From: Terriglobales bacterium
GTDB taxonomy: Bacteria > Acidobacteriota > Terriglobia > Terriglobales > Acidobacteriaceae
NCBI GenBank assembly: GCA_025936825.1
Contig: JAICSO010000001.1
Coordinates: 372,001-436,000, forward strand
Direction: 5' to 3'
Length of the DNA stretch: 64,000 bases
Each line of letters begins with the position of its first letter. The stretch's first letter is position 1. The translations under genes and the position numbers were made by a program. Below, piece after piece: positions 1-64,000 of this stretch. The notes beneath the pieces were generated by a model. It saw only the letters and a list, made by a program, of their open reading frames with translations, had not been told where the DNA came from and did no database searches.

Positions 1-821
1 TCACTCTGCACGGCTCAGATCTTCTAGTGCGCGCGGATTATCTGGACGTGAAACTGCAGGCGTGCAAATTCTGCTTCACGGTTGCCGAATTCAATCGCCG
101 CTACATTCTGGAGCACTATCCATCGGTGACCCCGGACAAGATTGTTGTGCAGCATTTGGGTGTGGATCCAAGCTTCTGGAAACCGTTGGAGACGCGAGTG
201 CACGACAGCGGTTTTTACATCGTCAGCGTGGGACGTCTTCATGCTGTCAAGAACCATTCGTTTCTGCTTTTGGCCTGCCACACTCTGAAGTCAGCAGGTG
301 TGGACGTTCGCTGCACGATCGCGGGTGATGGCCCGGAGAGAGCCGCCCTTGAGCGATTGATCGCCATGCTGCAGTTGCAGGAAGAGGTCACGCTTGCCGG
401 ACACATCCCGCGAGCCGACCTTCCGAATCTCTACGCGCGCTCCGATGTCGTGGTCCTGACCAGCCACAGCGAGGGAATTCCAGTCACGCTCATGGAAGCG
501 ATGGCGATGGAGTGTGTGGTGATCGCACCAGCGATTACAGGCATCCCGGAGCTTGTGTTGCACGGCAAAACAGGCTTTCTGTACCAGCCGGGATCGATGG
601 AAGACCTGCTGATCCAGCTACGAACCGTTCTACATGGCGGACGGCTGCTGAACAAAATGAAAAGAGCAGCTCGCGAACACGTCCTGCGAAATTTCAACAG
701 CCACACCAACCTGTCGCGGTTGGCGAAGACCTTCTTGTCGCGGGTGGAAACTGAACCGCAAGCAGCGTCTGCGGCTGTACAGGAGCAAGCTCATGAGAAT
801 CCTGTACTGCAACAAATATAA
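1..821 (+). CDS. Glycosyltransferase family 4, C-terminal part (gene cut by left edge)
   Basis: The frame is open to the left edge (first complete codon at position 3), so the N-terminus is missing; a GTG at 27 is internal, because the residues before it (HGSDLLVRADYLD) already read as conserved GT4 sequence. Visible are the nucleotide-sugar binding Rossmann half with VSVGRLHAVKNH, the AGDGPER turn, and the retaining-GT4 motif EGIPVTLMEAMA (E-x7-E), followed by GIPELVLHGKTGFL. The protein should transfer a sugar from a nucleotide donor to a cell-surface glycan or lipid-linked intermediate in the cytoplasm. The stop overlaps the next glycosyltransferase by 29 bases, so the two are probably co-translated as part of a polysaccharide operon that begins outside the window. 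Acceptor and donor cannot be read from the sequence. Confidence 0.85.
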   Translation, partial: TLHGSDLLVRADYLDVKLQACKFCFTVAEFNRRYILEHYPSVTPDKIVVQHLGVDPSFWKPLETRVHDSGFYIVSVGRLHAVKNHSFLLLACHTLKSAGVDVRCTIAGDGPERAALERLIAMLQLQEEVTLAGHIPRADLPNLYARSDVVVLTSHSEGIPVTLMEAMAMECVVIAPAITGIPELVLHGKTGFLYQPGSMEDLLIQLRTVLHGGRLLNKMKRAAREHVLRNFNSHTNLSRLAKTFLSRVETEPQAASAAVQEQAHENPVLQQI

Positions 822-3192
822 CTTCGCCTTCAGCGGCACTGAGGGATATCTCTTTTCCGCCATGAACATGATGCGGCAGCGAGGACATGAAACCGCGTTG
901 TTCTCGATGGCCGACCCGCGAGGCGATCCCACTCCTTACGATCGTTACTTTGTAGCTAGCCGGGATTTCCAGCGCGCAAAGGGCTTTGTTAGCCGTGCCC
1001 GCCTCGCTGCGCACGCCATTTATTCCTTTGAGGCCCGACGCAAACTTAGAGCACTGATACAGGACTTCCGCCCCGATGTCGCGCACGTTCGCAATGTTTA
1101 TCACCATTTGTCACCCTCCATCTTTTGGGAACTCAAAGCACAAAGAGTACCGATCGTTTATCACCTGAATGATTTTCAGCTTTTGTGTCCCAGCTACAAC
1201 ATGGTTTCGAAGGGGCGAGCCTGCGAACGCTGCAAAGGCGGAACCTTTCTAAATGCGGTGTACGAGAGATGCTATTCGGGCGGATCTGCAAAGTCTGTTG
1301 TGCTGGCGACGGAAGCCTATGTACACCGCTGGCTCGGCACCTACGACAAGTGTGTCGATCTGTTCCTGGCTCCAAGCGAGTTCGTCAAAAACAAATTGAT
1401 TGAGCACGGATGGACTGCAGATCGCATTACAGTACTGCCCCATTTCCAGGAAGCGTCTGCAAGTCCCGAGCCCCCAGTCTCGACTGGAACAGCGCTGTAC
1501 TTTGGGCGCCTCTCTGCAGAGAAGGGCGTCGAGGACCTGCTCCAAGCGGCAGCGGAGGTTCCGTACCTCGACATTGTGCTTGCGGGCGACGGACCTGATC
1601 GAGACAAGCTTGAGACGCTCGCATCGCTCCTCAGCCTGCGCAACGTAAGCTTCACCGGTCATGTCACTGGATCAGCACTGCAAAGCCTGATTGCGCAATC
1701 GCAATTCACGGTCTTTCCCTCTCACGCGTACGAGACGTTCGGCAAAAGTATTCTTGAGTCCTATGCGCAAGCTCGTCCGGTCATCGCCTCCGACTTGGGC
1801 TCGCGCCGCGAACTCGTGTGCCACGGTGAAACTGGAATTCTTTATCATCCCGGAGACTCTGCTCAACTCGCGGCTGCCATGAAATATTTGAGCGCCAGGC
1901 CGGAGTTGTCCCGCGACATGGGCAAAAATGCATTTCGACTCGTTCGCACTCGCTACTCACCGGAGCGTCACTGCGACGCACTGATAAAAATTTACGAATC
2001 GCTGACCCATAAGACCCCTTGCGCTATTCGCCCTAACCTGATCACGCGCCCTCTGCGTGTGGCATTTATCGGCGGCCGTGGCATTATCGGAAAGTACAGC
2101 GGCGTGGAGTCCTTCTACGAGAAAGCCGGGCAGGCCCTCGCCGCCTACGGCCATGAGATCACGGTCTACTGCCGTTCCTATTTCACTCCCGAGCAGAAAG
2201 AATCTGCAGGCATTAGGATTGAGCGGCTTCCCACGATCCGCACCAAGCACCTTGACACGTTCGTGCATTCGCTGCTGAGCACAATTCACGCATGCTTTAG
2301 CGATTACGATATCGTGCATTACCACACGCTTGGGCCGTCACTCTTCTCCATAGTGCCGCGCGTGTTTGGGAAGAAGACCGTCGTGACTGTGCAAGGCCTC
2401 GACTGGCAGCGCAAGAAGTGGTCTTGGTTTGCGCGACTCGTATTGAAGGCCGCCGAGTGGACTTCCGTGCACTTTCCGAACCGCACCATCGTGGTTTCCC
2501 ATAACCTGGAACAGTATTACGGCCAACGCTACGGTCGCGAGGTGTCATACATCCCCAATGGCGCGGATCTCGTCCACCCAAAGGGTGGTCCTCACCTGGC
2601 ACGGTTTGATTTTGAACCCGACAACTACGTTCTCTTTCTAGGCCGGTTCTCCCCGGAGAAGAATCTCGATCTGCTGATCCGGGCTTTCGAGGGAGTTGAT
2701 ACACCCATGAAACTGGTTTTGGCCGGTGGGTCCAGCCACACCGACGAGTACGTCGGCCGCCTGCAATCTCATGCAGGGGTGCGAATAAAGTTTCTGGACT
2801 GGCTCTCAGGATCGGCTTTGCGCGACGTTCTGACCAATGCTGCGCTCTTTGTCCTTCCGTCCGATATGGAGGGCCTGTCACTTGCTTTGCTCGACGCCAT
2901 GGGTGCTGGGGTGTGCGTACTAGCTAGTGACGTTCCGGAAAACCGCGAGGTTGTCGGGGATGCGGGGTTCACCTTCATCGCCGGCGACGCCCTCGACCTT
3001 CAACGCAAACTGACAAGTTTGCTCTCCGACGCAGGCCTTCGTTACAGGACGGGGGAGCAGGCGCGAGAACGGATACGGCAGCACTTTCTATGGAGCCGCG
3101 TTACCAATGATTTGGAGCAAGTCTATGCAGAGCTTGTAGGAGAAGCATCGCTGCGTGTGGCGGCGACGAAAGCACTAGGTAAAGCCGCATGA
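793..3192 (+). CDS. Tandem GT4-GT4 glycosyltransferase fusion
   Basis: This 799-residue protein is about twice the length of a normal GT4 enzyme and holds two complete GT-B units. Unit 1 (about residues 1-405) starts with an N-terminal strand MRILYCNKYNFAFSGTE, has a Cys-rich segment (CERCKGG...ERC) near residues 133-155 and the retaining motif ETFGKSILESYA. Unit 2 (about 418-790) starts RPLRVAFIGGRGIIG, has FLGRFSPEKNLDLLI and EGLSLALLDAMG, in which the second acidic residue of the usual E-x7-E is Asp. ATG 793 lies inside the upstream glycosyltransferase gene (29-base overlap). It probably adds two consecutive sugars to the same envelope glycan. Sugar specificity is not visible. The next gene converges, with its stop 7 bases away. 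Confidence 0.88.
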   Translation: MRILYCNKYNFAFSGTEGYLFSAMNMMRQRGHETALFSMADPRGDPTPYDRYFVASRDFQRAKGFVSRARLAAHAIYSFEARRKLRALIQDFRPDVAHVRNVYHHLSPSIFWELKAQRVPIVYHLNDFQLLCPSYNMVSKGRACERCKGGTFLNAVYERCYSGGSAKSVVLATEAYVHRWLGTYDKCVDLFLAPSEFVKNKLIEHGWTADRITVLPHFQEASASPEPPVSTGTALYFGRLSAEKGVEDLLQAAAEVPYLDIVLAGDGPDRDKLETLASLLSLRNVSFTGHVTGSALQSLIAQSQFTVFPSHAYETFGKSILESYAQARPVIASDLGSRRELVCHGETGILYHPGDSAQLAAAMKYLSARPELSRDMGKNAFRLVRTRYSPERHCDALIKIYESLTHKTPCAIRPNLITRPLRVAFIGGRGIIGKYSGVESFYEKAGQALAAYGHEITVYCRSYFTPEQKESAGIRIERLPTIRTKHLDTFVHSLLSTIHACFSDYDIVHYHTLGPSLFSIVPRVFGKKTVVTVQGLDWQRKKWSWFARLVLKAAEWTSVHFPNRTIVVSHNLEQYYGQRYGREVSYIPNGADLVHPKGGPHLARFDFEPDNYVLFLGRFSPEKNLDLLIRAFEGVDTPMKLVLAGGSSHTDEYVGRLQSHAGVRIKFLDWLSGSALRDVLTNAALFVLPSDMEGLSLALLDAMGAGVCVLASDVPENREVVGDAGFTFIAGDALDLQRKLTSLLSDAGLRYRTGEQARERIRQHFLWSRVTNDLEQVYAELVGEASLRVAATKALGKAA

Positions 3193-3199
3193 ACTCACG

Positions 3200-4552
3200 C
3201 TACGCTACTGGTTCAAGCCTCGCTGTGAAGTGCCGCAGAAACGAGGCTTCATATAAAAGCTTCAGCCCGCGAATGGACTCACGCTTCTTCCAGACTTCGA
3301 GAATGATCTCGACCACGTAGTCGACGTGGCTTTGGGTGTAGACCCGTCGCGGAATCGCGAGTCTTACCAGTTCCATCTTCGCGGCTTTACCAAACATTAG
3401 CGAGCCGATCTCTACCGAGCGGATTCCGCCTTCAAGGTAGAGTTCCGTTGCTAATGCGACCGCCGGAAATTGCGCGGGCGGAATTTGCGGCAGGAAAGCA
3501 CTTGCGTCCAGGTAAATCGCATGTCCGCCTGGTGGCTGCACAATGGGCACGCCTTGCGCCGCAATGTGATTCCCGAGGTATGCCGTCGAGGCAATCCGGT
3601 ACCGCAAATAATCTTCCTCCAGCGCTTCTTGCAAGCCCACCGCAATGGCTTCAAGGTCTCGTCCCGCCAATCCGCCGTAGGTTGGATACCCCTCAGTTAA
3701 AATCAGCAGGTCTTTTTCCTGCTGCGCCAGCAGGTCATCATTGGTGCACAGAAATCCGCCAATGTTGGCCATCCCGTCTTTCTTGGCCGACATCGTGCAT
3801 CCGTCGCCATAGCTGAACATCTCCTGCGCAATCTGCTTCGGATGTTTCGACTCGTATCCCTTCTCTCGCACTTTGATGAAGTAGGAGTTCTCCGCAAATC
3901 GGCAAGCGTCAAAGTAAAGCGGAATCTTGTGTTTTTTGCAGACGGCGCTCACCTGGCGAACGTTTTCCATGGAAACCGGCTGACCACCCCCGGAGTTGTT
4001 CGTGACCGTGAGCATCACCAGCGGAACCCGCTCCCGGCCAACTCGAGCAATCAGTTGTTCGAGCGCGCCGACGTCCATGTTGCCTTTAAATGGATGGTTG
4101 CAACGCGGATCGCGGCCCTCTGGAATCACGCAATCGACGGCTTCTGCGGCGACAAATTCGACGTTGGCACGAGTCGTGTCGAAGTGGGTATTGTTCGGTA
4201 CGACGTCGCCCTTCTTGCACGTGATGCCGAAGAGAATGCGTTCTGCCGCGCGCCCCTGATGTGTAGGAATCACGTGCTTGTACCCGAAGATGTCGCGCAC
4301 TGAGCCGCTGAACCGTTCGAAGCTCCGGCTTCCGGCGTAGCTCTCATCCCCTTCCATCACGGCTGCCCACTGATGTGTGGACATTGCGCCAGTTCCGGAA
4401 TCGGTCAGCAGATCGATGAGAACGTCGTCGGCAGGAAGTAGAAACAGGTTGTAGTGAGCGGCACGGAGCAACTCTTCGCGTTGTGCACGGCTAGTCCACC
4501 GTATCGGCTCAACGCTCTTGATCCGGAAGGGTTCAATGATGGTATGAGGCAT
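3200..4552 (-). CDS. tnaA: Tryptophanase (tryptophan indole-lyase)
   Basis: PLP-dependent beta-eliminating lyase that splits L-tryptophan to indole, pyruvate and ammonia; cytosolic. The 450 residues are collinear with the tryptophanase/tyrosine phenol-lyase family: LLTDSGTGAMS, the THQGRAAE cofactor loop, NNSGGGQPVSMEN, FDACRFAENSYFIK and the PLP lysine in MSAKKDGM (K258). Three positions that separate the two activities in the characterised enzymes read as tryptophanase: Asp125 (FDTT; Thr in tyrosine phenol-lyase), Ile382 (VEIGS; Arg in tyrosine phenol-lyase) and His441 (RHFTARL; Phe in tyrosine phenol-lyase). No tnaB permease or tnaC-like leader peptide is evident nearby. The gene follows a long envelope-biosynthesis gene on the same strand after about 150 bases holding an inverted repeat. 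Confidence 0.87.
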   Translation of the reverse strand: MPHTIIEPFRIKSVEPIRWTSRAQREELLRAAHYNLFLLPADDVLIDLLTDSGTGAMSTHQWAAVMEGDESYAGSRSFERFSGSVRDIFGYKHVIPTHQGRAAERILFGITCKKGDVVPNNTHFDTTRANVEFVAAEAVDCVIPEGRDPRCNHPFKGNMDVGALEQLIARVGRERVPLVMLTVTNNSGGGQPVSMENVRQVSAVCKKHKIPLYFDACRFAENSYFIKVREKGYESKHPKQIAQEMFSYGDGCTMSAKKDGMANIGGFLCTNDDLLAQQEKDLLILTEGYPTYGGLAGRDLEAIAVGLQEALEEDYLRYRIASTAYLGNHIAAQGVPIVQPPGGHAIYLDASAFLPQIPPAQFPAVALATELYLEGGIRSVEIGSLMFGKAAKMELVRLAIPRRVYTQSHVDYVVEIILEVWKKRESIRGLKLLYEASFLRHFTARLEPVA

Positions 4553-4559
4553 GGAAATG

Positions 4560-4701
4560 AGCTCTTAGCTCTTAGCCTTTAGCTTTCATTGGTGTTCGTG
4601 CCTCGTACCTCAAACGAAAAGAGTTGAAACGCAACAACCAGCATAGATTCGAAAAAACGCGAAGCTAACGCACAAGAGCCAAGAGCCAAAAGCCAAAAGC
4701 T
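4560..4701. repeat. Inverted repeat of AGCTCTTAGC-type words
   Basis: Arm 1 (4560-4586) is built from iterated AGCTCTTAGC words; arm 2 (4674-4701) is AAGAGCC/AAAAGCC words and is largely its reverse complement, allowing wobble pairs. The arms are separated by about 87 bases and fill most of the gap between the stop of the 1165-residue gene and the tnaA start, so the transcript could fold into a long imperfect stem. It could act as a processing or termination structure; this is inference. Confidence 0.6.
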
Positions 4702-4704
4702 GAG

Positions 4705-7700
4705 CTACACGTGTACCGCCTCATCCTTTTCTTCGTACGTAACCGCCGCCGTCCGCTCCAGTTTGTCCCAGGCAAACGGTTCTCCCGTGATTGCGCGAAT
4801 GAGTGTCTTGAATAGCACGATGGAGAATAGCTGGCGATAGGCGAACCGTTGCAGCCAGACCTGGCTCAGCAGCCATGAATCTTCACGCGTGTCCGGCGTG
4901 CTGCGTTCCAACGCAAAGGCGATGGCGGACGTGATGAAGTCAATGATCAGGAACGCAAGAAAGAAAATCACGAGTCGCCGAAAATCTGCCGGGTTCGCCG
5001 ATTCTGGATGGAAGTGCTTCTGTATTCCGTACCAGATGGCGCCGCCGGCAAACATGAGATCGATGAACGGCGAGACCAGCGGCAGCAGAATTTGGAATAT
5101 CACAACGTTCGGTAGTGCGACCCACCCCAGAACGCCTTTCCTGGCAAATACCTCGCGGTGCTTAAATACGGCCTGCAAAATTCCGAATGACCAGCGGAAG
5201 CGTTGCCGCATTAGACCGTTGGCATTGACCGGAGCTTCCGTGTAGGCAAGCGCCATGTCCTCATATTCCACGCGATATCCGCGGCGTAGGATCGCCATTG
5301 TGAGATCGGCATCCTCCGCGACCGTGTCAGTCTGGAATGCCCGAACGTCGCGAACCACCGACACGCGCCACGCACCAATCGCCCCGGGAACCACGCTGAC
5401 CGCGCCCAGCGTGTTCAGCGCGCGCCGCTCGAAGTTCTGGCTGGTGATGTACTCCAAGGCCTGCCAACGCGTCCACAAATTAACTCGATTGCCGACCTTT
5501 GCATTGCCAGCGACTGCCCCGACTTTCGGATTCTCGAAATGCGGTACCAGTAGCGAAACTGCATCCTTCGCAATGACCGTGTCAGCATCGATTCCCACGA
5601 AAATCTTTTCTTCTGGACGCAAGTGCCTCAGGCCGAAATTCAGCGCATCGGCCTTGCCGGAATTCGGTTTGGTGAGGATCAACACCTTGCCCGTGGCCTG
5701 CTCGCGCGCGAAACAGTCCCTCGCCACTTGCAAAGTGTGATCTTTGGAACCGTCGTCGATCACGATTACGCGCAGGTTCTTGTAGGTCGAACGCAGCGCT
5801 GATCGGATCGTCCGTTCAATGACTTTTTCTTCGTTGTACGCCGGAATCAGCACAGCAACGGCAGGCGCATAGTCCGAAACCACGCTTGGTGTCCGCGCCC
5901 GCAAGCGGTCATAAATCGCAAAGCAGCCTACGAACAGCAGGCGCCCGGTCATGAGTAAATCGCCTACAAAAAATACCAACGCAATGAACTTGAGCCCCGC
6001 GCCATACAGGAAGAAGCCGATCCAGGTGAAGCGCGCATACCAGAGTTCTGGCCCGTGCAGCGGCGGCATGATGTCGGCGCGCGTCTTGTGAAGGAGGTCC
6101 GCCACCGAAACAATCTGCACACCTTTTGCGCGGATTCCCTGAATGATGAGCGGCAGCGCCTGCACTGTGGCGCTGCGATCTCCGCCACCATCATGCAACA
6201 AAATGATGTTTCCGCAGGTCAGCCGCTTGGCTGGCGCGCACGGCGGCAGATTGTCCAGCACGTGCTGCACGATTTGGTCGGTAGTGCGGCCCGGGCGCCA
6301 ATCATTGGGATCGATCTTGTCCCCGATAGTGATGTAGCCCATGCTTTCCGAGAGTTCCAGAGGCTTCACTTCGTCCGCCGTATCCGGTTCGGCATCGATC
6401 GAATAGGGAGGCCGGAACATCGCGGTACGCACCCCCAAGCGGCTGGCGAAAAGGCTTTCAGTTAAGTTCAATTCCAGCTTCACGAGCGAAGGCGATAGTT
6501 CGCTGATATCGGGATGAAAAAATGTGTGGTTCCCAATCTCATCCCCGTCGTCGTAGATCCGCTTTGTGATCGAAGAGAATTTATCGGCCTGGTTTCCGAT
6601 CAGAAAGAATGTTGCGGGAGCGTGCTCGCGCTCCAAAATGTCCAGAATCTTCGGGGTCCACTGCGGATCGGGTCCATCGTCAAAGCTGATCGCGACTTTG
6701 TTAGGACTTCCTCCATAGCGGCCCACTCGATACGGCTCCGGGAGAGCGTCCATGGTCTCATCCATGATCAGCCCGCTCGATGAATCCAGATCGATGCTGC
6801 GGCTTCCATTGGTCGGCGTGGCCTCAATATTGAGCACATCGCCAGTACCTTCCATGTCGACATCTTCACCTGGAGGAATGTCGGCCAGCTTCGAGGGTGA
6901 CGAAGCGTCAAGCGGGAAATCCCAAATCTTCCACAGCGATCGATCCTCCGACCCCAGCCGCCACAGGGCGAATGTGCGGATTCCGAGATGCCGGGCGGCG
7001 CGCATCTCATTCAACGCGGTTACCGCATCCATGAACCAGATGTCGTGGCGGTGATCGTGTTCGTCCAAATAACTGATGTGAGGCGTCAGACTGTCGCCAT
7101 CGAAAGTGACGTCGGCCTCCGAATCCCGCGCCGCAAGCCACGCATCCTGTACCGAAACCGGTTGATCGTTCTCGCCGGGAGGAAGCTTGCCCTTCTTGCG
7201 TTCCGGCCAATCGTAGCCGTAATTGGCGAAGGCGCAGATCAATTTATCGATAGGTATGACTTTCTTAGCTTCCGCTAGATTCTTGGTGAACCAGTCCTGG
7301 GAAGCAATGGGCCCCGGCGATCCCCCAGCGCCGCTGTAGTGCTCGTCATAGTTCATCAGAACGAGACCATCGGAAACGTCGGCCGACGCCCGGTACGGGA
7401 AATCCGGATTTCCCGCCGGCACGCTGACGTACAGCTTCATCCCCTTGGCATGCAGGTCCTGCGACAGTTCGCCCAGCAGTGCCACGAACCCAGCCTTGCC
7501 GGTCTTCAAGTTGAAATCCTCGAAGTCCACCATCAGTCCGCGGTACTTATCCGTCGCCAGAAATGCGGCTACTTCACGGCGAAACTCCGCGCGTGCATCT
7601 GGATCATTCAGGAATTCTGAAATTTCAACCCAATTGTTGCCTTCGGAGTTGTTCACCATCGGGAAGACTTCAGGCCCGCCTTCTTCGGACCTCAACAACG

Positions 7701-8202
7701 GCATGACTTCGTCGTCGACGGGGTGAACGACACCGTTTTCCACGACGTCGTAGGGCTTGGGAGGCAAAACCTGGTCGTTAATCCCTTTAATGTGACCATC
7801 CTGCGTCAACAAGTGCAGCCACTCTGGATAAAGCAGGTCGATCTGCCGGGCGTACTGCTTGAGCGACGAAAAGCCGGCAGCATCATTGGGGTCGTAAAAC
7901 GCCGCCCGGATGCCTTCGTCGGTATTCAATTCCACCAGTGAAGGCGCCGTTTTCGTACGGCGGTGCGTCAGGCGAGCCAATTGCTGGCGGCGCTTTTCGC
8001 GGGCCTTATCACGTTCAGTTTCCTTCAGCACGTGATACGGGCGTTTTTCAAAGGGAAGAAGCAGCTTGGGCAATGGCTCGCGAAGGGCGGTGTAGATGAA
8101 CACCACGATCACCGCACTCAGAACGATCCCCGCTACGTCGAGTAGAGTCCTGAGCCGGCGCCAGCGCGCCCGTCGGGGATCATAGAAAACCGGATGTGCC
8201 AT
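4705..8202 (-). CDS. GH18-like / polysaccharide deacetylase (NodB) / GT2 fusion protein
   Basis: A 1165-residue multidomain envelope enzyme. Residues about 20-40 are a signal-anchor helix. Residues about 85-430 resemble a glycoside hydrolase 18 type barrel (strand-4 motif LMVDFEDF at 223-230 with acidic E228). Residues about 500-700 are a NodB carbohydrate esterase: SFDDGPDP (506-513), GNHTFFHPD (557-565) and FRPPYS (596-601) supply the metal and catalytic residues. A helix near 723-748 is followed by a family 2 glycosyltransferase: IPAYNEE (786-792), DAD (872-874), EDAD (963-966), QRFRW (1000-1004), with more membrane helices at about 1027-1055, 1076-1098 and 1115-1135. The set resembles the PgaB/PgaC functions for poly-N-acetylglucosamine joined in one chain: polymerise and export, deacetylate, cleave. 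The exact polymer is inferred. Confidence 0.87.
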   Translation of the reverse strand: MAHPVFYDPRRARWRRLRTLLDVAGIVLSAVIVVFIYTALREPLPKLLLPFEKRPYHVLKETERDKAREKRRQQLARLTHRRTKTAPSLVELNTDEGIRAAFYDPNDAAGFSSLKQYARQIDLLYPEWLHLLTQDGHIKGINDQVLPPKPYDVVENGVVHPVDDEVMPLLRSEEGGPEVFPMVNNSEGNNWVEISEFLNDPDARAEFRREVAAFLATDKYRGLMVDFEDFNLKTGKAGFVALLGELSQDLHAKGMKLYVSVPAGNPDFPYRASADVSDGLVLMNYDEHYSGAGGSPGPIASQDWFTKNLAEAKKVIPIDKLICAFANYGYDWPERKKGKLPPGENDQPVSVQDAWLAARDSEADVTFDGDSLTPHISYLDEHDHRHDIWFMDAVTALNEMRAARHLGIRTFALWRLGSEDRSLWKIWDFPLDASSPSKLADIPPGEDVDMEGTGDVLNIEATPTNGSRSIDLDSSSGLIMDETMDALPEPYRVGRYGGSPNKVAISFDDGPDPQWTPKILDILEREHAPATFFLIGNQADKFSSITKRIYDDGDEIGNHTFFHPDISELSPSLVKLELNLTESLFASRLGVRTAMFRPPYSIDAEPDTADEVKPLELSESMGYITIGDKIDPNDWRPGRTTDQIVQHVLDNLPPCAPAKRLTCGNIILLHDGGGDRSATVQALPLIIQGIRAKGVQIVSVADLLHKTRADIMPPLHGPELWYARFTWIGFFLYGAGLKFIALVFFVGDLLMTGRLLFVGCFAIYDRLRARTPSVVSDYAPAVAVLIPAYNEEKVIERTIRSALRSTYKNLRVIVIDDGSKDHTLQVARDCFAREQATGKVLILTKPNSGKADALNFGLRHLRPEEKIFVGIDADTVIAKDAVSLLVPHFENPKVGAVAGNAKVGNRVNLWTRWQALEYITSQNFERRALNTLGAVSVVPGAIGAWRVSVVRDVRAFQTDTVAEDADLTMAILRRGYRVEYEDMALAYTEAPVNANGLMRQRFRWSFGILQAVFKHREVFARKGVLGWVALPNVVIFQILLPLVSPFIDLMFAGGAIWYGIQKHFHPESANPADFRRLVIFFLAFLIIDFITSAIAFALERSTPDTREDSWLLSQVWLQRFAYRQLFSIVLFKTLIRAITGEPFAWDKLERTAAVTYEEKDEAVHV

Positions 8203-8314
8203 GCCACTGAGACCAGAAACATCGTAGCGGGACGACCGGGAAGGGTCAAACCTCGGCAGGAGATGTCTATTTTCTTGGATGCGTATTCGCCGGGGTTCTA
8301 AAGTCGGTTAGCAA

Positions 8315-8332
8315 ACAGGGTATATTCCCTGT
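8315..8332. promoter_or_regulatory. 18-bp near-perfect palindrome abutting the GT-C start
   Basis: ACAGGGTATATTCCCTGT pairs with its own reverse complement at 16 of 18 positions (mismatch only at positions 7 and 12). It lies immediately before the GTG at 8333, in the divergent region between two envelope genes, where a repressor site or -10 region would be placed. No recognisable Shine-Dalgarno is seen here. Operator function is inference. Confidence 0.45.
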
Positions 8333-9709
8333 GTGCGAGACCTGGTTCGCAAAAATGCTTGGTTCTTTATCGCCGCTGTTACTGCGGCCCTGGTTCTTCG
8401 CATTGTCTTCATCTTGTATTTCTCCAGTGTGGTCAACGACTCCTTCATCTATGGCGACATCGCGAAAAACTGGCTTCGCCATGGCCTTTACGGAGTTACC
8501 ACCCCGGAGGGAATCACTCCCACCTATATCCGCTTACCTGGCTATCCCATCTTCCTGGCGCTGGTTTGGACTGTTTTCGGCCTGGAACACTACCGCGCCG
8601 TCTTGATCTTGCAAGTGTTCATTGACCTTGGGACTTGCCTATTGTGCGCCAGCATGGCTTTTCGCCTTCTTGGCGAACGTGCCGCCAAGGCTGCGTTTCT
8701 CCTTGCAGCCTTGTGTCCGTTCTTTGCCAATTACACAGCCGCCGCACTTACGGAAACGCTGGAGATATTCTTCACAGCGCTCGCGCTTGATGCGGTTTTG
8801 CGAGCACTTTCTTCTGGTGCCGTCAGCAGCTGGATAGTTTGTGGTGCTGCTTGCGGCGTGGCGATATCGCTTCGCCCTGACGGCGCAATCCTTCCATTCG
8901 TCATTGTCCTTTACGTCGGCTGGCGCATCATTTTCCCCAAATATGGAAACACCACTCGCGAGAAGTTCTTGCGAGCTGCAATTGTCGTTGGCGTACTTGC
9001 AATCCTCCCACTCATCCCTTGGACTCTCCGCAACTGGCGCGTGTTTCATCGATTTCAGCCGCTGGCGCCGCGCTATGCCAATGAGGAAGGCGAGTTTGTA
9101 CCCATGGGATTCAATCACTGGACGAAGACGTGGATCGCCGACTACGTATCTGTGGAGGAAGTTTATTGGGCCGTGCCGGGAACCGAGATCGACGTTGACA
9201 AGCTTCCGTCACGTGCCTTCGACGGTCCACAGCAGCGCGAAGTAACGGCGGCTCTCATTTCTGACTACAATTCGTTCCTCCACATGACGCCAGCGCTCGA
9301 CAACCGTTTCGACTTCCTTGCGCAAGAGCGTACCCGCGAGCATCCACTCCGGACCCATGTCGAACTGCCAATCCTGCGGATTCTCGATATGTGGCTTCGT
9401 CCCCGGACCGAAATGCTACCGAGCGACACGCGCTGGTGGGAATTTGACGACGAACCGAAGTGGTCGGCCCTGGCAGTTGGATTGGGGGTGATCGGCCTGT
9501 TCTATTTTGTGAGTGGCCTTGCGGGGTGGCTCATTGCGCGTCCTCTCGCAGGCAGCGGACTCTTGCTGCTGTTCGTGCTTCTGCGTTCTGCGTTTCTCGG
9601 AACTTTGGAAAATCCCGAGCCTCGGTACACGCTCGAGATGTATCCAGTCCTAATCATCTTCGCCGCCGCAGCTTTGGCGTGGCGGCGTCCGCAAATTGAA
9701 GAGGTTTGA
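8333..9709 (+). CDS. GT-C family (ArnT/PMT-like, GT39-type) membrane glycosyltransferase
   Basis: A 458-residue polytopic membrane protein. The first helix (about residues 9-30) is followed by a loop with SFIYGDIAKNWLRHG and YIRLPGYPIFL, matching the first periplasmic loop of polyprenyl-phosphate-dependent GT-C enzymes, in which an acidic residue after helix 1 is catalytic (here probably Asp45). About eight to ten further hydrophobic helices follow, then a hydrophilic region (about 240-350) and a final pair of helices with ENPEPRYTLEMYP near the C-terminus. It should move a sugar from a polyprenyl-phosphate carrier to an envelope acceptor on the outer face of the inner membrane. The GTG start lacks an obvious Shine-Dalgarno, so the start is uncertain. 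It is divergent from the GH18/NodB/GT2 gene. Confidence 0.75.
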   Translation: MRDLVRKNAWFFIAAVTAALVLRIVFILYFSSVVNDSFIYGDIAKNWLRHGLYGVTTPEGITPTYIRLPGYPIFLALVWTVFGLEHYRAVLILQVFIDLGTCLLCASMAFRLLGERAAKAAFLLAALCPFFANYTAAALTETLEIFFTALALDAVLRALSSGAVSSWIVCGAACGVAISLRPDGAILPFVIVLYVGWRIIFPKYGNTTREKFLRAAIVVGVLAILPLIPWTLRNWRVFHRFQPLAPRYANEEGEFVPMGFNHWTKTWIADYVSVEEVYWAVPGTEIDVDKLPSRAFDGPQQREVTAALISDYNSFLHMTPALDNRFDFLAQERTREHPLRTHVELPILRILDMWLRPRTEMLPSDTRWWEFDDEPKWSALAVGLGVIGLFYFVSGLAGWLIARPLAGSGLLLLFVLLRSAFLGTLENPEPRYTLEMYPVLIIFAAAALAWRRPQIEEV

Positions 9710-9712
9710 GAC

Positions 9713-9949
9713 TTACATCAGAGGTGTTTCGCTCATTAGAGGCGAATCGCTCATGCGGAACCGTGTGCGTACATGCTCGGAAAGCAACTCTATCGCATGC
9801 CGATTCGCGATTGGGTCGCTCTGCGCCAGGTACTTCATGGCCTCGACTAGAAGGCGCTGCCCATCCACATAGCGGGGGTCCGAGGTGCGCTCACGTTCTT
9901 TCTTTCGAGTTACATCCGGCGGGACGGGGATTGTAAAAACCTTGGCCAT
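9713..9949 (-). CDS. Small conserved-type hypothetical protein (78 aa)
   Basis: I do not recognise a family. The protein is hydrophilic and mostly helical-looking, with a charged segment (TRKKERERTSDPRYVDG) followed by an amphipathic stretch (QRLLVEAMKYLAQSDPI) and no signal peptide or membrane helix. Support for a real gene is a well placed Shine-Dalgarno (GGAG about 5 bases before the ATG). Its stop lies 3 bases from the convergent GT-C stop. It is probably a cytosolic accessory protein of unknown role. Confidence 0.55.
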   Translation of the reverse strand: MAKVFTIPVPPDVTRKKERERTSDPRYVDGQRLLVEAMKYLAQSDPIANRHAIELLSEHVRTRFRMSDSPLMSETPLM

Positions 9950-10072
9950 GACACTCCGTAAGAGAGCTAGGTATTAGACGGAAGTTTGGATGACGCTTTT
10001 CGAGTATAGCGCTGCACCGGCTTTTCCGCAGCTACAAAATTGCCGCCGCGAGCTCGCCGTTGTACTTGCTTT

Positions 10073-10837
10073 TCAATGAGTTACAGTCTTTGTGGGCCCG
10101 GACGACTTAATCTTGAAGGCACTATCGGAAACCTTCTCATTCAAACGAATATTCGAATAGTCGGCCAAGCGGTAGTCGCCGCCGGTCTGCAGTAGTTTTT
10201 GTCGCAGCGAGACGCCCCGTTGCAGGTCGATCCATAAATCAATTTGCGGGAAGGTCTTCTTGATCTTGTCCGACAGCGGCGTGAGCTCCAGCTTAGCGGT
10301 TTGGACGTTGCCGATCTTCTCGTCGCCTATGTATTTAACATCGAACGATTTGCGGAGGTCCTGACCGCTGCTGCCAAAGCCAAGCACCAGGAATGTTTCC
10401 GCCTCATCCTTATGTGCACTGGTGTCATAGACATCCAGCACTTTGGTCTTCGGCTGAAACACTTGGACCTTGCCCCCCGTAAAGATTATCTGGCGGTCAT
10501 CTGGGGGCTGAATCATGGCGGCCATCTGGATCTCATTTCCTTCGCGCCGAAAGTAGATCCGTCCCTTATCTGGTGGCTCATTGTCGCCGATCACCGCGTT
10601 GTATGGAGTCCAAGTGAAATCGGCCTGAGCGGAACGGAACTTAGCCGCATTCTCGTCCATGCTGTGCAGCACCTGGTCCAGTGAGTTGCTCTGCGAGCCC
10701 CCGTTCTTAGCCGCGGGTTCCGGCTTCTTCTCCGTATTGTCTTTTGCAGCAGCTGCGGTTTGTGCCTGTACTGCGACGGACATCGTCAGCGCCAAAGCGG
10801 CGATCCAAATCCGGTCCATGGTTCTTTTCGGATTCAT
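10073..10837 (-). CDS. LolA-like outer-membrane lipoprotein carrier / sorting protein
   Basis: 254 residues with a signal peptide (about residues 7-26, cleavage near VQAQT), then an Ala/Lys/Pro-rich linker and a LolA-type half-barrel: LDQVLHSMDENAAKFRSAQADFTW at the start, GRIYFRREGNEIQM, the strand KVQVFQPKTKVLDVYD, and WIDLQRGVSLRQKL. Members bind acyl chains of lipoproteins or lipids in the periplasm. It is somewhat longer than classic LolA and probably one of the LolA-like proteins common in this phylum. The ATG shares one base with the stop of the upstream membrane-protein gene (TAATG), so the two are translationally coupled. Confidence 0.7.
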   Translation of the reverse strand: MNPKRTMDRIWIAALALTMSVAVQAQTAAAAKDNTEKKPEPAAKNGGSQSNSLDQVLHSMDENAAKFRSAQADFTWTPYNAVIGDNEPPDKGRIYFRREGNEIQMAAMIQPPDDRQIIFTGGKVQVFQPKTKVLDVYDTSAHKDEAETFLVLGFGSSGQDLRKSFDVKYIGDEKIGNVQTAKLELTPLSDKIKKTFPQIDLWIDLQRGVSLRQKLLQTGGDYRLADYSNIRLNEKVSDSAFKIKSSGPTKTVTH

Positions 10838-11223
10838 TAGCGGGTCACCCAGACCTTGTACGACACCACTTTGCCTTTCTTATCTTTTACCGGCTCGTAC
10901 TTTGAGATGCTGATTTCCCCGGAAATGGGCTCGATGATCTTAATCAGTTGGGCTTTCACCGGGGCATCGTCGTCTGGCTGAACTGCCCTGCTGTTGACTT
11001 CGTAGACCAAGCTGCCGTCTGTATCGCCGTATACGATCACACCGGTGGGGTGCGGGTTGCGTTCGACCGGCGTGTCGTTGAAGTGGATAAACCGCGGAGA
11101 GAAGAATACGAAGAGAAGGATGAGCGTAACCATCACGTCATACTGGATCGTGCCACGCTCGTGGGACCAGAGAATGAAACTGCGAATGGTGCGCCATGCA
11201 CCGCCCACAGGCGGAGCCTGCAC
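10837..11223 (-). CDS. Single-pass membrane protein of unknown function, coupled to LolA-like gene
   Basis: 128 residues with one clear transmembrane helix (about residues 30-45, MVTLILLFVFFSPRFI) and a C-terminal hydrophilic domain of beta character (HPTGVIVYGDTDGSLVYEV ... GEISISKYEPV) probably outside the cytoplasm. I do not recognise a named family. The start taken is GTG 11223; the frame is open a further 25 codons upstream but holds no ATG, GTG or TTG there, so the true start is uncertain. Overlap of one base with the LolA-like gene suggests a shared envelope role. Confidence 0.55.
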   Translation of the reverse strand: MQAPPVGGAWRTIRSFILWSHERGTIQYDVMVTLILLFVFFSPRFIHFNDTPVERNPHPTGVIVYGDTDGSLVYEVNSRAVQPDDDAPVKAQLIKIIEPISGEISISKYEPVKDKKGKVVSYKVWVTR

Positions 11224-11367
11224 GGTCGTGGGCTTGTTCAGTTCTGCAGAATCAGCTTTGATTGCGGATCCCCCGGCCCACGCTACCTCAAACGCTGTCC
11301 GCGTGACGCCTTAGTTCTCTTCCTACAGTGTAGATCGTTTGTACCCAGATTTTGTAATTTGGTAATC

Positions 11368-11434
11368 GGTAATTTCGCCGTTGAAAGCACGTAGACCGGA
11401 CTCCGATTCTGACGCGTTCGCGTCCGAAATTACC
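11368..11434. repeat. Inverted repeat GGTAATTTCG / CGAAATTACC upstream of a GTG-start gene
   Basis: The 10-base arms at 11368-11377 and 11425-11434 are perfect complements around a 47-base loop, and shorter TGTAATTT/CAATTACG words flank them. They lie just beyond the serS stop (11463, minus strand), so the structure may terminate or protect the serS transcript. No T-tract follows on the minus strand. The 11224-11462 gap otherwise shows nothing I can name. Confidence 0.45.
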
Positions 11435-11462
11435 AGCGTTCGCAATTACGAAAATAGATTTG

Positions 11463-12755
11463 CTACATGCTCCTCGGCACAATGCGGTCCGTTCCCATGT
11501 AAGGCCGCAGAACCTCGGGTACGAGAACGCTGCCGTCCGCCTGCTGATAATTCTCCAAAATTGCCAGCCAAGTGCGCCCCACGGCCAGGCCACTGCCGTT
11601 GAGGGTGTGCACAAAGCTTGGCTTTTTCTTCTCTTCCTGCCGATAGCGAATGTTCGCCCTTCTCGCCTGGAATGACTCAAAGTTCGAGCAAGACGAAATC
11701 TCTCGAAACAGTTGCTGTCCCGGCAACCAGACTTCTAAGTCATAGGTCTTCGCCGAAGAGAAGCTCATGTCGCTGGTGCACAACACCACTACCCGGTAGT
11801 GCAAGCCGAGTTTCTGCAGGATTTCTTCTGCATCGTGCGTTAGCTTCTCCAGTTGCTCGTACGACTCCTCCGGCCGCGAGAACTTTACCAGTTCGACTTT
11901 TTGAAACTGGTGCTGCCGGATGATGCCACGGACGTCTTTCCCGTAGGATCCCGCCTCGCTGCGGAAGCACGGAGTGTACGCCGTTAGAGAAATCGGAAGT
12001 TTAGCATTGTCCAGAACTTCGTCGCGATACAGATTCGTGACCGGAACCTCGGCCGTCGGAATGAGCCACAGATCTCTTTCTCCGTGCGGCACCCGGAAGA
12101 GATCATCGGCGAACTTCGGAAGCTGTCCAGTGCCGTACATAGACTCCGAATTCACCATGAAGGGAGGCAGCACCTCGGTATACCTGTGCTCTTTCGTGTG
12201 CACGTCGAGCATGAAGTTCGCCAGCGCGCGCTCCAGCTTTGCGCCCTGGTCCCAGTAGACGGCGAAGCGGCCACCTGTGACCTTCACAGCGCGTTGCAGA
12301 TCTAGAATCCCGAGCTGCTCGCCTAAGTCCCAATGCGGCTTCGGCGTGAAATCAAACTTCGGCGGCGCACCCCATCGCCGGACCTCGACATTATCCTCCG
12401 CTGATTTCCCCACTGGGACCGACTCGTGCGGAACATTAGGGATGCTGACTAGCACCTCGCTCATGCTCGCGTCATATTCCTGCGAGGCCTTTTCTAGCTC
12501 CTGGATCTGCACGCGCATGTCTTTTGCGTCGGAGATTAACTGGCTGGCATCCTGACCAGCCTTTTGCATTTTGGGAATTTCAGCGGAGAGCCGATTGCGC
12601 TCTGCGCGCACGGTTTCCGCCGACTGAATCGCCTGCCGCCGCTGCGTGTCGATCGTTCGGAAGTCCTTCAGCACCGTGTCGGGGTTCATGCCGCGGTTGC
12701 GCAGCATCTGTTCAATTTTCGGAATATTGTCGCGAACGAAATTCAGATCAAGCAT
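11463..12755 (-). CDS. serS: Seryl-tRNA synthetase
   Basis: Class II aminoacyl-tRNA synthetase charging tRNA-Ser (and tRNA-Sec) with serine. The 430 residues have the usual layout: an N-terminal long antiparallel coiled-coil tRNA-binding arm (about residues 1-105, rich in Arg/Glu/Ala), then the catalytic core with motif 2 ([21 protein letters not shown]) and motif 3 ([17 protein letters not shown]), ending VLRPYMG. Full length is typical. It starts at ATG 12755, beside a block of intergenic repeats. As the enzyme that also loads tRNA-Sec, it would act first in any selenocysteine pathway relevant to the candidate selenoprotein at 42864-43418. Confidence 0.97.
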
Positions 12756-12767
12756 GGAATGTACTTA

Positions 12768-13042
12768 ATCTAAAGGAATTGTCCGGCGTTTGCACGGATG
12801 CGATTTTGCATTGAGCTTTCACCACCAAGGGCACGAAGGAGCACCAAGTCAACGCATTCAATGTGATCCAGCCAATTCCTTCGTGTACCTTCGTGGCCTT
12901 CGTGATCTAAAGGAATTGTCTCGGGTTTGCACGGGTGCGATTTCGTAAGTGAGATTTCACCACCAAGGGCACGAAGGAGCACCAAGTCAACGCATTCAAT
13001 GTGGTCCAGCCAATTCCTTCGTGTACCTTCGTGGCCTTCGTG
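12768..13042. repeat. 137-bp tandem duplication containing a palindromic CTTCGTGG-type element
   Basis: Two copies (12768-12904 and 12905-about 13041) of a 137-base unit starting ATCTAAAGGAATTGTC lie head to tail with only scattered differences. Each copy contains arms CACCACCAAGGGCACGAAGG and CTTCGTGTACCTTCGTGGCC TTCGTG that are near-complementary, so each unit can fold into a long hairpin. The block fills the gap between serS and the CPBP protease gene. A further related fragment (CTCTGCGTACTCTGCG) follows at about 13067. Confidence 0.85.
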
Positions 13043-13101
13043 GTGAAAAAGAATTCGAGGTTTTCTCTGCGTACTCTGCGATCTCGACGGTGAAATGGTT
13101 T

Positions 13102-14061
13102 TCACCGGAACCACAACGACCAGACCACGTCCACCAGCGTATGCGTCAGCACCGACGCGAAGATCTGCCGCTGCGCTCGCCAGGCGCGTCCATAAAAGAT
13201 TCCCGCGATGGACGCCAGAAGGACATATCGCCAGTTGAACACTGACCCATGGTTGAAGTGGGAAAGTCCGAAGAGAACGGAGGTGACAATCAGTGCGCTA
13301 GTTCGCCCGAGCCTACTCTCCAGCAGGTTCTGAAGAATTCCACGAAAAAACAACTCTTCTGGAAGCGCAATTAACAGAAACGTTATGAGAACCGTTCCCA
13401 CCGCAGTTCCGGCTGGAGAAAGGACTCGATGAAAATGGATGAAGCCGGTGGCCTCGCCGACGACCAGCGCGAATGGAAGGTAGAACAGCCATTCTCGAAT
13501 GGCAATCCAAGCTGTGGCGTGACTTGGAATGAGCGAGTAGCCGGCCCCATCCAGCCGTCTGGCAACCAGGAAACAATAAAGACACACGTCAGCCAGAAAG
13601 AGCTTAGGGAACATTTCGGACGTAGGACCCGGCCACGGCTCCTGAAACCAGCGCAGAAAATAGGCTGTCGTGATCAGTACTATCGCGACCGCATCGCGCC
13701 AATTCATCTTCGCCGGAAGCTTTGGCAGACCCAGAAGCCCAGCCAGCAGAAGAGGAAAAGCGACCGTCGCCATCGCTAATTGCCAAGGCAGACCCGGTGT
13801 TCCAGTCGCGAACACAAAATAGGGAACTGCCAGCACGGCCGCGAAAGTGACTCGCAGTCCATCACTATACGTCCGCAGCGGCTCCGCAGCTCCGAATGCA
13901 AAAAACCAAAGCGGAACAAGCAGCAATGCGAAACTCGCGAACATCCTCGGAAACGCTGTGCCCACCGAGGAGCCCACTGCTGAATGCCGCGCAGCAAACC
14001 AGAAGACCACGAGAATGGCGCCATATGCCGCGGCCGCGATCCCGATTCGCCAATTTCGCAC
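13102..14061 (-). CDS. CPBP family intramembrane glutamic endopeptidase
   Basis: A 319-residue polytopic membrane protein with about eight helices. It carries the Abi/CPBP (Rce1-like) signatures in its C-terminal half: EE-x3-R as PEELFFRG (E235, E236, R240), then FGLSHFNHG (H268) and HTLVDVVW (H307), the residues that form the active site in the Rce1 fold. Family members cleave peptides within the membrane, for example prenyl-type or signal-like substrates; the substrate here is unknown. The first half (about 1-190) is only hydrophobic and less conserved. It faces pyrD divergently. Confidence 0.85.
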   Translation of the reverse strand: MRNWRIGIAAAAYGAILVVFWFAARHSAVGSSVGTAFPRMFASFALLLVPLWFFAFGAAEPLRTYSDGLRVTFAAVLAVPYFVFATGTPGLPWQLAMATVAFPLLLAGLLGLPKLPAKMNWRDAVAIVLITTAYFLRWFQEPWPGPTSEMFPKLFLADVCLYCFLVARRLDGAGYSLIPSHATAWIAIREWLFYLPFALVVGEATGFIHFHRVLSPAGTAVGTVLITFLLIALPEELFFRGILQNLLESRLGRTSALIVTSVLFGLSHFNHGSVFNWRYVLLASIAGIFYGRAWRAQRQIFASVLTHTLVDVVWSLWFR

Positions 14062-14134
14062 CGCCCGATTTTATTCGCGCTGGTAATGCCCGTGTAAACT
14101 AGCAACGCGTGCATCGCCAGCTCAGGACAGCAGG

Positions 14135-15052
14135 ATGACCCCCGATCTTCGCGTCAGCGTCGCCGGCATCGAATTCAAAAACCCAATTATTGCCGCGAGC
14201 GGCACCTTCGGCTACGGGGTCGAATTCGAAGACGTCGTCCACCTGAATCGCCTGGGCGGTTTCGTGGTGAAGGGTCTTTCCAAGGAGCCCATGATCGGCA
14301 ATCCGCCGCCGCGACTATTTGAAACCGCTGCCGGAATGCTGAACGCGATCGGCCTCCAGAACATCGGAGCACGCGCCTTCATCGAGGAAAAGCTTCCCAA
14401 GCTGCGCCAGGTGAAAGATGTTGTCGTGATCGCCAATGTTTTCGGATATACCCGTGAGGATTACGAGCACACGATTGAAATCCTGAATGAAGCGGATGGA
14501 ATTTCGGCTTACGAGCTCAACGTATCCTGCCCGAATACGCAGCATGGCGGCATCCAGTTCGGCAGCGATCCGCGCACGCTGGACGAACTGGTCCGCACCG
14601 TCAAGCGCTTCGCCAAGCAGCCCCTGATTGTGAAGCTCTCGCCCAACGTGACCAGCATCGGCCAAATGGCATACGTCTGCCAGGAAGCTGGTGCCGACGC
14701 GCTGTCACTGGTGAACACGTTCGTCGCCATGGCGATCGATGTCGAGACTCGCAAGCCGCGCATCGCCAACGTGACTGCAGGACTGTCAGGTCCAGCCATT
14801 AAGCCGATTGCGGTTCGCATGGTGTATGAAGCCGCAAAGTCCGTTCAGATCCCGGTAATCGGCATGGGAGGGATCTCTACCGCCGCCGACGTAATCGAGT
14901 TCATGCTGGCCGGCGCGAGCGCCGTGGAGATTGGTACTGCCAGCTACTGGGATCCACGCGCCACGGAGAAGATTGTTGGCGAACTCGAGTCATGGTGCAA
15001 GGAACACGAAGTGGCTCGCATTGGCGAACTCACGGGTGGAGTGCAAGTGTGA
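14135..15052 (+). CDS. pyrD: Dihydroorotate dehydrogenase, class 1B catalytic subunit
   Basis: FMN enzyme oxidising (S)-dihydroorotate to orotate in pyrimidine synthesis; cytosolic. The 305 residues match class 1B: N-terminal DLRVSVAGIEFKNPIIAASGTFGYG, substrate loop EPMIGNPPPRLFE, the catalytic base cysteine in NVSCPNTQHGG, the lysine in PLIVKLSPNV, and the FMN phosphate site GMGGISTAADVIEFMLAGASAVEIGTA. Class 1B enzymes normally pair with the iron-sulphur/FAD subunit PyrK. No pyrK is adjacent in the window, so the electron partner must be elsewhere. Confidence 0.93.
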   Translation: MTPDLRVSVAGIEFKNPIIAASGTFGYGVEFEDVVHLNRLGGFVVKGLSKEPMIGNPPPRLFETAAGMLNAIGLQNIGARAFIEEKLPKLRQVKDVVVIANVFGYTREDYEHTIEILNEADGISAYELNVSCPNTQHGGIQFGSDPRTLDELVRTVKRFAKQPLIVKLSPNVTSIGQMAYVCQEAGADALSLVNTFVAMAIDVETRKPRIANVTAGLSGPAIKPIAVRMVYEAAKSVQIPVIGMGGISTAADVIEFMLAGASAVEIGTASYWDPRATEKIVGELESWCKEHEVARIGELTGGVQV

Positions 15053-15105
15053 GCGACGATTTCGTGCCAATGGATCATTGAAAACAAGTTGCACCGCTCG
15101 CCTGC

Positions 15106-15203
15106 CCTCTGTGGCGTTCCTTCGTGTACCTCCGTGCCCTCTGTGGTAAAGGTTTTGAAATCCTCAACACAGAAAACGGGGGTGCACAGAGGAAGACATA
15201 GAG
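15106..15203. repeat. Hairpin repeat of CCTCTGTGG / CTTCGTGT words
   Basis: The stretch after pyrD reads CCTCTGTGG, CTTCGTGTACC, TCCGTGCC, CTCTGTGG and then the partial complements CACAGA and CACAGAGG. It forms an imperfect stem-loop of the same family as the elements at 12768-13042 and 31320-31375. The remaining 15204-15319 region holds nothing I can name apart from the msrA leader. Confidence 0.6.
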
Positions 15204-15319
15204 GGGCTTGATTCGAGGCTGTCTTTGCTATTAAGCGCTTGAGATCTGAAAGCTGATCCCTGACACCTGACGGCAGCATCCAATCAAGCGAATACAACGT
15301 ACTCATTACGGAGCTTCTT

Positions 15320-15796
15320 ATGGCAAAAGCTACATTTGCAGCAGGCTGTTTCTGGGGAGTCGAAGCGACTTTTCGCCAGATCCCGGGCGTGATCTCAACC
15401 CGTGTGGGCTATACCGGCGGTGATTTCGCCAACCCCACCTACAAGGACGTTTGTAGTGACCGCAGCGGCCACGCCGAAGCTGTTGAAGTGGAGTACGATC
15501 CTTCTAAGGTCAACTACGAACAGTTGCTGAACGTCTTTTGGGAGAATCACGATCCCACACAGCTGAACCGCCAAGGCCCTGACTACGGCAGCCAATACCG
15601 CTCCGCCATTTTTTTTCATTCACCGGAGCAGGAGCACGCGGCACGCATTTCAAAACAGAATTTGCAGAACTCCGGCAAGTTTCACCGCCCCATTGTGACC
15701 CAGATTGTACCCGCAGTCACCTTCTACGAAGCCGAGGACTATCACCAGCAGTATCTTGAAAAGCGTGGCCTGGCTAGCTGCCACATCAAAGCCTGA
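15320..15796 (+). CDS. msrA: Peptide-methionine (S)-S-oxide reductase
   Basis: Repairs methionine-(S)-sulfoxide in proteins. The active-site motif [11 protein letters not shown] places the catalytic cysteine at residue 10, directly at the N-terminus, and the rest follows family order: [59 protein letters not shown]. The 158-residue length and absence of a signal peptide indicate a cytosolic single-domain enzyme without a fused MsrB. The C-terminus contains one recycling-type cysteine (ASCHIKA). Start ATG 15320 is preceded by GGAG about 7 bases upstream. Confidence 0.94.
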
Positions 15797-16058
15797 AGCT
15801 GGGAATTTCTGTCTCAAATCCTGATTGCTGGCTGTCTACTGTATCCCCGGACTCTGCCCAGCTAAAACTCACAGTCACGGTGGTGGCACCGAAAGGGCGA
15901 CGTCGTCACGACGAGGTCGTGTTCCGTGGAGCGGGAGTCCTCCGTGGAATCATGCCCATTCCGCGGCGCGTTCCACTATGCACAAGGATGGTGACGCTCA
16001 TCACAGACACGTAGGAATGTCTTGCCGACAATTGCGCAGAACGACACGGAGAGCACCC

Positions 16059-16621
16059 ATGGATCGAAAAGAATTTCTTTGGAAAGGCTGTTGTGGTCTG
16101 GTGGCGTTGGCAGCGGCAGATGGATCTGCGCAATCCTCTTCTGCAGCCGGTGCAGAGCAACCCAAGCCTTGCGACGTAAACGATCTGAACTTCATCCGGA
16201 ACTGGGTCACCGACCTGATGGACACTATCGATACCGAGGTCGACGAAGCGACAAAGATCAAATTGCTCTCAGGCTGCGGACGCGGCTGCTACCGCCGGCA
16301 TCAGTTCAAGCAGGACATTGCGACCAAGGCAAAGCCGATGTCGACAAGCTGATTGAGGCCTACAAAGCTAACTTCGAAATCTGGCGTGAAGGTGAGAAGA
16401 CGGTCCACGTCCGCTACGGGAAAATCAACAGCTATGGCTGCTATTGCCCGGCGGCCAGGTATCGGCCAGGCAAGCCGAAGACAGACATTCACTGCTACTG
16501 CACGCGCGCAACGCACCAAGCCATCTGGGAAGCGGCGCTAGGACATCCGGTGAACCTTGACATTCTGGAAACGGTGAGGCGCGGAGATCCGACGTGCCAT
16601 TTCGCCGTGCATCTCACGTAA
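16059..16621 (+). pseudogene. Cys-rich secreted protein with an internal frameshift
   Basis: Two overlapping frames together read as one protein. Frame A starts at ATG 16059 (GGAG 8 bases upstream): MDRKEFLWKGCCGLVALAAADG looks like a signal peptide, followed by FIRNWVTDLMDTIDTEVDEATKIKLL and CGRGCYRRHQFKQDIA; it stops at 16352. Frame B continues the sense without a start of its own: GKADVDKLIEAYKANFEIWREGEK, then YGCYCPAARY, HCYCTRATHQAIWEAAL and RRGDPTCHFAVHL to the stop at 16621. The switch lies at about 16318-16335 and equals one missing base (or two extra). The C-terminal G-D-x-x-C-x-F pattern resembles V4R-type/L-2-amino-thiazoline-4-carboxylic-acid-hydrolase-like domains, which is tentative. 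It may be a genuine pseudogene or a sequence error. Confidence 0.7.
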
Positions 16622-16659
16622 GAAACCTGCTCCCGGGGCAACCGCGCTCTGGGCTGCTC

Positions 16660-17037
16660 TCAAGCAGCCAGCGGGTAAAACACCGAACGGGCGCGCTCCA
16701 GAAGCACCTCAAGATTCTCGGTTTTCGAAACGCGGGCTGTAATTCCGGCTTTTCGGGCTTCGTGGTCGGAGAACACGTCGCTGAATTCGCTGAATACAAT
16801 GATGGGCGTCATGGGCATCAACCTTTTCAACTCACATGCCGCCTCGATGCCGTTCATCACCGGCATAGACAGATCCAGCAGGATCAAGTCCGGTTGGAGC
16901 ACCCGTGCCATTTCCACAGCCTCTTGCCCGTTTTCGGCCTCGCCGCAGACCTCAAAATCTTTCTGCGATGCAAATAGGAAACAAAGCATCCGACGGATGA
17001 GTTCCTGGTCGTCCGCGATCAACACTGACCTCACCAT
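16660..17037 (-). CDS. Stand-alone receiver-domain response regulator (CheY-like)
   Basis: A 125-residue single REC domain with no output domain. The acidic pair is D9/D10 (LIADDQ), the phosphorylation site D55 (LILLDLSMP), the switch Ser is at about 83 (IIVFSEF) and the conserved lysine is K105 (RVSKTEN). It should signal by protein-protein contact after phosphorylation by a histidine kinase encoded elsewhere. No kinase is adjacent; the nearest neighbours are the frameshifted Cys-rich gene and the kinase-like PEGA protein. Confidence 0.9.
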   Translation of the reverse strand: MVRSVLIADDQELIRRMLCFLFASQKDFEVCGEAENGQEAVEMARVLQPDLILLDLSMPVMNGIEAACELKRLMPMTPIIVFSEFSDVFSDHEARKAGITARVSKTENLEVLLERARSVFYPLAA

Positions 17038-17496
17038 GACAGACCTCCGTCCCGAATGTTTTGCACGACGGAAACACCGCGACCGATGTTCAACTAACGA
17101 TTTCGGCCCCGAGTAAACGTGCGACTCTCATTCGGGCGGGCGCAGTGAGCACATCCGAGAGTCGCGTTGTTGACCAGTTTTGAGGGGCCTGTATATGGAT
17201 TGGTTGCTCGGAAAAACGTGCTCTGGCGTGTAAAGGCGCTTGCAATCCAGAGCTGCATGCGACTCCTCTGGTGTAGCTCAGGCGGATGTTGCAGAAGCAG
17301 CAGCCGCTCTTGTCTTCCACTGCTGTGATGCGGAATATTGAGCGCCATTGCCCGAATTTGCACCAGCTGCAAGCCCCGCCAGCACTGCCACTTAGCGACA
17401 GGGTACTTCGGTAATTCCCGCCTTGACGGCTCTAATACTTATGATTCCTAAAGGTCTTTCCCAGCGGCGAGAAGCCGCAGCTTTGCGGACACTACG
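17038..17496. other. 459-bp intergenic region
   Basis: This gap between the receiver gene (minus) and the kinase-like gene (plus) must contain both promoters. I see no convincing coding frame, RNA gene or strong repeat. Short open frames here lack codon bias and ribosome-binding sites. Confidence 0.5.
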
Positions 17497-19818
17497 ATGT
17501 CGGAAAAAATCGGGCGTTTCGAAATTGTCAGCCAACTCGCGCAGTCTCCCTTTGCCACGGTTTACAAGACCATGGACGTGGAGGCGCAGCAGATCGTTGC
17601 TCTCAAAGTCATTCACCTTGACAAGGTGTCGGACCGCGCGTCGCTGGCGAAGACAGTTTTCGAAGAAGCGGAACAAGCAAAATCTCTCAGCAGTCACAAC
17701 ATCGCAGGGCTTTATGGCACCGGAGACGAAGGGGACCTTCTGCTCGCGGCAGCAGAGTACATCCAGGGAAATTCGGTCGCGACCACGCTCGGGCGCAACG
17801 AAGGATTCTCCATCTGGGACCTGCAAGATATCGCTAGGCAAGTTTGCCAGGCACTCGACCACGCGCATGGGCACAAAGTCGTTCACCAGTCGCTCGAGCC
17901 GGCAAAGATCATGGTGCAGTGGGACGGGCTGGTGAAGGTGCTGGGGTTCGGCATTTCGAGCATGAATGCTGCGGCAGCGCCGTCCGACACCGTGCCGGAA
18001 GTGATGCACTATTTCTCGCCGGAGCAACTACGCGGCGAGGCTCTCGACCACCACTCTGCGATCTTCAGTCTTGGCGCAGTGCTGTACGAGATGGCGACGG
18101 AGCAGAAAGCGTTCGCCGGAAAAACGGCGGACGAAGTTCGCACCGCAATTCTCGAAGGAACTCCGCCGCTGCCCCACCGCTTGAAAGGAAATGTGAATCC
18201 CGCACTGAGCAACCTGATCATGAAGGCGCTGGCGAAGTCGCCGGACGAGCGCTTCCAGTCGGGGCAGGAGCTAGTTAAAGAACTCGAACAATGCAAGTCC
18301 ACTGGAGGACTGGCGGTGAAGCAGGCCGTGGTTGCGGCGGTGAAGGCACCCACCCGCGAGACGCCGAAGGCGAATGCAGCTGCCGCTGCGTCTGCCTTTG
18401 CAGGTGCGTCTAAGACGAATGCACCGGCTTCAATATCTCCGGGCCCAGCGAATGCTACTGCGACGCCTGGGCCCCCAAAGATCACAGCGTCCGCCGCGCC
18501 GGCAGTAGAAGAGAAACCGGCATTCTCGGTTGATCCGATGATGGCTGAGGCGTCGGACACGAGCACATCGCGAACCAGTTTCTCCGATGTCAGCGAGTTG
18601 CCTCCGCTGAAGGAAGTTCGAATTGTAGAGAAGACACCTGCTCCCGAAAGTAAGGCGGAAGAAGTTGCGCCTGATCCGGTGGCGGCCGTGGTCTTTCGAA
18701 AGAGCGCGCCAGAGAAACCGAAAGTTCAGGTTCAAGTTCGCGAGGCGGCGCAGAAAGCAGTCCAAGAAATTAAGAAGACGCCCCCAAAATTGTTTGTTTA
18801 TGGCGTTGGCGGCGCCGTCGCAGTGATTGGAATCCTGCTTGGTGGATTCAAGCTGTACAACTATTTCCAGGATCGCGGCTCAAGTGTCGAACCCGTGACC
18901 AGTGTTGTGCAGCCTGTGGCTCCGGTACAGAAGGCGCAGCAACCCGCACCGCAAGCCTCGCCGGAACAGCCGCAAGCTGCAGCGCCAGAAGCGCAGCAAC
19001 CAGAAGAGAGTGCTGAGGAAACGCAGCCCAGTGCACCGGCGGAGGCAGCCTCATCGACGAGGCCAAGGGCTCGAAAAGGCAGATCACGATCAGTTCCTAC
19101 GGTTGTGCCTGCGCAGCTAACAGTGAATTCAGTTCCTGAAGGCGCGGAGGTGAGCTTCGACGGTTCCGCGCTATGCCAGACGCCGTGCACGTTGACCGGA
19201 ATCGCTCCAGGACAACACTCGGTTTCTGCGACTAAGTCCGGGTTCTCGGCTGCAAATCGAACTCTATCGTTGGCCTCGGGCGCCAATTCCACTGTGTCGC
19301 TGGAAATGTCGCAGATTACGGCGATGGTTTCGGTTTCCAGTAATCCGTCGGGAGCTGCAATCGTGCTCGACGGCAAGGACACAGGGAAGCTCACGCCGTC
19401 GCGTCTCCTGCTGGAAAAACCGGGTAAACATTCGATCACCATTCGGCGTTACGGATATTTGGATTCCACCAACAATGTGAACATTGAATTGGGGCAGACT
19501 GCGACGCTGAATCAGGACTTGACGAAGCTCGGCAGCACCGACGAGATCAAGGCCGCTGGCGGAAAGTTCAAGAAGGTATTTGGACATGGGAATGACGGCT
19601 ACGGTATGGGCATTGTCAGTGTGAAGACACAGCCCAAAGGCGCGCAGATCATGGTGAACAACCGCGTGCTGGACAAGACTGCGCCGTTTGACTTCTATCT
19701 GAACCCGGGAACTTACGTGATTGATGTGACGATGTCGGGATATCGACCGCTGCACCGCGTGGTCAACATTCAGGAAGGCGAACGGCTCGCGATCGAAGAA
19801 AGTCTCTCGCCGGAATGA
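17497..19818 (+). CDS. Kinase-like (pseudokinase) transmembrane protein with three PEGA domains
   Basis: 773 residues. Residues 7-265 have the Hanks-type protein kinase fold: VALKVI with the beta-3 Lys37, SPEQL (174-178) at the APE position and SAIFSLGAVLYEMAT. The catalytic residues are replaced: the glycine loop reads LAQSPFATVYK, the HRDLKPxN loop reads HQSLEPAK (residues 130-137; catalytic Asp is Ser132) and DFG reads GFG (150-152; metal-binding Asp is Gly150). A disordered Ala/Pro linker (270-430), one membrane helix (about 433-453), a second Pro/Gln/Ala-rich linker and three PEGA beta domains outside the membrane (about 538-605, 608-676, 704-772) follow. It is therefore probably a signalling scaffold rather than an active kinase. 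The neighbouring receiver is not obviously linked. Confidence 0.88.
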   Translation: MSEKIGRFEIVSQLAQSPFATVYKTMDVEAQQIVALKVIHLDKVSDRASLAKTVFEEAEQAKSLSSHNIAGLYGTGDEGDLLLAAAEYIQGNSVATTLGRNEGFSIWDLQDIARQVCQALDHAHGHKVVHQSLEPAKIMVQWDGLVKVLGFGISSMNAAAAPSDTVPEVMHYFSPEQLRGEALDHHSAIFSLGAVLYEMATEQKAFAGKTADEVRTAILEGTPPLPHRLKGNVNPALSNLIMKALAKSPDERFQSGQELVKELEQCKSTGGLAVKQAVVAAVKAPTRETPKANAAAAASAFAGASKTNAPASISPGPANATATPGPPKITASAAPAVEEKPAFSVDPMMAEASDTSTSRTSFSDVSELPPLKEVRIVEKTPAPESKAEEVAPDPVAAVVFRKSAPEKPKVQVQVREAAQKAVQEIKKTPPKLFVYGVGGAVAVIGILLGGFKLYNYFQDRGSSVEPVTSVVQPVAPVQKAQQPAPQASPEQPQAAAPEAQQPEESAEETQPSAPAEAASSTRPRARKGRSRSVPTVVPAQLTVNSVPEGAEVSFDGSALCQTPCTLTGIAPGQHSVSATKSGFSAANRTLSLASGANSTVSLEMSQITAMVSVSSNPSGAAIVLDGKDTGKLTPSRLLLEKPGKHSITIRRYGYLDSTNNVNIELGQTATLNQDLTKLGSTDEIKAAGGKFKKVFGHGNDGYGMGIVSVKTQPKGAQIMVNNRVLDKTAPFDFYLNPGTYVIDVTMSGYRPLHRVVNIQEGERLAIEESLSPE

Positions 19819-19831
19819 TCGGGAAAGTTAA

Positions 19832-19855
19832 TAGGCCGCCAATACTGGCGGCCTA
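19832..19855. terminator. Hairpin between convergent genes
   Basis: TAGGCCGCCA (19832-19841) and TGGCGGCCTA (19846-19855) are perfect 10-base complements around a 4-base loop. The hairpin sits between two convergent stops. It lacks a T-tract on either strand, so it is at best a weak intrinsic terminator or a transcript-end stabiliser. Confidence 0.6.
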
Positions 19856-19909
19856 CCCTCCCCTTCAACTCTTCGCTTGAAATCAAACCACCGTTGGTGA
19901 TTCGCGCGC

Positions 19910-20293
19910 TTAGCGGCGCCAACGATAGTCGTCGTTGTCGCGCCGGTGATATCCGCGGAAAGCAGCCACGTATCCGTCGCGATAGCCGTCAGCGTAGCGC
20001 TCGCGATAGGCGCCGCGGTCCCCAAACTCTCTGCGGTAGCCGTGATCGGCCCAGCGGTACTGGCCGCGTGGATATGGCTGATAAGGCTTGCGGCTCCACT
20101 GGTCCTCGCGAGCTACTCGGGCGCCGTCCTGATAGCCAATCTGGTGGGCGTATTGCATGCCACGCATGTCATAGCCGTACCCACGGTCGTAACGATAATC
20201 GTCGCGATCATGGTCCCAATCCTGGGCAACCGCGAAGCTGGAACCAACCAGCACTGCCAAGCCGAGAGCTGCCATGCGAAATAGGTTCTTCAT
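19910..20293 (-). CDS. Small secreted Tyr/Arg/Asp-rich protein
   Basis: 127 residues: signal peptide [24 protein letters not shown], then a highly polar mature part rich in Tyr, Asp, Arg and Gly. It has repeated glycine-centred motifs of the type GY-x-DG ([31 protein letters not shown]). I recognise no enzymatic family; similar short secreted proteins are widespread in this phylum. The start is fixed by a perfect AGGAGG 5 bases before the ATG at 20293, which excludes longer upstream frames. Confidence 0.72.
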
Positions 20294-20471
20294 AGTTCCT
20301 CCTGTAGGGCGAGGCCGGCCAGCTTCCGTCGTCCCTGAGCTAATGGATAGAAACACCGCCAGCGGGCGAAAGTTGCGACGGGGAGTGGCGCCGCATTTCT
20401 GCACACCAGCGTGGGCGCGCGCCTCCATTTTCAGGAGCGGTGATAGACTTTGCTGTTTTGAAAGGAATGGT

Positions 20472-21320
20472 ATGCCGGTACAGCTAGTCGGAGTAGTGGG
20501 CGCGGGAACGATGGGAAACGGCATTGCGCACGTGTTTGCGCGCAGCGGATACCAGGTGGTTTTGTGCGATGTGGAACAGAGAATCCTCGATCGCGCGCTG
20601 GCCACGATCTCCGCCAATCTGGACCGCGAAGTCGCGAAGGGCAAGATCACCGCGGAAGACAAGACTGCAGCCGTCGCGAGGATCAATACCAGCGTTACGC
20701 GCGGTCCCTTAAGCGGATGCGATTTCATCGTGGAGGCGGCGTCAGAAAAATTTGAAATTAAATCGCAGTTGTTCCGCGAACTGGATCAGATTGGCAAGCC
20801 CGGCGTCATCCTTTCTTCGAACACATCTTCCATCTCGATCACCAAACTTGCAGCCGTCACGAAGAGGCCAGAGGACGTGATTGGCATGCACTTCTTCAAT
20901 CCAGTTCCGATGATGAAGCTGGTCGAAGTCGTACGCGGGCTCGCAACTTCGGACGCGACGTTTGAGACTGTTCGTGATCTTTCGGTGAAGTTGGGCAAGA
21001 CTCCCGTGGAAGTAAACGATGCGCCGGGATTCGTCTCCAACCGCGTGCTGATGCCACTGCTGAATGAGGCCATTTTCGCAGTGATGGAAGGCGTGGCGAC
21101 TCCTGAAGCGGTCGACGAGGTGTTCAAGCTAGGTATGGCGCATCCGATGGGCCCGCTTGCGCTGGCCGATTTCATCGGCCTTGATGTTTGCCTGGACATC
21201 ATGCGCGTGTTGCACAGCGGACTCGGCGATCCGAAATACCGGCCGTGCCCGCTGCTGATCAAAATGGTCGATGCCGGCAGGCTGGGCAAGAAATCGGGAC
21301 AGGGTTTCTATAAATATTGA
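20472..21320 (+). CDS. 3-hydroxybutyryl-CoA / 3-hydroxyacyl-CoA dehydrogenase
   Basis: NAD(P)-dependent oxidation of 3-hydroxyacyl-CoA (reversible reduction of acetoacetyl-CoA), cytosolic. The 282 residues have the N-terminal Rossmann motif [17 protein letters not shown], the substrate/cofactor segment [14 protein letters not shown], the catalytic His in [15 protein letters not shown], and the C-terminal helical domain [16 protein letters not shown] to GFYKY. This is the single-function length (about 282), not the FadB fusion. The start chosen is ATG 20472 with AAAGGA upstream; an in-frame extension to 20274 runs through the upstream intergenic region and is not protein-like. No thiolase or enoyl-CoA hydratase lies next to it. 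Confidence 0.92.
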
Positions 21321-21322
21321 GC

Positions 21323-21667
21323 ATGCGCGATCTTCCTTATTACGTTTTGGCACTTCTCCTAGGTCTCAGCGCCGGGTTCCTCGAGGTTCGCCTGGAAGAC
21401 CTGCTGGTGACGGCGTTGTTCGTGATGATCAGCACGATGGTGCTGGGGTATCTTCGTCCGCGGGCACCGTGGCGATGGACGCTCATCGTTGGCTTCTGTG
21501 TGCCACTTGTGCGGTTCTGGGCGTTTGCGTTTCGCGCTGAGCACGCCAGCCGCGCGCAGTTATGGGAATCAGGACTGGGTTTCCTGACCGGCATTGCAGG
21601 CGCCTATTGCGGCATGTTCACCCACAAAGTGATCCACGAATTGTTTCGTCCGGAGAGTCGGCAATAA
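21323..21667 (+). CDS. Small multi-pass membrane protein of unknown function
   Basis: 114 residues with three to four hydrophobic segments (YYVLALLLGLSAGFL; LLVTALFVMISTMVLGYL; WTLIVGFCVPLVRFWAFAF; FLTGIAGAYCGMFT) and a short polar tail. I do not recognise a family. ATG 21323 lies 2 bases after the dehydrogenase stop; a TTG at 21317 would overlap it. It is probably cotranscribed with the dehydrogenase. Confidence 0.55.
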   Translation: MRDLPYYVLALLLGLSAGFLEVRLEDLLVTALFVMISTMVLGYLRPRAPWRWTLIVGFCVPLVRFWAFAFRAEHASRAQLWESGLGFLTGIAGAYCGMFTHKVIHELFRPESRQ

Positions 21668-21749
21668 TTGCACGCGCGCCCTGCTCGAAGGTGCGGCTTA
21701 ACCGAAAAGTTACTCCCGTTTCCACAGTAGAAGAAGGTATGCTCCCCAC

Positions 21750-22553
21750 ATGGGTGTGTCTGTTTCGGTGCTGGCGAGTGGCAGCCGTGGGAACAGCACT
21801 GTCATTGAAAGTTCGCAAGCGCGCATACTGGTGGATGCGGGCATCTCCTGCCGCGAAACTTTCAAGCGGCTGAAGTCGATTGGATTCGACCCGCGCAGCC
21901 TCTCGGCCGTGGTCATTACGCACGAGCACTCGGATCACGTCAGCGGATTGGCCACCCTTTCGAAGAAACTCAACGTGCCGGTGTTCATGACCGGTGCGAC
22001 GCATCAGGCCTGGGCTCGATCGCTGCGAGATGAAGCTGGCGAACTGCCGAAGCTTCAAAAGCTGGAGATTTTCTCGGCGGGCCGGTGCTTCCAAATTGAC
22101 GACGTAACTGTTACTTCCTTCACCATCCCGCATGATGCCGCCGATCCGGTCGGCTTCACCTTTCGCGCCGAAGGCACGAAGATCGCCATTGCCACCGATT
22201 TAGGCTATGTGCCAGCCAGTGTTTGCGACCACTTGCGTAAGTGTGACGTGCTCATTATCGAGTCGAATCACGACCTCGAAATGTTACGGGTAGGGCCCTA
22301 TCCGTGGTCGGTGAAGCAAAGAGTCATGAGCCGGGTCGGGCACCTGTCCAACGAATCTCTCGCCCAATTTTTCGCCAGCGGCTATGATAAGAGCGCATCT
22401 TACATAGTATTGGCGCACCTGTCGGAGCAGAATAATCATCCGGAAGTGGCCCGTAAAGCGGCTGAGGACGCGTTGGGTCCGCAGCGCACGCTCATTGAAA
22501 ACCGGATCCTGCTCGCCGCCCAGGACGCGCCCGCGGAAACCATTCGGCTGTAG
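21750..22553 (+). CDS. MBL-fold metallohydrolase of the WalJ/YycJ type
   Basis: 267-residue beta-lactamase-fold hydrolase. The metal-binding motif is THEHSDH (H58, H60, D62, H63), followed by the downstream histidine in FTIPHDAADPVGF and the aspartate in IATDLGYVP. The N-terminal VSVLASGSRGNSTVI and the C-terminal LSNESLAQ plus VLAHLSEQNNHPE are typical of the WalJ/YycJ group, related to RNase-type MBL enzymes and thought to act as exonucleases. Cytosolic. It stands alone; no WalR/WalK genes are adjacent. Confidence 0.87.
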   Translation: MGVSVSVLASGSRGNSTVIESSQARILVDAGISCRETFKRLKSIGFDPRSLSAVVITHEHSDHVSGLATLSKKLNVPVFMTGATHQAWARSLRDEAGELPKLQKLEIFSAGRCFQIDDVTVTSFTIPHDAADPVGFTFRAEGTKIAIATDLGYVPASVCDHLRKCDVLIIESNHDLEMLRVGPYPWSVKQRVMSRVGHLSNESLAQFFASGYDKSASYIVLAHLSEQNNHPEVARKAAEDALGPQRTLIENRILLAAQDAPAETIRL

Positions 22554-22566
22554 GGAACTGAAGAAA

Positions 22567-22640
22567 TTGAATCATTGAATCATCGGATCAATTGCGTCAT
22601 TGAAAACGATGCGTGCGAGCGTGCTTTTCAATGATTCAAT
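22567..22640. repeat. ATTGAATCATTGAA-type hairpin repeat
   Basis: The words ATTGAATC and ATTGAAAA recur. ATTGCGTCATTGAAAA (22592-22607) and TTTTCAATGATTCAAT (22625-22640) are complementary except for two positions, giving a 16-base stem with a 17-base loop. Further TCAATTCCT words continue to the next gene start. It follows the WalJ-type gene and may end its transcript. Confidence 0.6.
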
Positions 22641-22669
22641 TCCTCAATGAGTCAAGGATTCAATTCCTT

Positions 22670-23110
22670 ATGAGCGCGTGCGTTGATCCTGTTCTGGGCA
22701 AAATTCTAGCTGGGTGGCGCTATGACATCTCCGGGCTGGCTCCGGAGATGCGCGGCGCCTACGAAGCCCATTTCGCCGAGTGCGAGCGCTGCCGCTCGCG
22801 CCGGACGTTGCATCGCACCATTGACGTGTCGCTCATTGTGCTGGCATCGGTTTCCGCGGGAGTGTTTCTGCTCGCGTTCGGCGTGATCCATCACTTCGCA
22901 CCGCGACATACGCTCATACTCGAGTTAGTGGCTTTGGGTGGCTTCGGACTCTCTGCGTTGATTTGGCTGATCGTCGCCGTGGCGACTCCGGCGCCAATGA
23001 CGGTAGTGGACGTCGCGAGATTAGGTGCGCGGCACGTGCATGATCGGCTGCCCGAAGAAATTCGCCAGAGGTTGCCCGAAGAGTTGCGGATGAAGCTGAC
23101 AGGGTCGTAG
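22670..23110 (+). CDS. Small membrane protein with zf-HC2-like N-terminus
   Basis: 146 residues. The N-terminal cytosolic part has Y-x-A-H-F-A-E-C-E-R-C (H-x3-C-x2-C), the pattern of anti-sigma-type zinc-binding domains. Two membrane helices follow (about 46-68 and 76-98), then an amphipathic tail with paired RLPEE repeats (DRLPEEIRQRLPEELRMKL). It may be an anti-sigma-like or membrane-sensing protein, but no sigma factor is next to it and the zinc motif is short. Start at ATG 22670 excludes the repeat upstream. Confidence 0.5.
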   Translation: MSACVDPVLGKILAGWRYDISGLAPEMRGAYEAHFAECERCRSRRTLHRTIDVSLIVLASVSAGVFLLAFGVIHHFAPRHTLILELVALGGFGLSALIWLIVAVATPAPMTVVDVARLGARHVHDRLPEEIRQRLPEELRMKLTGS

Positions 23111-23429
23111 CCACAAGCTGTCCCCGACTCCGGACCGAATGAGCCTTTGCAAACCCCTCAACCCGTAAGCTGAACCGCTTGATCTTTCCTTAAAAGCATC
23201 GCATCCACGCTGAAGTTCACGATTACGCTGCTTGTATCTTGCTAGCGATGGGTGTGTTCATGTCCGGATGACAAATGTCAGCCACCCTCGTTGACGATCT
23301 GCACTTCCCGATTTTTCCTCGTACGACCATGCTGGTTGTGGTTGTTGGGAAAACGTTTATGTTCTATGCTGGATGCCTGCTCCCCAGGCTGCTTTCTGAA
23401 CGTACTCTGAGCTTTCCCGGAGTTCGACC
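23111..23429. other. 319-bp intergenic region ahead of the exporter operon
   Basis: This region should hold the promoter of the four-gene exporter operon. I see no coding frame, RNA gene or clear palindrome, and no confident -35/-10 pair. Confidence 0.4.
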
Positions 23430-24587
23430 ATGACTTTGACTCGTTTTGTCCGTAAGAACGCGTTTCGCAATCTTAAGCGCACTTTTCTGACCATCGGCAG
23501 CATCGCGCTTTCGCTCCTGCTGCTGTCGTTCCTCATGTCCATCTGGAGGGCGTTCTACTCCAATGATTTGCGATCGGAACAGTCTCAGATGCGGCTTATT
23601 GTGCGTCATAAGGTGTCCCTGACCAATCTCCTTCCAATTTCTTATCGGGATAAAATCCGCACTGTTCCGGGCGTGACCCACGTTGTCCCTTTCAATTGGT
23701 TTAACGGCGTCTATAAGGACAACAAGCCTGAGAATTTCTTCGCGCGTTTTGGGGTCGATCCTACCGAGTTCTTTGACGTCTACACGGAACTCAAAATCCC
23801 GAGCGACCAGTTGGAGGCTTGGAAGAAGGACCGGGCCGGATGTGTTGCAGACGAGTCCCTGGCCAAGAAGTATGGCTGGAAGGTCGGTGATCGCATTGTG
23901 ATTCAAGGCGACATCTATCCCATTCGCCTGGAATTGACCCTGCGAGGAATTTTCAAGTCGGATCCGGCTAACAATTCTCTTTACTTCAATTGGAAATATG
24001 TGGAAGAAGGCGTTTCGTTCGCGAAGGATCACGCCGGTCTCTTCGGTGTAATGGTCGATTCCCCCCAAGACGTCGGCAAGGTGTCGAAAGGGATTGATGA
24101 GGCCTTCGCGAATGCGCCGGAGCCCACCAAGACCGAGACTGAGAAGCAATTTGGCCTCGACTTCATCGCCCAATTGGGCAATGTGAAGGCATTCATCCTG
24201 ATTATTTCGCTGGCAGCCGTTTTTACCATTCTGCTGGTCGCGGGCAACACGATGGCGATGTCCATTCGTGAGCGGATTCGCGAAGTGGCGGTACTCAAAA
24301 CCCTGGGCTTTCGACGCGAGATGATCCTTGGATTGTTTGTCGGCGAAGCGGTAGCCATCTCCGCGGCTGCCGGAGTTTTCGGCGTTCTAGTTGCCAAGTT
24401 GTTACTGGTTGGCGCTTCTCACGCTCCACAGGTTGGAAATCTTTTCGCCTTTGCCTCGCATGAGTGGTTATTCACTGCGCCACTATCGGTAGGCGTGGCG
24501 ATTCTGGCTGGCCTCCTGAGTTCAGCGATTCCGGCCTATCTTGCATCACGTACCGGCATAGTCGAAGGGTTGCGTCACATCGGGTAA
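23430..24587 (+). CDS. ABC transporter permease (FtsX/MacB type), first of a pair
   Basis: 385 residues: one N-terminal helix after TRFVRKNAFRNLKRTFLTIGSI, a large extracytoplasmic MacB-type domain (about 45-250) and three C-terminal helices (about 252-275, 300-330, 350-375), the standard MacB/FtsX layout. It starts at ATG 23430 behind a GGAG, and is followed 11 bases later by a second permease, then a HlyD-type adaptor and an ATPase. Together they form an exporter like DevBCA or MacAB with separate ATPase, moving a substrate (peptide, lipid or lipoprotein; not determinable) across the inner membrane. Confidence 0.85.
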   Translation: MTLTRFVRKNAFRNLKRTFLTIGSIALSLLLLSFLMSIWRAFYSNDLRSEQSQMRLIVRHKVSLTNLLPISYRDKIRTVPGVTHVVPFNWFNGVYKDNKPENFFARFGVDPTEFFDVYTELKIPSDQLEAWKKDRAGCVADESLAKKYGWKVGDRIVIQGDIYPIRLELTLRGIFKSDPANNSLYFNWKYVEEGVSFAKDHAGLFGVMVDSPQDVGKVSKGIDEAFANAPEPTKTETEKQFGLDFIAQLGNVKAFILIISLAAVFTILLVAGNTMAMSIRERIREVAVLKTLGFRREMILGLFVGEAVAISAAAGVFGVLVAKLLLVGASHAPQVGNLFAFASHEWLFTAPLSVGVAILAGLLSSAIPAYLASRTGIVEGLRHIG

Positions 24588-24598
24588 AGGAAATCATC

Positions 24599-25765
24599 AT
24601 GGCGATTCCGATCACTTACAACATCCGCAACATGATTCTCCGGAGAGGCCTCACGGTTATGACCGCTTTGGGCATCGGCCTGACCGTCACCACCGCCGTC
24701 TTCCTGATGATGCTTCTGGCAGGGTTGAAGAAAGCTTTTGTCTCCAGTGGCGATCCCTTGAATGTGCTGGTTGTGCGCAAAGGGTCCACCTCGGAACTAG
24801 TGGGAGGTTTTGCGAAAGACAAGCTTCCCATCCTGCGCACGTTGCCCGGGATCGCTCTTGATAGTCATGGCCAGCCTATGGTTTCCGGCGAGTGGGTGGT
24901 GCTTGTTGCTTTGCCCCGCAAGAACGGCTCCGGCAACGTCAACGTGACGCTTCGTGGCATGGAACAGGACGGAATTGAGTTGCGCACGAGGCATGCCAAG
25001 TTGCTGGATGGTCGTTGGTTTCAGCCTGGGCAAGCCGAGGTCGTAGTTAGCAAGTCCGTTCAAGGCCGCTATTCGCATACCAATGTGGGAGACATTATCG
25101 ATTTTGGAAAGGGCCCATGGAAGGTTGTGGGCACTTTCGATGGCGGTGGCTCGTCCTACGACTCGGAGATCTGGGCCGACGTGAACCAGGTGGCTAATCA
25201 ATTTAACCGTCAGAATGCCATTGGCAACGTTTACCTTCGTGCAACTGATCCTGTTGCTGCCCAGGCGCTGAAGCACCGCGTCTCCGACGATCAGCAGCTC
25301 CAGTTGGAAGGTGCGCTCGAAACCGAGTACTGGGATAAGCAGACCAGCAGCGGGGGCGGAATTAAAGTGATGGGCTGGATCGTTGGATTCACCATGGCGA
25401 TCGGCTCCATCTTTGCGGCAGCTAATACCATGTATGCCGCGGTTGCCTATCGCTCACGCGAAATTGCGACCCTGCGCGTCATCGGCTTCCGTCGCGGCAG
25501 CATCCTCACCTCGTTCGTATTTGAGTCTGTGTTGCTGGCTTTGCTGGGAGCCATCGTTGGCATCGTCCTTATGTTGCCGTTTAACGGCATGAGCACGTCC
25601 ACATCGAATCAGGCGACGTTCAGTGAAGTTGTTTTCAAAATGCAACTAACGTTTCCGGTGATTGGTTGGGCGGTCGTTTTCGCCGTGGTGATGGGATTGA
25701 TCGGCGGCGTGGCTCCCGCGTGGAGCGCCGCGCGCCGCGATATTTTGGCAGCACTGAGAGACTAG
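24599..25765 (+). CDS. ABC transporter permease (FtsX/MacB type), second of a pair
   Basis: 388 residues starting IPITYNIRNMILRRGLTVMTALGIGLTV, with an N-terminal membrane helix, periplasmic domain (about 45-265) and three C-terminal helices (AIGSIFAAANTMYAAVAYRSREIATLRVIGF is the typical FtsX segment). Start ATG 24599 is chosen because AAGGAA precedes it; longer frames to 24464 overlap the previous gene. Permease one and two probably form a heterodimer with the ATPase at 27115. Confidence 0.85.
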   Translation: MAIPITYNIRNMILRRGLTVMTALGIGLTVTTAVFLMMLLAGLKKAFVSSGDPLNVLVVRKGSTSELVGGFAKDKLPILRTLPGIALDSHGQPMVSGEWVVLVALPRKNGSGNVNVTLRGMEQDGIELRTRHAKLLDGRWFQPGQAEVVVSKSVQGRYSHTNVGDIIDFGKGPWKVVGTFDGGGSSYDSEIWADVNQVANQFNRQNAIGNVYLRATDPVAAQALKHRVSDDQQLQLEGALETEYWDKQTSSGGGIKVMGWIVGFTMAIGSIFAAANTMYAAVAYRSREIATLRVIGFRRGSILTSFVFESVLLALLGAIVGIVLMLPFNGMSTSTSNQATFSEVVFKMQLTFPVIGWAVVFAVVMGLIGGVAPAWSAARRDILAALRD

Positions 25766-25771
25766 GAACTC

Positions 25772-27118
25772 ATGTCTACAGATACCAAACATAAAGACCT
25801 CGCGGGCCTGCGAATTGATCGCGCAGCGCTCGAGGAAGAATCAACAGGTTCCAGGTGGGCGCAGGTTTACATCGTCGGCGGCATCGTCATCATCGTGTTG
25901 CTTGGCCTCGGAACGTTGGCGTACCGGTACATCTTTGCTCCCGCGCCCGAGGTTGAGGTGGTTCGTGCCACGGCTCAAGGCAGCACGGTCGCCGGAAGCG
26001 TGGTGCTGACTGCCACTGGCTACATCGTTCCACATCACAAGATCAACGTGAACTCGAAGGTCACTGGCCGCGTGAAGTGGATTGGCGTCGAAAAAGGTGA
26101 CAAGGTGAAAGAAGGCCAGGTACTGGTTCGCCTGGAAGACGAGGAGTTTCGCGCGCAGTACAACCAGGCTCGCGGCGCTGCGGATGCGGCACGTGCATTC
26201 TACGAAGAACTGCAACACGGCTCGCGCCCTGAGGAAGTTGCCCAAGCGCAGCACAACCTCGACGAAGCTAGGGCTACTGTCGCCAATGACAAGATCACGC
26301 TCGAGCGCAACCGCAACCTGTTTGCTCAAGGGGTGGTTTCGAAGCAGGTATTGGACGACGCGACTGCGCGCTACGAATCGGACCAGCAGCGGGCGAATTC
26401 GCTGGAGAAAGGTTTCCAACTCTCCAAGATTGGACCACGACCGGAAGAGATCGCCCGCGCGAAAGGTCAACTGGAACAGGCGGAGGGACAAGCCGCCTAT
26501 GCGAAATCGCTGCTCGATGCCACGGTAATCCGCGCTCCCGTCACGGGCACCATCCTGGAGCGCACGGCGGAAAAAGGGGAACTGATTATTGCGCAGTTGA
26601 CAGCGGGGTCGGTAGTTTCGCTTGCCGACCTGAACGATATTCAGGCCGATCTCGACATCGCACAGGACGATTTTGCGAAGTTGACGCCGCACCAGAAGGC
26701 AGTTGTGAACGTCGACGCGTTTCCTGACCTGAAGTGGGACGGTGTGATCGCCGAAGTCTCTCCGGAAGCAAATCGGCAGAAGGCAACGGTGGAGGTTAAG
26801 GTCCAGATTCTGAATCCTGACCCCCACCTCCGCCCTGAAATGAACACCACGGTTCATTTTCTCGCCGACGACAACAAAGCCACCACGCAGCCGGCCGTTG
26901 GCGCCCTCGTTCCCACCTCGGCGATTCATGATGCCGACGGCAAGAAGTTTGTCTTCATTGCCTTTGAAGACAAGGCCATGAAACGCGAAGTGAAGGTCCT
27001 CTCGCAGCGCAGCTCCGGAGTGTTGGTGAGCGGACTCAATGGCGGTGAAGATGTCATCACCACCGCACCCGACAATTTGAAAGACGGTGACAAAATCAAG
27101 GTTAAGGGACAGTCATGA
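25772..27118 (+). CDS. HlyD/MacA-type efflux adaptor (membrane fusion protein)
   Basis: 448 residues. A cytoplasmic N-terminal segment leads to one membrane helix (about 29-51, [20 protein letters not shown]). The periplasmic part has a biotinyl-lipoyl half ([32 protein letters not shown]), a long coiled-coil hairpin (about 120-240, Gln/Ala/Arg-rich), the second lipoyl half ([23 protein letters not shown]), and a beta-barrel domain. It links the inner-membrane permeases to an outer-membrane channel. The stop overlaps the next ATG by 4 bases (ATGA), so translation is coupled to the ATPase. Confidence 0.9.
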
Positions 27119-27825
27119 GCACAGCTACAGTCGCAAACGTTGCTACCGGAACGAAACTCGTTCAAGCCAGAAATGTCAGCAAGATCTTCCAGCGCGATGC
27201 TTTCAAAGTAACCGCGCTCGACAACGTCTCCATCGAGATCGCCGGCGGGGATTTCATCGCCCTCATGGGACCGTCCGGCTCAGGCAAGACGACGCTGCTG
27301 AACATGATTGCTGCCATCGACCGCCCCACCGCGGGTGAACTCCTTGTATTAGGTAAGAACATCTTCTCGCTCAGCGATACTCAGGCAGCCAAATGGCGCA
27401 ATGAGCACATCGGTTATGTCTTTCAGACGTTCAACCTGATCCCAGTGCTCACGGCGTTTGAGAACGTTGAGCTCCCTCTGCTCCTCACAAAGCTGAGCTC
27501 AAAGCAACGGCGAGAGCACGTTCTGACTGCGCTGAACCTGGTGGGTTTGGGAGATCGTGTTCATCACCTTCCGAAGCAGCTCTCCGGCGGTCAGGAACAG
27601 CGCGTCGCGATTGCCCGCGCCATTGTCAGCGATCCGACCCTGTTGCTGGCGGACGAGCCAACCGGCGACCTCGACAGCCATTCCGCGACGGAAGTGCTGG
27701 AAATCCTCAAGCGCCTCAATACGGAGTTCCATAAAACCATTGTGATGGTGACGCACGATCCTCACGCCGCTTCGTACGCGCACGTCACCCGGCACTTGGA
27801 AAAAGGGATGTTGCTCCCTGCCTAA
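27115..27825 (+). CDS. ABC transporter ATP-binding protein (MacB/LolD/DevA family)
   Basis: 236-residue nucleotide-binding subunit: Walker [14 protein letters not shown]-loop [14 protein letters not shown], signature [14 protein letters not shown], Walker [16 protein letters not shown] and switch His in [11 protein letters not shown]. The family-specific D-loop and ENVELPLLL segment match exporters of the MacB/LolD group. The ATG overlaps the adaptor stop. It completes the permease-permease-adaptor-ATPase operon; an outer-membrane TolC-type partner is not encoded in the window. Confidence 0.94.
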
Positions 27826-27848
27826 TCAGGACCGCGGCTGCCTCGAGC

Positions 27849-28643
27849 CTACATTGCCGATGCAGCCGCGGCTGCCCCCCTCGGAGGAGCGTCACCGCTA
27901 CGCCTGAATGCTGCGACTTGCGCCCGCAAGCGAAGGACCGCCATCGAGTGAATTTGCGACACCCGCGATTCGCCGACGCCCATCAGCCCGCCAATTTCCT
28001 TCATGGTGAGTTCTTCGAAGTAGTAGAGCGAAAGCACTCGGCGTTCACGATCCGGTAAATGACGAACCGCATCAGCGACGATTTCCTTCATCTCCGAATT
28101 CAGACATTGTGTGAGCGGGGTATTGTTTCGGTCGGCCGACACTCGTTCCGACAGGTCCTCTTCCCGCCCGTCCCGCGGCGAAATCATCCGCAGGCTGCCG
28201 ATCTCGAGTGCATTGATGTTCCCGAGCAGCCTCTGCAGTTCTTCCAGTGGCATGCCTAACTCGTGTGCTACTTCTGGTTCCGAAGGGTGATGTCCAAGCT
28301 GAAATCGCAGCCGATTGTGTGCTTCCTCGATGCTTCGTGCCTGCCGCCGCAGGTCGCGCGGTCCCCAATCGAGTTCGCGCAAACTGTCCAGAATCGCACC
28401 TCGAATTCTGAATTTCGCATACGAGCCGAATTGGACTTGCTTACCAAGGTCGAATTTTTCTAGTGCATCCATCAACCCAACAACACCGGCGTGCACCAAA
28501 TCTTCCAGGGGCACATGCCGCGGCAATCGCTCGTGAATTCGACGCGCAATATATCGAACTTGCGGCAACTGCTCCGATAACAACCGTTGTCGTTCTTCCT
28601 CGTTCGTCCACACATTGCGGCAAGGTTTTTTTCGCTCGCTCAT
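27849..28643 (-). CDS. RNA polymerase sigma factor, FliA/WhiG (sigma-28) family
   Basis: 264 residues with regions 2 to 4 of a group 3 sigma factor: region 2 LPQVRYIARRIHERLPRHVPLEDLVHAGVVGLMDALEKFD, the core FGSYAKFRIRGAILDSLRELDWGPRDLRRQAR, region 3 helices, and region 4 with the helix-turn-helix LTMKEIGGLMGVGESRVSQIHSMAVLRLR. Start ATG 28643 is preceded by GAGG; the frame runs on to 28757 but that part has no sigma similarity. A low-complexity Ala-rich tail ends it. No flagellar genes or FlgM-like anti-sigma are in the window, so its regulon here is unknown. Confidence 0.87.
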   Translation of the reverse strand: MSERKKPCRNVWTNEEERQRLLSEQLPQVRYIARRIHERLPRHVPLEDLVHAGVVGLMDALEKFDLGKQVQFGSYAKFRIRGAILDSLRELDWGPRDLRRQARSIEEAHNRLRFQLGHHPSEPEVAHELGMPLEELQRLLGNINALEIGSLRMISPRDGREEDLSERVSADRNNTPLTQCLNSEMKEIVADAVRHLPDRERRVLSLYYFEELTMKEIGGLMGVGESRVSQIHSMAVLRLRAQVAAFRRSGDAPPRGAAAAASAM

Positions 28644-28912
28644 AATCCGCCTCGCTGCTCCCAGCAAGAGCCAGCGGCTCAACACAGTCGGGCGAGATCG
28701 AGGCCACTGCGCCGTGGGGAAGAGGAGGAGTAGACCGCCTCGCACAACTTGATTCAAACAGGCAGAGTTAAGAGCGCGATTAGCACGGAATTAAGAATGT
28801 CTAATTCGCAGAGAGTGGTTTCTATCTGGGCAGGACTGGAAAAATCAGGAACAACTACGGCCAACGGTGAAAGTCATTACTTAACGAACTTTCGAACCTC
28901 CAGAATGTGCGC

Positions 28913-29599
28913 TTAGCGCTCGCCCTCTTCCCGTGTGCTGAGTTCGTACCCAACACCGCGTACGGTGTGAATCAGCTTTTTTTCGAAGCCGTCGTCGATC
29001 TTGCGTCGCAAGTAGTTGATGTATACATCGACCACGTTCGTCGAAGTGTCGAACGAGAGGTCCCAGACGTGTTCGATGATCATGGCGCGCGTCAGGCGTC
29101 TTCCGGAATTCAACATGAGGTATTCGAGCAGGCTGAACTCTTTTGCTGTGAGTTCGATTGGCTTGTCCCCGCGTTCCACCCGCCGCTCCACACGATCCAA
29201 TTTCAGATCCGCAACCACCAGCACTATTTTCGCCGGATTCTGGCTCCTTCTCAGCAGAGCTCGAATTCGTGCCGCAACTTCAGTGAACGAAAAAGGCTTT
29301 CCCACCAGGTCATCAGCCCCTAAATCGAGGCATTTAGCGCGATCCTCGACCTTGTCGTCGTTCGTGACCACCAGGATTGGTAGACTCGGCTTCTTCATCC
29401 GCAGTTGACGCAAGATACTCATGCCATCCATGTGCTTTATATTCATGTCGAGCATCAGCAAGTCATAGTCCAGTTCTCCCGCCATGGCCCGGGCCTGCTC
29501 TCCATCGTGACTCACGTCCACTGCGTAGTGTTCTGCTTCGAGACCCTTTTGGACGAAACTTGCCAGCGCAACGTCATCCTCAGCTATGAGTACGCGCAT
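28913..29599 (-). CDS. OmpR/PhoB-family response regulator
   Basis: 228 residues: receiver domain with acidic pair E7-D8-D9, phosphorylation site D51 (LLMLDMNIK), Thr79 and Lys101 (LVGKPF); then a winged-helix DNA-binding domain with PIELTAKEFSLLEYLMLNSGRRLTR, NVVDVYINYLRRKID and HTVRGVGYEL. It binds promoter DNA when phosphorylated. It is an orphan: no histidine kinase is next to it. It is transcribed away from the diguanylate cyclase at 29778 and could regulate that divergent gene. Confidence 0.93.
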   Translation of the reverse strand: MRVLIAEDDVALASFVQKGLEAEHYAVDVSHDGEQARAMAGELDYDLLMLDMNIKHMDGMSILRQLRMKKPSLPILVVTNDDKVEDRAKCLDLGADDLVGKPFSFTEVAARIRALLRRSQNPAKIVLVVADLKLDRVERRVERGDKPIELTAKEFSLLEYLMLNSGRRLTRAMIIEHVWDLSFDTSTNVVDVYINYLRRKIDDGFEKKLIHTVRGVGYELSTREEGER

Positions 29600-29777
29600 C
29601 TCAAACCTCTTGTGGATGAAAATAAGATGAATCCATTCTCATTCCGCGTGCGCCTCCATACAAGCATTTGTAGGCGTACGAATGGTCGTAGCGTTCCGCG
29701 AATGAAACTTCTCCATTTGCGAACCTGCCAAGCTACTCTCTATACCCTCGCTGCGACGGAGGATAATGTGAAAATCC

Positions 29778-31061
29778 ATGACGCTCTGGACAAGGACGAC
29801 GCTCAAATCGGTCTTTATTCCCGGGGGAATCATCCTCGCGGTCGCCGCCCTGTTCATTCAGCACTCCTGGATTCCTTTCACGCCATCCGGTCTCAACTTC
29901 TTCTACTACGCCGTTTTCGTGGCTGCTCTGGCCCTGTCCCTCCGCTTTCGCTCGCTTCGAATTGTGTTTGGTGCCGTCGTGCTTCTGCTTGCGCAATATG
30001 CGCTTCAGGCCAAGGGCTCGCTTCACCTTGGCCAGGGAAAGATGGCGTTTGAAGTCATAGCCCTGCTGATCCCCCTCGATTTCATCCTGCTGACTCTGAT
30101 CCCCGAGCGCACGCTCACCCGTGAGCACCTCATCGGAATTGTCGCGGTCCTATTTTTCCAATCGACTTTCGTGGCGGTCTTTTCCCGTCCCGATCAACCG
30201 GATTGGTCGCTGCTGCATTTCTCCATCATTCGGTCGTTCCAGTTGCGCCTCACTCAGCCCGCGCTGCTGATGTTTCTGATTGCTTTCGGCGTCTTTCTGT
30301 ATCGCGTGCTCCGTTTCGGCAAAGCGATTGATCATGGGATGTTCTGGTGTTTGCTGACTGCCTGCGTCGCCCTGGAGGTTGGGGGCGCGTCTCGTGCCGG
30401 CATCGCTTACTTTGCGATTGCGGGATTAATCCTTGCCAGCTCGATCGTCGAGAGTTCTTATTCGCTCGCCTACCGTGACGAGTTGACCGGCCTGCACTCA
30501 CGCCGCGCCTTCAACGATGCCGCCGCCAGCCTCAAATCGCCCTATGCCGTTGCTGTTGTCGACATCGACCATTTCAAGAGCATCAATGACACTTACGGCC
30601 ATGACACCGGCGATCAGGTGCTGCGCATGGTATCGGCGCGTCTGGCCAATGTGAGTGGCGGCGGCCACGCCTATCGCGTGGGAGGTGAAGAGTTCACCAT
30701 CCTCTTTCCGAGCCGTAACGCTCAGAATGTTTTCCAGCATCTCGAGCTCTTGCGCATGAACATCGAAAGCTGCTCGTTCCGTCTTCGCCGTGGAGAAGAT
30801 CGCCGCAAAACTCCCCGTGAAACCGACCGTCGAGCAGCCCCGGGCCGGAAAACAAAAACCACCAGGCACCCAACTTCCGGCGCACTCTCGGTGACTGTCA
30901 GTATTGGGATTGCGGAATCGAGGCCGCACGCGACCGTCGAGCAGGTGATTGAATCGGCCGACAAGGCGCTTTACGCCGCCAAGCAGGGTGGAAGAAATCG
31001 CATTGAGATTTCCGCGAGCGAGAAGAAGGGAAGGAAAGCGAAAGCCTCGCAGACGACCTAG
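29778..31061 (+). CDS. Membrane-bound diguanylate cyclase (GGDEF)
   Basis: 427 residues. The N-terminal half (about 10-225) has six to seven membrane helices, probably sensory. The GGDEF domain (about 230-410) has YRDELTGLHSRRAF, the metal residues in VVDIDHFKSINDTYGHDTGD and the active-site motif GGEEF (302-306), so cyclic-di-GMP synthesis is expected. The RxxD product-inhibition site is absent at the usual place before GGEEF (NVSGGGHAYR). A highly basic, probably flexible insertion (about 335-366) interrupts the domain before SVTVSIGIAES. The last codons (GRKAKASQTT) belong to a sequence that is tandemly duplicated downstream. Confidence 0.92.
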   Translation: MTLWTRTTLKSVFIPGGIILAVAALFIQHSWIPFTPSGLNFFYYAVFVAALALSLRFRSLRIVFGAVVLLLAQYALQAKGSLHLGQGKMAFEVIALLIPLDFILLTLIPERTLTREHLIGIVAVLFFQSTFVAVFSRPDQPDWSLLHFSIIRSFQLRLTQPALLMFLIAFGVFLYRVLRFGKAIDHGMFWCLLTACVALEVGGASRAGIAYFAIAGLILASSIVESSYSLAYRDELTGLHSRRAFNDAAASLKSPYAVAVVDIDHFKSINDTYGHDTGDQVLRMVSARLANVSGGGHAYRVGGEEFTILFPSRNAQNVFQHLELLRMNIESCSFRLRRGEDRRKTPRETDRRAAPGRKTKTTRHPTSGALSVTVSIGIAESRPHATVEQVIESADKALYAAKQGGRNRIEISASEKKGRKAKASQTT

Positions 31062-31375
31062 CCATATTTCCCGCAGCAGACATGATGAAAAGACAACTTC
31101 ATTACCACGGATCTACACAGATATACACGGATTTCAGTCGAAATTAGATATCCGTGTTGATCCGTGTTCATGCGTGGAACAGAAGGCAAGGAAAGCGAAA
31201 GCTTCGCAGAGGACGTAGCCGTATTTCCCGCGGCAGACACGAAAGACAACTTCATTACCGCGGATCGACACAGATAAATACGGATCTAAATCGAAATTAG
31301 ATATCCGTGTTGATCCGTGGAAAAGAGGTTTTCCCACCTCTTCTCAGTGTCTCCGTGTCTCCCGTGGTGAAAAAG
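31028..31375. repeat. About 155-bp tandem duplication with ATCCGTG-type hairpins, fills the 31062-31379 gap
   Basis: A unit that begins in the last codons of the diguanylate cyclase (AAGGAAAGCGAAAGC at 31031) is repeated at 31188, about 155 bases later, with the same order: tail codons, CCATATTTCCCGC-type word, AGACAACTTCATTACC, CGGATC, AAATTAGATATCCGTG. Each copy holds complementary words (CACGGAT / ATCCGTG), so each can fold as a hairpin. The second copy carries a relic of the gene's 3' end (KARKAKASQRT). A related element (CAGTGTCTCCGTGTCTCCCGTGG) follows at about 31346-31368. Confidence 0.8.
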
Positions 31376-31379
31376 TGGC

Positions 31380-32417
31380 TTAATCTGATGCTGCCGTCTT
31401 GCGGGTGCGCTCCAGCGCCAGTTCCAAGATGCTCTTGATCAATTCCGTATAGGAGCGGCCTGACTTCTTCGCCGCCATCGCGAATTCATGTTTGCTCGAC
31501 AACCAGGGATTCGGGTTTGCCTCGATGACGTATACCTCACCGTCCGCCGTAAGCCGCATGTCGATGCGTCCATAGTCACGCAGCTTGACCGCCCTGTACG
31601 CCGCGATTGCCGTATCGGACAGCTTCTGCGTTGTCTCTTCATCTAAATCTTCGACTACCGCAGATTTGGTCACCTTATACGCGTGCGAGTCCCGCTCGAA
31701 CTTCACGTCGCGGCTGGCAATGCGCGGTACGCCCTCGGGAAGTTGGGACAAATCCAGTTCGACCAGCGGCAATACTTCCGTCCGCTCATAACTTCCAAGA
31801 ATTGCCGCGTAAATTTCCCGCCCCTCGATGTACTCCTCGATCAGAGCCGGAGAATCGAACTCATTCTGCACGTACTGCACGCGTTCCATCAGTTCCTTCA
31901 CGCCATTCACGACCGCCGCTGCGTCAATGCCGATCGAGCCATCTTCTAATTGAGGTTTCACAATCAGCGGAAACTTCACGTCGTGGGCGTGATCGATATT
32001 CCCCCGGTACGCTGTCGCAAAATACGGCGTGCGAATTCCATGGAAGGCAAACATTTTTTTTGCCGTTGCCTTGTCCTGCGCCAGGAAACTCGCGTGCGGC
32101 CCGGCGCCCGTATACGGCAGGCCAATCAGGTCCAAGTATGCGGCGACGTTCATTTCCATGGTGTCGTCGCCCGCGTAGGATTCGGTCAGGTTAAATACGA
32201 GATCAGCGCCGCACTTCGCGAGGGCATGCAACGACTGCGTGCGCCCGTCGAGCACGTGATAGAAAGGCTCGTGTCCAAGCTTGGTCAGCGCGTCGAAGAT
32301 CTCCTCGCGATCTTCTTTCTCCTTGCGCTTTCGGCCCGACTCCGCCGCCTTCTCCGAATCGGGAGTTTCCTCTCCCCAGGCGTCGTAAAGCACAGCAATT
32401 TTGAGTTTGTCTGCCAT
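31380..32417 (-). CDS. ATP-grasp ligase, D-Ala-D-Ala ligase-like
   Basis: 345 residues with the D-alanine-D-alanine-ligase-type ATP-grasp fold: N-terminal domain KIAVLYDAWGEE, ADLVFNLTESYAGDDTMEM, GLPYTGAGPHASFLAQDKATAKKMF, the ATP-binding segment FPLIVKPQLEDGSIGIDA, EEYIEGREIYAAILG, and the metal-binding RIDMRLTADGEVYVIEANPNPWL. It should join an amine to a carboxylate with ATP. It differs from house-keeping Ddl in a charged insertion near residues 15-38 (EETPDSEKAAESGRKRKEKE), so the substrate may not be D-alanine. It follows the metallopeptidase gene by 7 bases and is probably in an operon with it. Confidence 0.8.
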   Translation of the reverse strand: MADKLKIAVLYDAWGEETPDSEKAAESGRKRKEKEDREEIFDALTKLGHEPFYHVLDGRTQSLHALAKCGADLVFNLTESYAGDDTMEMNVAAYLDLIGLPYTGAGPHASFLAQDKATAKKMFAFHGIRTPYFATAYRGNIDHAHDVKFPLIVKPQLEDGSIGIDAAAVVNGVKELMERVQYVQNEFDSPALIEEYIEGREIYAAILGSYERTEVLPLVELDLSQLPEGVPRIASRDVKFERDSHAYKVTKSAVVEDLDEETTQKLSDTAIAAYRAVKLRDYGRIDMRLTADGEVYVIEANPNPWLSSKHEFAMAAKKSGRSYTELIKSILELALERTRKTAASD

Positions 32418-32424
32418 GGTGTTT

Positions 32425-33477
32425 CTATGCCTGAAACGACTTGCTGCGCGCCAGATGGTTCATTACTAGCGTAGTCGCAAAAACCGTGAATTCCGATAGA
32501 TGTTCTGATTCTCGCCCACGGTCGATCATCAGCCCCAGTTCCGCGCTGCGCTTCTGGATCGCCTCGACCAACTTCCGTATGAGCGGCCTCTGCATCGCCG
32601 TCCAACTCGCAATGTGATCTATCAGCACTTTGCGATGACGTGCAACAAACATCTCCGCTGGTTCTGCGCTCTTCTTTTTTCGTGGTGCGCTGAACATCGC
32701 CGCGAGATCCGCATCGAGATTCGCTTCGAACAGCGGAATCTGCTCGGTCGAGTGCCGATAAAACTCGCCGACGGTGATCTCCATGTCATCAACGGTGATA
32801 TCGGGCGACCCGCGTTTACGCAGGGGATCGACGTTGCCCACTTCGCGCGCAATCCGGTCCATATACTGCAACTTTGCCAGGGCGCCCCAGCCGCGATACT
32901 TCTTTCGCCAAGCCGAACGAGGGGTCATCCACACCGCAAAAGTTTCGGCGAAGTCTTCATCAGGATGTTTCTGCGCGTACCATCCCGGCAAGTACCGAAC
33001 GTAATCTTTGGAGAACAGCACCGGCCGATAGTTCTCTCGATACGGCCGTCGATACGGCCCGAACAGCTGCTTCCACTCCGGCGTACGATGCAGTCGATAC
33101 GCGTAGTTGAATGCGTGCCCCGCCTCATGGCGCAAGTACTTCATGATTTCGCGCCGATCTTCGAGGTCGTTGTGTTCCGCCTCGATCTGCGCCAGGTCTT
33201 TTCGCGCCAGGTAAAACGGAACTCCAATAATAGGCTCGCCCGACGGGCATCCCCACTCGTCGGTCAGATAGCACTGCGGCTTAAACTTCCTGATCTTCTT
33301 CTCTTCAAGTTCACGGTGCAGTTGCTGCACAAACGGTTCGACATCTGACCCTTCCAGCTTCAGTCCTAGGTCGCAAATCCGTGTATTGACCAGCGACACA
33401 GGTTCCGGCATCGGATCCGCTGCGGCTGATGCCTGCGCAGGCCTCTCTTCCGGCTTCGGTTGTTCAATCCCTTGCAT
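32425..33477 (-). CDS. Putative zinc metallopeptidase (Peptidase_Mx-like) paired with ATP-grasp ligase
   Basis: 350 residues, no signal peptide. The zinc motif is HEAGH (H117, E118, H121; preceded by IMKYLR) and the probable third ligand is in DEDFAETFAVWM (E178). The N-terminal part has a short Cys-bearing segment (QCYLTDEWGCPSG). The C-terminal third (about 250-350) is helical, with HLSEFTVFATTLVMNHL. The architecture fits the putative zinc-binding metallopeptidase families found in soil bacteria; substrate unknown. Its close pairing with the ATP-grasp gene, same strand and 7-base gap, suggests they build or trim the same amide-bonded product. Confidence 0.68.
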   Translation of the reverse strand: MQGIEQPKPEERPAQASAAADPMPEPVSLVNTRICDLGLKLEGSDVEPFVQQLHRELEEKKIRKFKPQCYLTDEWGCPSGEPIIGVPFYLARKDLAQIEAEHNDLEDRREIMKYLRHEAGHAFNYAYRLHRTPEWKQLFGPYRRPYRENYRPVLFSKDYVRYLPGWYAQKHPDEDFAETFAVWMTPRSAWRKKYRGWGALAKLQYMDRIAREVGNVDPLRKRGSPDITVDDMEITVGEFYRHSTEQIPLFEANLDADLAAMFSAPRKKKSAEPAEMFVARHRKVLIDHIASWTAMQRPLIRKLVEAIQKRSAELGLMIDRGRESEHLSEFTVFATTLVMNHLARSKSFQA

Positions 33478-33576
33478 GACCTCAGCAAAGTCTATAGGAA
33501 CACCGTCCGCCCCAAAGTGGTCCCGGCGATGGCAGGTGTTTACCCGAAGATTATCTGCGAACTACGATGCACCCGG

Positions 33577-33595
33577 CCAGTGACTCAGGTCACTG
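33577..33595. promoter_or_regulatory. Short inverted repeat CAGTGAC/GTCACTG in a divergent region
   Basis: CAGTGAC (33578-33584) and GTCACTG (33589-33595) are perfect complements around TCAG, halfway between the metallopeptidase and GH79-like gene starts. It is a candidate operator, not a terminator, because no T-tract follows and both genes read away from it. The rest of 33478-33731 shows nothing I can name. Confidence 0.35.
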
Positions 33596-33731
33596 CCAGG
33601 GTACGCAACTCCTCGTGCCCACTCGGGCTGAGCCGCCAAGTATTATCATTGCGGTTCTTGGTTTGTACACACGAGCCGGCCGAGCTGTGAGGCCTGAACT
33701 CTGAATGCGCAATCCAAGTGTGAGGTGAAGG

Positions 33732-35270
33732 GTGACGGAGCGATTCATTACGCGGCGCGATTTCCTGGTGACGGCGGCCATGGCTGCCGGAGCAACTCAT
33801 CTGCACGCCCAACCCAAATCAGCAATTCAGGTTCGACTTACGATCCCGTCGAAAGCTGAAGGGCCGCAAATGCCCGGGGATTTTGTAGGTCTCTCCTACG
33901 AAGTGCAGCAGCTTGTCGATCCCAGTTTCTTCTCGTCCAAGAACACAGGCCTCATAAATGCTTTCCGAGAAATAACTTCGCACGGGGTGCTGCGCCTGGG
34001 GGGCAATACCAGCGAATTCGGGTATTGGAAATCGACGCCCGACTCTCCGGAACCCGCTCATCCGACAATTCGAGAGGTGGTGGGAGAACCTAAGGCCCAC
34101 TATTACCCTGTCACAGCAGAGGCGGTTCGCAACCTTGCCGAATTCTTGAAAGCAACCGGATGGACCTGCCTCTACGGAATCGGAATGGGTACGAACACGC
34201 CGGAGCGCGCGGCCGAAGAAGCGGCTTTCGTTGCTGACGCCCTGGGAGGAAGTCTGCAATATTTCCAGATCGGCAACGAAGCCGATCTGTTTGACCGTCA
34301 TCTGCGTGATCCGAAGACATGGTCCGCCAAGACATATCTGCAGGAATGGTTGGCAATGGCACGGGCGATTACGGCTCGAGTGCCCAGCGCCAAGTTTGGC
34401 ATGCCCGACGTAGCCTCACGCGTCGAGTGGCTGATCGACATCGCGGCACTGTGGCCATCCATTGAGAACCCTCCGCATGTAACAACTTTGACGCACCACT
34501 ACTATTTCGGCGGCCCGGCGACGAATCCGGAAGTAAACATCCCCAACCTCTTAATGCCGGCTACGATGGCGAAAGTACAAAAGACAGCAGATACCGCGAC
34601 CGCAGCCGCCAACAAAGTGGGCGCACGTGTGCGTATGACCGAAGGCAACACCTGTTATCGAGGTGGGAAGCCGGGCGTCTCTGACGTGCTTGCGGCGGCG
34701 TTGTGGGCGGCAGACTACTCGCTGCTACTCGCGACCAACAACTATTCCGGCCTTAACCTGCATGGAGGAACTGGAAAATCAGTTGCGAATTCCGTTGGCG
34801 GGTCCCTGCCCGGCGATACCCTGCTTGAACAGCAAGGGGCAACGCCTGCCGAGATTGCCACGCATCCCCATCCGTTCTACACGCCCATTGCGACCTTTGG
34901 GACAGAGTACAAACTTGAACCCGTGGCGCGCGGTCTTCAGTTCGCAGGATCTTTAAGTGGCGGCAGACTCTTTAAAACCGATTTCGCGGCGAAGTTCCAA
35001 GCGGCTGGCGTTAACGGAACGGGGTATGCTGCCGAACTTCCGGGTGGCAAATGGTGCGTGGTGTTGTTGAATAAGGACCTCGCTAAGGACGTGGAGATTG
35101 CACTGAACTTCGATCGAGGTGGGGTTGCAGATCTGCAAGCATTGCGCGCCGCGGCGGTGGATAGCCGCGACGCCGAAATTGTGCAGCTATCCGGGTCCGC
35201 CCTGAAGAAGGACGAACCCTTTCGCATCGTAGTCCCTCATGCTTCAGGTATGCGCCTAACTATCGCATAA
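33732..35270 (+). CDS. Secreted glycoside hydrolase, GH79-like (beta-glucuronidase/heparanase type)
   Basis: 512 residues with a Tat-like signal (TRRDFLVTAAMAAGATHLHA; TRRDF at 8-11). The body is a (beta/alpha)8 barrel of clan GH-A type: GVLRLGGNTSEFGYW, the acid/base IGNEADLF (E183) and the nucleophile RMTEGNT (E304), plus ATNNYSGLNLHG. A C-terminal beta domain follows (about 410-512). The N-terminal LTIPSKAEGPQMPGDFVGLSYE matches GH79 C-domain-first proteins. It should remove terminal uronic acid residues from a glycan outside the cytoplasm. GH39 or GH30 relatives are possible alternatives. Confidence 0.75.
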   Translation: MTERFITRRDFLVTAAMAAGATHLHAQPKSAIQVRLTIPSKAEGPQMPGDFVGLSYEVQQLVDPSFFSSKNTGLINAFREITSHGVLRLGGNTSEFGYWKSTPDSPEPAHPTIREVVGEPKAHYYPVTAEAVRNLAEFLKATGWTCLYGIGMGTNTPERAAEEAAFVADALGGSLQYFQIGNEADLFDRHLRDPKTWSAKTYLQEWLAMARAITARVPSAKFGMPDVASRVEWLIDIAALWPSIENPPHVTTLTHHYYFGGPATNPEVNIPNLLMPATMAKVQKTADTATAAANKVGARVRMTEGNTCYRGGKPGVSDVLAAALWAADYSLLLATNNYSGLNLHGGTGKSVANSVGGSLPGDTLLEQQGATPAEIATHPHPFYTPIATFGTEYKLEPVARGLQFAGSLSGGRLFKTDFAAKFQAAGVNGTGYAAELPGGKWCVVLLNKDLAKDVEIALNFDRGGVADLQALRAAAVDSRDAEIVQLSGSALKKDEPFRIVVPHASGMRLTIA

Positions 35271-35301
35271 TCCATCTCAAGTCTTCTCTGGGCCGGTGAA
35301 C

Positions 35302-37050
35302 TCAAATCAGTTCGCGCACCTCATCGGAAAGGGTCGTCAACGCAATCTTCTTACGGTTCGGTTCCCCGCGGGCTAGAGACTCAGCAAAGTGCAACGCCTG
35401 CTCGGCCTTGACCTTTGCGGGCATGGGAGGCTCAAACGGGTCTACCGACGCCTGCAGAATTGCTGGTCCAGGAGCGGCCAAGAATTCCTCAATCGCCCGT
35501 CCGCAGTCAGCCGGATCGTCTACGCTAAAGCCAACACCGCCGCACGCGTGAGCGAACGCAGCGAAGTCGATGGGATGCAGGTCAACGCCGTACTCGGGAT
35601 TGCCAAGAAAAACCATCTGCTCCCATTTGATCTGTCCCAAGGTATTGTTCTTAATAATCACTACCTTGATGGGCAGTTTGTATTTCACTGCGGTGACAAA
35701 GTCGGCCATCAGCATGGAAAAGCCGCCATCACCGACAAACGCGATGCACTGCCGTTTGGGGTAGGCGATCTGGGCGGCAATCGTATAAGGAAGACCGGGG
35801 GCCATCGTCGCCAAATTTCCGGATAGGGTGTGCAATTGCCCGCGACGCGCGAGAATGTGGCGCGCCCACCACGTGGCAATGGTTCCGCTGTCGCAGCTGA
35901 CAATGGCGTCGTCATGCAAGCGCTTGCCGAGTTCCCAGGCCACAACCTGGGGCTTCATCGGCTTGTCGGTTCGCGTAGCGCGCTTTTCCATCACTTGCCA
36001 CCAGTCCTTCATCCCAGCCTGTGCGGCTTGGAGAAAGCTTCTATCCTCTTTGCGCTTGAGCAGCGGAATGAGTTCCCGAAGTGTGTTCCGGCTATCCCCC
36101 ACCAGCCCCACTTCCACGGGATAACGAAGCCCAATGCGTTTGGGATCCAGTTCGATCTGGATTCCTTTCGCTTGCCCTGGCTTCGGCATGAATTCGATGT
36201 AGGGGAACGAACTTCCCACGATGAGCAACGTGTCGCAGTCTTCTAAAGCTTCTTGCGAGGGTTTGGTTCCGAGAAGGCCGATGCCGCCGGTGGTATATGG
36301 ACTGTCGTCAGGCACTGCAGCTTTCCCGAGTAGGGCTTTGATGATCGGGGCACCCAGCAACTCTGCCGTTTGCTCGAGTTCATCTGTAGCATCGAGAGCC
36401 CCCCGCCCGGCGAGAATCGCGACTTTCTTGCCGGAATTGAGGAGGTCCGCCGCTCGTTCGAGGTCCGCGCGGTTGGGCAAGCGAGCACTCCGAGCAGCAA
36501 CATCGGAAGTGTGATGGGGAACATTGCGCTTCGAGGCTTGCTTCTTTTTGACTTCCATTTCCTGAAAATCCACAGGAATGGTAATGTGAGCGACTCCGTG
36601 ATAGGCAAGGGCGGTGCGGCAGGCAAGGTCTGTGATGTTCTCAACGTGAGTTGGACCCATGATGCGCTCGTCGAAGACGCAAACGTCCATGAACAGTTTG
36701 TCGAGAGCGACGTCCTGCTGCGTGTAGGTGCCAATAAGATCGTGAAACTGGAGACCTGTAATCGCGAGCACCGGCTGGTTATCAAGCTTCGCGTCGTAGA
36801 GACCGTTCAAGAGGTGAATCCCGCCAGGGCCTGAAGTCGCGAGGCAGACGCCCAGCTTGCCCGTGAACTTGGCGTAACCGCACGCCATGAAGGCAGCCGC
36901 TTCCTCGTGGCGAACTTGGACGAAGCGGATCTTGTCTGCATGCGTTCGCAGCGATTCCATGACGCCGTTGATTCCATCGCCGGGCAAGCCGAAAATGACT
37001 TCCACACCCCAATCCATTAGGGTTTCCACGAGTACGTCACTTGCGTTCAT
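35302..37050 (-). CDS. Thiamine-diphosphate enzyme, pyruvate oxidase/dehydrogenase (quinone) type
   Basis: 582 residues with the three-domain POX/ALS fold: N-terminal PYR domain (WGVEVIFGLPGDGINGVME; catalytic Glu in QVRHEEAAAFMA; TSGPGGIHLLNGLYDA), central FAD-type domain (KKVAILAGRGALDA; GSSFPYIEFMP) and C-terminal PP domain with the metal/TPP motif GDGGFSMLMADFVTAVKYKLPIKVVIIKNN. The length and YGVDLHPIDFAAFAHACG loop favour a pyruvate:quinone oxidoreductase (PoxB-like) over acetolactate synthase. It would convert pyruvate to acetate and CO2 at the membrane. It is divergent from the enolase-superfamily gene. Confidence 0.8.
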   Translation of the reverse strand: MNASDVLVETLMDWGVEVIFGLPGDGINGVMESLRTHADKIRFVQVRHEEAAAFMACGYAKFTGKLGVCLATSGPGGIHLLNGLYDAKLDNQPVLAITGLQFHDLIGTYTQQDVALDKLFMDVCVFDERIMGPTHVENITDLACRTALAYHGVAHITIPVDFQEMEVKKKQASKRNVPHHTSDVAARSARLPNRADLERAADLLNSGKKVAILAGRGALDATDELEQTAELLGAPIIKALLGKAAVPDDSPYTTGGIGLLGTKPSQEALEDCDTLLIVGSSFPYIEFMPKPGQAKGIQIELDPKRIGLRYPVEVGLVGDSRNTLRELIPLLKRKEDRSFLQAAQAGMKDWWQVMEKRATRTDKPMKPQVVAWELGKRLHDDAIVSCDSGTIATWWARHILARRGQLHTLSGNLATMAPGLPYTIAAQIAYPKRQCIAFVGDGGFSMLMADFVTAVKYKLPIKVVIIKNNTLGQIKWEQMVFLGNPEYGVDLHPIDFAAFAHACGGVGFSVDDPADCGRAIEEFLAAPGPAILQASVDPFEPPMPAKVKAEQALHFAESLARGEPNRKKIALTTLSDEVRELI

Positions 37051-37314
37051 TCGAAATCCTCCGCGCAGCCAGAATGTCGTATTTCAGATGCGCAGGACGG
37101 ACATGCAGTGGGTATGACTGCAGAATGTCAGGGTGAATACGAGAGCAGGCCTCGGTTGTTCAGTTGATGTCGCAGGATTCATCTTGGAGAATTTTCCTAT
37201 TTCCAGCCTACCCTTCGGGTGGAGCGAGTCATCTTTAAAGAGTAGGTCCGACGACACTGCCCTGTTGCCGCAGCGGCAGCAGCAACTTGCAAGTCAGCTG
37301 AAGGAGTTCTCGCC

Positions 37315-38409
37315 ACGCTCTCGCGCATCTCGATCGACCGTCTTGAAGTACGTGAGTACACGATACCGACTGATTTCCCGGAATCTGACGGTACTTTGGA
37401 ATGGGACTCCACAACACTGGTGGTGGTGCATGCGTTTGCCGGGAACGAGATCGGCCTCGGATACACCTACGCGGATTCAGCAACCGCCACGCTGATTCAC
37501 AAACTCCTGGCAAACGTGGTTGCAGGGCAGGATGCCATGTCGCCAGTGGCTTGTTGGAACCAGATGGCGCGGCGTATTCGCAACCTGGGTCGGCCAGGAA
37601 TCGCATCGATGGCCATTTCGGCGGTCGATGTGGCGCTGTGGGATTTGAAAGCGCATCTACTCAACCTTCCGCTGGTTACTCTTCTGGGTGCCGTGCGCGA
37701 CTCGGTTTCAATCTACGGCAGTGGTGGGTTTACGTCGTATTCAGATGAGCAACTTCGAAATCAGTTTGGTGGTTGGGTGGAGCAAGGGATTTCACGCGTA
37801 AAGATGAAGATTGGCCGCGACGCGAACGCGGATCTACACAGAGTCGCTGTGGCAAGGGACACTATTGGCCCAAGCGCAGAACTCTTCGTCGATGCGAATG
37901 GTGCTTATAGCCGCAAGCAGGCACTGGCGCAAGCCGAAAAGTTTGCGGACAGTGGCGTGAGTTGGTTCGAGGAACCCGTATCGTCAGACGATCTGGAAGG
38001 ATTGAGATTGCTGCGCGATCGCGCGCCTGCCGGAATAGATATCGCTGCCGGAGAGTACGGATACGATTCGTGGTATTTCCGTCGTATGTTGGACGCAGGT
38101 GCGGTCGACGTACTTCAAGCCGACGCAACGCGCTGCGGAGGAATCACCGGATTTCGGCAAGCTGCGGCTCTTTGCGAAGCCCACCATGTCCCACTCTCGG
38201 CCCACACCGCGCCAACCATCCACATGCACTTAGGTTGTGCAGCAATCCCGCTGCGACACTTGGAATATTTTCACGACCACGTGCGGATAGAAAAGATGTT
38301 TTTCGATGGCGTCTCCATGCCTATAGCGGGTGAACTTTCACCCAACCTGCGGCGGCCAGGCATGGGAATTGAGTTTAGGCAAATTGATGCACACCGCTTT
38401 GCAGCATAA
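37315..38409 (+). CDS. Enolase-superfamily (mandelate racemase-like) enzyme with apparent ACG start
   Basis: 364 residues if read from ACG 37315. The catalytic set of the mandelate racemase group is intact: KMK (K163, K165), metal ligands D193 (LFVDANGA), E219 (FEEP) and E247 (AAGEYG), D270 and H297 (SAHTAP). The conserved N-terminal strand (ISIDRLEVREYTIPTDFPES) is encoded upstream of the first standard start (TTG 37396). Between the TAG at 37243 and 37396 this frame has no ATG, GTG or TTG, but AAGGAG (37301-37306) sits 8 bases before ACG 37315. So ACG is either a rare start or a mutated or misread ATG. It probably dehydrates or epimerises a sugar acid. It ends 20 bases before the FAD/Fe-S oxidoreductase. 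Confidence 0.78.
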   Translation, partial: TLSRISIDRLEVREYTIPTDFPESDGTLEWDSTTLVVVHAFAGNEIGLGYTYADSATATLIHKLLANVVAGQDAMSPVACWNQMARRIRNLGRPGIASMAISAVDVALWDLKAHLLNLPLVTLLGAVRDSVSIYGSGGFTSYSDEQLRNQFGGWVEQGISRVKMKIGRDANADLHRVAVARDTIGPSAELFVDANGAYSRKQALAQAEKFADSGVSWFEEPVSSDDLEGLRLLRDRAPAGIDIAAGEYGYDSWYFRRMLDAGAVDVLQADATRCGGITGFRQAAALCEAHHVPLSAHTAPTIHMHLGCAAIPLRHLEYFHDHVRIEKMFFDGVSMPIAGELSPNLRRPGMGIEFRQIDAHRFAA

Positions 38410-38429
38410 GGGATAAACGGAGGGGACAG

Positions 38430-41400
38430 ATGTCCGCGAGCCGAGTTCCACTGGTAGCACCTGACAGCCTGAAACAATCCTGGAAGAACAACTCGCGGAA
38501 TATTGATGCCTCCGCCCTTGAAGGGGAACTTCGGCGCGTTGTGGCAGGTGAAGTTCGTTTTGACGCGGGCAGCAAAGCACTATATGCCACGGATGGTTCG
38601 AATTATCGGCAGGTGCCGATTGGTGTGGTCATTCCAAAATCGAGACAGGATGTAATCGAAACTGTCGCGGCCTGTCGGAAGTTCGGTGCCCCCTTGTTAT
38701 CGCGCGGTGGAGGAACGAGCCTGGCGGGGCAGTGCTGCAACGTGGCGGTCGTCATTGACTGGTCGAAGTATCTTCATAATGTCCTCGCACTTGACCCCGA
38801 GCACAAACATGCGCGCGTCCAACCCGGAACGATTTGCGATACTCTGCGCAACGCGGCGAAACCTTACACGCTGACCTGGGGCCCCGATCCAGCGACGCAT
38901 GACCACTGCACGTTTGGCGGGATGTTGGGCAACAACTCCTGCGGCGTTCATGCGCAGATGAATGGCAAGGCTGACAATAACCTGCTGTCGATGGACATTC
39001 TTCTTTACGACGGCACCCAAATGACAGTCGGCTGGATGGATGAGGAACTGTTAAACGCGAAGATCGCAGGCAGCGGCCGCGAAGCAAAGATCTATGCACA
39101 ATTGAAATCATTACGCGACCGTTATGGCAAGCTGGTGCGTGAGCGATACCCACGCATCCCGCGACGCGTCTCGGGTTACAATCTGGATCAACTCCTGCCG
39201 GGAGAGGACGGTCGCTTCAACGTTGCGAGAGCACTTGTGGGTACCGAGAGCACGTGCGTTACCATCCTCGAAGCTGAAGTCGAGCTTATCTATAGCCATC
39301 CCAGGCGGGTGTTGCTGGTGCTTGGCTACCCAAGTATCTACGACGCCGGCGATCATGTTCCCAAATTGCTTGAGTACAAGCCCATCGGATTTGAGGGACT
39401 CGACAATTTTCTAATCGAAAACGTGAAGAAGAAAGGAATGCCGCAAGCGCAGGACCTGTCCGTGCTTCCGGACGGAAAAGGATGGCTGATTGTTGAATTC
39501 GGAGCCGGCACAACGGAAGAAGCGGAGCAACAGGCGCGCGCGGCGATGTCGGCATTGGAAGGCGCCGGGGCGCCATCGATGAAGTTGTGTGTCGATGAAA
39601 GCGAGCAGCAAGAAATATGGGACGTCCGCGAGGCGGGCTTAGGCGCGACAGCATTCGTTCCGGGTGAGCCGCTGACGTGGGAAGGTTGGGAAGATTCGGC
39701 AGTGGCGCCGGAAAAGGTTGGCGACTATCTCCGCGACTTGTGCGCGCTCTACGAAAAGTACGAATACCGCTCCGCTCTTTATGGACACTTCGGACAGGGG
39801 TGCATCCATTGCCGTATCAACTTCGACCTGCTGAGCGAGCCGGGGATCCGCAAGTGGCGCGCCTTTATGGAAGAAGCGACCGACCTGGTTACAAGCTATG
39901 GCGGTTCAATCTCCGGCGAGCATGGCGACGGACAATCCAAAGCCGAGTTTCTCTACAAGATGTTTGGACCGGAATTGATTGAAGCCTTCCGTGAATTCAA
40001 GTCCATCTGGGACCCTGATTGGAAGATGAATCCCGGCAAGGTGGTTGAGCCCTATCGCATCGATGAAAATCTGCGTCTGGGAGCGGGTTATCACCCATGG
40101 GATCCGCCGACTTATTTCCAATTTCCAGAGGATCACGGGAGCTTCGCCCATGCGGCCCTGCGCTGTGTGGGAGTAGGTAAGTGCCGGCGGGAGAATGGGG
40201 AAGGTACGCAGGACACCATGTGTCCGAGTTACATGGTCACTCGAGAGGAAATGCATTCCACGCGCGGCCGGACACACCTACTGTGGGAAATGATGCACGG
40301 CGACGTGATCCGCAATGGCTGGCGCGACGAACACGTTAAGGAAGCACTGGACCTTTGTCTCGCGTGCAAAGGCTGCAAAGGAGATTGCCCGGTCAATGTC
40401 GACATGGCGACGTACAAGGCGGAGTTCCTCGCACACTACTGGAAAGGGCGAGTGCGTCCGGTCTACGCCTATGCGTTCGGATGGGTCGACAAATGGGCAC
40501 GGCTGGCGTCGATAGCACCGGGGTTCGCCAATCTGTTTACTCAATTACCCGGACTGCGGAATGTCGCGAAGCTGGCGGCCGGTGTTCCGCAACAAAGAGA
40601 GATTCCAGCGTTTGCCCCAGAAACTTTTAAGGCGTGGTTTCGAAAGCGAAAACCTCGACCCGGCACTCGACAGAAAGTGCTCTTGTGGGCCGACACATTC
40701 AACAACTACTTCATGCCGGAAACAGCGCAGGCGGCGGTGGAAGTTCTGGAAAACGCCGGTTTTGAAGTTGTAGTCCTGCCCCAGCACCTTTGCTGCGGCA
40801 GACCGCTCTATGACTATGGGTTTCTCGACATGGCTCGGGCTTATCTGCAGCGTAACCTGACAGCTATTTCCCCTTACATCTCGGCAGACGTTCCCATGGT
40901 TGTTTTGGAGCCGAGTTGCTGCTCAGTCTTTCGCGATGAACTTCATAACTGGTTTCCGAAATCGAGCACAGCGAAGCAGGTGGCGGACAACACTTTTACG
41001 TTGTCGGAGTTTCTTGACAAGAAAGTTCCCGGGTACCGGCCACCCGCTATCAAACGCAAAGCGATTGTGCAGGGGCACTGCCATCACAAGGCAGTGATGC
41101 ACATGAAGGAAGAGAAATCGCTGATGGACAAAATGCAGCTTGATTATCGTGTTTTGGAATCGGGTTGCTGCGGAATGGCAGGGGCCTTTGGCTATGAGAA
41201 GGACAAGTATGAAGTATCCATAGCCTGTGGGGAGCGTTCGCTGCTGCCCGAGGTTCGAAAAGCCGGACTGTCAACTTTCATTGTGGCCGATGGTTTCAGT
41301 TGCAAAGAGCAGATCGCGCAGGACACCAATCGTCACGCTCTCCACCTCGCAGAGGTCCTCAGCCTCGGGCTCGATAATGGCGGTTCACAAGTTCCGCAGA

Positions 41401-41531
41401 TGTTTCCAGAGAGCACCTCGGTAGAGAAACGCAAGCGTAAACTGAAGAAGTCGATGGTGCGGGCCGCAATGGTGATTGGCTTCGCACTCGGGGCGTTGAC
41501 GCTGATATCGCTAAAGCACAGGGAGGCGTAG
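38430..41531 (+). CDS. FAD-linked oxidase / Fe-S D-lactate dehydrogenase-type fusion (GlcD-GlcF-like) with C-terminal membrane tail
   Basis: 1033 residues. The N-terminal half is a FAD_binding_4/oxidase domain (LLSRGGGTSLAGQCCNVAVVID; FGGMLGNNSCGVHAQMNGK; GSISGEHGDGQSKAEFLYKMFG). The C-terminal half has cysteine clusters for [4Fe-4S] (CVGVGKCRRE...MCPSY and CLACKGCKGDCPVNVD) and two CCG domains (HLCCGRPLYD, EPSCCSVFRD, GHCHHKAVM, SGCCGMAGAFGYE). This is the FAD/Fe-S arrangement of respiratory 2-hydroxy-acid dehydrogenases such as D-lactate oxidase. The last about 30 residues add a hydrophobic helix (MVIGFALGALTLISL), which would anchor it in the membrane. A Shine-Dalgarno GGAGGGG precedes ATG 38430. 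Confidence 0.87.
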   Translation: MSASRVPLVAPDSLKQSWKNNSRNIDASALEGELRRVVAGEVRFDAGSKALYATDGSNYRQVPIGVVIPKSRQDVIETVAACRKFGAPLLSRGGGTSLAGQCCNVAVVIDWSKYLHNVLALDPEHKHARVQPGTICDTLRNAAKPYTLTWGPDPATHDHCTFGGMLGNNSCGVHAQMNGKADNNLLSMDILLYDGTQMTVGWMDEELLNAKIAGSGREAKIYAQLKSLRDRYGKLVRERYPRIPRRVSGYNLDQLLPGEDGRFNVARALVGTESTCVTILEAEVELIYSHPRRVLLVLGYPSIYDAGDHVPKLLEYKPIGFEGLDNFLIENVKKKGMPQAQDLSVLPDGKGWLIVEFGAGTTEEAEQQARAAMSALEGAGAPSMKLCVDESEQQEIWDVREAGLGATAFVPGEPLTWEGWEDSAVAPEKVGDYLRDLCALYEKYEYRSALYGHFGQGCIHCRINFDLLSEPGIRKWRAFMEEATDLVTSYGGSISGEHGDGQSKAEFLYKMFGPELIEAFREFKSIWDPDWKMNPGKVVEPYRIDENLRLGAGYHPWDPPTYFQFPEDHGSFAHAALRCVGVGKCRRENGEGTQDTMCPSYMVTREEMHSTRGRTHLLWEMMHGDVIRNGWRDEHVKEALDLCLACKGCKGDCPVNVDMATYKAEFLAHYWKGRVRPVYAYAFGWVDKWARLASIAPGFANLFTQLPGLRNVAKLAAGVPQQREIPAFAPETFKAWFRKRKPRPGTRQKVLLWADTFNNYFMPETAQAAVEVLENAGFEVVVLPQHLCCGRPLYDYGFLDMARAYLQRNLTAISPYISADVPMVVLEPSCCSVFRDELHNWFPKSSTAKQVADNTFTLSEFLDKKVPGYRPPAIKRKAIVQGHCHHKAVMHMKEEKSLMDKMQLDYRVLESGCCGMAGAFGYEKDKYEVSIACGERSLLPEVRKAGLSTFIVADGFSCKEQIAQDTNRHALHLAEVLSLGLDNGGSQVPQMFPESTSVEKRKRKLKKSMVRAAMVIGFALGALTLISLKHREA

Positions 41532-41649
41532 CCGATCCCGCGCGTTCGTTGCACATCCAAAAGAGGCACATGCGCGCACAAACGCGTGCCGTCCATCCAA
41601 GAGTTCTGCGTGCTAAACTGCCTGCACTTCAAAGTAGAGCGCTTTCCAG

Positions 41650-41985
41650 ATGGATAACGTTACTCTGATCAGAGTGGTCGCGGGAGTTCTGGCAGCCGGG
41701 GTCTTTCTTCTGCCCTTATATGTTTTACCCACCATCCTGGGTTGGAGGAAAAAGCAACGGATACCGATTTTGTTAGTGAACCTGCTTTTGGGGTGGACCG
41801 TGGTTGGCTGGGTTGGAGCGCTGATCTGGGCGCTCGCCGACACCCCCATGCAATTAAGTCAGCCCGGCGCCGTCGCGGCATTTTGTCCAAACTGTGGAGG
41901 GCACATGCCGGCTGGCGGCCATTTCTGTTCCATGTGTGGACATTCTGCAACCGAAGCCGTGAAAGCTCAGACCACAGCTTCATAG
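41650..41985 (+). CDS. Superinfection immunity-like membrane protein with zinc ribbon
   Basis: 111 residues: a helix at about 5-28, YVLPTILGWRKKQRIPILLVNLLLGWTVVGWVGALIWAL, which is the signature of the Imm_superinfect family (phage superinfection immunity proteins of the T4 Imm type), and a C-terminal zinc ribbon CPNCGGHMPAGGHFCSMCG. In bacteria such proteins occur widely outside prophages, so a phage role should not be assumed. It is probably a small inner-membrane protein with a cytosolic metal-binding tail. No phage genes are nearby. Confidence 0.8.
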   Translation: MDNVTLIRVVAGVLAAGVFLLPLYVLPTILGWRKKQRIPILLVNLLLGWTVVGWVGALIWALADTPMQLSQPGAVAAFCPNCGGHMPAGGHFCSMCGHSATEAVKAQTTAS

Positions 41986-42027
41986 CGCAGCCCCGAAGGG
42001 CTGCGCATCTGAAACCTTGCTGCAAAA

Positions 42028-42672
42028 CTACTCAATCACTATTACGGCGATCCGCATCCCCGGATGATACGCGTCGTAAAGGTAGTACTGATCATCGACG
42101 TCGTCGTAATCGATGTAGCAGTCATCGGAGTACGCCCAGTCAACAGGCCAGGCGTCGATTAACTGAAATGAATAGCCGCCGTACAGGATGACAGGCTGGC
42201 GCTGGTTGTAGATTCTGTCGCGATCCACGTGGAAATGATGTTCGCGTCCGAAGCTGGCGCGGAACCGCTCCTGCGGAATGCGAGCTCCGTGACCTCGTTC
42301 GTGCATTGGTCGCTGATTGCCTTGTTGCGCGTACCCGCCATTGTGCTGCCCCTGGTACGTGCCTGAAGGGCGCGCTTCTTCGTGATTGTCACGACGATCG
42401 TTGTTCTGACGGTTCTCATTTTGGCGGGCGTCGCGGTCATTCGGACGCTGCTCCCTTTGTTCTGGACGTGCTTCTCTTTGGTCACGCCTGGTTTGGTCCT
42501 GATCCATTGCGCGGCCTTGATCACGATCCTTGTCTTTGTCTTTACCCTGGGCTTGATCTCTGTCCCTGTCGCGCGCTTGTTGAGAGTGGTCGTCGGCCTG
42601 CGGAAACGCAGGCACAGACATAACCATGAACATGAACAGGAGCGCCGCTGTAAAAGCAGCAAAATATCTCAT
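42028..42672 (-). CDS. Secreted low-complexity Asp/Arg/Gln-rich protein with conserved C-terminus
   Basis: 214 residues. Signal peptide (MRYFAAFTAALLFMFMVMSVPAFPQA), then about 90 residues of repeated Arg/Asp/Gln/Lys words (RDRDQAQGKDKDKDRDQ) that should be disordered, followed by a structured C-terminus (FGREHHFHVDRDRIYNQRQPVILYGGYSFQLIDAWP; YSDDCYIDYDDVDDQYYLYDAYHPGMRIAVIVIE). I recognise no characterised family. The acidic C-terminus is envelope-like. An AAGGAG-like site (AGGAGAAT) precedes the ATG at 42672. Confidence 0.65.
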   Translation of the reverse strand: MRYFAAFTAALLFMFMVMSVPAFPQADDHSQQARDRDRDQAQGKDKDKDRDQGRAMDQDQTRRDQREARPEQREQRPNDRDARQNENRQNNDRRDNHEEARPSGTYQGQHNGGYAQQGNQRPMHERGHGARIPQERFRASFGREHHFHVDRDRIYNQRQPVILYGGYSFQLIDAWPVDWAYSDDCYIDYDDVDDQYYLYDAYHPGMRIAVIVIE

Positions 42673-42863
42673 GGGATTCTCCTTTATTTCCCAGCATTCG
42701 TTTCACAAAATTCGACCCGCCTCTCGGATGAAAGAGCAGCATTGTGGGATGCTCTATGCGCAGTTCCTTAGGGTGAATTCGGTAGACGCGGAACCATGGG
42801 CGCGGTATTGAGAATCTTGGTTTGGCGGCCCGGAGCGACAATTCCCACGAGCAGCGCAGAGCC

Positions 42864-43418
42864 CTACGGGTTTGAGGACAGCGCGGGCTTGTAAAGCTCG
42901 TCGCTACCCACGTCAAAGACGCGGTTTAGGCGGGCGCGAAAATTTTCAAAGGCAATTTGCGCCGACAATTCCATGAGCTGCTCTTCGGGAAACTGGGCAC
43001 GCAAACGACCATAAAGTTCGTCGGAAATATTTGCGGGGGTTGCGACCATGGCGTCGGCTAGGTCGACGACGAGACGTTCGGTGTCAGTGAGGATGCTGAG
43101 ATTGCCTCCACACACTGCCAATAGCTTTTCATCGCTCAGCCCAGCTTTTCTGCCCACGGCAGAATTGATATCTACTCAAAAGGGACAACCAATGCGCGAC
43201 GCTGTCCTCACCTTCGCAAGTTGCGAGTAGCGTAAGGAGACCCGGCGCTTGCGCGAGAGGCCTGCCTCCATGGCGATAGTTCCCCAGATCATTCCGGGCA
43301 AACGCATTTGCATCTTGGCCGGCGTGAGTTCTTTTCCAAACATCTTGCGCATTACGCGGTAGAACCAGCGTAAATGCCAAGGGGCTTCATGCTTCTCAAT
43401 CGGGGTCAGACGGGCCAC
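42864..43418 (-). CDS. Candidate selenoprotein: AhpD/carboxymuconolactone decarboxylase-like CxxU protein
   Basis: 184 residues if the in-frame TGA at 43176-43178 is read as selenocysteine. Start GTG 43418 has GAGG 9 bases upstream. The frame reads HLRWFYRVMRKMFGKELTPAK, LPGMIWGTIAMEAGLSRKRR, then KVRTASRIGCPF-TGA-VDINSAVGRKAGLSDEKLLAVCGGN and LIDLADAM-type sequence to the stop at 42864, in a single uninterrupted frame apart from the TGA. The TGA falls at the second cysteine of the family motif C-x-x-C (C78-P-F-U81), which is the redox pair of AhpD-type peroxidase partners. A SECIS-like hairpin follows (see 43148-43164). Without Sec the frame would end at residue 80. Enzymes of this fold act as thiol peroxidase/disulfide components. 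Genome-wide selA/B/C/D would decide it. Confidence 0.75.
43148..43164 (-). promoter_or_regulatory. Candidate bacterial SECIS hairpin downstream of the in-frame TGA
   Basis: On the minus strand the arm TTCTGCC (43164-43158) pairs perfectly with GGCAGAA (43154-43148) around a GTG triloop (43157-43155). The apical loop begins 18 bases after the TGA (43178-43176) and starts with G. Bacterial SECIS elements are known to need a stem with a 3-14 base loop, a G among the first two loop bases, and 16-37 bases between UGA and loop. All three are met. Confidence 0.65.
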
Positions 43419-43623
43419 GGTTCAACCTCGCGAGTGACTAACATATATCGATGAGAGAAACCGGTAAGAAGAAGTATGACGGCTGTTCTGATTTCGTAAC
43501 AAAAATGAAGTAGTAAACAGCTAGGGAAGATCTGTGCTCCAGACTGGCTGCAAAGCCGGCGAGAGCAGTCTGCGATTCTTGTCCACATGGGTAGAACGCT
43601 CCGCCCATTCCAGTGGGGTGGCA

Positions 43624-44322
43624 ATGGCCCATACCTCAGCGGTTCGTGCACTCGTGTTGACAGCGGACCCCCTGCTGCTCACAACCTTCAGCGGCGTTTC
43701 CAGCGAACTTGGCATCCAGGCGGAATCCAGCGACGATTCGGACGAAGTCTCGCTACAACTCAACCGAGCCAGGTACGAAGCGGTACTGCTGGACTTTGAT
43801 ACGGTTTCGGGCGCGGGGCCAGTTCTGGCCAGCGTCCGCGAGAGCCGATCCAACAAAGATACGGTCGTATTCGCGGCCGCCACCAACGCCACGCACATTG
43901 ACCAGGCCCTTCAGGGCCGCGCGCATTTCCTGCTGCGCAGACCGATTGAGCCTGCCGCGATCCGGCGATCGCTGTACGCCGCTTACGATCTGATGCTGGG
44001 AGGACACCGGAGGCATTTTCGATGCGCCGCGAACCTCGAGGTCATGCTGACAATCATCACCACGGGACGGAGTTTCCAGTGCTCGACCCTCAATGTAAGT
44101 AGCAACGGCATGGCCGTGACCAGTCCTATTTCGCTGAAGCCCGCCGAGATGTTGAATATTTCCATCCTTCTGCCCGACAACATGACGGTGTACGCAACCG
44201 GCATTGTGATCTGGGACGATCAGCACGGGAAGACGGGCATCAATTTCCAGTTCAGCGAGCCGGAGATGCGGCGCACCTTTGACGCCTGGCTTGATTTACG
44301 TTTCATCCATCAGATCGTCTGA
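43624..44322 (+). CDS. Pseudo-receiver/PilZ protein
   Basis: 232 residues from ATG 43624 (a GTG at 43534 would add 30 residues). The N-terminal half is receiver-like (VRALVLTADPLLLTTFSGV ... YEAVLLDFDT ... AHFLLRRPIEP) but the acidic pair is reduced to one Asp and the conserved Lys is Arg, so phosphorylation is doubtful. The C-terminal half is a PilZ domain: R-x3-R as RRHFR, N-x-S-x-x-G as NVSSNGMAV, and GIVIWDDQHGKTGINF. It should bind cyclic-di-GMP, for example that made by the GGDEF protein at 29778, and act as a cytosolic effector. The partner is unknown. Confidence 0.8.
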   Translation: MAHTSAVRALVLTADPLLLTTFSGVSSELGIQAESSDDSDEVSLQLNRARYEAVLLDFDTVSGAGPVLASVRESRSNKDTVVFAAATNATHIDQALQGRAHFLLRRPIEPAAIRRSLYAAYDLMLGGHRRHFRCAANLEVMLTIITTGRSFQCSTLNVSSNGMAVTSPISLKPAEMLNISILLPDNMTVYATGIVIWDDQHGKTGINFQFSEPEMRRTFDAWLDLRFIHQIV

Positions 44323-44352
44323 ACGGGCGTGAATGCGCGTTATCCTGTGCTG

Positions 44353-44802
44353 ATGAATGAGATCGTGATCCGGGAAGCGAATGACTCGGATGTGGAACGA
44401 ATCCTGGAACTCTATCGCGAAGCGGGGATCGGGTCGCAGGAGTCCTTCACCCCTCATGAAGCTACGGAGCAGCTTGCGCTGCTGCGTAAATATCCCAGTT
44501 ACCGCGTGTTCGTGGCGGAATCGGGCGGCATTGTCGTCGGGACCTATGAGCTACTGATCATGGATAATCTGGCAAAACGAGGAAGGAAGTCGGCCATCAT
44601 CGAAGATGTCGCAGTTGCGAAGCAGCACCAGGGTCGCGGAATCGGGCGAGCAATGATGGAACACGCAATGCAACAGGCTCGCAACGCTGGTTGTTACAAG
44701 CTCGTGCTGTCGAGCAATCTGGAGCGAGCAGACGCGCACGCGTTCTATGAAGCTCTGGGATTCGAAAAGCATGGCTACAGCTTTCGTGTGGAAATCTCCT
44801 GA
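44353..44802 (+). CDS. GNAT-family N-acetyltransferase
   Basis: 149 residues from ATG 44353. GNAT motif order is complete: VIREANDSDVERILELYREAG, YRVFVAESGGIVVGTYEL, the acetyl-CoA pyrophosphate loop IIEDVAVAKQHQGRGIGRAMMEHAM, and ADAHAFYEALGFEKHGYSF. It should acetylate an amino group on a small molecule or protein; the acceptor cannot be read. An upstream GTG at 44329 is an alternative start. It follows the PilZ gene by about 30 bases and may be in the same transcript. Confidence 0.88.
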   Translation: MNEIVIREANDSDVERILELYREAGIGSQESFTPHEATEQLALLRKYPSYRVFVAESGGIVVGTYELLIMDNLAKRGRKSAIIEDVAVAKQHQGRGIGRAMMEHAMQQARNAGCYKLVLSSNLERADAHAFYEALGFEKHGYSFRVEIS

Positions 44803-44895
44803 GCAGGTCTCCTCCCAAGCAACAACCGCAGAAGGAGTACTTGCTATTCTGAAACGGAACCGCATTCCCAGTCACCATCCCCGCAGAGGAGTTTC

Positions 44896-46125
44896 ATGTC
44901 TACCGGCCTTGATCAGCTGCAGCACATTGTTGTCTTGATGATGGAGAACCGCTCCTTTGACCACATGCTGGGATCGCTGAAAGCCGTCGATTCGCGGATC
45001 GATGGCGTTACAGACCAACTCAGCAATCCGGACACGACCGGGGCGAGCGTCAAACCTCAAGGACTGGCGGAATTTCAGGGCCAGCTCGATCCAGATCCGG
45101 ACCATCATTTCCCGGCAGTGGATCTCCAGATATTTGGTGGCAATGCGGCGGCCGACCGTCAGCCCAACATGCAAGGCTTCGTAAAGAGCTACTTCAATCA
45201 GCGCGGCGACGTGCAGCACTCGCAGAAGATCATGTACTACTTCAAACAAGCAGATCTGCCGGTCCTGACAACACTCGCCCTGGAATTCGCGGTATTTAAC
45301 CGCTGGTTCGCGTCTATCCCCGGACCGACAATCTGCAACCGTGCTTTCGCACATTACGGCACGTCATTCGGTCGAGTCGATATGAGTCCGTTTGACGTGA
45401 TCGAGCCGTACAAGAGCATTTACACGCGATTGATCAATGCGAACCCGAAGCATACCGCAAAGGTCTATTACTACGACACCACCAGTTCGACCATGGAAGT
45501 GGTGAACCTGCTCCAGAACCAGCCTGAGTTGTTCGGAACCTATGAGCAATTCTTGAGCGACTGCGACAAGGGACTGCTGCCCGATTATTCCTTCATCGAA
45601 CCAAATTACAACGATCACGAAACCGACAGCGGAGAGCAGGTCGCCAACGATCAGCATCCGGACCACGACGTCCAGGCAGGAGAGTTGTTCATTGCAGAGG
45701 TTTACATGCGGATTAAGCGCAATCCGAAACTGTGGGCAAATACAGCGTTACTAATTGTGTATGACGAGCACGGCGGAATTTACGATCATGTAGTGCCACC
45801 GCCCTGCGTTCCCGATAACTTCACGGCCTCAGCGAATAATACCGGCACCGGCCGCGAGTTCAAGTTTGATCGGCTGGGCGTGCGCGTACCCGCAATTCTG
45901 GTTTCGCCCTGGATTCCGAAGAACACAGTTGTCACTGATCGAGTTTTTGATCACGCCTCAATCCCGGGGACCATCACAAAGTTCTTTCTGGGCGACTACG
46001 CGGCGCGATCTCCACGGGAGATCAACGCAGACGTTTTCATTGAACCGAAGGCGTCTCCAAGGCCGGGCAGTAATTTACTTTCATTGAATGCAATGCGGAC
46101 CGATTGCCCAGAGTTTGACGTCTAG
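44896..46125 (+). CDS. Phosphoesterase family protein (phospholipase C / acid phosphatase-like)
   Basis: 409 residues. N-terminal HIVVLMMENRSFDHMLGSL (catalytic Thr/Ser-region and metal residues of the phosphoesterase family), then the conserved KQADLPVLTTLALEFAVFNRWFASIPGPTICNR, WANTALLIVYDEHGGIYDHVVPP, and RLGVRVPAILVSPWIPKNTV with HASIPGTITKFF. No classical signal peptide is visible at the chosen ATG 44896 (GAGGAG upstream), unlike secreted PlcN proteins, so it may be cytosolic or an unusual export substrate. It cleaves phosphodiester or phosphomonoester bonds; the substrate is unknown. The short basic gene follows it by 14 bases. Confidence 0.87.
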   Translation: MSTGLDQLQHIVVLMMENRSFDHMLGSLKAVDSRIDGVTDQLSNPDTTGASVKPQGLAEFQGQLDPDPDHHFPAVDLQIFGGNAAADRQPNMQGFVKSYFNQRGDVQHSQKIMYYFKQADLPVLTTLALEFAVFNRWFASIPGPTICNRAFAHYGTSFGRVDMSPFDVIEPYKSIYTRLINANPKHTAKVYYYDTTSSTMEVVNLLQNQPELFGTYEQFLSDCDKGLLPDYSFIEPNYNDHETDSGEQVANDQHPDHDVQAGELFIAEVYMRIKRNPKLWANTALLIVYDEHGGIYDHVVPPPCVPDNFTASANNTGTGREFKFDRLGVRVPAILVSPWIPKNTVVTDRVFDHASIPGTITKFFLGDYAARSPREINADVFIEPKASPRPGSNLLSLNAMRTDCPEFDV

Positions 46126-46139
46126 TGGAGGAGAAATCA

Positions 46140-46508
46140 ATGGCTGTGATTCACGTGCCGCGCCCCTCAAAGAAGAAGGCCATGAACCCGAATCGGCCTG
46201 TGTCTTCACTGCTGTTGACGCAGGTCAGCCATTTGCAGCACGCGGAGCGGCGTTTGCCTCTGCGCTATCGCACCGAAATTTACACGCATGCCATTCGGAC
46301 AGAGGGAGAAGCTGCCGCCTACATTCACGAGGTCACCGAGGCGATCCGTGAAGCACATGCCAATGCGGCGGCGCGGCGTACGGGAACGCGAAGAGGGCAG
46401 CGACGCGGGTTGGAAATCGCAGCAGCGGCGGCAAAATCAAAACGAAAGCCCGCCAGGAAAAAGACTGTTAAGTCTGCGAAGAAGAAGGGTCCCAGGAAGA
46501 GGAAGTAA
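46140..46508 (+). CDS. Small basic protein with histone H1-like Lys/Arg tail
   Basis: 122 residues starting at ATG 46140 behind GGAGGAG. The N-terminal half contains PNRPVSSLLLTQVSHLQHAERRLP and IRTEGEAAAYIHEVTEAIREAH, which look like a short helical domain. The last about 25 residues are almost entirely Lys/Arg/Ala/Pro (KSKRKPARKKTVKSAKKKG), resembling histone H1-type or nucleic-acid-binding tails. I know no named family. It follows the phosphoesterase gene by 14 bases and may be cotranscribed with it, though the tail suggests DNA/RNA binding. Confidence 0.6.
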   Translation: MAVIHVPRPSKKKAMNPNRPVSSLLLTQVSHLQHAERRLPLRYRTEIYTHAIRTEGEAAAYIHEVTEAIREAHANAAARRTGTRRGQRRGLEIAAAAAKSKRKPARKKTVKSAKKKGPRKRK

Positions 46509-46526
46509 GTTCAGGCCGGAGGCGAG

Positions 46527-47933
46527 ATGCATTGGAGTTTAGCAGTCGTGCTGCTGGTGCTTTCCGCTGCCACATGGGCGCAGGAGAGTCCATTGCATGC
46601 GGAGTTGAGGCGTGAAAGCGAACGGGTCGGAGATGCATGCGGCAGCTTTAAGTCGATCGGGAGTTGCGCCTACACATTATTCACCGATCATCCTTTGCAC
46701 ATTGCTGCCGGCAGTATGCCTCCACAAAATGGTTTTGGAGTCGGCGGCGCATTCGTCTGGTCAAAGAACACGAAGAACTGGCGCATGAGTTGGGACCTGG
46801 ATGCGGTTGGTGCATTCAGTGGATCATGGCGGGCCGGTGGTTACATGAAGCTCGTACACACACCACATCCGTCGAGAAATCCGATTCACGTTACAATCCC
46901 CGGCGAAACCAGCGGTAATGACAAGACGCCGGCTAGAGCCCCCAGTTTCACGCATCCTTACACCGTCTTCAACATGTACGCGCAGACCATTTCGTTGAAC
47001 AAGATCAACTACTTTGGCCTGGGAAACGACACGGTTCCTGCCGACAAGTCACTCTTCGGCATGTCGGAAACGATTATTGGCGCGAATGTGATTAAGCCCG
47101 TCTTCGAACTGTCGGCAATTCGCTGGTTGAATCTGGCGCTGGTTGGCGAAGTGAATGGCCGCTTCGTCAGCATTCGAGGAAACCATGGACAATCGACACC
47201 GTCGATCGAGACACTTTACGACAATGTCACCGCGCCAGGGCTTGCGACTCAGCCGGGATTCGCGCAATTTGGCGAAGGCATTCGCATTAAACCTGCACTC
47301 GGCAATCTGCAGTTGAACTATTTGGGCCGATTACAGGAATTCGCAGCTGCAAACTCGCAATACTCCTTCCTGCGCTGGACCGTGGATCTCGACCACAGCT
47401 ATTCGTTGTATGGGAAATCACTATCTGGGACATCGGAAACTCTGGGGCCTGACTCCTGTGCCCCATCGGGAGAGCAGTGTCCGACGGTTTCTCGCACTCG
47501 GAACCTGAATGGCACGCTGAATTTTCATTTGTTGCTTTCGGAATCGATCACTTCGGGAACCAGCGTTGTTCCCTTTTATTTCCAGCAGACACTCGGCGGG
47601 AATGACATCAACAGCATGCTGTCGCTGGGCAGTTATGAAGATTATCGATTTCGCGGCCCGAATCTCCTGCTTCTGCAGGAGAGTTTCGAGCACTCTATCT
47701 GGGGACCTTTCGGTGTGAAATTTATGGCCGATCAGGGGCGCGTAGCCTTGACGCGCGGCGACCTCGGATTCAGCGGTCTGAAGCACAGCTACGCCGCGGG
47801 ACTCACATTGCGCGCCGGAGCATTCCCGATGGTCTCGATGATGTTCGGCTGGGGTGGGCCCGAAGGTCACCACACCCTTTTCAATATGAACACGTCTTTG
47901 CTCGGCAGTTCGAGCCGGCCACCGTTGGATTAA
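46527..47933 (+). CDS. Probable outer-membrane beta-barrel protein
   Basis: 468 residues: signal peptide (HWSLAVVLLVLSAATWAQE), a short Cys-bearing N-terminus (GDACGSFKSIGSCAYTLF), then alternating hydrophobic/polar strands with aromatic ends such as FGVGGAFVWSKNTKNWRMSWDLDAVG, NKINYFGLGNDT, LQLNYLGRLQEF and YAAGLTLRAGAFPMVSMMFGWGGPEGHHTLF. It fits a channel or surface lipid barrel but carries no POTRA or TonB box. The C-terminus ends in LGSSSRPPLD rather than a terminal aromatic residue. It ends 15 bases from the convergent cupin stop. Confidence 0.6.
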   Translation: MHWSLAVVLLVLSAATWAQESPLHAELRRESERVGDACGSFKSIGSCAYTLFTDHPLHIAAGSMPPQNGFGVGGAFVWSKNTKNWRMSWDLDAVGAFSGSWRAGGYMKLVHTPHPSRNPIHVTIPGETSGNDKTPARAPSFTHPYTVFNMYAQTISLNKINYFGLGNDTVPADKSLFGMSETIIGANVIKPVFELSAIRWLNLALVGEVNGRFVSIRGNHGQSTPSIETLYDNVTAPGLATQPGFAQFGEGIRIKPALGNLQLNYLGRLQEFAAANSQYSFLRWTVDLDHSYSLYGKSLSGTSETLGPDSCAPSGEQCPTVSRTRNLNGTLNFHLLLSESITSGTSVVPFYFQQTLGGNDINSMLSLGSYEDYRFRGPNLLLLQESFEHSIWGPFGVKFMADQGRVALTRGDLGFSGLKHSYAAGLTLRAGAFPMVSMMFGWGGPEGHHTLFNMNTSLLGSSSRPPLD

Positions 47934-47948
47934 TCCCACTCATCATGA

Positions 47949-48434
47949 TCAGATCTCTTTATCAGCACGGCTGATCGCGATGACGAAGTAATTTGCAGGT
48001 GTTGTGCCGATGTTCTTCAAACCATGCATTACGTTTGAAGCGGTAAACACTACGCCACCCGGTCCGACTCGTTCTGGTTTGCCATCGTTCAAATACTCAA
48101 GTTGACCCTCCCGGATAAAGAGCAACTCTGAGTTACGGTGGCGATGCGGCGGGTGCGGCATCTGGCCGGCCGGCAAGGTCGTCTCGTGCACTTCGATGAA
48201 TTCGCCAGTCGGAAGAGTGCCCGAGATGACGCGACGCATGACGCCTCCATTGCCATTGTTCGTGACCGAAAGGGAATCGAGGTCGAAGGTTTGGGACTTG
48301 GAGAGCATGGAATCACCGCGCCTCTCATCCTTCGCTGAGGCTGCCTGTGAAAACGTGGACTCCACTCCTGCAGCTCCCAAGACAGAGAGCGCTGAAACAG
48401 CGGCCAGAAGATCACGACGTGTAATGTTTTGCAT
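47949..48434 (-). CDS. Exported cupin-domain protein
   Basis: 161 residues with a Tat-like signal (TRRDLLAAVSALSVLGAAG) and a cupin: VHETTLPAGQMPHPPHRHRNSELLFIREGQLEYLNDGKPE and PGGVVFTASNVMHGLKNIGTTPANYF. The metal-binding histidines of motif 1 (H-x-H-x3-E as HRHRNSE) are present. Its neighbour 48450-48827 is a second cupin of the same size class, and a TlpA-like protein precedes both, so the three probably form an operon. Enzymatic role (dioxygenase, isomerase) is not determined. Confidence 0.8.
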   Translation of the reverse strand: MQNITRRDLLAAVSALSVLGAAGVESTFSQAASAKDERRGDSMLSKSQTFDLDSLSVTNNGNGGVMRRVISGTLPTGEFIEVHETTLPAGQMPHPPHRHRNSELLFIREGQLEYLNDGKPERVGPGGVVFTASNVMHGLKNIGTTPANYFVIAISRADKEI

Positions 48435-48449
48435 TGAGACCTACTCAAA

Positions 48450-48827
48450 TTATTCTGTGTCGCCACCGATGGAAATCACGAAGTAAGTTGCGGGACCGGT
48501 TCCGACATTTCTGCCGGCGTGCACGGTGCCCGGAGCAACGAATACCACTCCTCCGGCGTTTACTCGCTCCGATTTACCGTCGAACTGGAACTCCATCGTG
48601 CCTTCACGAATAAAAATGAATTCTGAATGGGAAATGGAATGCGCCGGGTTGGGCGGCAATCCGGCTGGCTGTGTCGATTCGTGTACCGCGACCACTTCTC
48701 CGGTAACCAATTTGCCGTGCAACACGCCCCAGCTCTTGCCTCCATTGGGCATAGTCCGCACATAAAGTTCGTCGAGGTTGAAGACCTCCGACCGCGAGAG
48801 GATGCTGGCATTTTGGGTTTCAGCCAT
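48450..48827 (-). CDS. Cupin-domain protein (second of a pair)
   Basis: 125 residues from ATG 48827, without signal peptide: MAETQNASILSRSEVFNLDELYV, then cupin motif 1 (GLPPNPAHSISHSEFIFIREGTMEFQFDGK) and motif 2 (AGGVVFVAPGTVHAGRNVGTGPATYF). It is related to the exported neighbour (shared SEVFNLD/QTFDLD start, GGVVF-A-P, V-H). The motif-1 histidines are altered (H-S-I-S-H-S-E), so metal binding may differ. The frame extends upstream to 48959 but that overlaps the TlpA-like gene and is not cupin-like. Operonic with it. Confidence 0.72.
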   Translation of the reverse strand: MAETQNASILSRSEVFNLDELYVRTMPNGGKSWGVLHGKLVTGEVVAVHESTQPAGLPPNPAHSISHSEFIFIREGTMEFQFDGKSERVNAGGVVFVAPGTVHAGRNVGTGPATYFVISIGGDTE

Positions 48828-48852
48828 GGCTTTAGCGGGTAGTCTACAGCGG

Positions 48853-49383
48853 TTACTCCTCGGCGGCTTCGGGTGGTGATTGCAATCCGGCCCGCGCGAG
48901 AAGTCTGCGCAGCGCGCGTTCCCCGCCCGCGCCGTGCTGCTCAGCGGAAATGTTTCCATCGCGATCGATCACCACATAAATCGGGTAGGAATTGGCCTGA
49001 TACATGGCCGCAAGATTTGTGTCCTCGGTCAGAACGATGCGGCACTGGCGCGGATGTTGCTCCAGGTATTTCTTCACCGTCTTCTTCGACTCCGCCACAT
49101 CGATGGCGAGCACGATCAGGCCCTTGTCGGAGAGCTCACGATTGATCTGCTCGACGAGTCCTTCTTCCTGATGACAATAGGTGCACCATGTCGTCCAGAA
49201 CTCCAGCAAAACAACTTTTCCCTTCACCGACTCGTTATTGAAGGTCTCGCCGGTGGTCGTCTTGGCGCGGAAGCGTGGAGCGGGCTTGTTCTGGTCGTCA
49301 TCATCGGCGGCGAACATCGCGGCCGCGGCCAATAGCAACAGGCACAGTAAGACGCACGAGCGGCACCTCATAACGCCGGACAT
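48853..49383 (-). CDS. TlpA/ResA-like periplasmic thioredoxin
   Basis: 176 residues with a signal peptide (MRCRSCVLLCLLLLAAAAMFAADD) and a thioredoxin fold of the AhpC/TlpA type: APRFRAKTTTGETFNNESVKGKVVLLEFWTTWCTYCHQEEG with redox motif C-T-Y-C, VLAIDVAESKKTVKKYLEQH and the cis-Pro in YPIYVVIDRDG. It should reduce or oxidise disulfides in the periplasm, for instance in cytochrome c maturation or cupin partners. It is the first gene of the group leading into the two cupins. Confidence 0.87.
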   Translation of the reverse strand: MSGVMRCRSCVLLCLLLLAAAAMFAADDDDQNKPAPRFRAKTTTGETFNNESVKGKVVLLEFWTTWCTYCHQEEGLVEQINRELSDKGLIVLAIDVAESKKTVKKYLEQHPRQCRIVLTEDTNLAAMYQANSYPIYVVIDRDGNISAEQHGAGGERALRRLLARAGLQSPPEAAEE

Positions 49384-49486
49384 GATACAGCAAGAAACTC
49401 ACCTTTCCTAGCAGGGGATATTGCAGCTTCTTGACATGTTCAGCTGCCGCAAGGTTGCCGATTTGCATCCTATGGCGAGACTTGGG

Positions 49487-50293
49487 ATGCGAAAGCTTTT
49501 TTCATTCCTCACCTTATTCGCGATACTGGCAGGGGCACGACTGCTCGATGCGGAGCCGGTTTCTGTTCGCCATGTTGAAGGCGTGACATTCGGCTTTCTG
49601 GTCCTTCGAGACATTCATGGCGAAACCCTCGCACACGGCGAATTGAAGCAGGTGGTTACACTAGACGATCCCACGGTAATGGCTGACCTGCAGTTCCGTT
49701 TCAAGGACGGCTCCTTCTACCGCGAGATCACCAAATTTACACAGAAAGGTGTGTTCCGGCTCTTGAGCGATCAAGTTGTCGAGAAAGGGCCGGCTTTCAA
49801 GCAGGACTCAGAAAGTTGGCTGGACGCAAGCAATGGCAAAGTCACGGTGAAAATTGTCGACAAAGGAAAAGAAAAGACGTCGACCAAACAACTCCGGGTT
49901 CCGAACGACGCCGCTAACGGATTGTTGTTCATTCTGGCGAAGAATCTCAATCCTGAAGCCGCTGAGACCATTGTTTCGATGGTTGCCGTTTCAAGCAAGC
50001 CACGCGTTGTGAAGCTGCAGATTACCCCGGCACAGGAAAAGACCGTTCACCAGGGACCGCTAAGCTATAAAGTGCAGCACTACGCTGTGCACATCAAGAT
50101 TCCTGGCGCTGCCGGAGTCGTGGCACCCCTGCTGGGCAAGAAACCTCCAGATCTTCAACTCTGGGTTCTGAAGAGCGAGGCGCCTACCTTCATTGAATTC
50201 GAGGGTCCGCTGTCAGAAGACACGCCCGTCTGGCGCATCGAGTTGGCCGCGCCTGAGCCAGACAAAGACGCGGGAGCTGCAGCGCATAACTAG
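49487..50293 (+). CDS. Secreted protein of unknown function
   Basis: 268 residues from ATG 49487, chosen because it begins the signal peptide MRKLFSFLTLFAILAGARLLDAEP; an ATG at 49421 would add 22 residues. The mature part is beta-rich (VEGVTFGFLVLRDIHGETLAHGELKQVV; MADLQFRFKDGSFYREITKFTQKGVF; WLDASNGKVTVKIVDKG) and ends with an acidic tail. I do not recognise a family with a known function; it looks like the periplasmic/outer-membrane beta proteins often seen in this phylum. No operon partner is apparent. Confidence 0.62.
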   Translation: MRKLFSFLTLFAILAGARLLDAEPVSVRHVEGVTFGFLVLRDIHGETLAHGELKQVVTLDDPTVMADLQFRFKDGSFYREITKFTQKGVFRLLSDQVVEKGPAFKQDSESWLDASNGKVTVKIVDKGKEKTSTKQLRVPNDAANGLLFILAKNLNPEAAETIVSMVAVSSKPRVVKLQITPAQEKTVHQGPLSYKVQHYAVHIKIPGAAGVVAPLLGKKPPDLQLWVLKSEAPTFIEFEGPLSEDTPVWRIELAAPEPDKDAGAAAHN

Positions 50294-50347
50294 ATCATCA
50301 CTTGCTGAAGATTTCCAGATCCATAAATATTCAGATGGCGCGCAAGG

Positions 50348-53314
50348 CTACCGTTCTACCTTGCGGAGCACAACTGGAATCGTTTTGGGTATTTCGAAAC
50401 TACCGATAGAGGGATCTGAGCCGTTCGGAGCTGGACCAATATCGGGCGCGTCGGCTGCTTTCTGCGGAGGTTTTGGAATCTCCCAGCCGAGATTCACGGA
50501 ACGCTCCAGTTCGATTCGGTCCCCCTTAATTGCGCCGCTGAACGTATTACCGCCCGCCTTGAAAGTGATTGCGCCGGCCTCGACTTTCCCATTGACGATA
50601 GGTGCAGGCGCGTCGCTTCCCCCGGTGAAACTCATGCCGGTGCCTTCGACCGCGCCCGTCAGATTGCTGCCTTCCTGCTTGAATGAGTAGATTGAATCGC
50701 CGGATCCGAGAAACCACAGCTTCGACGCTCCATCCGAAACTGGCCGCCACAACCCGGTGATGCCTTCGCCTTTCGGGACTTCGCGTTCCCAGGTCGCGAC
50801 TTGCGGACGCAACGTTGCCGCCTTCGCTGCCATGGTGACAGTAGCGGGCGCCAGTCCCGGTGCGCTCGCCTCCACTGTAATCTCTCCACCCTTCTTCGTA
50901 GACTGCACCAATGCCACGCAATATCCGCAGAACGCTTTCCGCGAAGTTCCCTTATCCGGCGCCTGGTCTGTAGGGTCGCCATTCCCCACTCCGATTAGCT
51001 TCCCATTTCCCGATACCTTAAAGGTCACTTCGTTATCGGTGATCGGGATGACCCGGCCTTGCGCGTCGTGCACCTCTACCGCGAAAATCGCCACATCCTC
51101 GCCATCTGCCGAAATGTCGTGGCGATCTGCGGACATGACCAGCTTGGCCGCGGGCCCAGTGGTCTCGCGCTTCGTCGTCATCACCACCTTGCCGCCTTTA
51201 TAGCCGCGAGCTTCGATGGTGCCCGGCGCGTACTTCACAACCCAGGCCACGTGCGAGTCTTTGGCTACGTCTTTTGTCCCCAGGCTCTGACCGTTGTGAA
51301 GCAGTTCGACTCTTTCGAGGTTGGAATACACCCACACCGCGATTCGCTTGCTCTCCATGCCCGCCCAATTCCAATGCGGAAACAAATGAAGCACCGGCTC
51401 GTTCGTCCACCAGGCTTTGTAGTAGTAAAAGGAGTCTTTGGGAAAACCGCAGGTGTCGATGATCCCGTACTGCGAACTGATGTTCGGCCAACCATTGGGC
51501 GAGGGCTCGCCGCGGTAATCAAAGCCAGTCCACACGAACCCGCCTGAAAGCCACGGTCGCGCATTGCAGAATTTCCACCAGCCCTCCGCAGACGCTCGGC
51601 CCGTCGTCGTATAGGGATCGTAAGAGGCAACGTATCCCTTCGAAGGATCTGTAACGTAGATCCCACGAGTGCCGACGGCGCTGACAGTCTCTGTCCCCAT
51701 CACCGGCTTATCCGGATTTTTCTTGTGGAACTCCTCCGCCTGCGGATCCATGTAGTTGTAACCTGCAACGTCACACACGGCCAGACCACCCGCCGTACCA
51801 ATTGCTCCGGTCGGTGCAATCGATACCGGTCGCGACCCGTCAAGCTCATTGGCGAGCGCCTTCATCGCGGTGAGGATCGCTAGTCCTTTATCTGTATTCG
51901 CTTGTCCTTCTTCGTTTCCCATCGACCACATGAACACACTGGGCCGGTTGCGATCGCGCCGCACCAAGTCAGCAAACTGGTTCATGCCTTCAGGATTCGA
52001 CGACATCATGCGCGTCTCATCGAACACCAGCATGCCTAGCTCGTCGCAGGCATCGAGAAGTTCCGGTGTCGGTGGATTGTGCGATGTTCGCAACGAATTA
52101 CAGCCCATCTCCTGCAGCTTTCGGACGCGGTAGTACTGGACAGCGTCCGGTAGGGCCGCACCAATTCCCGCGTGGTCCTGGTGATTGCACGTCCCCTTCA
52201 GCTTCACGACTTTATCGTTCAGAAGGAATCCTCGATTGGCATCAAAGGCGACGCTGCGGATGCCGAAACGCGTCTGGTACCGATCAGCCACCCCGTTTTC
52301 CGTCTGCAATTCGGTCACGAGCCGATATAGATGTCGCTCCTCCAAAGACCACAGCAGGGGATTACTAATGTTGATCTTTTGTGCGAACGTTTCTTTCTCT
52401 CCGTTGCCAATCGACTGCGGAGCACTCGTTGCGTTTCCAACTGGCTCACCAGACGGACTCAACACCGTCGAAATCACGCGCACCTTCTGCGCTGCTTTGT
52501 CATGATTGTTCACCTCGGTGGAGATGGAGAGGATGGCCACTCCGTTCTTAACATCTGATTTAATGAACGTCCCCCACTGCGGCACGTGAACTGGGTTGGT
52601 CTTCACCAGCCAGACGTGCCGGTAAATGCCGGCGCCTTCGTAGAACCAGCCATCGCTCGAAGTCGCGTCCACACGCACCAGCAGCACGTTCCGGCCGCCC
52701 ACGTTCGCGAAGTCAGTGAGATCGAAGCTGAAGGGATCGTATCCCCCGCTGTGTTGACCCATGTAGAAGTTGTTGAACACCACCATGCTTTCGCGATAAG
52801 CGCCGTCAAACTCAACAGTGATTCGTTTGCCTTTGTCTTCGGCGGGAATCTCGAATACGCGGCGGTACCAGCCCACGCTGGTGGCAGGATACGTTTTGCC
52901 GATGGGATAAAAACCTTTCGCCATCAGAGCAGGATCGTTGTGAAAGGGCAGTTCGATCGCCCAATCATGCGGAAGATCCAATGTGCGCCATTCGCTATCG
53001 TCGAATGCAACGCCTCCCGCGGGAACGAAGTTGCCCGTCTTCTGAAAATTGCCGGTGAAGCCAAAGTCTTTGGCGGGATCGGTCGCATGACCTAAATGAA
53101 ATCGCCAGTCGAAATCGAGCAGCAGACGCTCTCTGCCGGCTTTCTTCATGGCCTCATCATTTGCCGTTTGAATGAGAGGCTCAAATGAAGATTCGCCTGT
53201 TTCTGAGTGAACATCAATCGCGCTGGCAAGCGGCCCCATGCCATGCACTGCAGCCACTGCCGCAGGGCCAATTACGCCAGCCTTCAAAATGTCTCGCCGT
53301 GAAAAAGTGCTCAT
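50348..53314 (-). CDS. Exported glycoside hydrolase family 2 (beta-galactosidase-like)
   Basis: 988 residues with a Tat-like signal (SRRDILKAGVIGPAAVAAVHG). The GH2 layout is complete: sugar-binding jelly roll (about 60-235), Ig-like domain, TIM barrel with KLKGTCNHQDHAGIG, NSLRTSHNPPTPELLD, acid/base SMGNEEGQ (E468) and nucleophile VMGTETVSAVG (E542), a further Ig-like domain (MVMT/VEVHDAQGRVIPIT region) and a C-terminal lipocalin-like beta segment (GSNLTGAVEGTGMSFTGG). It should remove beta-linked galactose or glucuronic acid from oligosaccharides outside the cytoplasm. It lies after rhaT in the rhamnose operon direction (134-base gap), suggesting a rhamnose-galactose or rhamnose-uronic-acid substrate. 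Confidence 0.88.
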   Translation of the reverse strand: MSTFSRRDILKAGVIGPAAVAAVHGMGPLASAIDVHSETGESSFEPLIQTANDEAMKKAGRERLLLDFDWRFHLGHATDPAKDFGFTGNFQKTGNFVPAGGVAFDDSEWRTLDLPHDWAIELPFHNDPALMAKGFYPIGKTYPATSVGWYRRVFEIPAEDKGKRITVEFDGAYRESMVVFNNFYMGQHSGGYDPFSFDLTDFANVGGRNVLLVRVDATSSDGWFYEGAGIYRHVWLVKTNPVHVPQWGTFIKSDVKNGVAILSISTEVNNHDKAAQKVRVISTVLSPSGEPVGNATSAPQSIGNGEKETFAQKINISNPLLWSLEERHLYRLVTELQTENGVADRYQTRFGIRSVAFDANRGFLLNDKVVKLKGTCNHQDHAGIGAALPDAVQYYRVRKLQEMGCNSLRTSHNPPTPELLDACDELGMLVFDETRMMSSNPEGMNQFADLVRRDRNRPSVFMWSMGNEEGQANTDKGLAILTAMKALANELDGSRPVSIAPTGAIGTAGGLAVCDVAGYNYMDPQAEEFHKKNPDKPVMGTETVSAVGTRGIYVTDPSKGYVASYDPYTTTGRASAEGWWKFCNARPWLSGGFVWTGFDYRGEPSPNGWPNISSQYGIIDTCGFPKDSFYYYKAWWTNEPVLHLFPHWNWAGMESKRIAVWVYSNLERVELLHNGQSLGTKDVAKDSHVAWVVKYAPGTIEARGYKGGKVVMTTKRETTGPAAKLVMSADRHDISADGEDVAIFAVEVHDAQGRVIPITDNEVTFKVSGNGKLIGVGNGDPTDQAPDKGTSRKAFCGYCVALVQSTKKGGEITVEASAPGLAPATVTMAAKAATLRPQVATWEREVPKGEGITGLWRPVSDGASKLWFLGSGDSIYSFKQEGSNLTGAVEGTGMSFTGGSDAPAPIVNGKVEAGAITFKAGGNTFSGAIKGDRIELERSVNLGWEIPKPPQKAADAPDIGPAPNGSDPSIGSFEIPKTIPVVLRKVER

Positions 53315-53448
53315 TGGTTCTCCGCATGACAGCCAAGCGTTGGCTCATCAAAGGTAAAGTTATACGCCGCCACGGAGTCGCGGGGAAGAGAATCTAGCGG
53401 ACAAGACGTTTCGTTGCCGGCAGCCAAAATGCGAACAGCCCATCTTGA

Positions 53449-54660
53449 TTACGATCCCGAGTGCAGCCCGAGATAGTTGCCGTAGCCAACGATTACCGTT
53501 GAGGCCACGAGTAAGAACAGAGCCAGCGTCAACAGCAGGCCGGCGCGCGCGCCTGCGCCTTTCCATTCCTTGAAGCCAATGCCCCAGAGGCTGCTGAAGA
53601 TGATGATGCTGGCCATGTGAAGCGTCCAACTGGAGAATTTGTAGAGACCCATTTGGCTCTCGCCCATGGTGTAGAAGAAGAATTGGAAATACCAGGTGGT
53701 GCCTGCCAGAGCGCAGAGGAGGTAGTTGCGCAGCATCGGCGCGCGGACTTCCGCGGGGGTAGCGGCAACTTTTTCCATAACCACGGAAGCGGTCAGGGTT
53801 TGGCTACGCGAGCCCATGTGCTCGACGACCTCTCGGCTGGGGGCGTCGACGGCGGTTTCGATAATTGCCTCATCTTTATGTCCGTTGGGACGAATCCGCG
53901 AGTTGAAGAATTGATAGCCGGTGCGATTACGCGAAAGAAGAATAAGGCACCAGATAAAGTTCGTGAGAAAGCCGCCGATGAGCACGATTACCAACACTGG
54001 CAATCCTTGCCAGAGAGTTGCGGTCCCGTGCTGCAGGGTGAGGGCTTTGATCGGATCGCCGGCAGCCAGGCCATAAGCAAAGCACGCGCTCATCACGCCT
54101 GAAAGGACTGCGACTGCGATGCCCTTGCGCAGATCATATTCCTCGATCGCTGCCCTCTGTTGCTCAGGGGTCATGACACGTTCTTTGGAAATCCCCGCAA
54201 ACCCCGCGGCGGTTATGCCAACCAGGCATACAAATACGCCAAAAAGAATCACGCGGCCGGATGTTGTTCCCAACACTTGCGTCATGAACTCGCCGCGGAA
54301 GATCGGCGGCATGAGCGTGCCAAACGCTGCGCAGAGCCCTAGCACAACTGCCATCCCCAGCGATAAACCGAGATAGCGCATGGTCAGGCCGAAGGTGAGG
54401 CCACCAACTCCCCAGAGCAATCCGAAGAAGAAAGCCCAGAAGAGAGCGGAAGCGGGCGCCTGATGCAGAACGGCAAGGAGGTCTTTGGTGAGGAATCCAG
54501 CGAGAATCCAGGGCGCGATAATCCAACTGAAGAAGCCGCCAGCCAGCCAGTACGTCTCCCAGGCCCAGCGCCTCACACCTTTGTACGGCACATAGAAGCT
54601 GCCGGACGCAAGGCCGCCCAGCCAGTGATAGACAACTCCGACTAACGGGTTTGCGGCCAT
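53449..54660 (-). CDS. rhaT: L-rhamnose/proton symporter
   Basis: 403 residues, about ten membrane helices in RhaT/drug-metabolite-transporter style: PLVGVVYHWLGGLASGSFYVPYKGVRRWAWETYWLAGGFFSW at the N-terminus (RhaT-typical), LLWGVGGLTFGLTMRYLGLSLGMAVVLGLCAAFGTLMPP, NFIWCLILLSRN, and a final pair of helices with SSLWGIGFKEWKGA. It imports L-rhamnose with H+. It belongs to the rha operon: 13 bases from rhaM, with the isomerase, kinase and aldolase genes upstream. Confidence 0.94.
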   Translation of the reverse strand: MAANPLVGVVYHWLGGLASGSFYVPYKGVRRWAWETYWLAGGFFSWIIAPWILAGFLTKDLLAVLHQAPASALFWAFFFGLLWGVGGLTFGLTMRYLGLSLGMAVVLGLCAAFGTLMPPIFRGEFMTQVLGTTSGRVILFGVFVCLVGITAAGFAGISKERVMTPEQQRAAIEEYDLRKGIAVAVLSGVMSACFAYGLAAGDPIKALTLQHGTATLWQGLPVLVIVLIGGFLTNFIWCLILLSRNRTGYQFFNSRIRPNGHKDEAIIETAVDAPSREVVEHMGSRSQTLTASVVMEKVAATPAEVRAPMLRNYLLCALAGTTWYFQFFFYTMGESQMGLYKFSSWTLHMASIIIFSSLWGIGFKEWKGAGARAGLLLTLALFLLVASTVIVGYGNYLGLHSGS

Positions 54661-54673
54661 GTGTGCCTCTTAG

Positions 54674-54991
54674 TCATAAGTGAAACACTTCTTCCAGCGG
54701 TTGCATTGCGCGATCAGGCGTCAAGCCTTCAGGCTGCACGAAAAAATCCTTCATCTCGCTTTGCCAGCGATCGTTCACCTCGCGCGCCGCCATGCCCGTA
54801 CGTGCGTGCTCGAAGTCTTCGGTTTCGAGATATCCCACCAGCATTCCGTCCTCCCGAAGGAACAGCGAGTAATTGTTCCATCCGGTTTCGCGCAGTGCAT
54901 TCAGCATTTCCGGCCAGACGGTGCGATGGCGCCGCTTGTACTCGTCCAACCGATCAGGTTTTACCTGCAGCACAAAGCAGATTCGTTTCAT
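54674..54991 (-). CDS. rhaM: L-rhamnose mutarotase
   Basis: 105 residues from ATG 54991, the normal RhaM length: MKRICFVLQVKPDRLDEYKRRHRTVWPEML with active-site tyrosine and histidine, NYSLFLREDGMLVGYLETEDFEHA, and the W-Q region ending EEVFHL. It interconverts alpha and beta L-rhamnopyranose so the isomerase sees its preferred anomer. The frame extends further upstream to 55096, but that overlaps the SDR part of rhaEW and is not mutarotase-like. The start is 2 bases after the rhaEW stop. Confidence 0.92.
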   Translation of the reverse strand: MKRICFVLQVKPDRLDEYKRRHRTVWPEMLNALRETGWNNYSLFLREDGMLVGYLETEDFEHARTGMAAREVNDRWQSEMKDFFVQPEGLTPDRAMQPLEEVFHL

Positions 54992-54993
54992 GG

Positions 54994-57210
54994 TCACCGC
55001 AGGAACGCCTCCGTTAAGCCACCATCGACAGGAATGATGTGGCCTGTCGTTTTCGCACTCTGCTCGCTGAGAAGCCACACTATCGCGTTGGCGCAATCCT
55101 GCGGAAGAATTGGCCGCTTCGTGAGCGTGCGCTGCGCATAAAAATCGGCCAATTTGGAGCGCAGAGCCTCCGTATCCTCGTCAGGCGAGTAGGAGATCTT
55201 GTACTTGTCGAGCGACTGCATCACGCGATCGCGGGGGAACATGGTCGAACCCGCGACCACCGTGGCCGGCGCAATCCCGTTCACGCGAACCAGAGGGCCG
55301 AGCTTGATCGACAACTCCCGCACAAGGTGGTTCAGCGCAGCTTTACTGGTGTCGTAGGCCTCGCTGCCCTTCTTCGGAACAACTGCATTCGCGGAACCTG
55401 TCAGCACCATAGCGCCGGAAAGCTTTTGGTCTCTGAATACCCACTCGGTTTCGCGGGCAAGCATGTAGTTTCCGGTCACGTTCAGTAGGAACGTGTTCGC
55501 CCACTGCGCTTCACTCAGTTCGCCATTTGCGGCCGGCACTGAGTAAATGGCGGCGGTGTTCACGACGCAATCAATTCCACCGAAGTGGGATATCGTAAAC
55601 TCTGCAGCTTCGGCGAGGCTGCCGGATTTGCTGAGGTCCGCCTTGACGTGAGCCACCTGATCTTTCGACGAAAGAGCGCCTGCGTCTTTTGCTGCGGCCT
55701 CGGCTCCGGTTGCGTCGTAATCGGCAACGACAATGTGAGCGCCTTTCTTCGCAAGCAACAGCGCGACTTCCCGTCCGATCCCGCTCGCCCCGCCAACCAC
55801 TAAAACAATCTTCCGGCTGAACTCGGCCTCCGCTGGCATGCGCTGCAGTTTCGCTTCTTCCAGCGCCCAGTACTCGATTCGAAATGCTTCCGAGCGAGGA
55901 AGCGCGACGTAGTTGTGGAACTGTGTGAACTGCTTCGATTGCTGTGGAGTTCGCGCTTGCGGCAACGGGTCGGGTGCGCCGCCGTCCTCCAGGGCGTTCG
56001 CTCCAGCCATCACGTGAATTGCATTGATGAAGAACTCAGTCGTGATGCGCGCTTCCTTCTTATTCTTTCCGAACCCGAAAAGGCCGAGACCGGGAATCAG
56101 CACAACGGAAGGATTGGTGTCGCGGAGCTTGGGCGAATCCTTGGCAGCAAAGGAGTCGTAATATTTCTTGTAATCAATCCGATATTGCCCAACCTGCTCC
56201 TGAATTCGCGTTTTCAGGACTGCGGCATCTTCATTTTGCGGGTCCCACGGGATAAACATCGGACAGACCCGCGTGCGCAGGAAGTGGTCAGGGCAGCTTG
56301 TGCCCAGTGCGCTCAATTCGCCCGCCCATTTTGAGTTGGCGAACGTGAGTGCATCTTCATGATCAGTGAAGTGAGCGATCACGCGGCGGTTCGAAGAGAC
56401 TACGCCGCGAAGGGCCGGGAGGATTTTGGTAGCGATCTGTGCGCGATCTGCTGCCGCGGAACACGCAACTCCGCCAAACAGGGAACCTTTTTTCTTCTGA
56501 TGTTCCCCGACAAATTCGCCCATCTGATCGATGGTGCGAACGCTGTTGAGATAACATTCGCGCTGCGTGTTGCCCCAAGTGAACAGGCCGTGACCGCCAA
56601 GGATAAGGCCCTCAGCGCCAGGGTTCTCCGCAACCGCCCGCTCGAGCTGCATGGCAAGCTCGAATCCAGGCCGCTGCCACGGCAGCCAGACAATCTTGCG
56701 ATCAAACTGACGATTGAATTCCTCCAGCTTCTTCTTGCCGTTGGCGCTGGCCGCAAGCGCGATGGCCCAGTCGGGATGCAGGTGATCGACATGCTCGAAA
56801 GGCAGAAAGGCGTGCAACGGCGTATCGATCGATGCGGCCACCTTGTTTTCGCCGAACGCGGAGAGCGGATAGTAGCGCACCATCTCGTCTTCGTGCTGTT
56901 CGCCGCGATAAAGGGTTTTCAGTTGGTACAGCCGCTGCAAATAAAGGATGGCGAAGCCGGACTCGCTGATCGAGCCGATGTCTCCGCCGCTACCTTTCAC
57001 GGCGAGAACGCGCACGGGATCGCCGGAGAATGGATCAGGCAGTTCGAATTTCGAGCTGGTGTTTCCGCCGCCAAAATTGGTGATGCGCAGGTCCGCGCCC
57101 AGCAGGTTCGAACGGTAGCGCAACAGCGCAAGCTGATTACCGTCAAGACTACGCGCGTGTTGTTCATCCCAGAGATCTTTGAGTTGGATGAGTTCTGCAA
57201 TTTCAGGCAT
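54994..57210 (-). CDS. rhaEW: Bifunctional rhamnulose-1-phosphate aldolase / lactaldehyde dehydrogenase (SDR)
   Basis: 738 residues from ATG 57210 (AGGA upstream; overlaps the rhaB stop by 8 bases). Residues about 1-420 form a class II aldolase/adducin domain with DTPLHAFLPFEHVDHLHPDWAIAL (zinc histidines) and GLILGGHGLFTWGN. Residues about 445-738 are a short-chain dehydrogenase: VVGGASGIGREVALLLA, NTAAIYS and the Y-x3-K of YDTSKAALNHL. The fusion would split L-rhamnulose-1-phosphate to DHAP and L-lactaldehyde and then oxidise L-lactaldehyde to lactate. This is the RhaEW organisation predicted in several soil and thermophilic bacteria in place of RhaD. Confidence 0.9.
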   Translation of the reverse strand: MPEIAELIQLKDLWDEQHARSLDGNQLALLRYRSNLLGADLRITNFGGGNTSSKFELPDPFSGDPVRVLAVKGSGGDIGSISESGFAILYLQRLYQLKTLYRGEQHEDEMVRYYPLSAFGENKVAASIDTPLHAFLPFEHVDHLHPDWAIALAASANGKKKLEEFNRQFDRKIVWLPWQRPGFELAMQLERAVAENPGAEGLILGGHGLFTWGNTQRECYLNSVRTIDQMGEFVGEHQKKKGSLFGGVACSAAADRAQIATKILPALRGVVSSNRRVIAHFTDHEDALTFANSKWAGELSALGTSCPDHFLRTRVCPMFIPWDPQNEDAAVLKTRIQEQVGQYRIDYKKYYDSFAAKDSPKLRDTNPSVVLIPGLGLFGFGKNKKEARITTEFFINAIHVMAGANALEDGGAPDPLPQARTPQQSKQFTQFHNYVALPRSEAFRIEYWALEEAKLQRMPAEAEFSRKIVLVVGGASGIGREVALLLAKKGAHIVVADYDATGAEAAAKDAGALSSKDQVAHVKADLSKSGSLAEAAEFTISHFGGIDCVVNTAAIYSVPAANGELSEAQWANTFLLNVTGNYMLARETEWVFRDQKLSGAMVLTGSANAVVPKKGSEAYDTSKAALNHLVRELSIKLGPLVRVNGIAPATVVAGSTMFPRDRVMQSLDKYKISYSPDEDTEALRSKLADFYAQRTLTKRPILPQDCANAIVWLLSEQSAKTTGHIIPVDGGLTEAFLR

Positions 57211-58681
57211 AAACCATTCCTGTGTAGTGTTGGAAGCGTTCCATCTGCGAATGCCAGCAGTCACTTTCGCGAGGCTCGAACACCTCGGTCGGGAACGACC
57301 GATCGATCATAGCGCGGGCATCCGCGAGCGAACTGGCCTCGCCGGTGGCGAGCATCTGCATCGCTAGATTTCCGAGGGCGGTAGCCTCGCTCGGACCGGC
57401 AATGACTCTGCGCGCGGTTGCGTCTGCGGTGAACTGATTCAGTAGACGGTTTTTTGATCCGCCACCGATGATGCGAATCGCCGTAATCGGTTGTTGTGTC
57501 AGTTGCTCAATTTCCCCGATCACTGCTGCGTATTTCAACGCCAAGCTTTCCAGGATCGCCCTCGCATACGCTCCCGGGCTTGAGGGCTTGGGTTGCTGGG
57601 TCTTCGTGCAAAAACTGTCGATCGCTTCCGGCATACGCGCGGGATGCAGGAACGATTCGTCATTCGGATCGACAAGGTGCTTGAACGCTGGTTCGCGCAC
57701 CGCTAGATCCATCAGTTCCGTGTAACTGTAGTCACGGCCTTTTGCCGACCAGCACTGCCGACAGCACTGCAGCATCCACAGGCCCATTACATTTTTGAGC
57801 AGTCGAGTCGTCGCGCAAACCCCTCCTTCATTCGTGAAGTTGAGGCGCAGGCTCTCAGAATTGATCACTGGTCCGTCGAGTTCCGTGCCGACTAATGACC
57901 ACGTGCCGGAACTCAGGAAAGCAGTACCATCGCGCGCCGTAACCGCCGCCACGGCTGAAGCGGTATCGTGGGCACCGGGCGCGATCACAGGCGTTCCGGC
58001 AAGGGCAGTGCCGGAAGCTGCTCCTGAGGATAGTGCTCCCACCACGCTCCCCGGCTCCACAATTTCCGCCGGCAAGTCCGATGGCAGATCAAGTTTTTGG
58101 AACAGCATCTTTGACCAGGTGCGGGAACACGCGTTCACCATCTGCGTAGTGGTGGCGTTGGTGAATTCGCAGCGTGCATTGCCGGTCATCCAGTAGTGGA
58201 AGAGGTCCGGCATGGTGAGCAGCGTGCGAGCAGCTTTCAGCAGGTGATGCGTCTCGCGTTCGGCGCACAACTGATACAGCGTGTTGATCGGCATGAACTG
58301 AATGCCGGTTTCGCGGTAGATATCGTCCTTGGAAACGGTTTGAAAAACCTGCTCCATCATGCCGTCGGTACGTTTGTCGCGATAATGGAACGGGTTCTGC
58401 AGAAGCTCGCCGCGTTCGCCTAACAATGCATAATCGACGCCCCAGGTGTCGACCCCAATCCCGCCCAGCCGAACCTGCTCAATCCTGGACAGAGCTTTGC
58501 GGATTTCCAGCCAAAGCCGCGGTGCATCCCAATGCAGCGATCCACCATATTCGACCGGTTCATTGGGAAAACGATGCACCTCCTCCGTGGTGATTACCCC
58601 CGCATAAACGCGACCGAGAACGGCGCGGCCGCTTTCTGCGCCGAGGTCGAATGCAAGGTAAGCCTTGGGTACGTCAGGCAT
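57203..58681 (-). CDS. rhaB: Rhamnulokinase
   Basis: 492-residue FGGY carbohydrate kinase phosphorylating L-rhamnulose at position 1. N-terminal phosphate-binding AYLAFDLGAESGRAVLGRV, sugar site FGVDTWGVDYALLGERGELLQNPFHYRDKRTDGMMEQV, conserved GAHDTASAVAAV, and C-terminal IRIIGGGSKNRLLNQFTADATARRVIAGPSEATALGN. It overlaps the rhaI stop by 8 bases and the rhaEW start by 8 bases, so three genes are translationally coupled in the rha operon. Confidence 0.94.
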   Translation of the reverse strand: MPDVPKAYLAFDLGAESGRAVLGRVYAGVITTEEVHRFPNEPVEYGGSLHWDAPRLWLEIRKALSRIEQVRLGGIGVDTWGVDYALLGERGELLQNPFHYRDKRTDGMMEQVFQTVSKDDIYRETGIQFMPINTLYQLCAERETHHLLKAARTLLTMPDLFHYWMTGNARCEFTNATTTQMVNACSRTWSKMLFQKLDLPSDLPAEIVEPGSVVGALSSGAASGTALAGTPVIAPGAHDTASAVAAVTARDGTAFLSSGTWSLVGTELDGPVINSESLRLNFTNEGGVCATTRLLKNVMGLWMLQCCRQCWSAKGRDYSYTELMDLAVREPAFKHLVDPNDESFLHPARMPEAIDSFCTKTQQPKPSSPGAYARAILESLALKYAAVIGEIEQLTQQPITAIRIIGGGSKNRLLNQFTADATARRVIAGPSEATALGNLAMQMLATGEASSLADARAMIDRSFPTEVFEPRESDCWHSQMERFQHYTGMVYA

Positions 58682-59864
58682 AGGACGACACGCTCTGCGA
58701 GTTGCGTGCGGCGCGCTCTTTCGTGATGCGCTCCATGTAGCCGCTTCCCACGAAAGCTTTCAGCGGATCGCGAGGTAATCCTTTGGAATCGCGCCAGTCC
58801 TGAATAGCGGGCCGCACATCCGTATTGAATGCATCCTGAAGCAGGGATTCGGCGGTGATCAGATCGCATTCCTTTTGCGCCGACGCCAGCGCAGCATGGT
58901 CTACCAAGGCTGCCTTGGCAAAGAAGATTTGTGCCATCACCACGGTCTGGATAGCTTCCTCAATCTTGCCCTTGAGGTTATGGCTCTGATCGATCATGTA
59001 CGCGATATCGGCCTTTTCCCCCGTCTCCCATTCGTAGAAGCAAATCTCGTGGAAGATACGGAACACCTGGTACGGATCGATGGAGCCGATGGTGAGATCG
59101 TCGTCGGCGTAGCGCCGATCGTTGAAATGAAAACCGCCGAGCATCCGCTCAGAAAGCAGCCACGCCACGATCTGTTCGATGTTCTGCGCCTGATAATGAT
59201 GGCCGGTATCAACTAGTACCTTGGCTTGTGGTCCTGCCGACCGAGAAAGATGTAATGACATGCCCCAGTCGGCGATGTCGGTGTGATAGAAGGCAGGCTC
59301 GAATGGTTTGTATTCAACCAGCAATCTCTGATCGGAGGACAGTTCGCGATGCGCTTCGGCCAGCGCTTCCTCAAACCAGCGCTTGCGTTGGCGGATGTTG
59401 GCCGTGCCGGGATAGTTCGAGCCGTCGGCAAACCACATGGAAATATCGCGGCTGTTGAGCTGCGATGCGATCTCGATGCTGTCTTTCGTGTGCTGCAACG
59501 CACGAACGCGAATCGCCGGATCAGGATTGCCGAAAGACCCGAATTTATAAATCTGGTCTTGAAACAGGTTGGGATTGATGGATCCGGGCTGAACTCCGTA
59601 TCGTGCGGCAAAGGCTGTAATCTTCTTCGCACTGGCCACGCCTTCTGGGCAATCCCACAAAACATGGAGCGCGATTGTCGGGCAAACGCCTGTATACCGA
59701 TGCACTTCGCCGGCATCGCTGAACTTCTCTTCCGTGGTTGCGGCGGCGGCTGGCTGCGTGAACTTACCGAAGCGGGTACCGGTATTGGCGAAACCCCACG
59801 AAGGAATTTCGACCCTGAACGTCTCTAACGCGCGAAAAATCTTGCCATCAATGGCTGAACTCAT
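58674..59864 (-). CDS. rhaI: L-rhamnose isomerase (RhaI type)
   Basis: 396 residues from ATG 59864 (GGGGA 6 bases upstream; the alternative ATG 59870 would have no spacing to it). A TIM-barrel sugar isomerase with GFANTGTRFGKF, VCPTIALHVLWDCPE, LLVEYKPFEPAFYHTDIADWG, VLVDTGHHYQ and LGGFHFNDRRYADDDLT, which supply the metal-binding Glu, Asp and His residues. It converts L-rhamnose to L-rhamnulose, cytosolic. First gene of the rha operon, divergent from the IclR-PBP regulator. Length and motifs favour the RhaI over the RhaA family. Confidence 0.92.
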   Translation of the reverse strand: MSSAIDGKIFRALETFRVEIPSWGFANTGTRFGKFTQPAAAATTEEKFSDAGEVHRYTGVCPTIALHVLWDCPEGVASAKKITAFAARYGVQPGSINPNLFQDQIYKFGSFGNPDPAIRVRALQHTKDSIEIASQLNSRDISMWFADGSNYPGTANIRQRKRWFEEALAEAHRELSSDQRLLVEYKPFEPAFYHTDIADWGMSLHLSRSAGPQAKVLVDTGHHYQAQNIEQIVAWLLSERMLGGFHFNDRRYADDDLTIGSIDPYQVFRIFHEICFYEWETGEKADIAYMIDQSHNLKGKIEEAIQTVVMAQIFFAKAALVDHAALASAQKECDLITAESLLQDAFNTDVRPAIQDWRDSKGLPRDPLKAFVGSGYMERITKERAARNSQSVSSYA

Positions 59865-59938
59865 GGTCATCCCCGGTATCGTGGGAGATTACACACATCC
59901 GGCAGTGCAGGTCACGAACTTTGTACAGCCCTGGATAT

Positions 59939-59955
59939 ATTTCGCACTTCGAAAT
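59939..59955. promoter_or_regulatory. Candidate operator between rhaI and its divergent regulator
   Basis: ATTTCG (59939-59944) and CGAAAT (59950-59955) are perfect inverted arms around CACTT, in the 216-base gap between two divergent genes. Each half would suit one subunit of a dimeric regulator. No confident -35/-10 pairs can be read here. Assignment to the adjacent regulator is inference from position. Confidence 0.45.
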
Positions 59956-60086
59956 AGCCGAGGCTGGGTAAACGAGTGCAAAAGCGACGTAAGGCTATGC
60001 CTTTTCATGCAAGAACGTCATTTTACACGGGAACGAATTTCGCTGAGCAGAACGTCCCCGCAGCTTCTCTGCTATAGTAAGCGGCC

Positions 60087-61256
60087 ATGGAACAGCAAAC
60101 TCGTGGGCGAGATCCGTACCTGGTCAAGTCCGTCATGCACTCGTCGAGAATTCTCAGTGCGTTTCGCTCGGCAGGCGAGGCCCTCTCGCTTAAGGAGATT
60201 GCCCAGCGCAGCGGCCTGCCCAAGACAATGAGTTTCCGTCTCCTCTATACGCTTGAGAAGTGCGGCATGGTGGAGAAAGTTGGCTACAACCTCTACCAAT
60301 CGACCGTTCGCCCTGCTAAACCGAGGCTGTGCCGGCTGGGGTATGCGGCCCAAGGGACGAATTACCAGTTCTCTCGGGAAGTCTCGGCGAGTCTAGAACG
60401 GGCTGCAAAGGAACAGGGAATCGAGCTCATTGCGCTTGACAACCGCTATAGCGCGAAAATGGCCCAGCGCAACGCCGAACTCCTGGTGCGCGAAAAGGTC
60501 GATCTTGCCATAGAGTTCCAGACGGACGAAACCATAGCTCCGATCGTCGCCGCCAAATATCGCGATGCCGGCATTCCCATGATTGCAATCGATATTCCGC
60601 ATCCCGGCGCAACGTATTATGGTGCCAACAATTACGAAGCGGGACTGATTGGTGGGAAGTACCTTGGCCGCTGGGTAAAAGAGCATTGGAATTCCGAGCT
60701 TGACGAAATCGTCTTACTCGAACTGCCGCGCGCCGGGAACTTGCCGCAGATGCGACTCACCGGCATGCTGGTCGGAATCAACCTCGTGCTTCCCGCGGCG
60801 AAGAACTGCCGCGTCACACACCTCGATGGCGACGGGGAACTCGGTCCCAGTTTTGAGATTGTTCGCAAGCACATTCGCCATTCCAGTTCCCGGCGAATCG
60901 TCGTGGGAGCGATTAATGATGTGAGCGCGATTGGAGCATTACGCGCTTTCGAAGAAGCAGGACGCGCCGAGACCTGCGCAGTGATGGGACAGAACGCCTC
61001 GCCGGAAGGACGCGCGGAGTTGCGCGAACCGCATACCAGCTTCGTAGGATCAGTGGCATTCTTCCCGGAACGCTATGGGCCGGATTTGGTTCGCGTCAGT
61101 CTCGATATTCTCGCCAAAAAACCGGTGCCGCCCGCGGTTTTTGTGGACCACAAGCTGGTCACACCCATGACCGTCGATCACTACTATCCCAACGATGGCC
61201 TGCTGCAGAACGAAGGGCGTGCCGCGGTGGAACTGATCCGTCGCGCCGCGGTCTGA
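60087..61256 (+). CDS. Putative rhamnose regulator: IclR-type HTH fused to periplasmic-binding-type sugar sensor
   Basis: 389 residues. Residues about 17-67 are an IclR-type winged helix (SSRILSAFRSAGEALSLKEIAQ, SGLPKTMSFRLLYTLEKCGMVEKV). Residues about 92-385 are not the usual IclR effector domain but a periplasmic-binding-protein (type 1) sugar domain: ELIALDNRYSAKMAQRNAEL, ANNYEAGLIGGKYLGRWV, IVGAIND-type segment with VGAINDVSAIGALRAFEEAG, and YGPDLVRVSLDILAKK. The sensor is the kind used by LacI-family regulators. Divergence from rhaI makes L-rhamnose or a downstream intermediate the probable effector. The terminator at 61278 lies just after its stop. Confidence 0.82.
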   Translation: MEQQTRGRDPYLVKSVMHSSRILSAFRSAGEALSLKEIAQRSGLPKTMSFRLLYTLEKCGMVEKVGYNLYQSTVRPAKPRLCRLGYAAQGTNYQFSREVSASLERAAKEQGIELIALDNRYSAKMAQRNAELLVREKVDLAIEFQTDETIAPIVAAKYRDAGIPMIAIDIPHPGATYYGANNYEAGLIGGKYLGRWVKEHWNSELDEIVLLELPRAGNLPQMRLTGMLVGINLVLPAAKNCRVTHLDGDGELGPSFEIVRKHIRHSSSRRIVVGAINDVSAIGALRAFEEAGRAETCAVMGQNASPEGRAELREPHTSFVGSVAFFPERYGPDLVRVSLDILAKKPVPPAVFVDHKLVTPMTVDHYYPNDGLLQNEGRAAVELIRRAAV

Positions 61257-61277
61257 TTAGGTCGCTCCGAACCGGAA

Positions 61278-61310
61278 CCTGCATTCGTCAATCCCGAATG
61301 CAGGGTTTTT
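61278..61310 (+). terminator. Intrinsic terminator after the rhamnose regulator
   Basis: CCTGCATTCG (61278-61287) and CGAATGCAGG (61295-61304) are perfect 10-base complements around a 7-base loop, followed by GTTTTTGTT. This is a textbook Rho-independent terminator for the plus-strand regulator. The rest of the 61257-61607 gap (about 300 bases) holds the receptor leader and nothing else I can name. Confidence 0.88.
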
Positions 61311-61607
61311 GTTCTGCGATGTAAAATTCGTGTCGCGCTTCTCGAACCCAGCGCAATCGCGTCGACGCAAATCGTATATTGCTGATCACACGCCTCTTGC
61401 CCGCTTTCACAGTATGAATCGGTATTTCTCAATACAAAACAACCTTCGTTCATCGGTTGCAGGTTGACTGTGTTTGCAAAGCGGTGGGAGTATCCACCGC
61501 ACGCGAGGCTCTTCGTGGGAGTCTCTGCGGCAGCCAATCTTTCCGCGAATGTGTACCGGCTGTGCCCGAGTCGAAAATTCGCCCTCTGCGATGAGGAGGC
61601 AACAACA

Positions 61608-64000
61608 ATGTTTGCAAGAACCATGAAGATTTTTCTTCTTCTGCTCCCTTTGGCCTTTGCCAATTTGTTATTTGGCCAGGGCGGCGCTAACGGCACCATA
61701 CTCGGAACAGTAACCGATAACTCTGGCGCGGTCGTCGCCAACGCGAATGTTGACGTCACCAACACAGCGACGAATATCACCACGCGCTCGCAAACAACTT
61801 CTTCGGGAGACTTCACCGTTCCGTTCCTTCAGCCGGGTACATACAAGGTCACGGTGCAGGCACCCGGATTTCAGAAAGCCGTGACCGACTCTGTTTCGTT
61901 GGTCGTTGGTCAGCAGCAACGCGTGAACGTGACTATGCGGCCCGGAGCAGTGTCGGAGAGTGTAGAAGTGCAGGCCAGCACCGTCTCCCTGGATACTGAC
62001 AGTTCGGCAGTTTCGCAGATCGTAACCCAAAAACAAGTTGATCAGCTGCCACTGAACGGTCGTAACTTCGTCAGTTTATTGTTCATCGGCGCCGGCGCAG
62101 TGCAGACCAACGGTGAACAAGGTCAGATGCGGCAAGGTGAAGGCAATGCCATCAGCATCAACGGCGGCCGGCCTACATCGAACAATTACACGCTGGATGG
62201 CCTGATCAATACGGACACGGCACTCAATACCCCTGCGGTGATTTTGTCGCAGGATGCCATCCAGGAATTCAAAATCCAGAGTGAGACCTATTCAGCCGAA
62301 TATGGATTCAGCGCCAACCAGGTCAACATCGTTACTAAGAGCGGCACGAACCAACTTCATGGGACTGCTTTTGAATTTCTCCGCAACGACGCCCTTGATG
62401 CCAAGGCTCCCTTTCAGTCGAAACTCCCAGAGTTGCGGCAGAACCAGTTCGGCTTCGTCGTCGGCGGGCCGATTTTCATTCCCAAGGTCTACGACGGGCG
62501 CAACAAGACTTTCTTCATGGTCAACTACGAAGGTTGGCGCATTCGGAATGGATTTAATCAGGCAACCTTCAATGTTCCGACTGTTGCTGAACTGAATGGA
62601 GATTTCTCGGCGTCTGGCCTGGCGTTGCCTACTCAGGTGGGTGGGACTTGTACACCGAGCCCAACCAGCCCTTGCATGCCCTTTGATCCAAACACGAATA
62701 CCGCGTTCAGCGGAAACCAAATCCCTACTTCTCGGTTTTCAATACTTGCGCAACAAGCGTTGGCGTTAAAGATGTTCCCTGCGCCGAATTGCACCACGTG
62801 CGGTCAATTCAACTACCGGCTGGCGGTTACGTTGCCACAAACGACTAATCAGGAGACTTATCGCCTTGACCAGGATTTAGGGCGATTTGGAAAAGCATTT
62901 TTTCGCTACACCAGCGCAACTTACGACAATACGAACATCAACGGATCTGTCACTGCTCCATATGGCATCGGCGTTTTTAACGAAAAGGCCGAGAGTTGGA
63001 TGATTTCCCATACCAAGAACCTTGGATCCCGAATGGTCAACAATTTCCGTTTTGGCCGTCTAGAACCAATCGCGATTCAAGGCGGGACTCCCATCACAAC
63101 CTCTCAAGTCTCGTCCCTGGGGATCACCGGCGTATATCCGAACTTACCCGCTTACGCACGGTTATTTCCGACCCTCTCCTTCCCAGCAAGCATATCGAGT
63201 TCCGTTGGGAGCCAAGGCAACGACACAACCACTAGCGATATTCCGACCTGGCAGTTCTCGGATTCCTTCACTTTGGTGAAAGGCAGGCACACGATCAGCA
63301 CCGGTTTCGACTACCGCCGCTGGCTGCAACGGCGCGATCTTTCCGCGGATTTTCTCGGCAACTTCGGTTATGCCGACGAGACGCTGATCACAAACAGTAA
63401 CAGTGGTACCTGCCCCACAACCTGGTGCGGAACCGGCAATGCCTTGGCTGATTTCCTCTTGGGTTATTACAACAACGCATCGACATTCCAACCAGGACCA
63501 TTCAGCCCGACCAACGTCGCTGGAAACTTAAACCAGTACAAGTTTATGTACGTCGCTCCCTTTGTACAGGATGATTGGAAAGCTACGAGTCGCCTGACGG
63601 TGAACCTGGGCCTGCGCTGGGACTATCGCGCGGTTCCCACCGAGAAAAACAACAAAATGTTCTGGTTTGATGTTGCTAATCCCAACGGCGGTTTGTGCTA
63701 CGCCGACCAGGGTCTGGGGACGACAACCGTGTCTAGTCTTGGGGGGCCGATTGCTCCTGCGGGCAATCAATTTTATCGGTACTGTGGACGTGCCAATCCA
63801 ATGAGTGGCTCTAAGAAGCCCTTTGCGCCACGCCTTGGACTCGCGTATCGCCTTGGCGATAAGACTGTGGTGCGTGGTGGGTACGGCATCTTCTTCGACT
63901 CGTTCGAAACCCGCGAGATCGACGATTCCGGTGACATCTATCCCTTCGTCGTTCGCGCTACCGATAATCCGACATTAGACACTTCTGCTTCGTGCGGCGG
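61608..64000 (+). CDS. TonB-dependent receptor-like (Oar-type) protein with carboxypeptidase regulatory domain; runs off right edge
   Basis: 797 codons are open to the end of the window, so the C-terminal barrel is missing. ATG 61608 follows GAGGAGG. A signal peptide (KIFLLLLPLAFANLLFGQGG) precedes a carboxypeptidase-regulatory-like Ig domain (about 28-110: NGTILGTVTDNSGAVVANANVDVTN, SGDFTVPFLQPGTYKVTVQAPGF). A plug-like region follows (QIVTQKQVDQLPLNGRNFVSLL; AISINGGRPTSNNYTLDGLIN; VNIVTKSGTNQLHGTAFEFLRND), then outer-membrane barrel strands. These large Oar-like receptors are a hallmark of Acidobacteriota and import or bind oligosaccharides. Position after the rha regulator suggests, but does not prove, a role in rhamnose-glycan uptake. 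Confidence 0.9.
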   Translation, partial: MFARTMKIFLLLLPLAFANLLFGQGGANGTILGTVTDNSGAVVANANVDVTNTATNITTRSQTTSSGDFTVPFLQPGTYKVTVQAPGFQKAVTDSVSLVVGQQQRVNVTMRPGAVSESVEVQASTVSLDTDSSAVSQIVTQKQVDQLPLNGRNFVSLLFIGAGAVQTNGEQGQMRQGEGNAISINGGRPTSNNYTLDGLINTDTALNTPAVILSQDAIQEFKIQSETYSAEYGFSANQVNIVTKSGTNQLHGTAFEFLRNDALDAKAPFQSKLPELRQNQFGFVVGGPIFIPKVYDGRNKTFFMVNYEGWRIRNGFNQATFNVPTVAELNGDFSASGLALPTQVGGTCTPSPTSPCMPFDPNTNTAFSGNQIPTSRFSILAQQALALKMFPAPNCTTCGQFNYRLAVTLPQTTNQETYRLDQDLGRFGKAFFRYTSATYDNTNINGSVTAPYGIGVFNEKAESWMISHTKNLGSRMVNNFRFGRLEPIAIQGGTPITTSQVSSLGITGVYPNLPAYARLFPTLSFPASISSSVGSQGNDTTTSDIPTWQFSDSFTLVKGRHTISTGFDYRRWLQRRDLSADFLGNFGYADETLITNSNSGTCPTTWCGTGNALADFLLGYYNNASTFQPGPFSPTNVAGNLNQYKFMYVAPFVQDDWKATSRLTVNLGLRWDYRAVPTEKNNKMFWFDVANPNGGLCYADQGLGTTTVSSLGGPIAPAGNQFYRYCGRANPMSGSKKPFAPRLGLAYRLGDKTVVRGGYGIFFDSFETREIDDSGDIYPFVVRATDNPTLDTSASCG

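Follow-up and report, generated by a model that had tools for sequence, protein, structure and literature searches.

The window (the whole stretch of 64,000 nt of DNA that was analysed) carries on its minus strand a single open reading frame of 184 codons plus a stop, which begins with a GTG at 43418, closes with a TAG that ends at 42864, and contains exactly one internal stop, a TGA at codon 81 (Table 1). The sequence and its translation bear out on this point a preliminary description of the DNA, which had reported a frame intact from GTG to stop apart from one TGA. The translated context of the TGA reads ...RIGCPF-U-VDINSAVGRKAGLSDEKL... (GCPFUVDINSAVGRK, with U for the TGA), and the related genes discussed below start at or near the equivalent position, most of them with ATG. 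Without selenocysteine (Sec) decoding, two frames of 80 and 97 codons result, the second opening at a GTG at 43157. The next frame downstream (42028-42672, minus strand) encodes 214 residues very rich in Asp, Arg and Gln, with no match in Pfam, and further on a small protein encoded on the plus strand (41650-41985) has a Pfam "superinfection immunity" domain joined to a weak zinc-ribbon match. A promoter and terminator scan gave no signal above chance, and no conserved operon was seen when the loci of ten relatives were viewed by eye.

Table 1. Features of the putative selenoprotein gene, in window coordinates
Feature	Position	Strand	Basis
CDS, AhpD/CMD-like selenoprotein, predicted Sec at codon 81	42864..43418	-	sequence, translation, Pfam, alignment
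In-frame TGA, predicted to be read as Sec, U81 of the C78-P-F-U81 motif	43176..43178	-	comparison of 67 loci
Predicted bSECIS hairpin, UUCUGCC / loop GUG / GGCAGAA	43148..43164	-	folding, conservation, covariation
TGT, Cys78, first residue of CxxU	43185..43187	-	invariant across the 50-row alignment
GAGG, putative Shine-Dalgarno-like sequence, 7 nt upstream of the GTG start	43426..43429	-	sequence reading

Eleven nucleotides after the TGA, UUCUGCC (43164-43158) pairs with GGCAGAA (43154-43148) in a perfect 7-bp stem of -8.3 kcal/mol, closed by a GUG loop (43157-43155) that begins 18 nt past the TGA. The limits set for bacterial SECIS elements (bSECIS) in the available text of one catalogue (PMC13188914) are a loop of 3-9 nt with G among its first two positions, a stem of 4-16 bp, a distance of 16-37 nt after the UGA and a dG of -7.5 or lower; the hairpin lies within all of them, and its stem, loop and spacing are those given in the preliminary description. 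As a stand-alone proof the folding energy was rejected, because an equal or better bSECIS-type hairpin arose in 1793 of 20000 synonymous recodings (9%), and when the 49 nt around it were dinucleotide-shuffled 200 times, 40 of the results folded at least as stably. The earlier claim that TGA and hairpin together exceed chance thus holds once homologues are compared, and is weaker for the hairpin taken by itself.

The read-through protein scores 28.4 bits against the Pfam CMD family PF02627, above the gathering cut-off of 23. AlphaFold2, run on an alignment of 50 hand-picked rows from which near-copies were left out (A1) and with a Cys letter at position 81, predicts an all-helical structure (pLDDT 95.3) in which residue 78 stands directly before a helix of residues 79-91. 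The best folds in the PDB include 2prr, the debrominase Bmp8, 2pfx, 3lvy, 3c1l and 6k40, and the best profile matches include Atu0492, PA0269 and Bmp8. The AhpD-like proteins PA0269 (2o4d) and Atu0492 (2gmy) and the peroxidase-related proteins 2prr, 2pfx and 3c1l have the same fold (TMq 0.65-0.85) and a CxxC-type active site, whereas the window protein would have Sec for the second Cys, with Gln66 and Asn85 in place of the relay Glu and His. As described in the available text of PMC3141380, catalysis in AhpD and PA0269 uses a relay Glu-Cys-(His/Tyr)-Cys-His, of which both Cys and the His are invariant among the AhpD-like structures compared there. The corresponding positions in the window protein are Gln66, Cys78, Phe80, Sec81 and Asn85, which differ from the AhpD relay; since the relay Glu and His are replaced, the protein is not AhpD proper. 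The AhpD-family domain that had been claimed across both flanks of the TGA therefore stands as an AhpD/CMD-like fold, but with two of the AhpD proton-relay residues changed. At position +4 of the Sec, the 41 homologous loci with TGA at codon 81 have Asn (30), Gly (7) or His (4), and all 26 loci with a Cys codon have Asn. Selenols are less dependent on such a relay than thiols are; the Asn occurs in all the Cys homologues as well, so Sec is not the sole way of dispensing with the His.

The best NCBIfam match is NF053654 ("GroundWater_YciW", YciW-related (seleno)protein), which aligns over nearly its full length (2-178 and 1-178 of 179 positions) at 104.2 and 106.2 bits, below the curated cut-off of 310. 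All 50 members of A1 match this family; the nearest to it is a locus from Planctomycetota (L061, motif CVFU) with 274.5 bits, and since this is the best E-value among the 50, none of them reaches the cut-off. Against the peroxidase-related family TIGR01926 the window protein scores 22.4 bits, below the cut-off of 81.8. CxxU proteins of the AhpD-like (COG2128 YciW / TIGR01926) and CMD kinds are among the selenoproteins reported from the Sargasso Sea set in the available text of PMC1088965, and AhpD-like and CMD-like CxxU selenoproteins are also listed in the accessible parts of a 2022 catalogue (PMC9312934) and a 2026 catalogue (PMC13188914); compared by description and not by alignment, these families and the window protein alike combine a CxxU motif with a CMD/AhpD domain. 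AhpD/CMD-like CxxU selenoproteins have thus been on record since 2005 (the preliminary description, too, had called AhpD-like selenoproteins known), and the window gene is a new member of a Sec clade. That Acidobacteriota use Sec is known: the deep-Sep test set as given in the available text of PMC12013277 includes three selenoprotein genes of Occallatibacter riparius; among titles and opening lines of abstracts on Acidobacteriota selenoproteins, outside subscription journals, none described the clade of the window gene, and no publication joining any two of Bmp8, debrominase and AhpD was found among the accessible papers.

The product probably acts as a selenol peroxidase or as an oxidoreductase of selenosulfides, and it probably works in an AhpD-type selenol/thiol redox mode, though it is not AhpD proper. 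A selenoprotein that carries out reductive dehalogenation or some other redox reaction, and not peroxide reduction, is possible but rather unlikely. Bmp8 (6ohj, 6ohi), whose motif has Cys where Sec is predicted here, is alike in fold over its full length (TMq 0.78-0.79). By fold it ranks next after 2prr (TMq 0.79), by profile it comes fifth (E 7e-19), and the changes at the two proton-relay positions also favour such a reaction; set against this are the identity to Bmp8 of only 19-20% and the lack, in the ten loci viewed by eye, of a conserved neighbourhood suggesting halogenated substrates.

The genome to which the window belongs (6.54 Mb in 141 contigs, completeness 99.67) was searched for the Sec machinery. 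It has a tRNA-Sec with anticodon TCA, which scores 69 bits against a family cut-off of 47, a selA match that totals 552 bits in two joined pieces, and selD (347 bits; C14:169994-171010, read in L064). The selD gene is itself Sec-coded: its TGA lies in AGUASKLSP, and a hairpin of 7 bp with a GGC loop comes after it. Two further matches to the tRNA-Sec profile above cut-off were called tRNA-Ser and tRNA-Leu by ARAGORN, so that only the first is a tRNA-Sec. The gene for SelB was absent from the 141-contig assembly by the family profile, and the SelB of a sister species found no fragment of it either. Seven matches to the SelB profile are other GTPases: NCBIfam named four of them (EF-Tu, IF-2, LepA and TypA), and the other three were assigned by length and place only, one as an EF-Tu fragment and two as EF-G. 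selB is present in 47 of 61 genomes searched, including six of the seven other genomes of the same genus; among the four same-genus regions that were read, it adjoins purL and purF in three (G002, G003, G004) and lies by dnaG in the fourth (G006). Neither purL nor purF was found in the window genome, where the matches to them were weak and partial; purH is present, and so is dnaG in a different context. Because selB, purL and purF are all missing, one assembly gap of several kb is the likely cause and the simplest reading. SelB is called the signature of the Sec trait in the available text of PMC5029168, which argues for a gap rather than a loss. It is very unlikely that selB has truly been lost and that SelA-charged tRNA-Sec is delivered to this gene and to selD by another elongation factor, with the hairpin working without a classical SelB. 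The preliminary description had proposed a search for the selenium genes and had named their absence as evidence against Sec; selA, selC and selD were recovered, and that absence applies to selB alone, which is missing along with purL and purF.

A wider comparison took in 300 genomes, the window's own and its relatives; 51 of them have a match to the protein, and selA was present in 39 of the 41 genomes with a TGA-bearing match against 175 of the 259 without one (Fisher p 6e-5), the 41 including the window's own genome, one whose TGA is unplaced (G053) and one whose match comes from another AhpD-like family (G265). The two TGA-bearing genomes without a selA match are G050, which is 54% complete, and G149, which is called 100% complete and whose genus mate G105 has selA. 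No homologue was found at E 1e-10 in the seven same-genus genomes, so the gene is patchy in its distribution.

In all, 67 homologous loci could be placed at codon 81, 37 from the scan of genome contigs and 30 that were fetched. The codon is TGA in 41 of them and TGC or TGT in 26, and no other codon occurs, which agrees with the earlier placing of the TGA at the second Cys of the redox motif. The number of Cys homologues is biased, because the scan patterns included CPFCVDIN. The 41 TGA loci include the window itself (L088) and two contigs counted twice (L025/L091 and L026/L092), which leaves 38 distinct TGA relatives with identities of 34-75%, or 39 distinct sequences with the window. They come from the window's own class and order, from Verrucomicrobiota and in one case from Planctomycetota, two being recorded as Acidobacteria and Terriglobia; the Cys loci are mostly from Pseudomonadota; one comes from an Acidobacteriota MAG, and another is unplaced.

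The hairpin is conserved together with the TGA. All six pairs of its core, UCUGCC-GNN-GGCAGA, are present in 35 of the 41 TGA loci and five of six in the remaining six, against 0-4 of six pairs in the 26 Cys loci. The strict bSECIS rules (dG of -7.5 or lower) are passed by 35 of the 41 TGA loci versus 2 of the 26 Cys loci; five of the six TGA loci that fail fall short by 0.1 kcal/mol, and the sixth, L098, has no such hairpin by that test. In L110 the sequence has altered, yet at almost the same place it forms a stronger stem, closed by an AGGUGCG loop. The 7-pair helix is formed in 95.6% of cells across the 39 distinct TGA sequences, and 9 cells are changed on both sides, a number reached in none of 500 shuffles. 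With 11 further sequences added (50 in all), 94.3% of cells are paired and 17 carry changes on both sides, where shuffling gives 3.3 on average and again comes as high in none of 500 trials, and three pairs show changes on both sides, a modest result that 17 of 500 shuffles equalled. These shuffles ignore relatedness; the control of sliding the register, which allows for it, gave at most 58.9% of cells paired for the 50 sequences. RNAalifold, unprompted, returned the same helix minus its innermost pair.

At the level of codons, the 37 non-redundant TGA loci use TCT for 34 of 36 Ser, AGA for 34 of 36 Arg, GCC for 34 of 37 Ala and GGC for 32 of 33 Gly within the hairpin; at the conserved Gly at +12 they use GGC (18), GGA (10), GGG (7) and GGT (1). 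TCT and AGA are rare in four open reading frames of the window, where TCT makes up 8 of 148 codons for Ser and AGA 8 of 127 for Arg. When the window gene is compared with 13 near relatives, dN is 0.14-0.25 on either side of the TGA and dS is at least 1.4 or saturated. The hairpin codons are therefore nearly fixed against near-saturated synonymous sites, and purifying selection is similar before and after the TGA.

On this comparison the gene is very probably a bona fide CxxU selenoprotein gene in which UGA codon 81 is decoded as Sec; it is the 38 TGA relatives with a conserved hairpin, and not the hairpin alone, that decide for Sec. That the gene is instead a pseudogene, an AhpD-like gene that acquired a nonsense mutation or was misread in sequencing, is extremely improbable: one in-frame stop is present, a hairpin alone can arise by chance as the recodings illustrate, and two Verrucomicrobia copies (L032, L034) are frameshifted, but the identical TGA recurs in all the distinct relatives counted above, TAA or TAG stands at codon 81 in 0 of the 67 placed loci, and neither the selection on both sides nor the conserved hairpin is expected of such a gene. 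Hardly better is the prospect that the UGA is a true stop separating two genes, one for a protein of 80 residues and a second whose translation restarts at GTG 43157. That GTG does open a 97-codon frame; the stop, however, falls within the CxxC motif and at the start of a helix in a single domain fold, the Cys homologues continue straight through, no stop codon other than TGA is used, and the supposed restart codon is the hairpin loop, which is GTG in only 17 of the 37 non-redundant TGA loci and otherwise GGN, GTA, GTC or GCA. Least credible of all is a reading of the UGA as Trp by an altered code or a suppressor tRNA, under which the frame is likewise open, since the homologues align Cys and not Trp, a tRNA-Sec with UCA is present, and the sole tRNA-Trp seen in the parts scanned has CCA.

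We infer Sec insertion from the frame, the position of the TGA, its conservation, the covariation of the hairpin and the presence of selA, selC and selD. Under the Sec reading, codon 81 would be translated by tRNA-Sec(UCA), which SelA would charge with selenium supplied by SelD, itself apparently a selenoprotein, and SelB, its gene presumably inside the assembly gap, would deliver the Sec-tRNA while bound to the hairpin just downstream. The 184-residue product is predicted to fold into the all-helical AhpD/CMD-like structure, in which Cys78 and Sec81 would form a CxxU redox pair where a helix begins; Sec81 may attack a peroxide or disulfide, Cys78 may resolve the product as a selenosulfide, and a cellular dithiol may reduce the pair back. 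The most interesting trait of the gene is the frozen hairpin, which is conserved unusually well; because its core is nearly fixed amid near-saturated synonymous sites, it offers a good test case for sequence-specific as against structure-only recognition by SelB. The clade adds to the known selenoproteome a group, spread over Acidobacteriota, in which all placed members appear to use Sec, and gene callers without Sec support would split the gene at the TGA.

A tree of 63 of the proteins, from which the frameshifted L032 and L034 and the short L108 and L059 were left out, separates the Sec rows (38) from the Cys rows (25) by one branch with support 99/99; it implies one Sec/Cys change, in a tree that has no outgroup and in which L061 is a long branch. 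The Verrucomicrobia rows are nested within rows of the window's family, and three of these loci (L030, L031, L033) have a similar downstream frame in common, with a gluconokinase in L031. Together the nesting and the common frame suggest transfer rather than misbinned contigs, and the Sec gene has apparently passed to Verrucomicrobiota from the Acidobacteriota clade. The two frameshifted Verrucomicrobia copies (L032:3001-3551 and L034:3001-3459) retain the TGA and the hairpin, the frameshifts reflecting either decay or assembly error.

A later set of 20 further loci was fetched, of which 16 matched across codon 81 (13 with TGA and 3 with Cys), two (L142, L143) had no usable match and two (L147, L148) did not cover the codon. 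Eleven of the 13 TGA loci are members of the family, and none of these has fewer than five of the six core pairs. The other two (L144 and L145, from G224 and G265) have an AhpD-like frame with a TGA in a CxYU-LNSH motif and lack a hairpin of the window type; they are probably selenoproteins of a different AhpD-like family that occurs in relatives of the window genome. In L148 (G164:C69) the match is limited to about the first 52-55 residues (69-71% identity) with a TAG in frame, and the locus is probably a decayed copy. Downstream of the homologue in genome G085 lies a CRISPR-like array (L090:2155-3313), with repeats such as GCTAGGGTTGGCCGAGATTCACCGCTCAAGTACACT spaced 66 nt from start to start.
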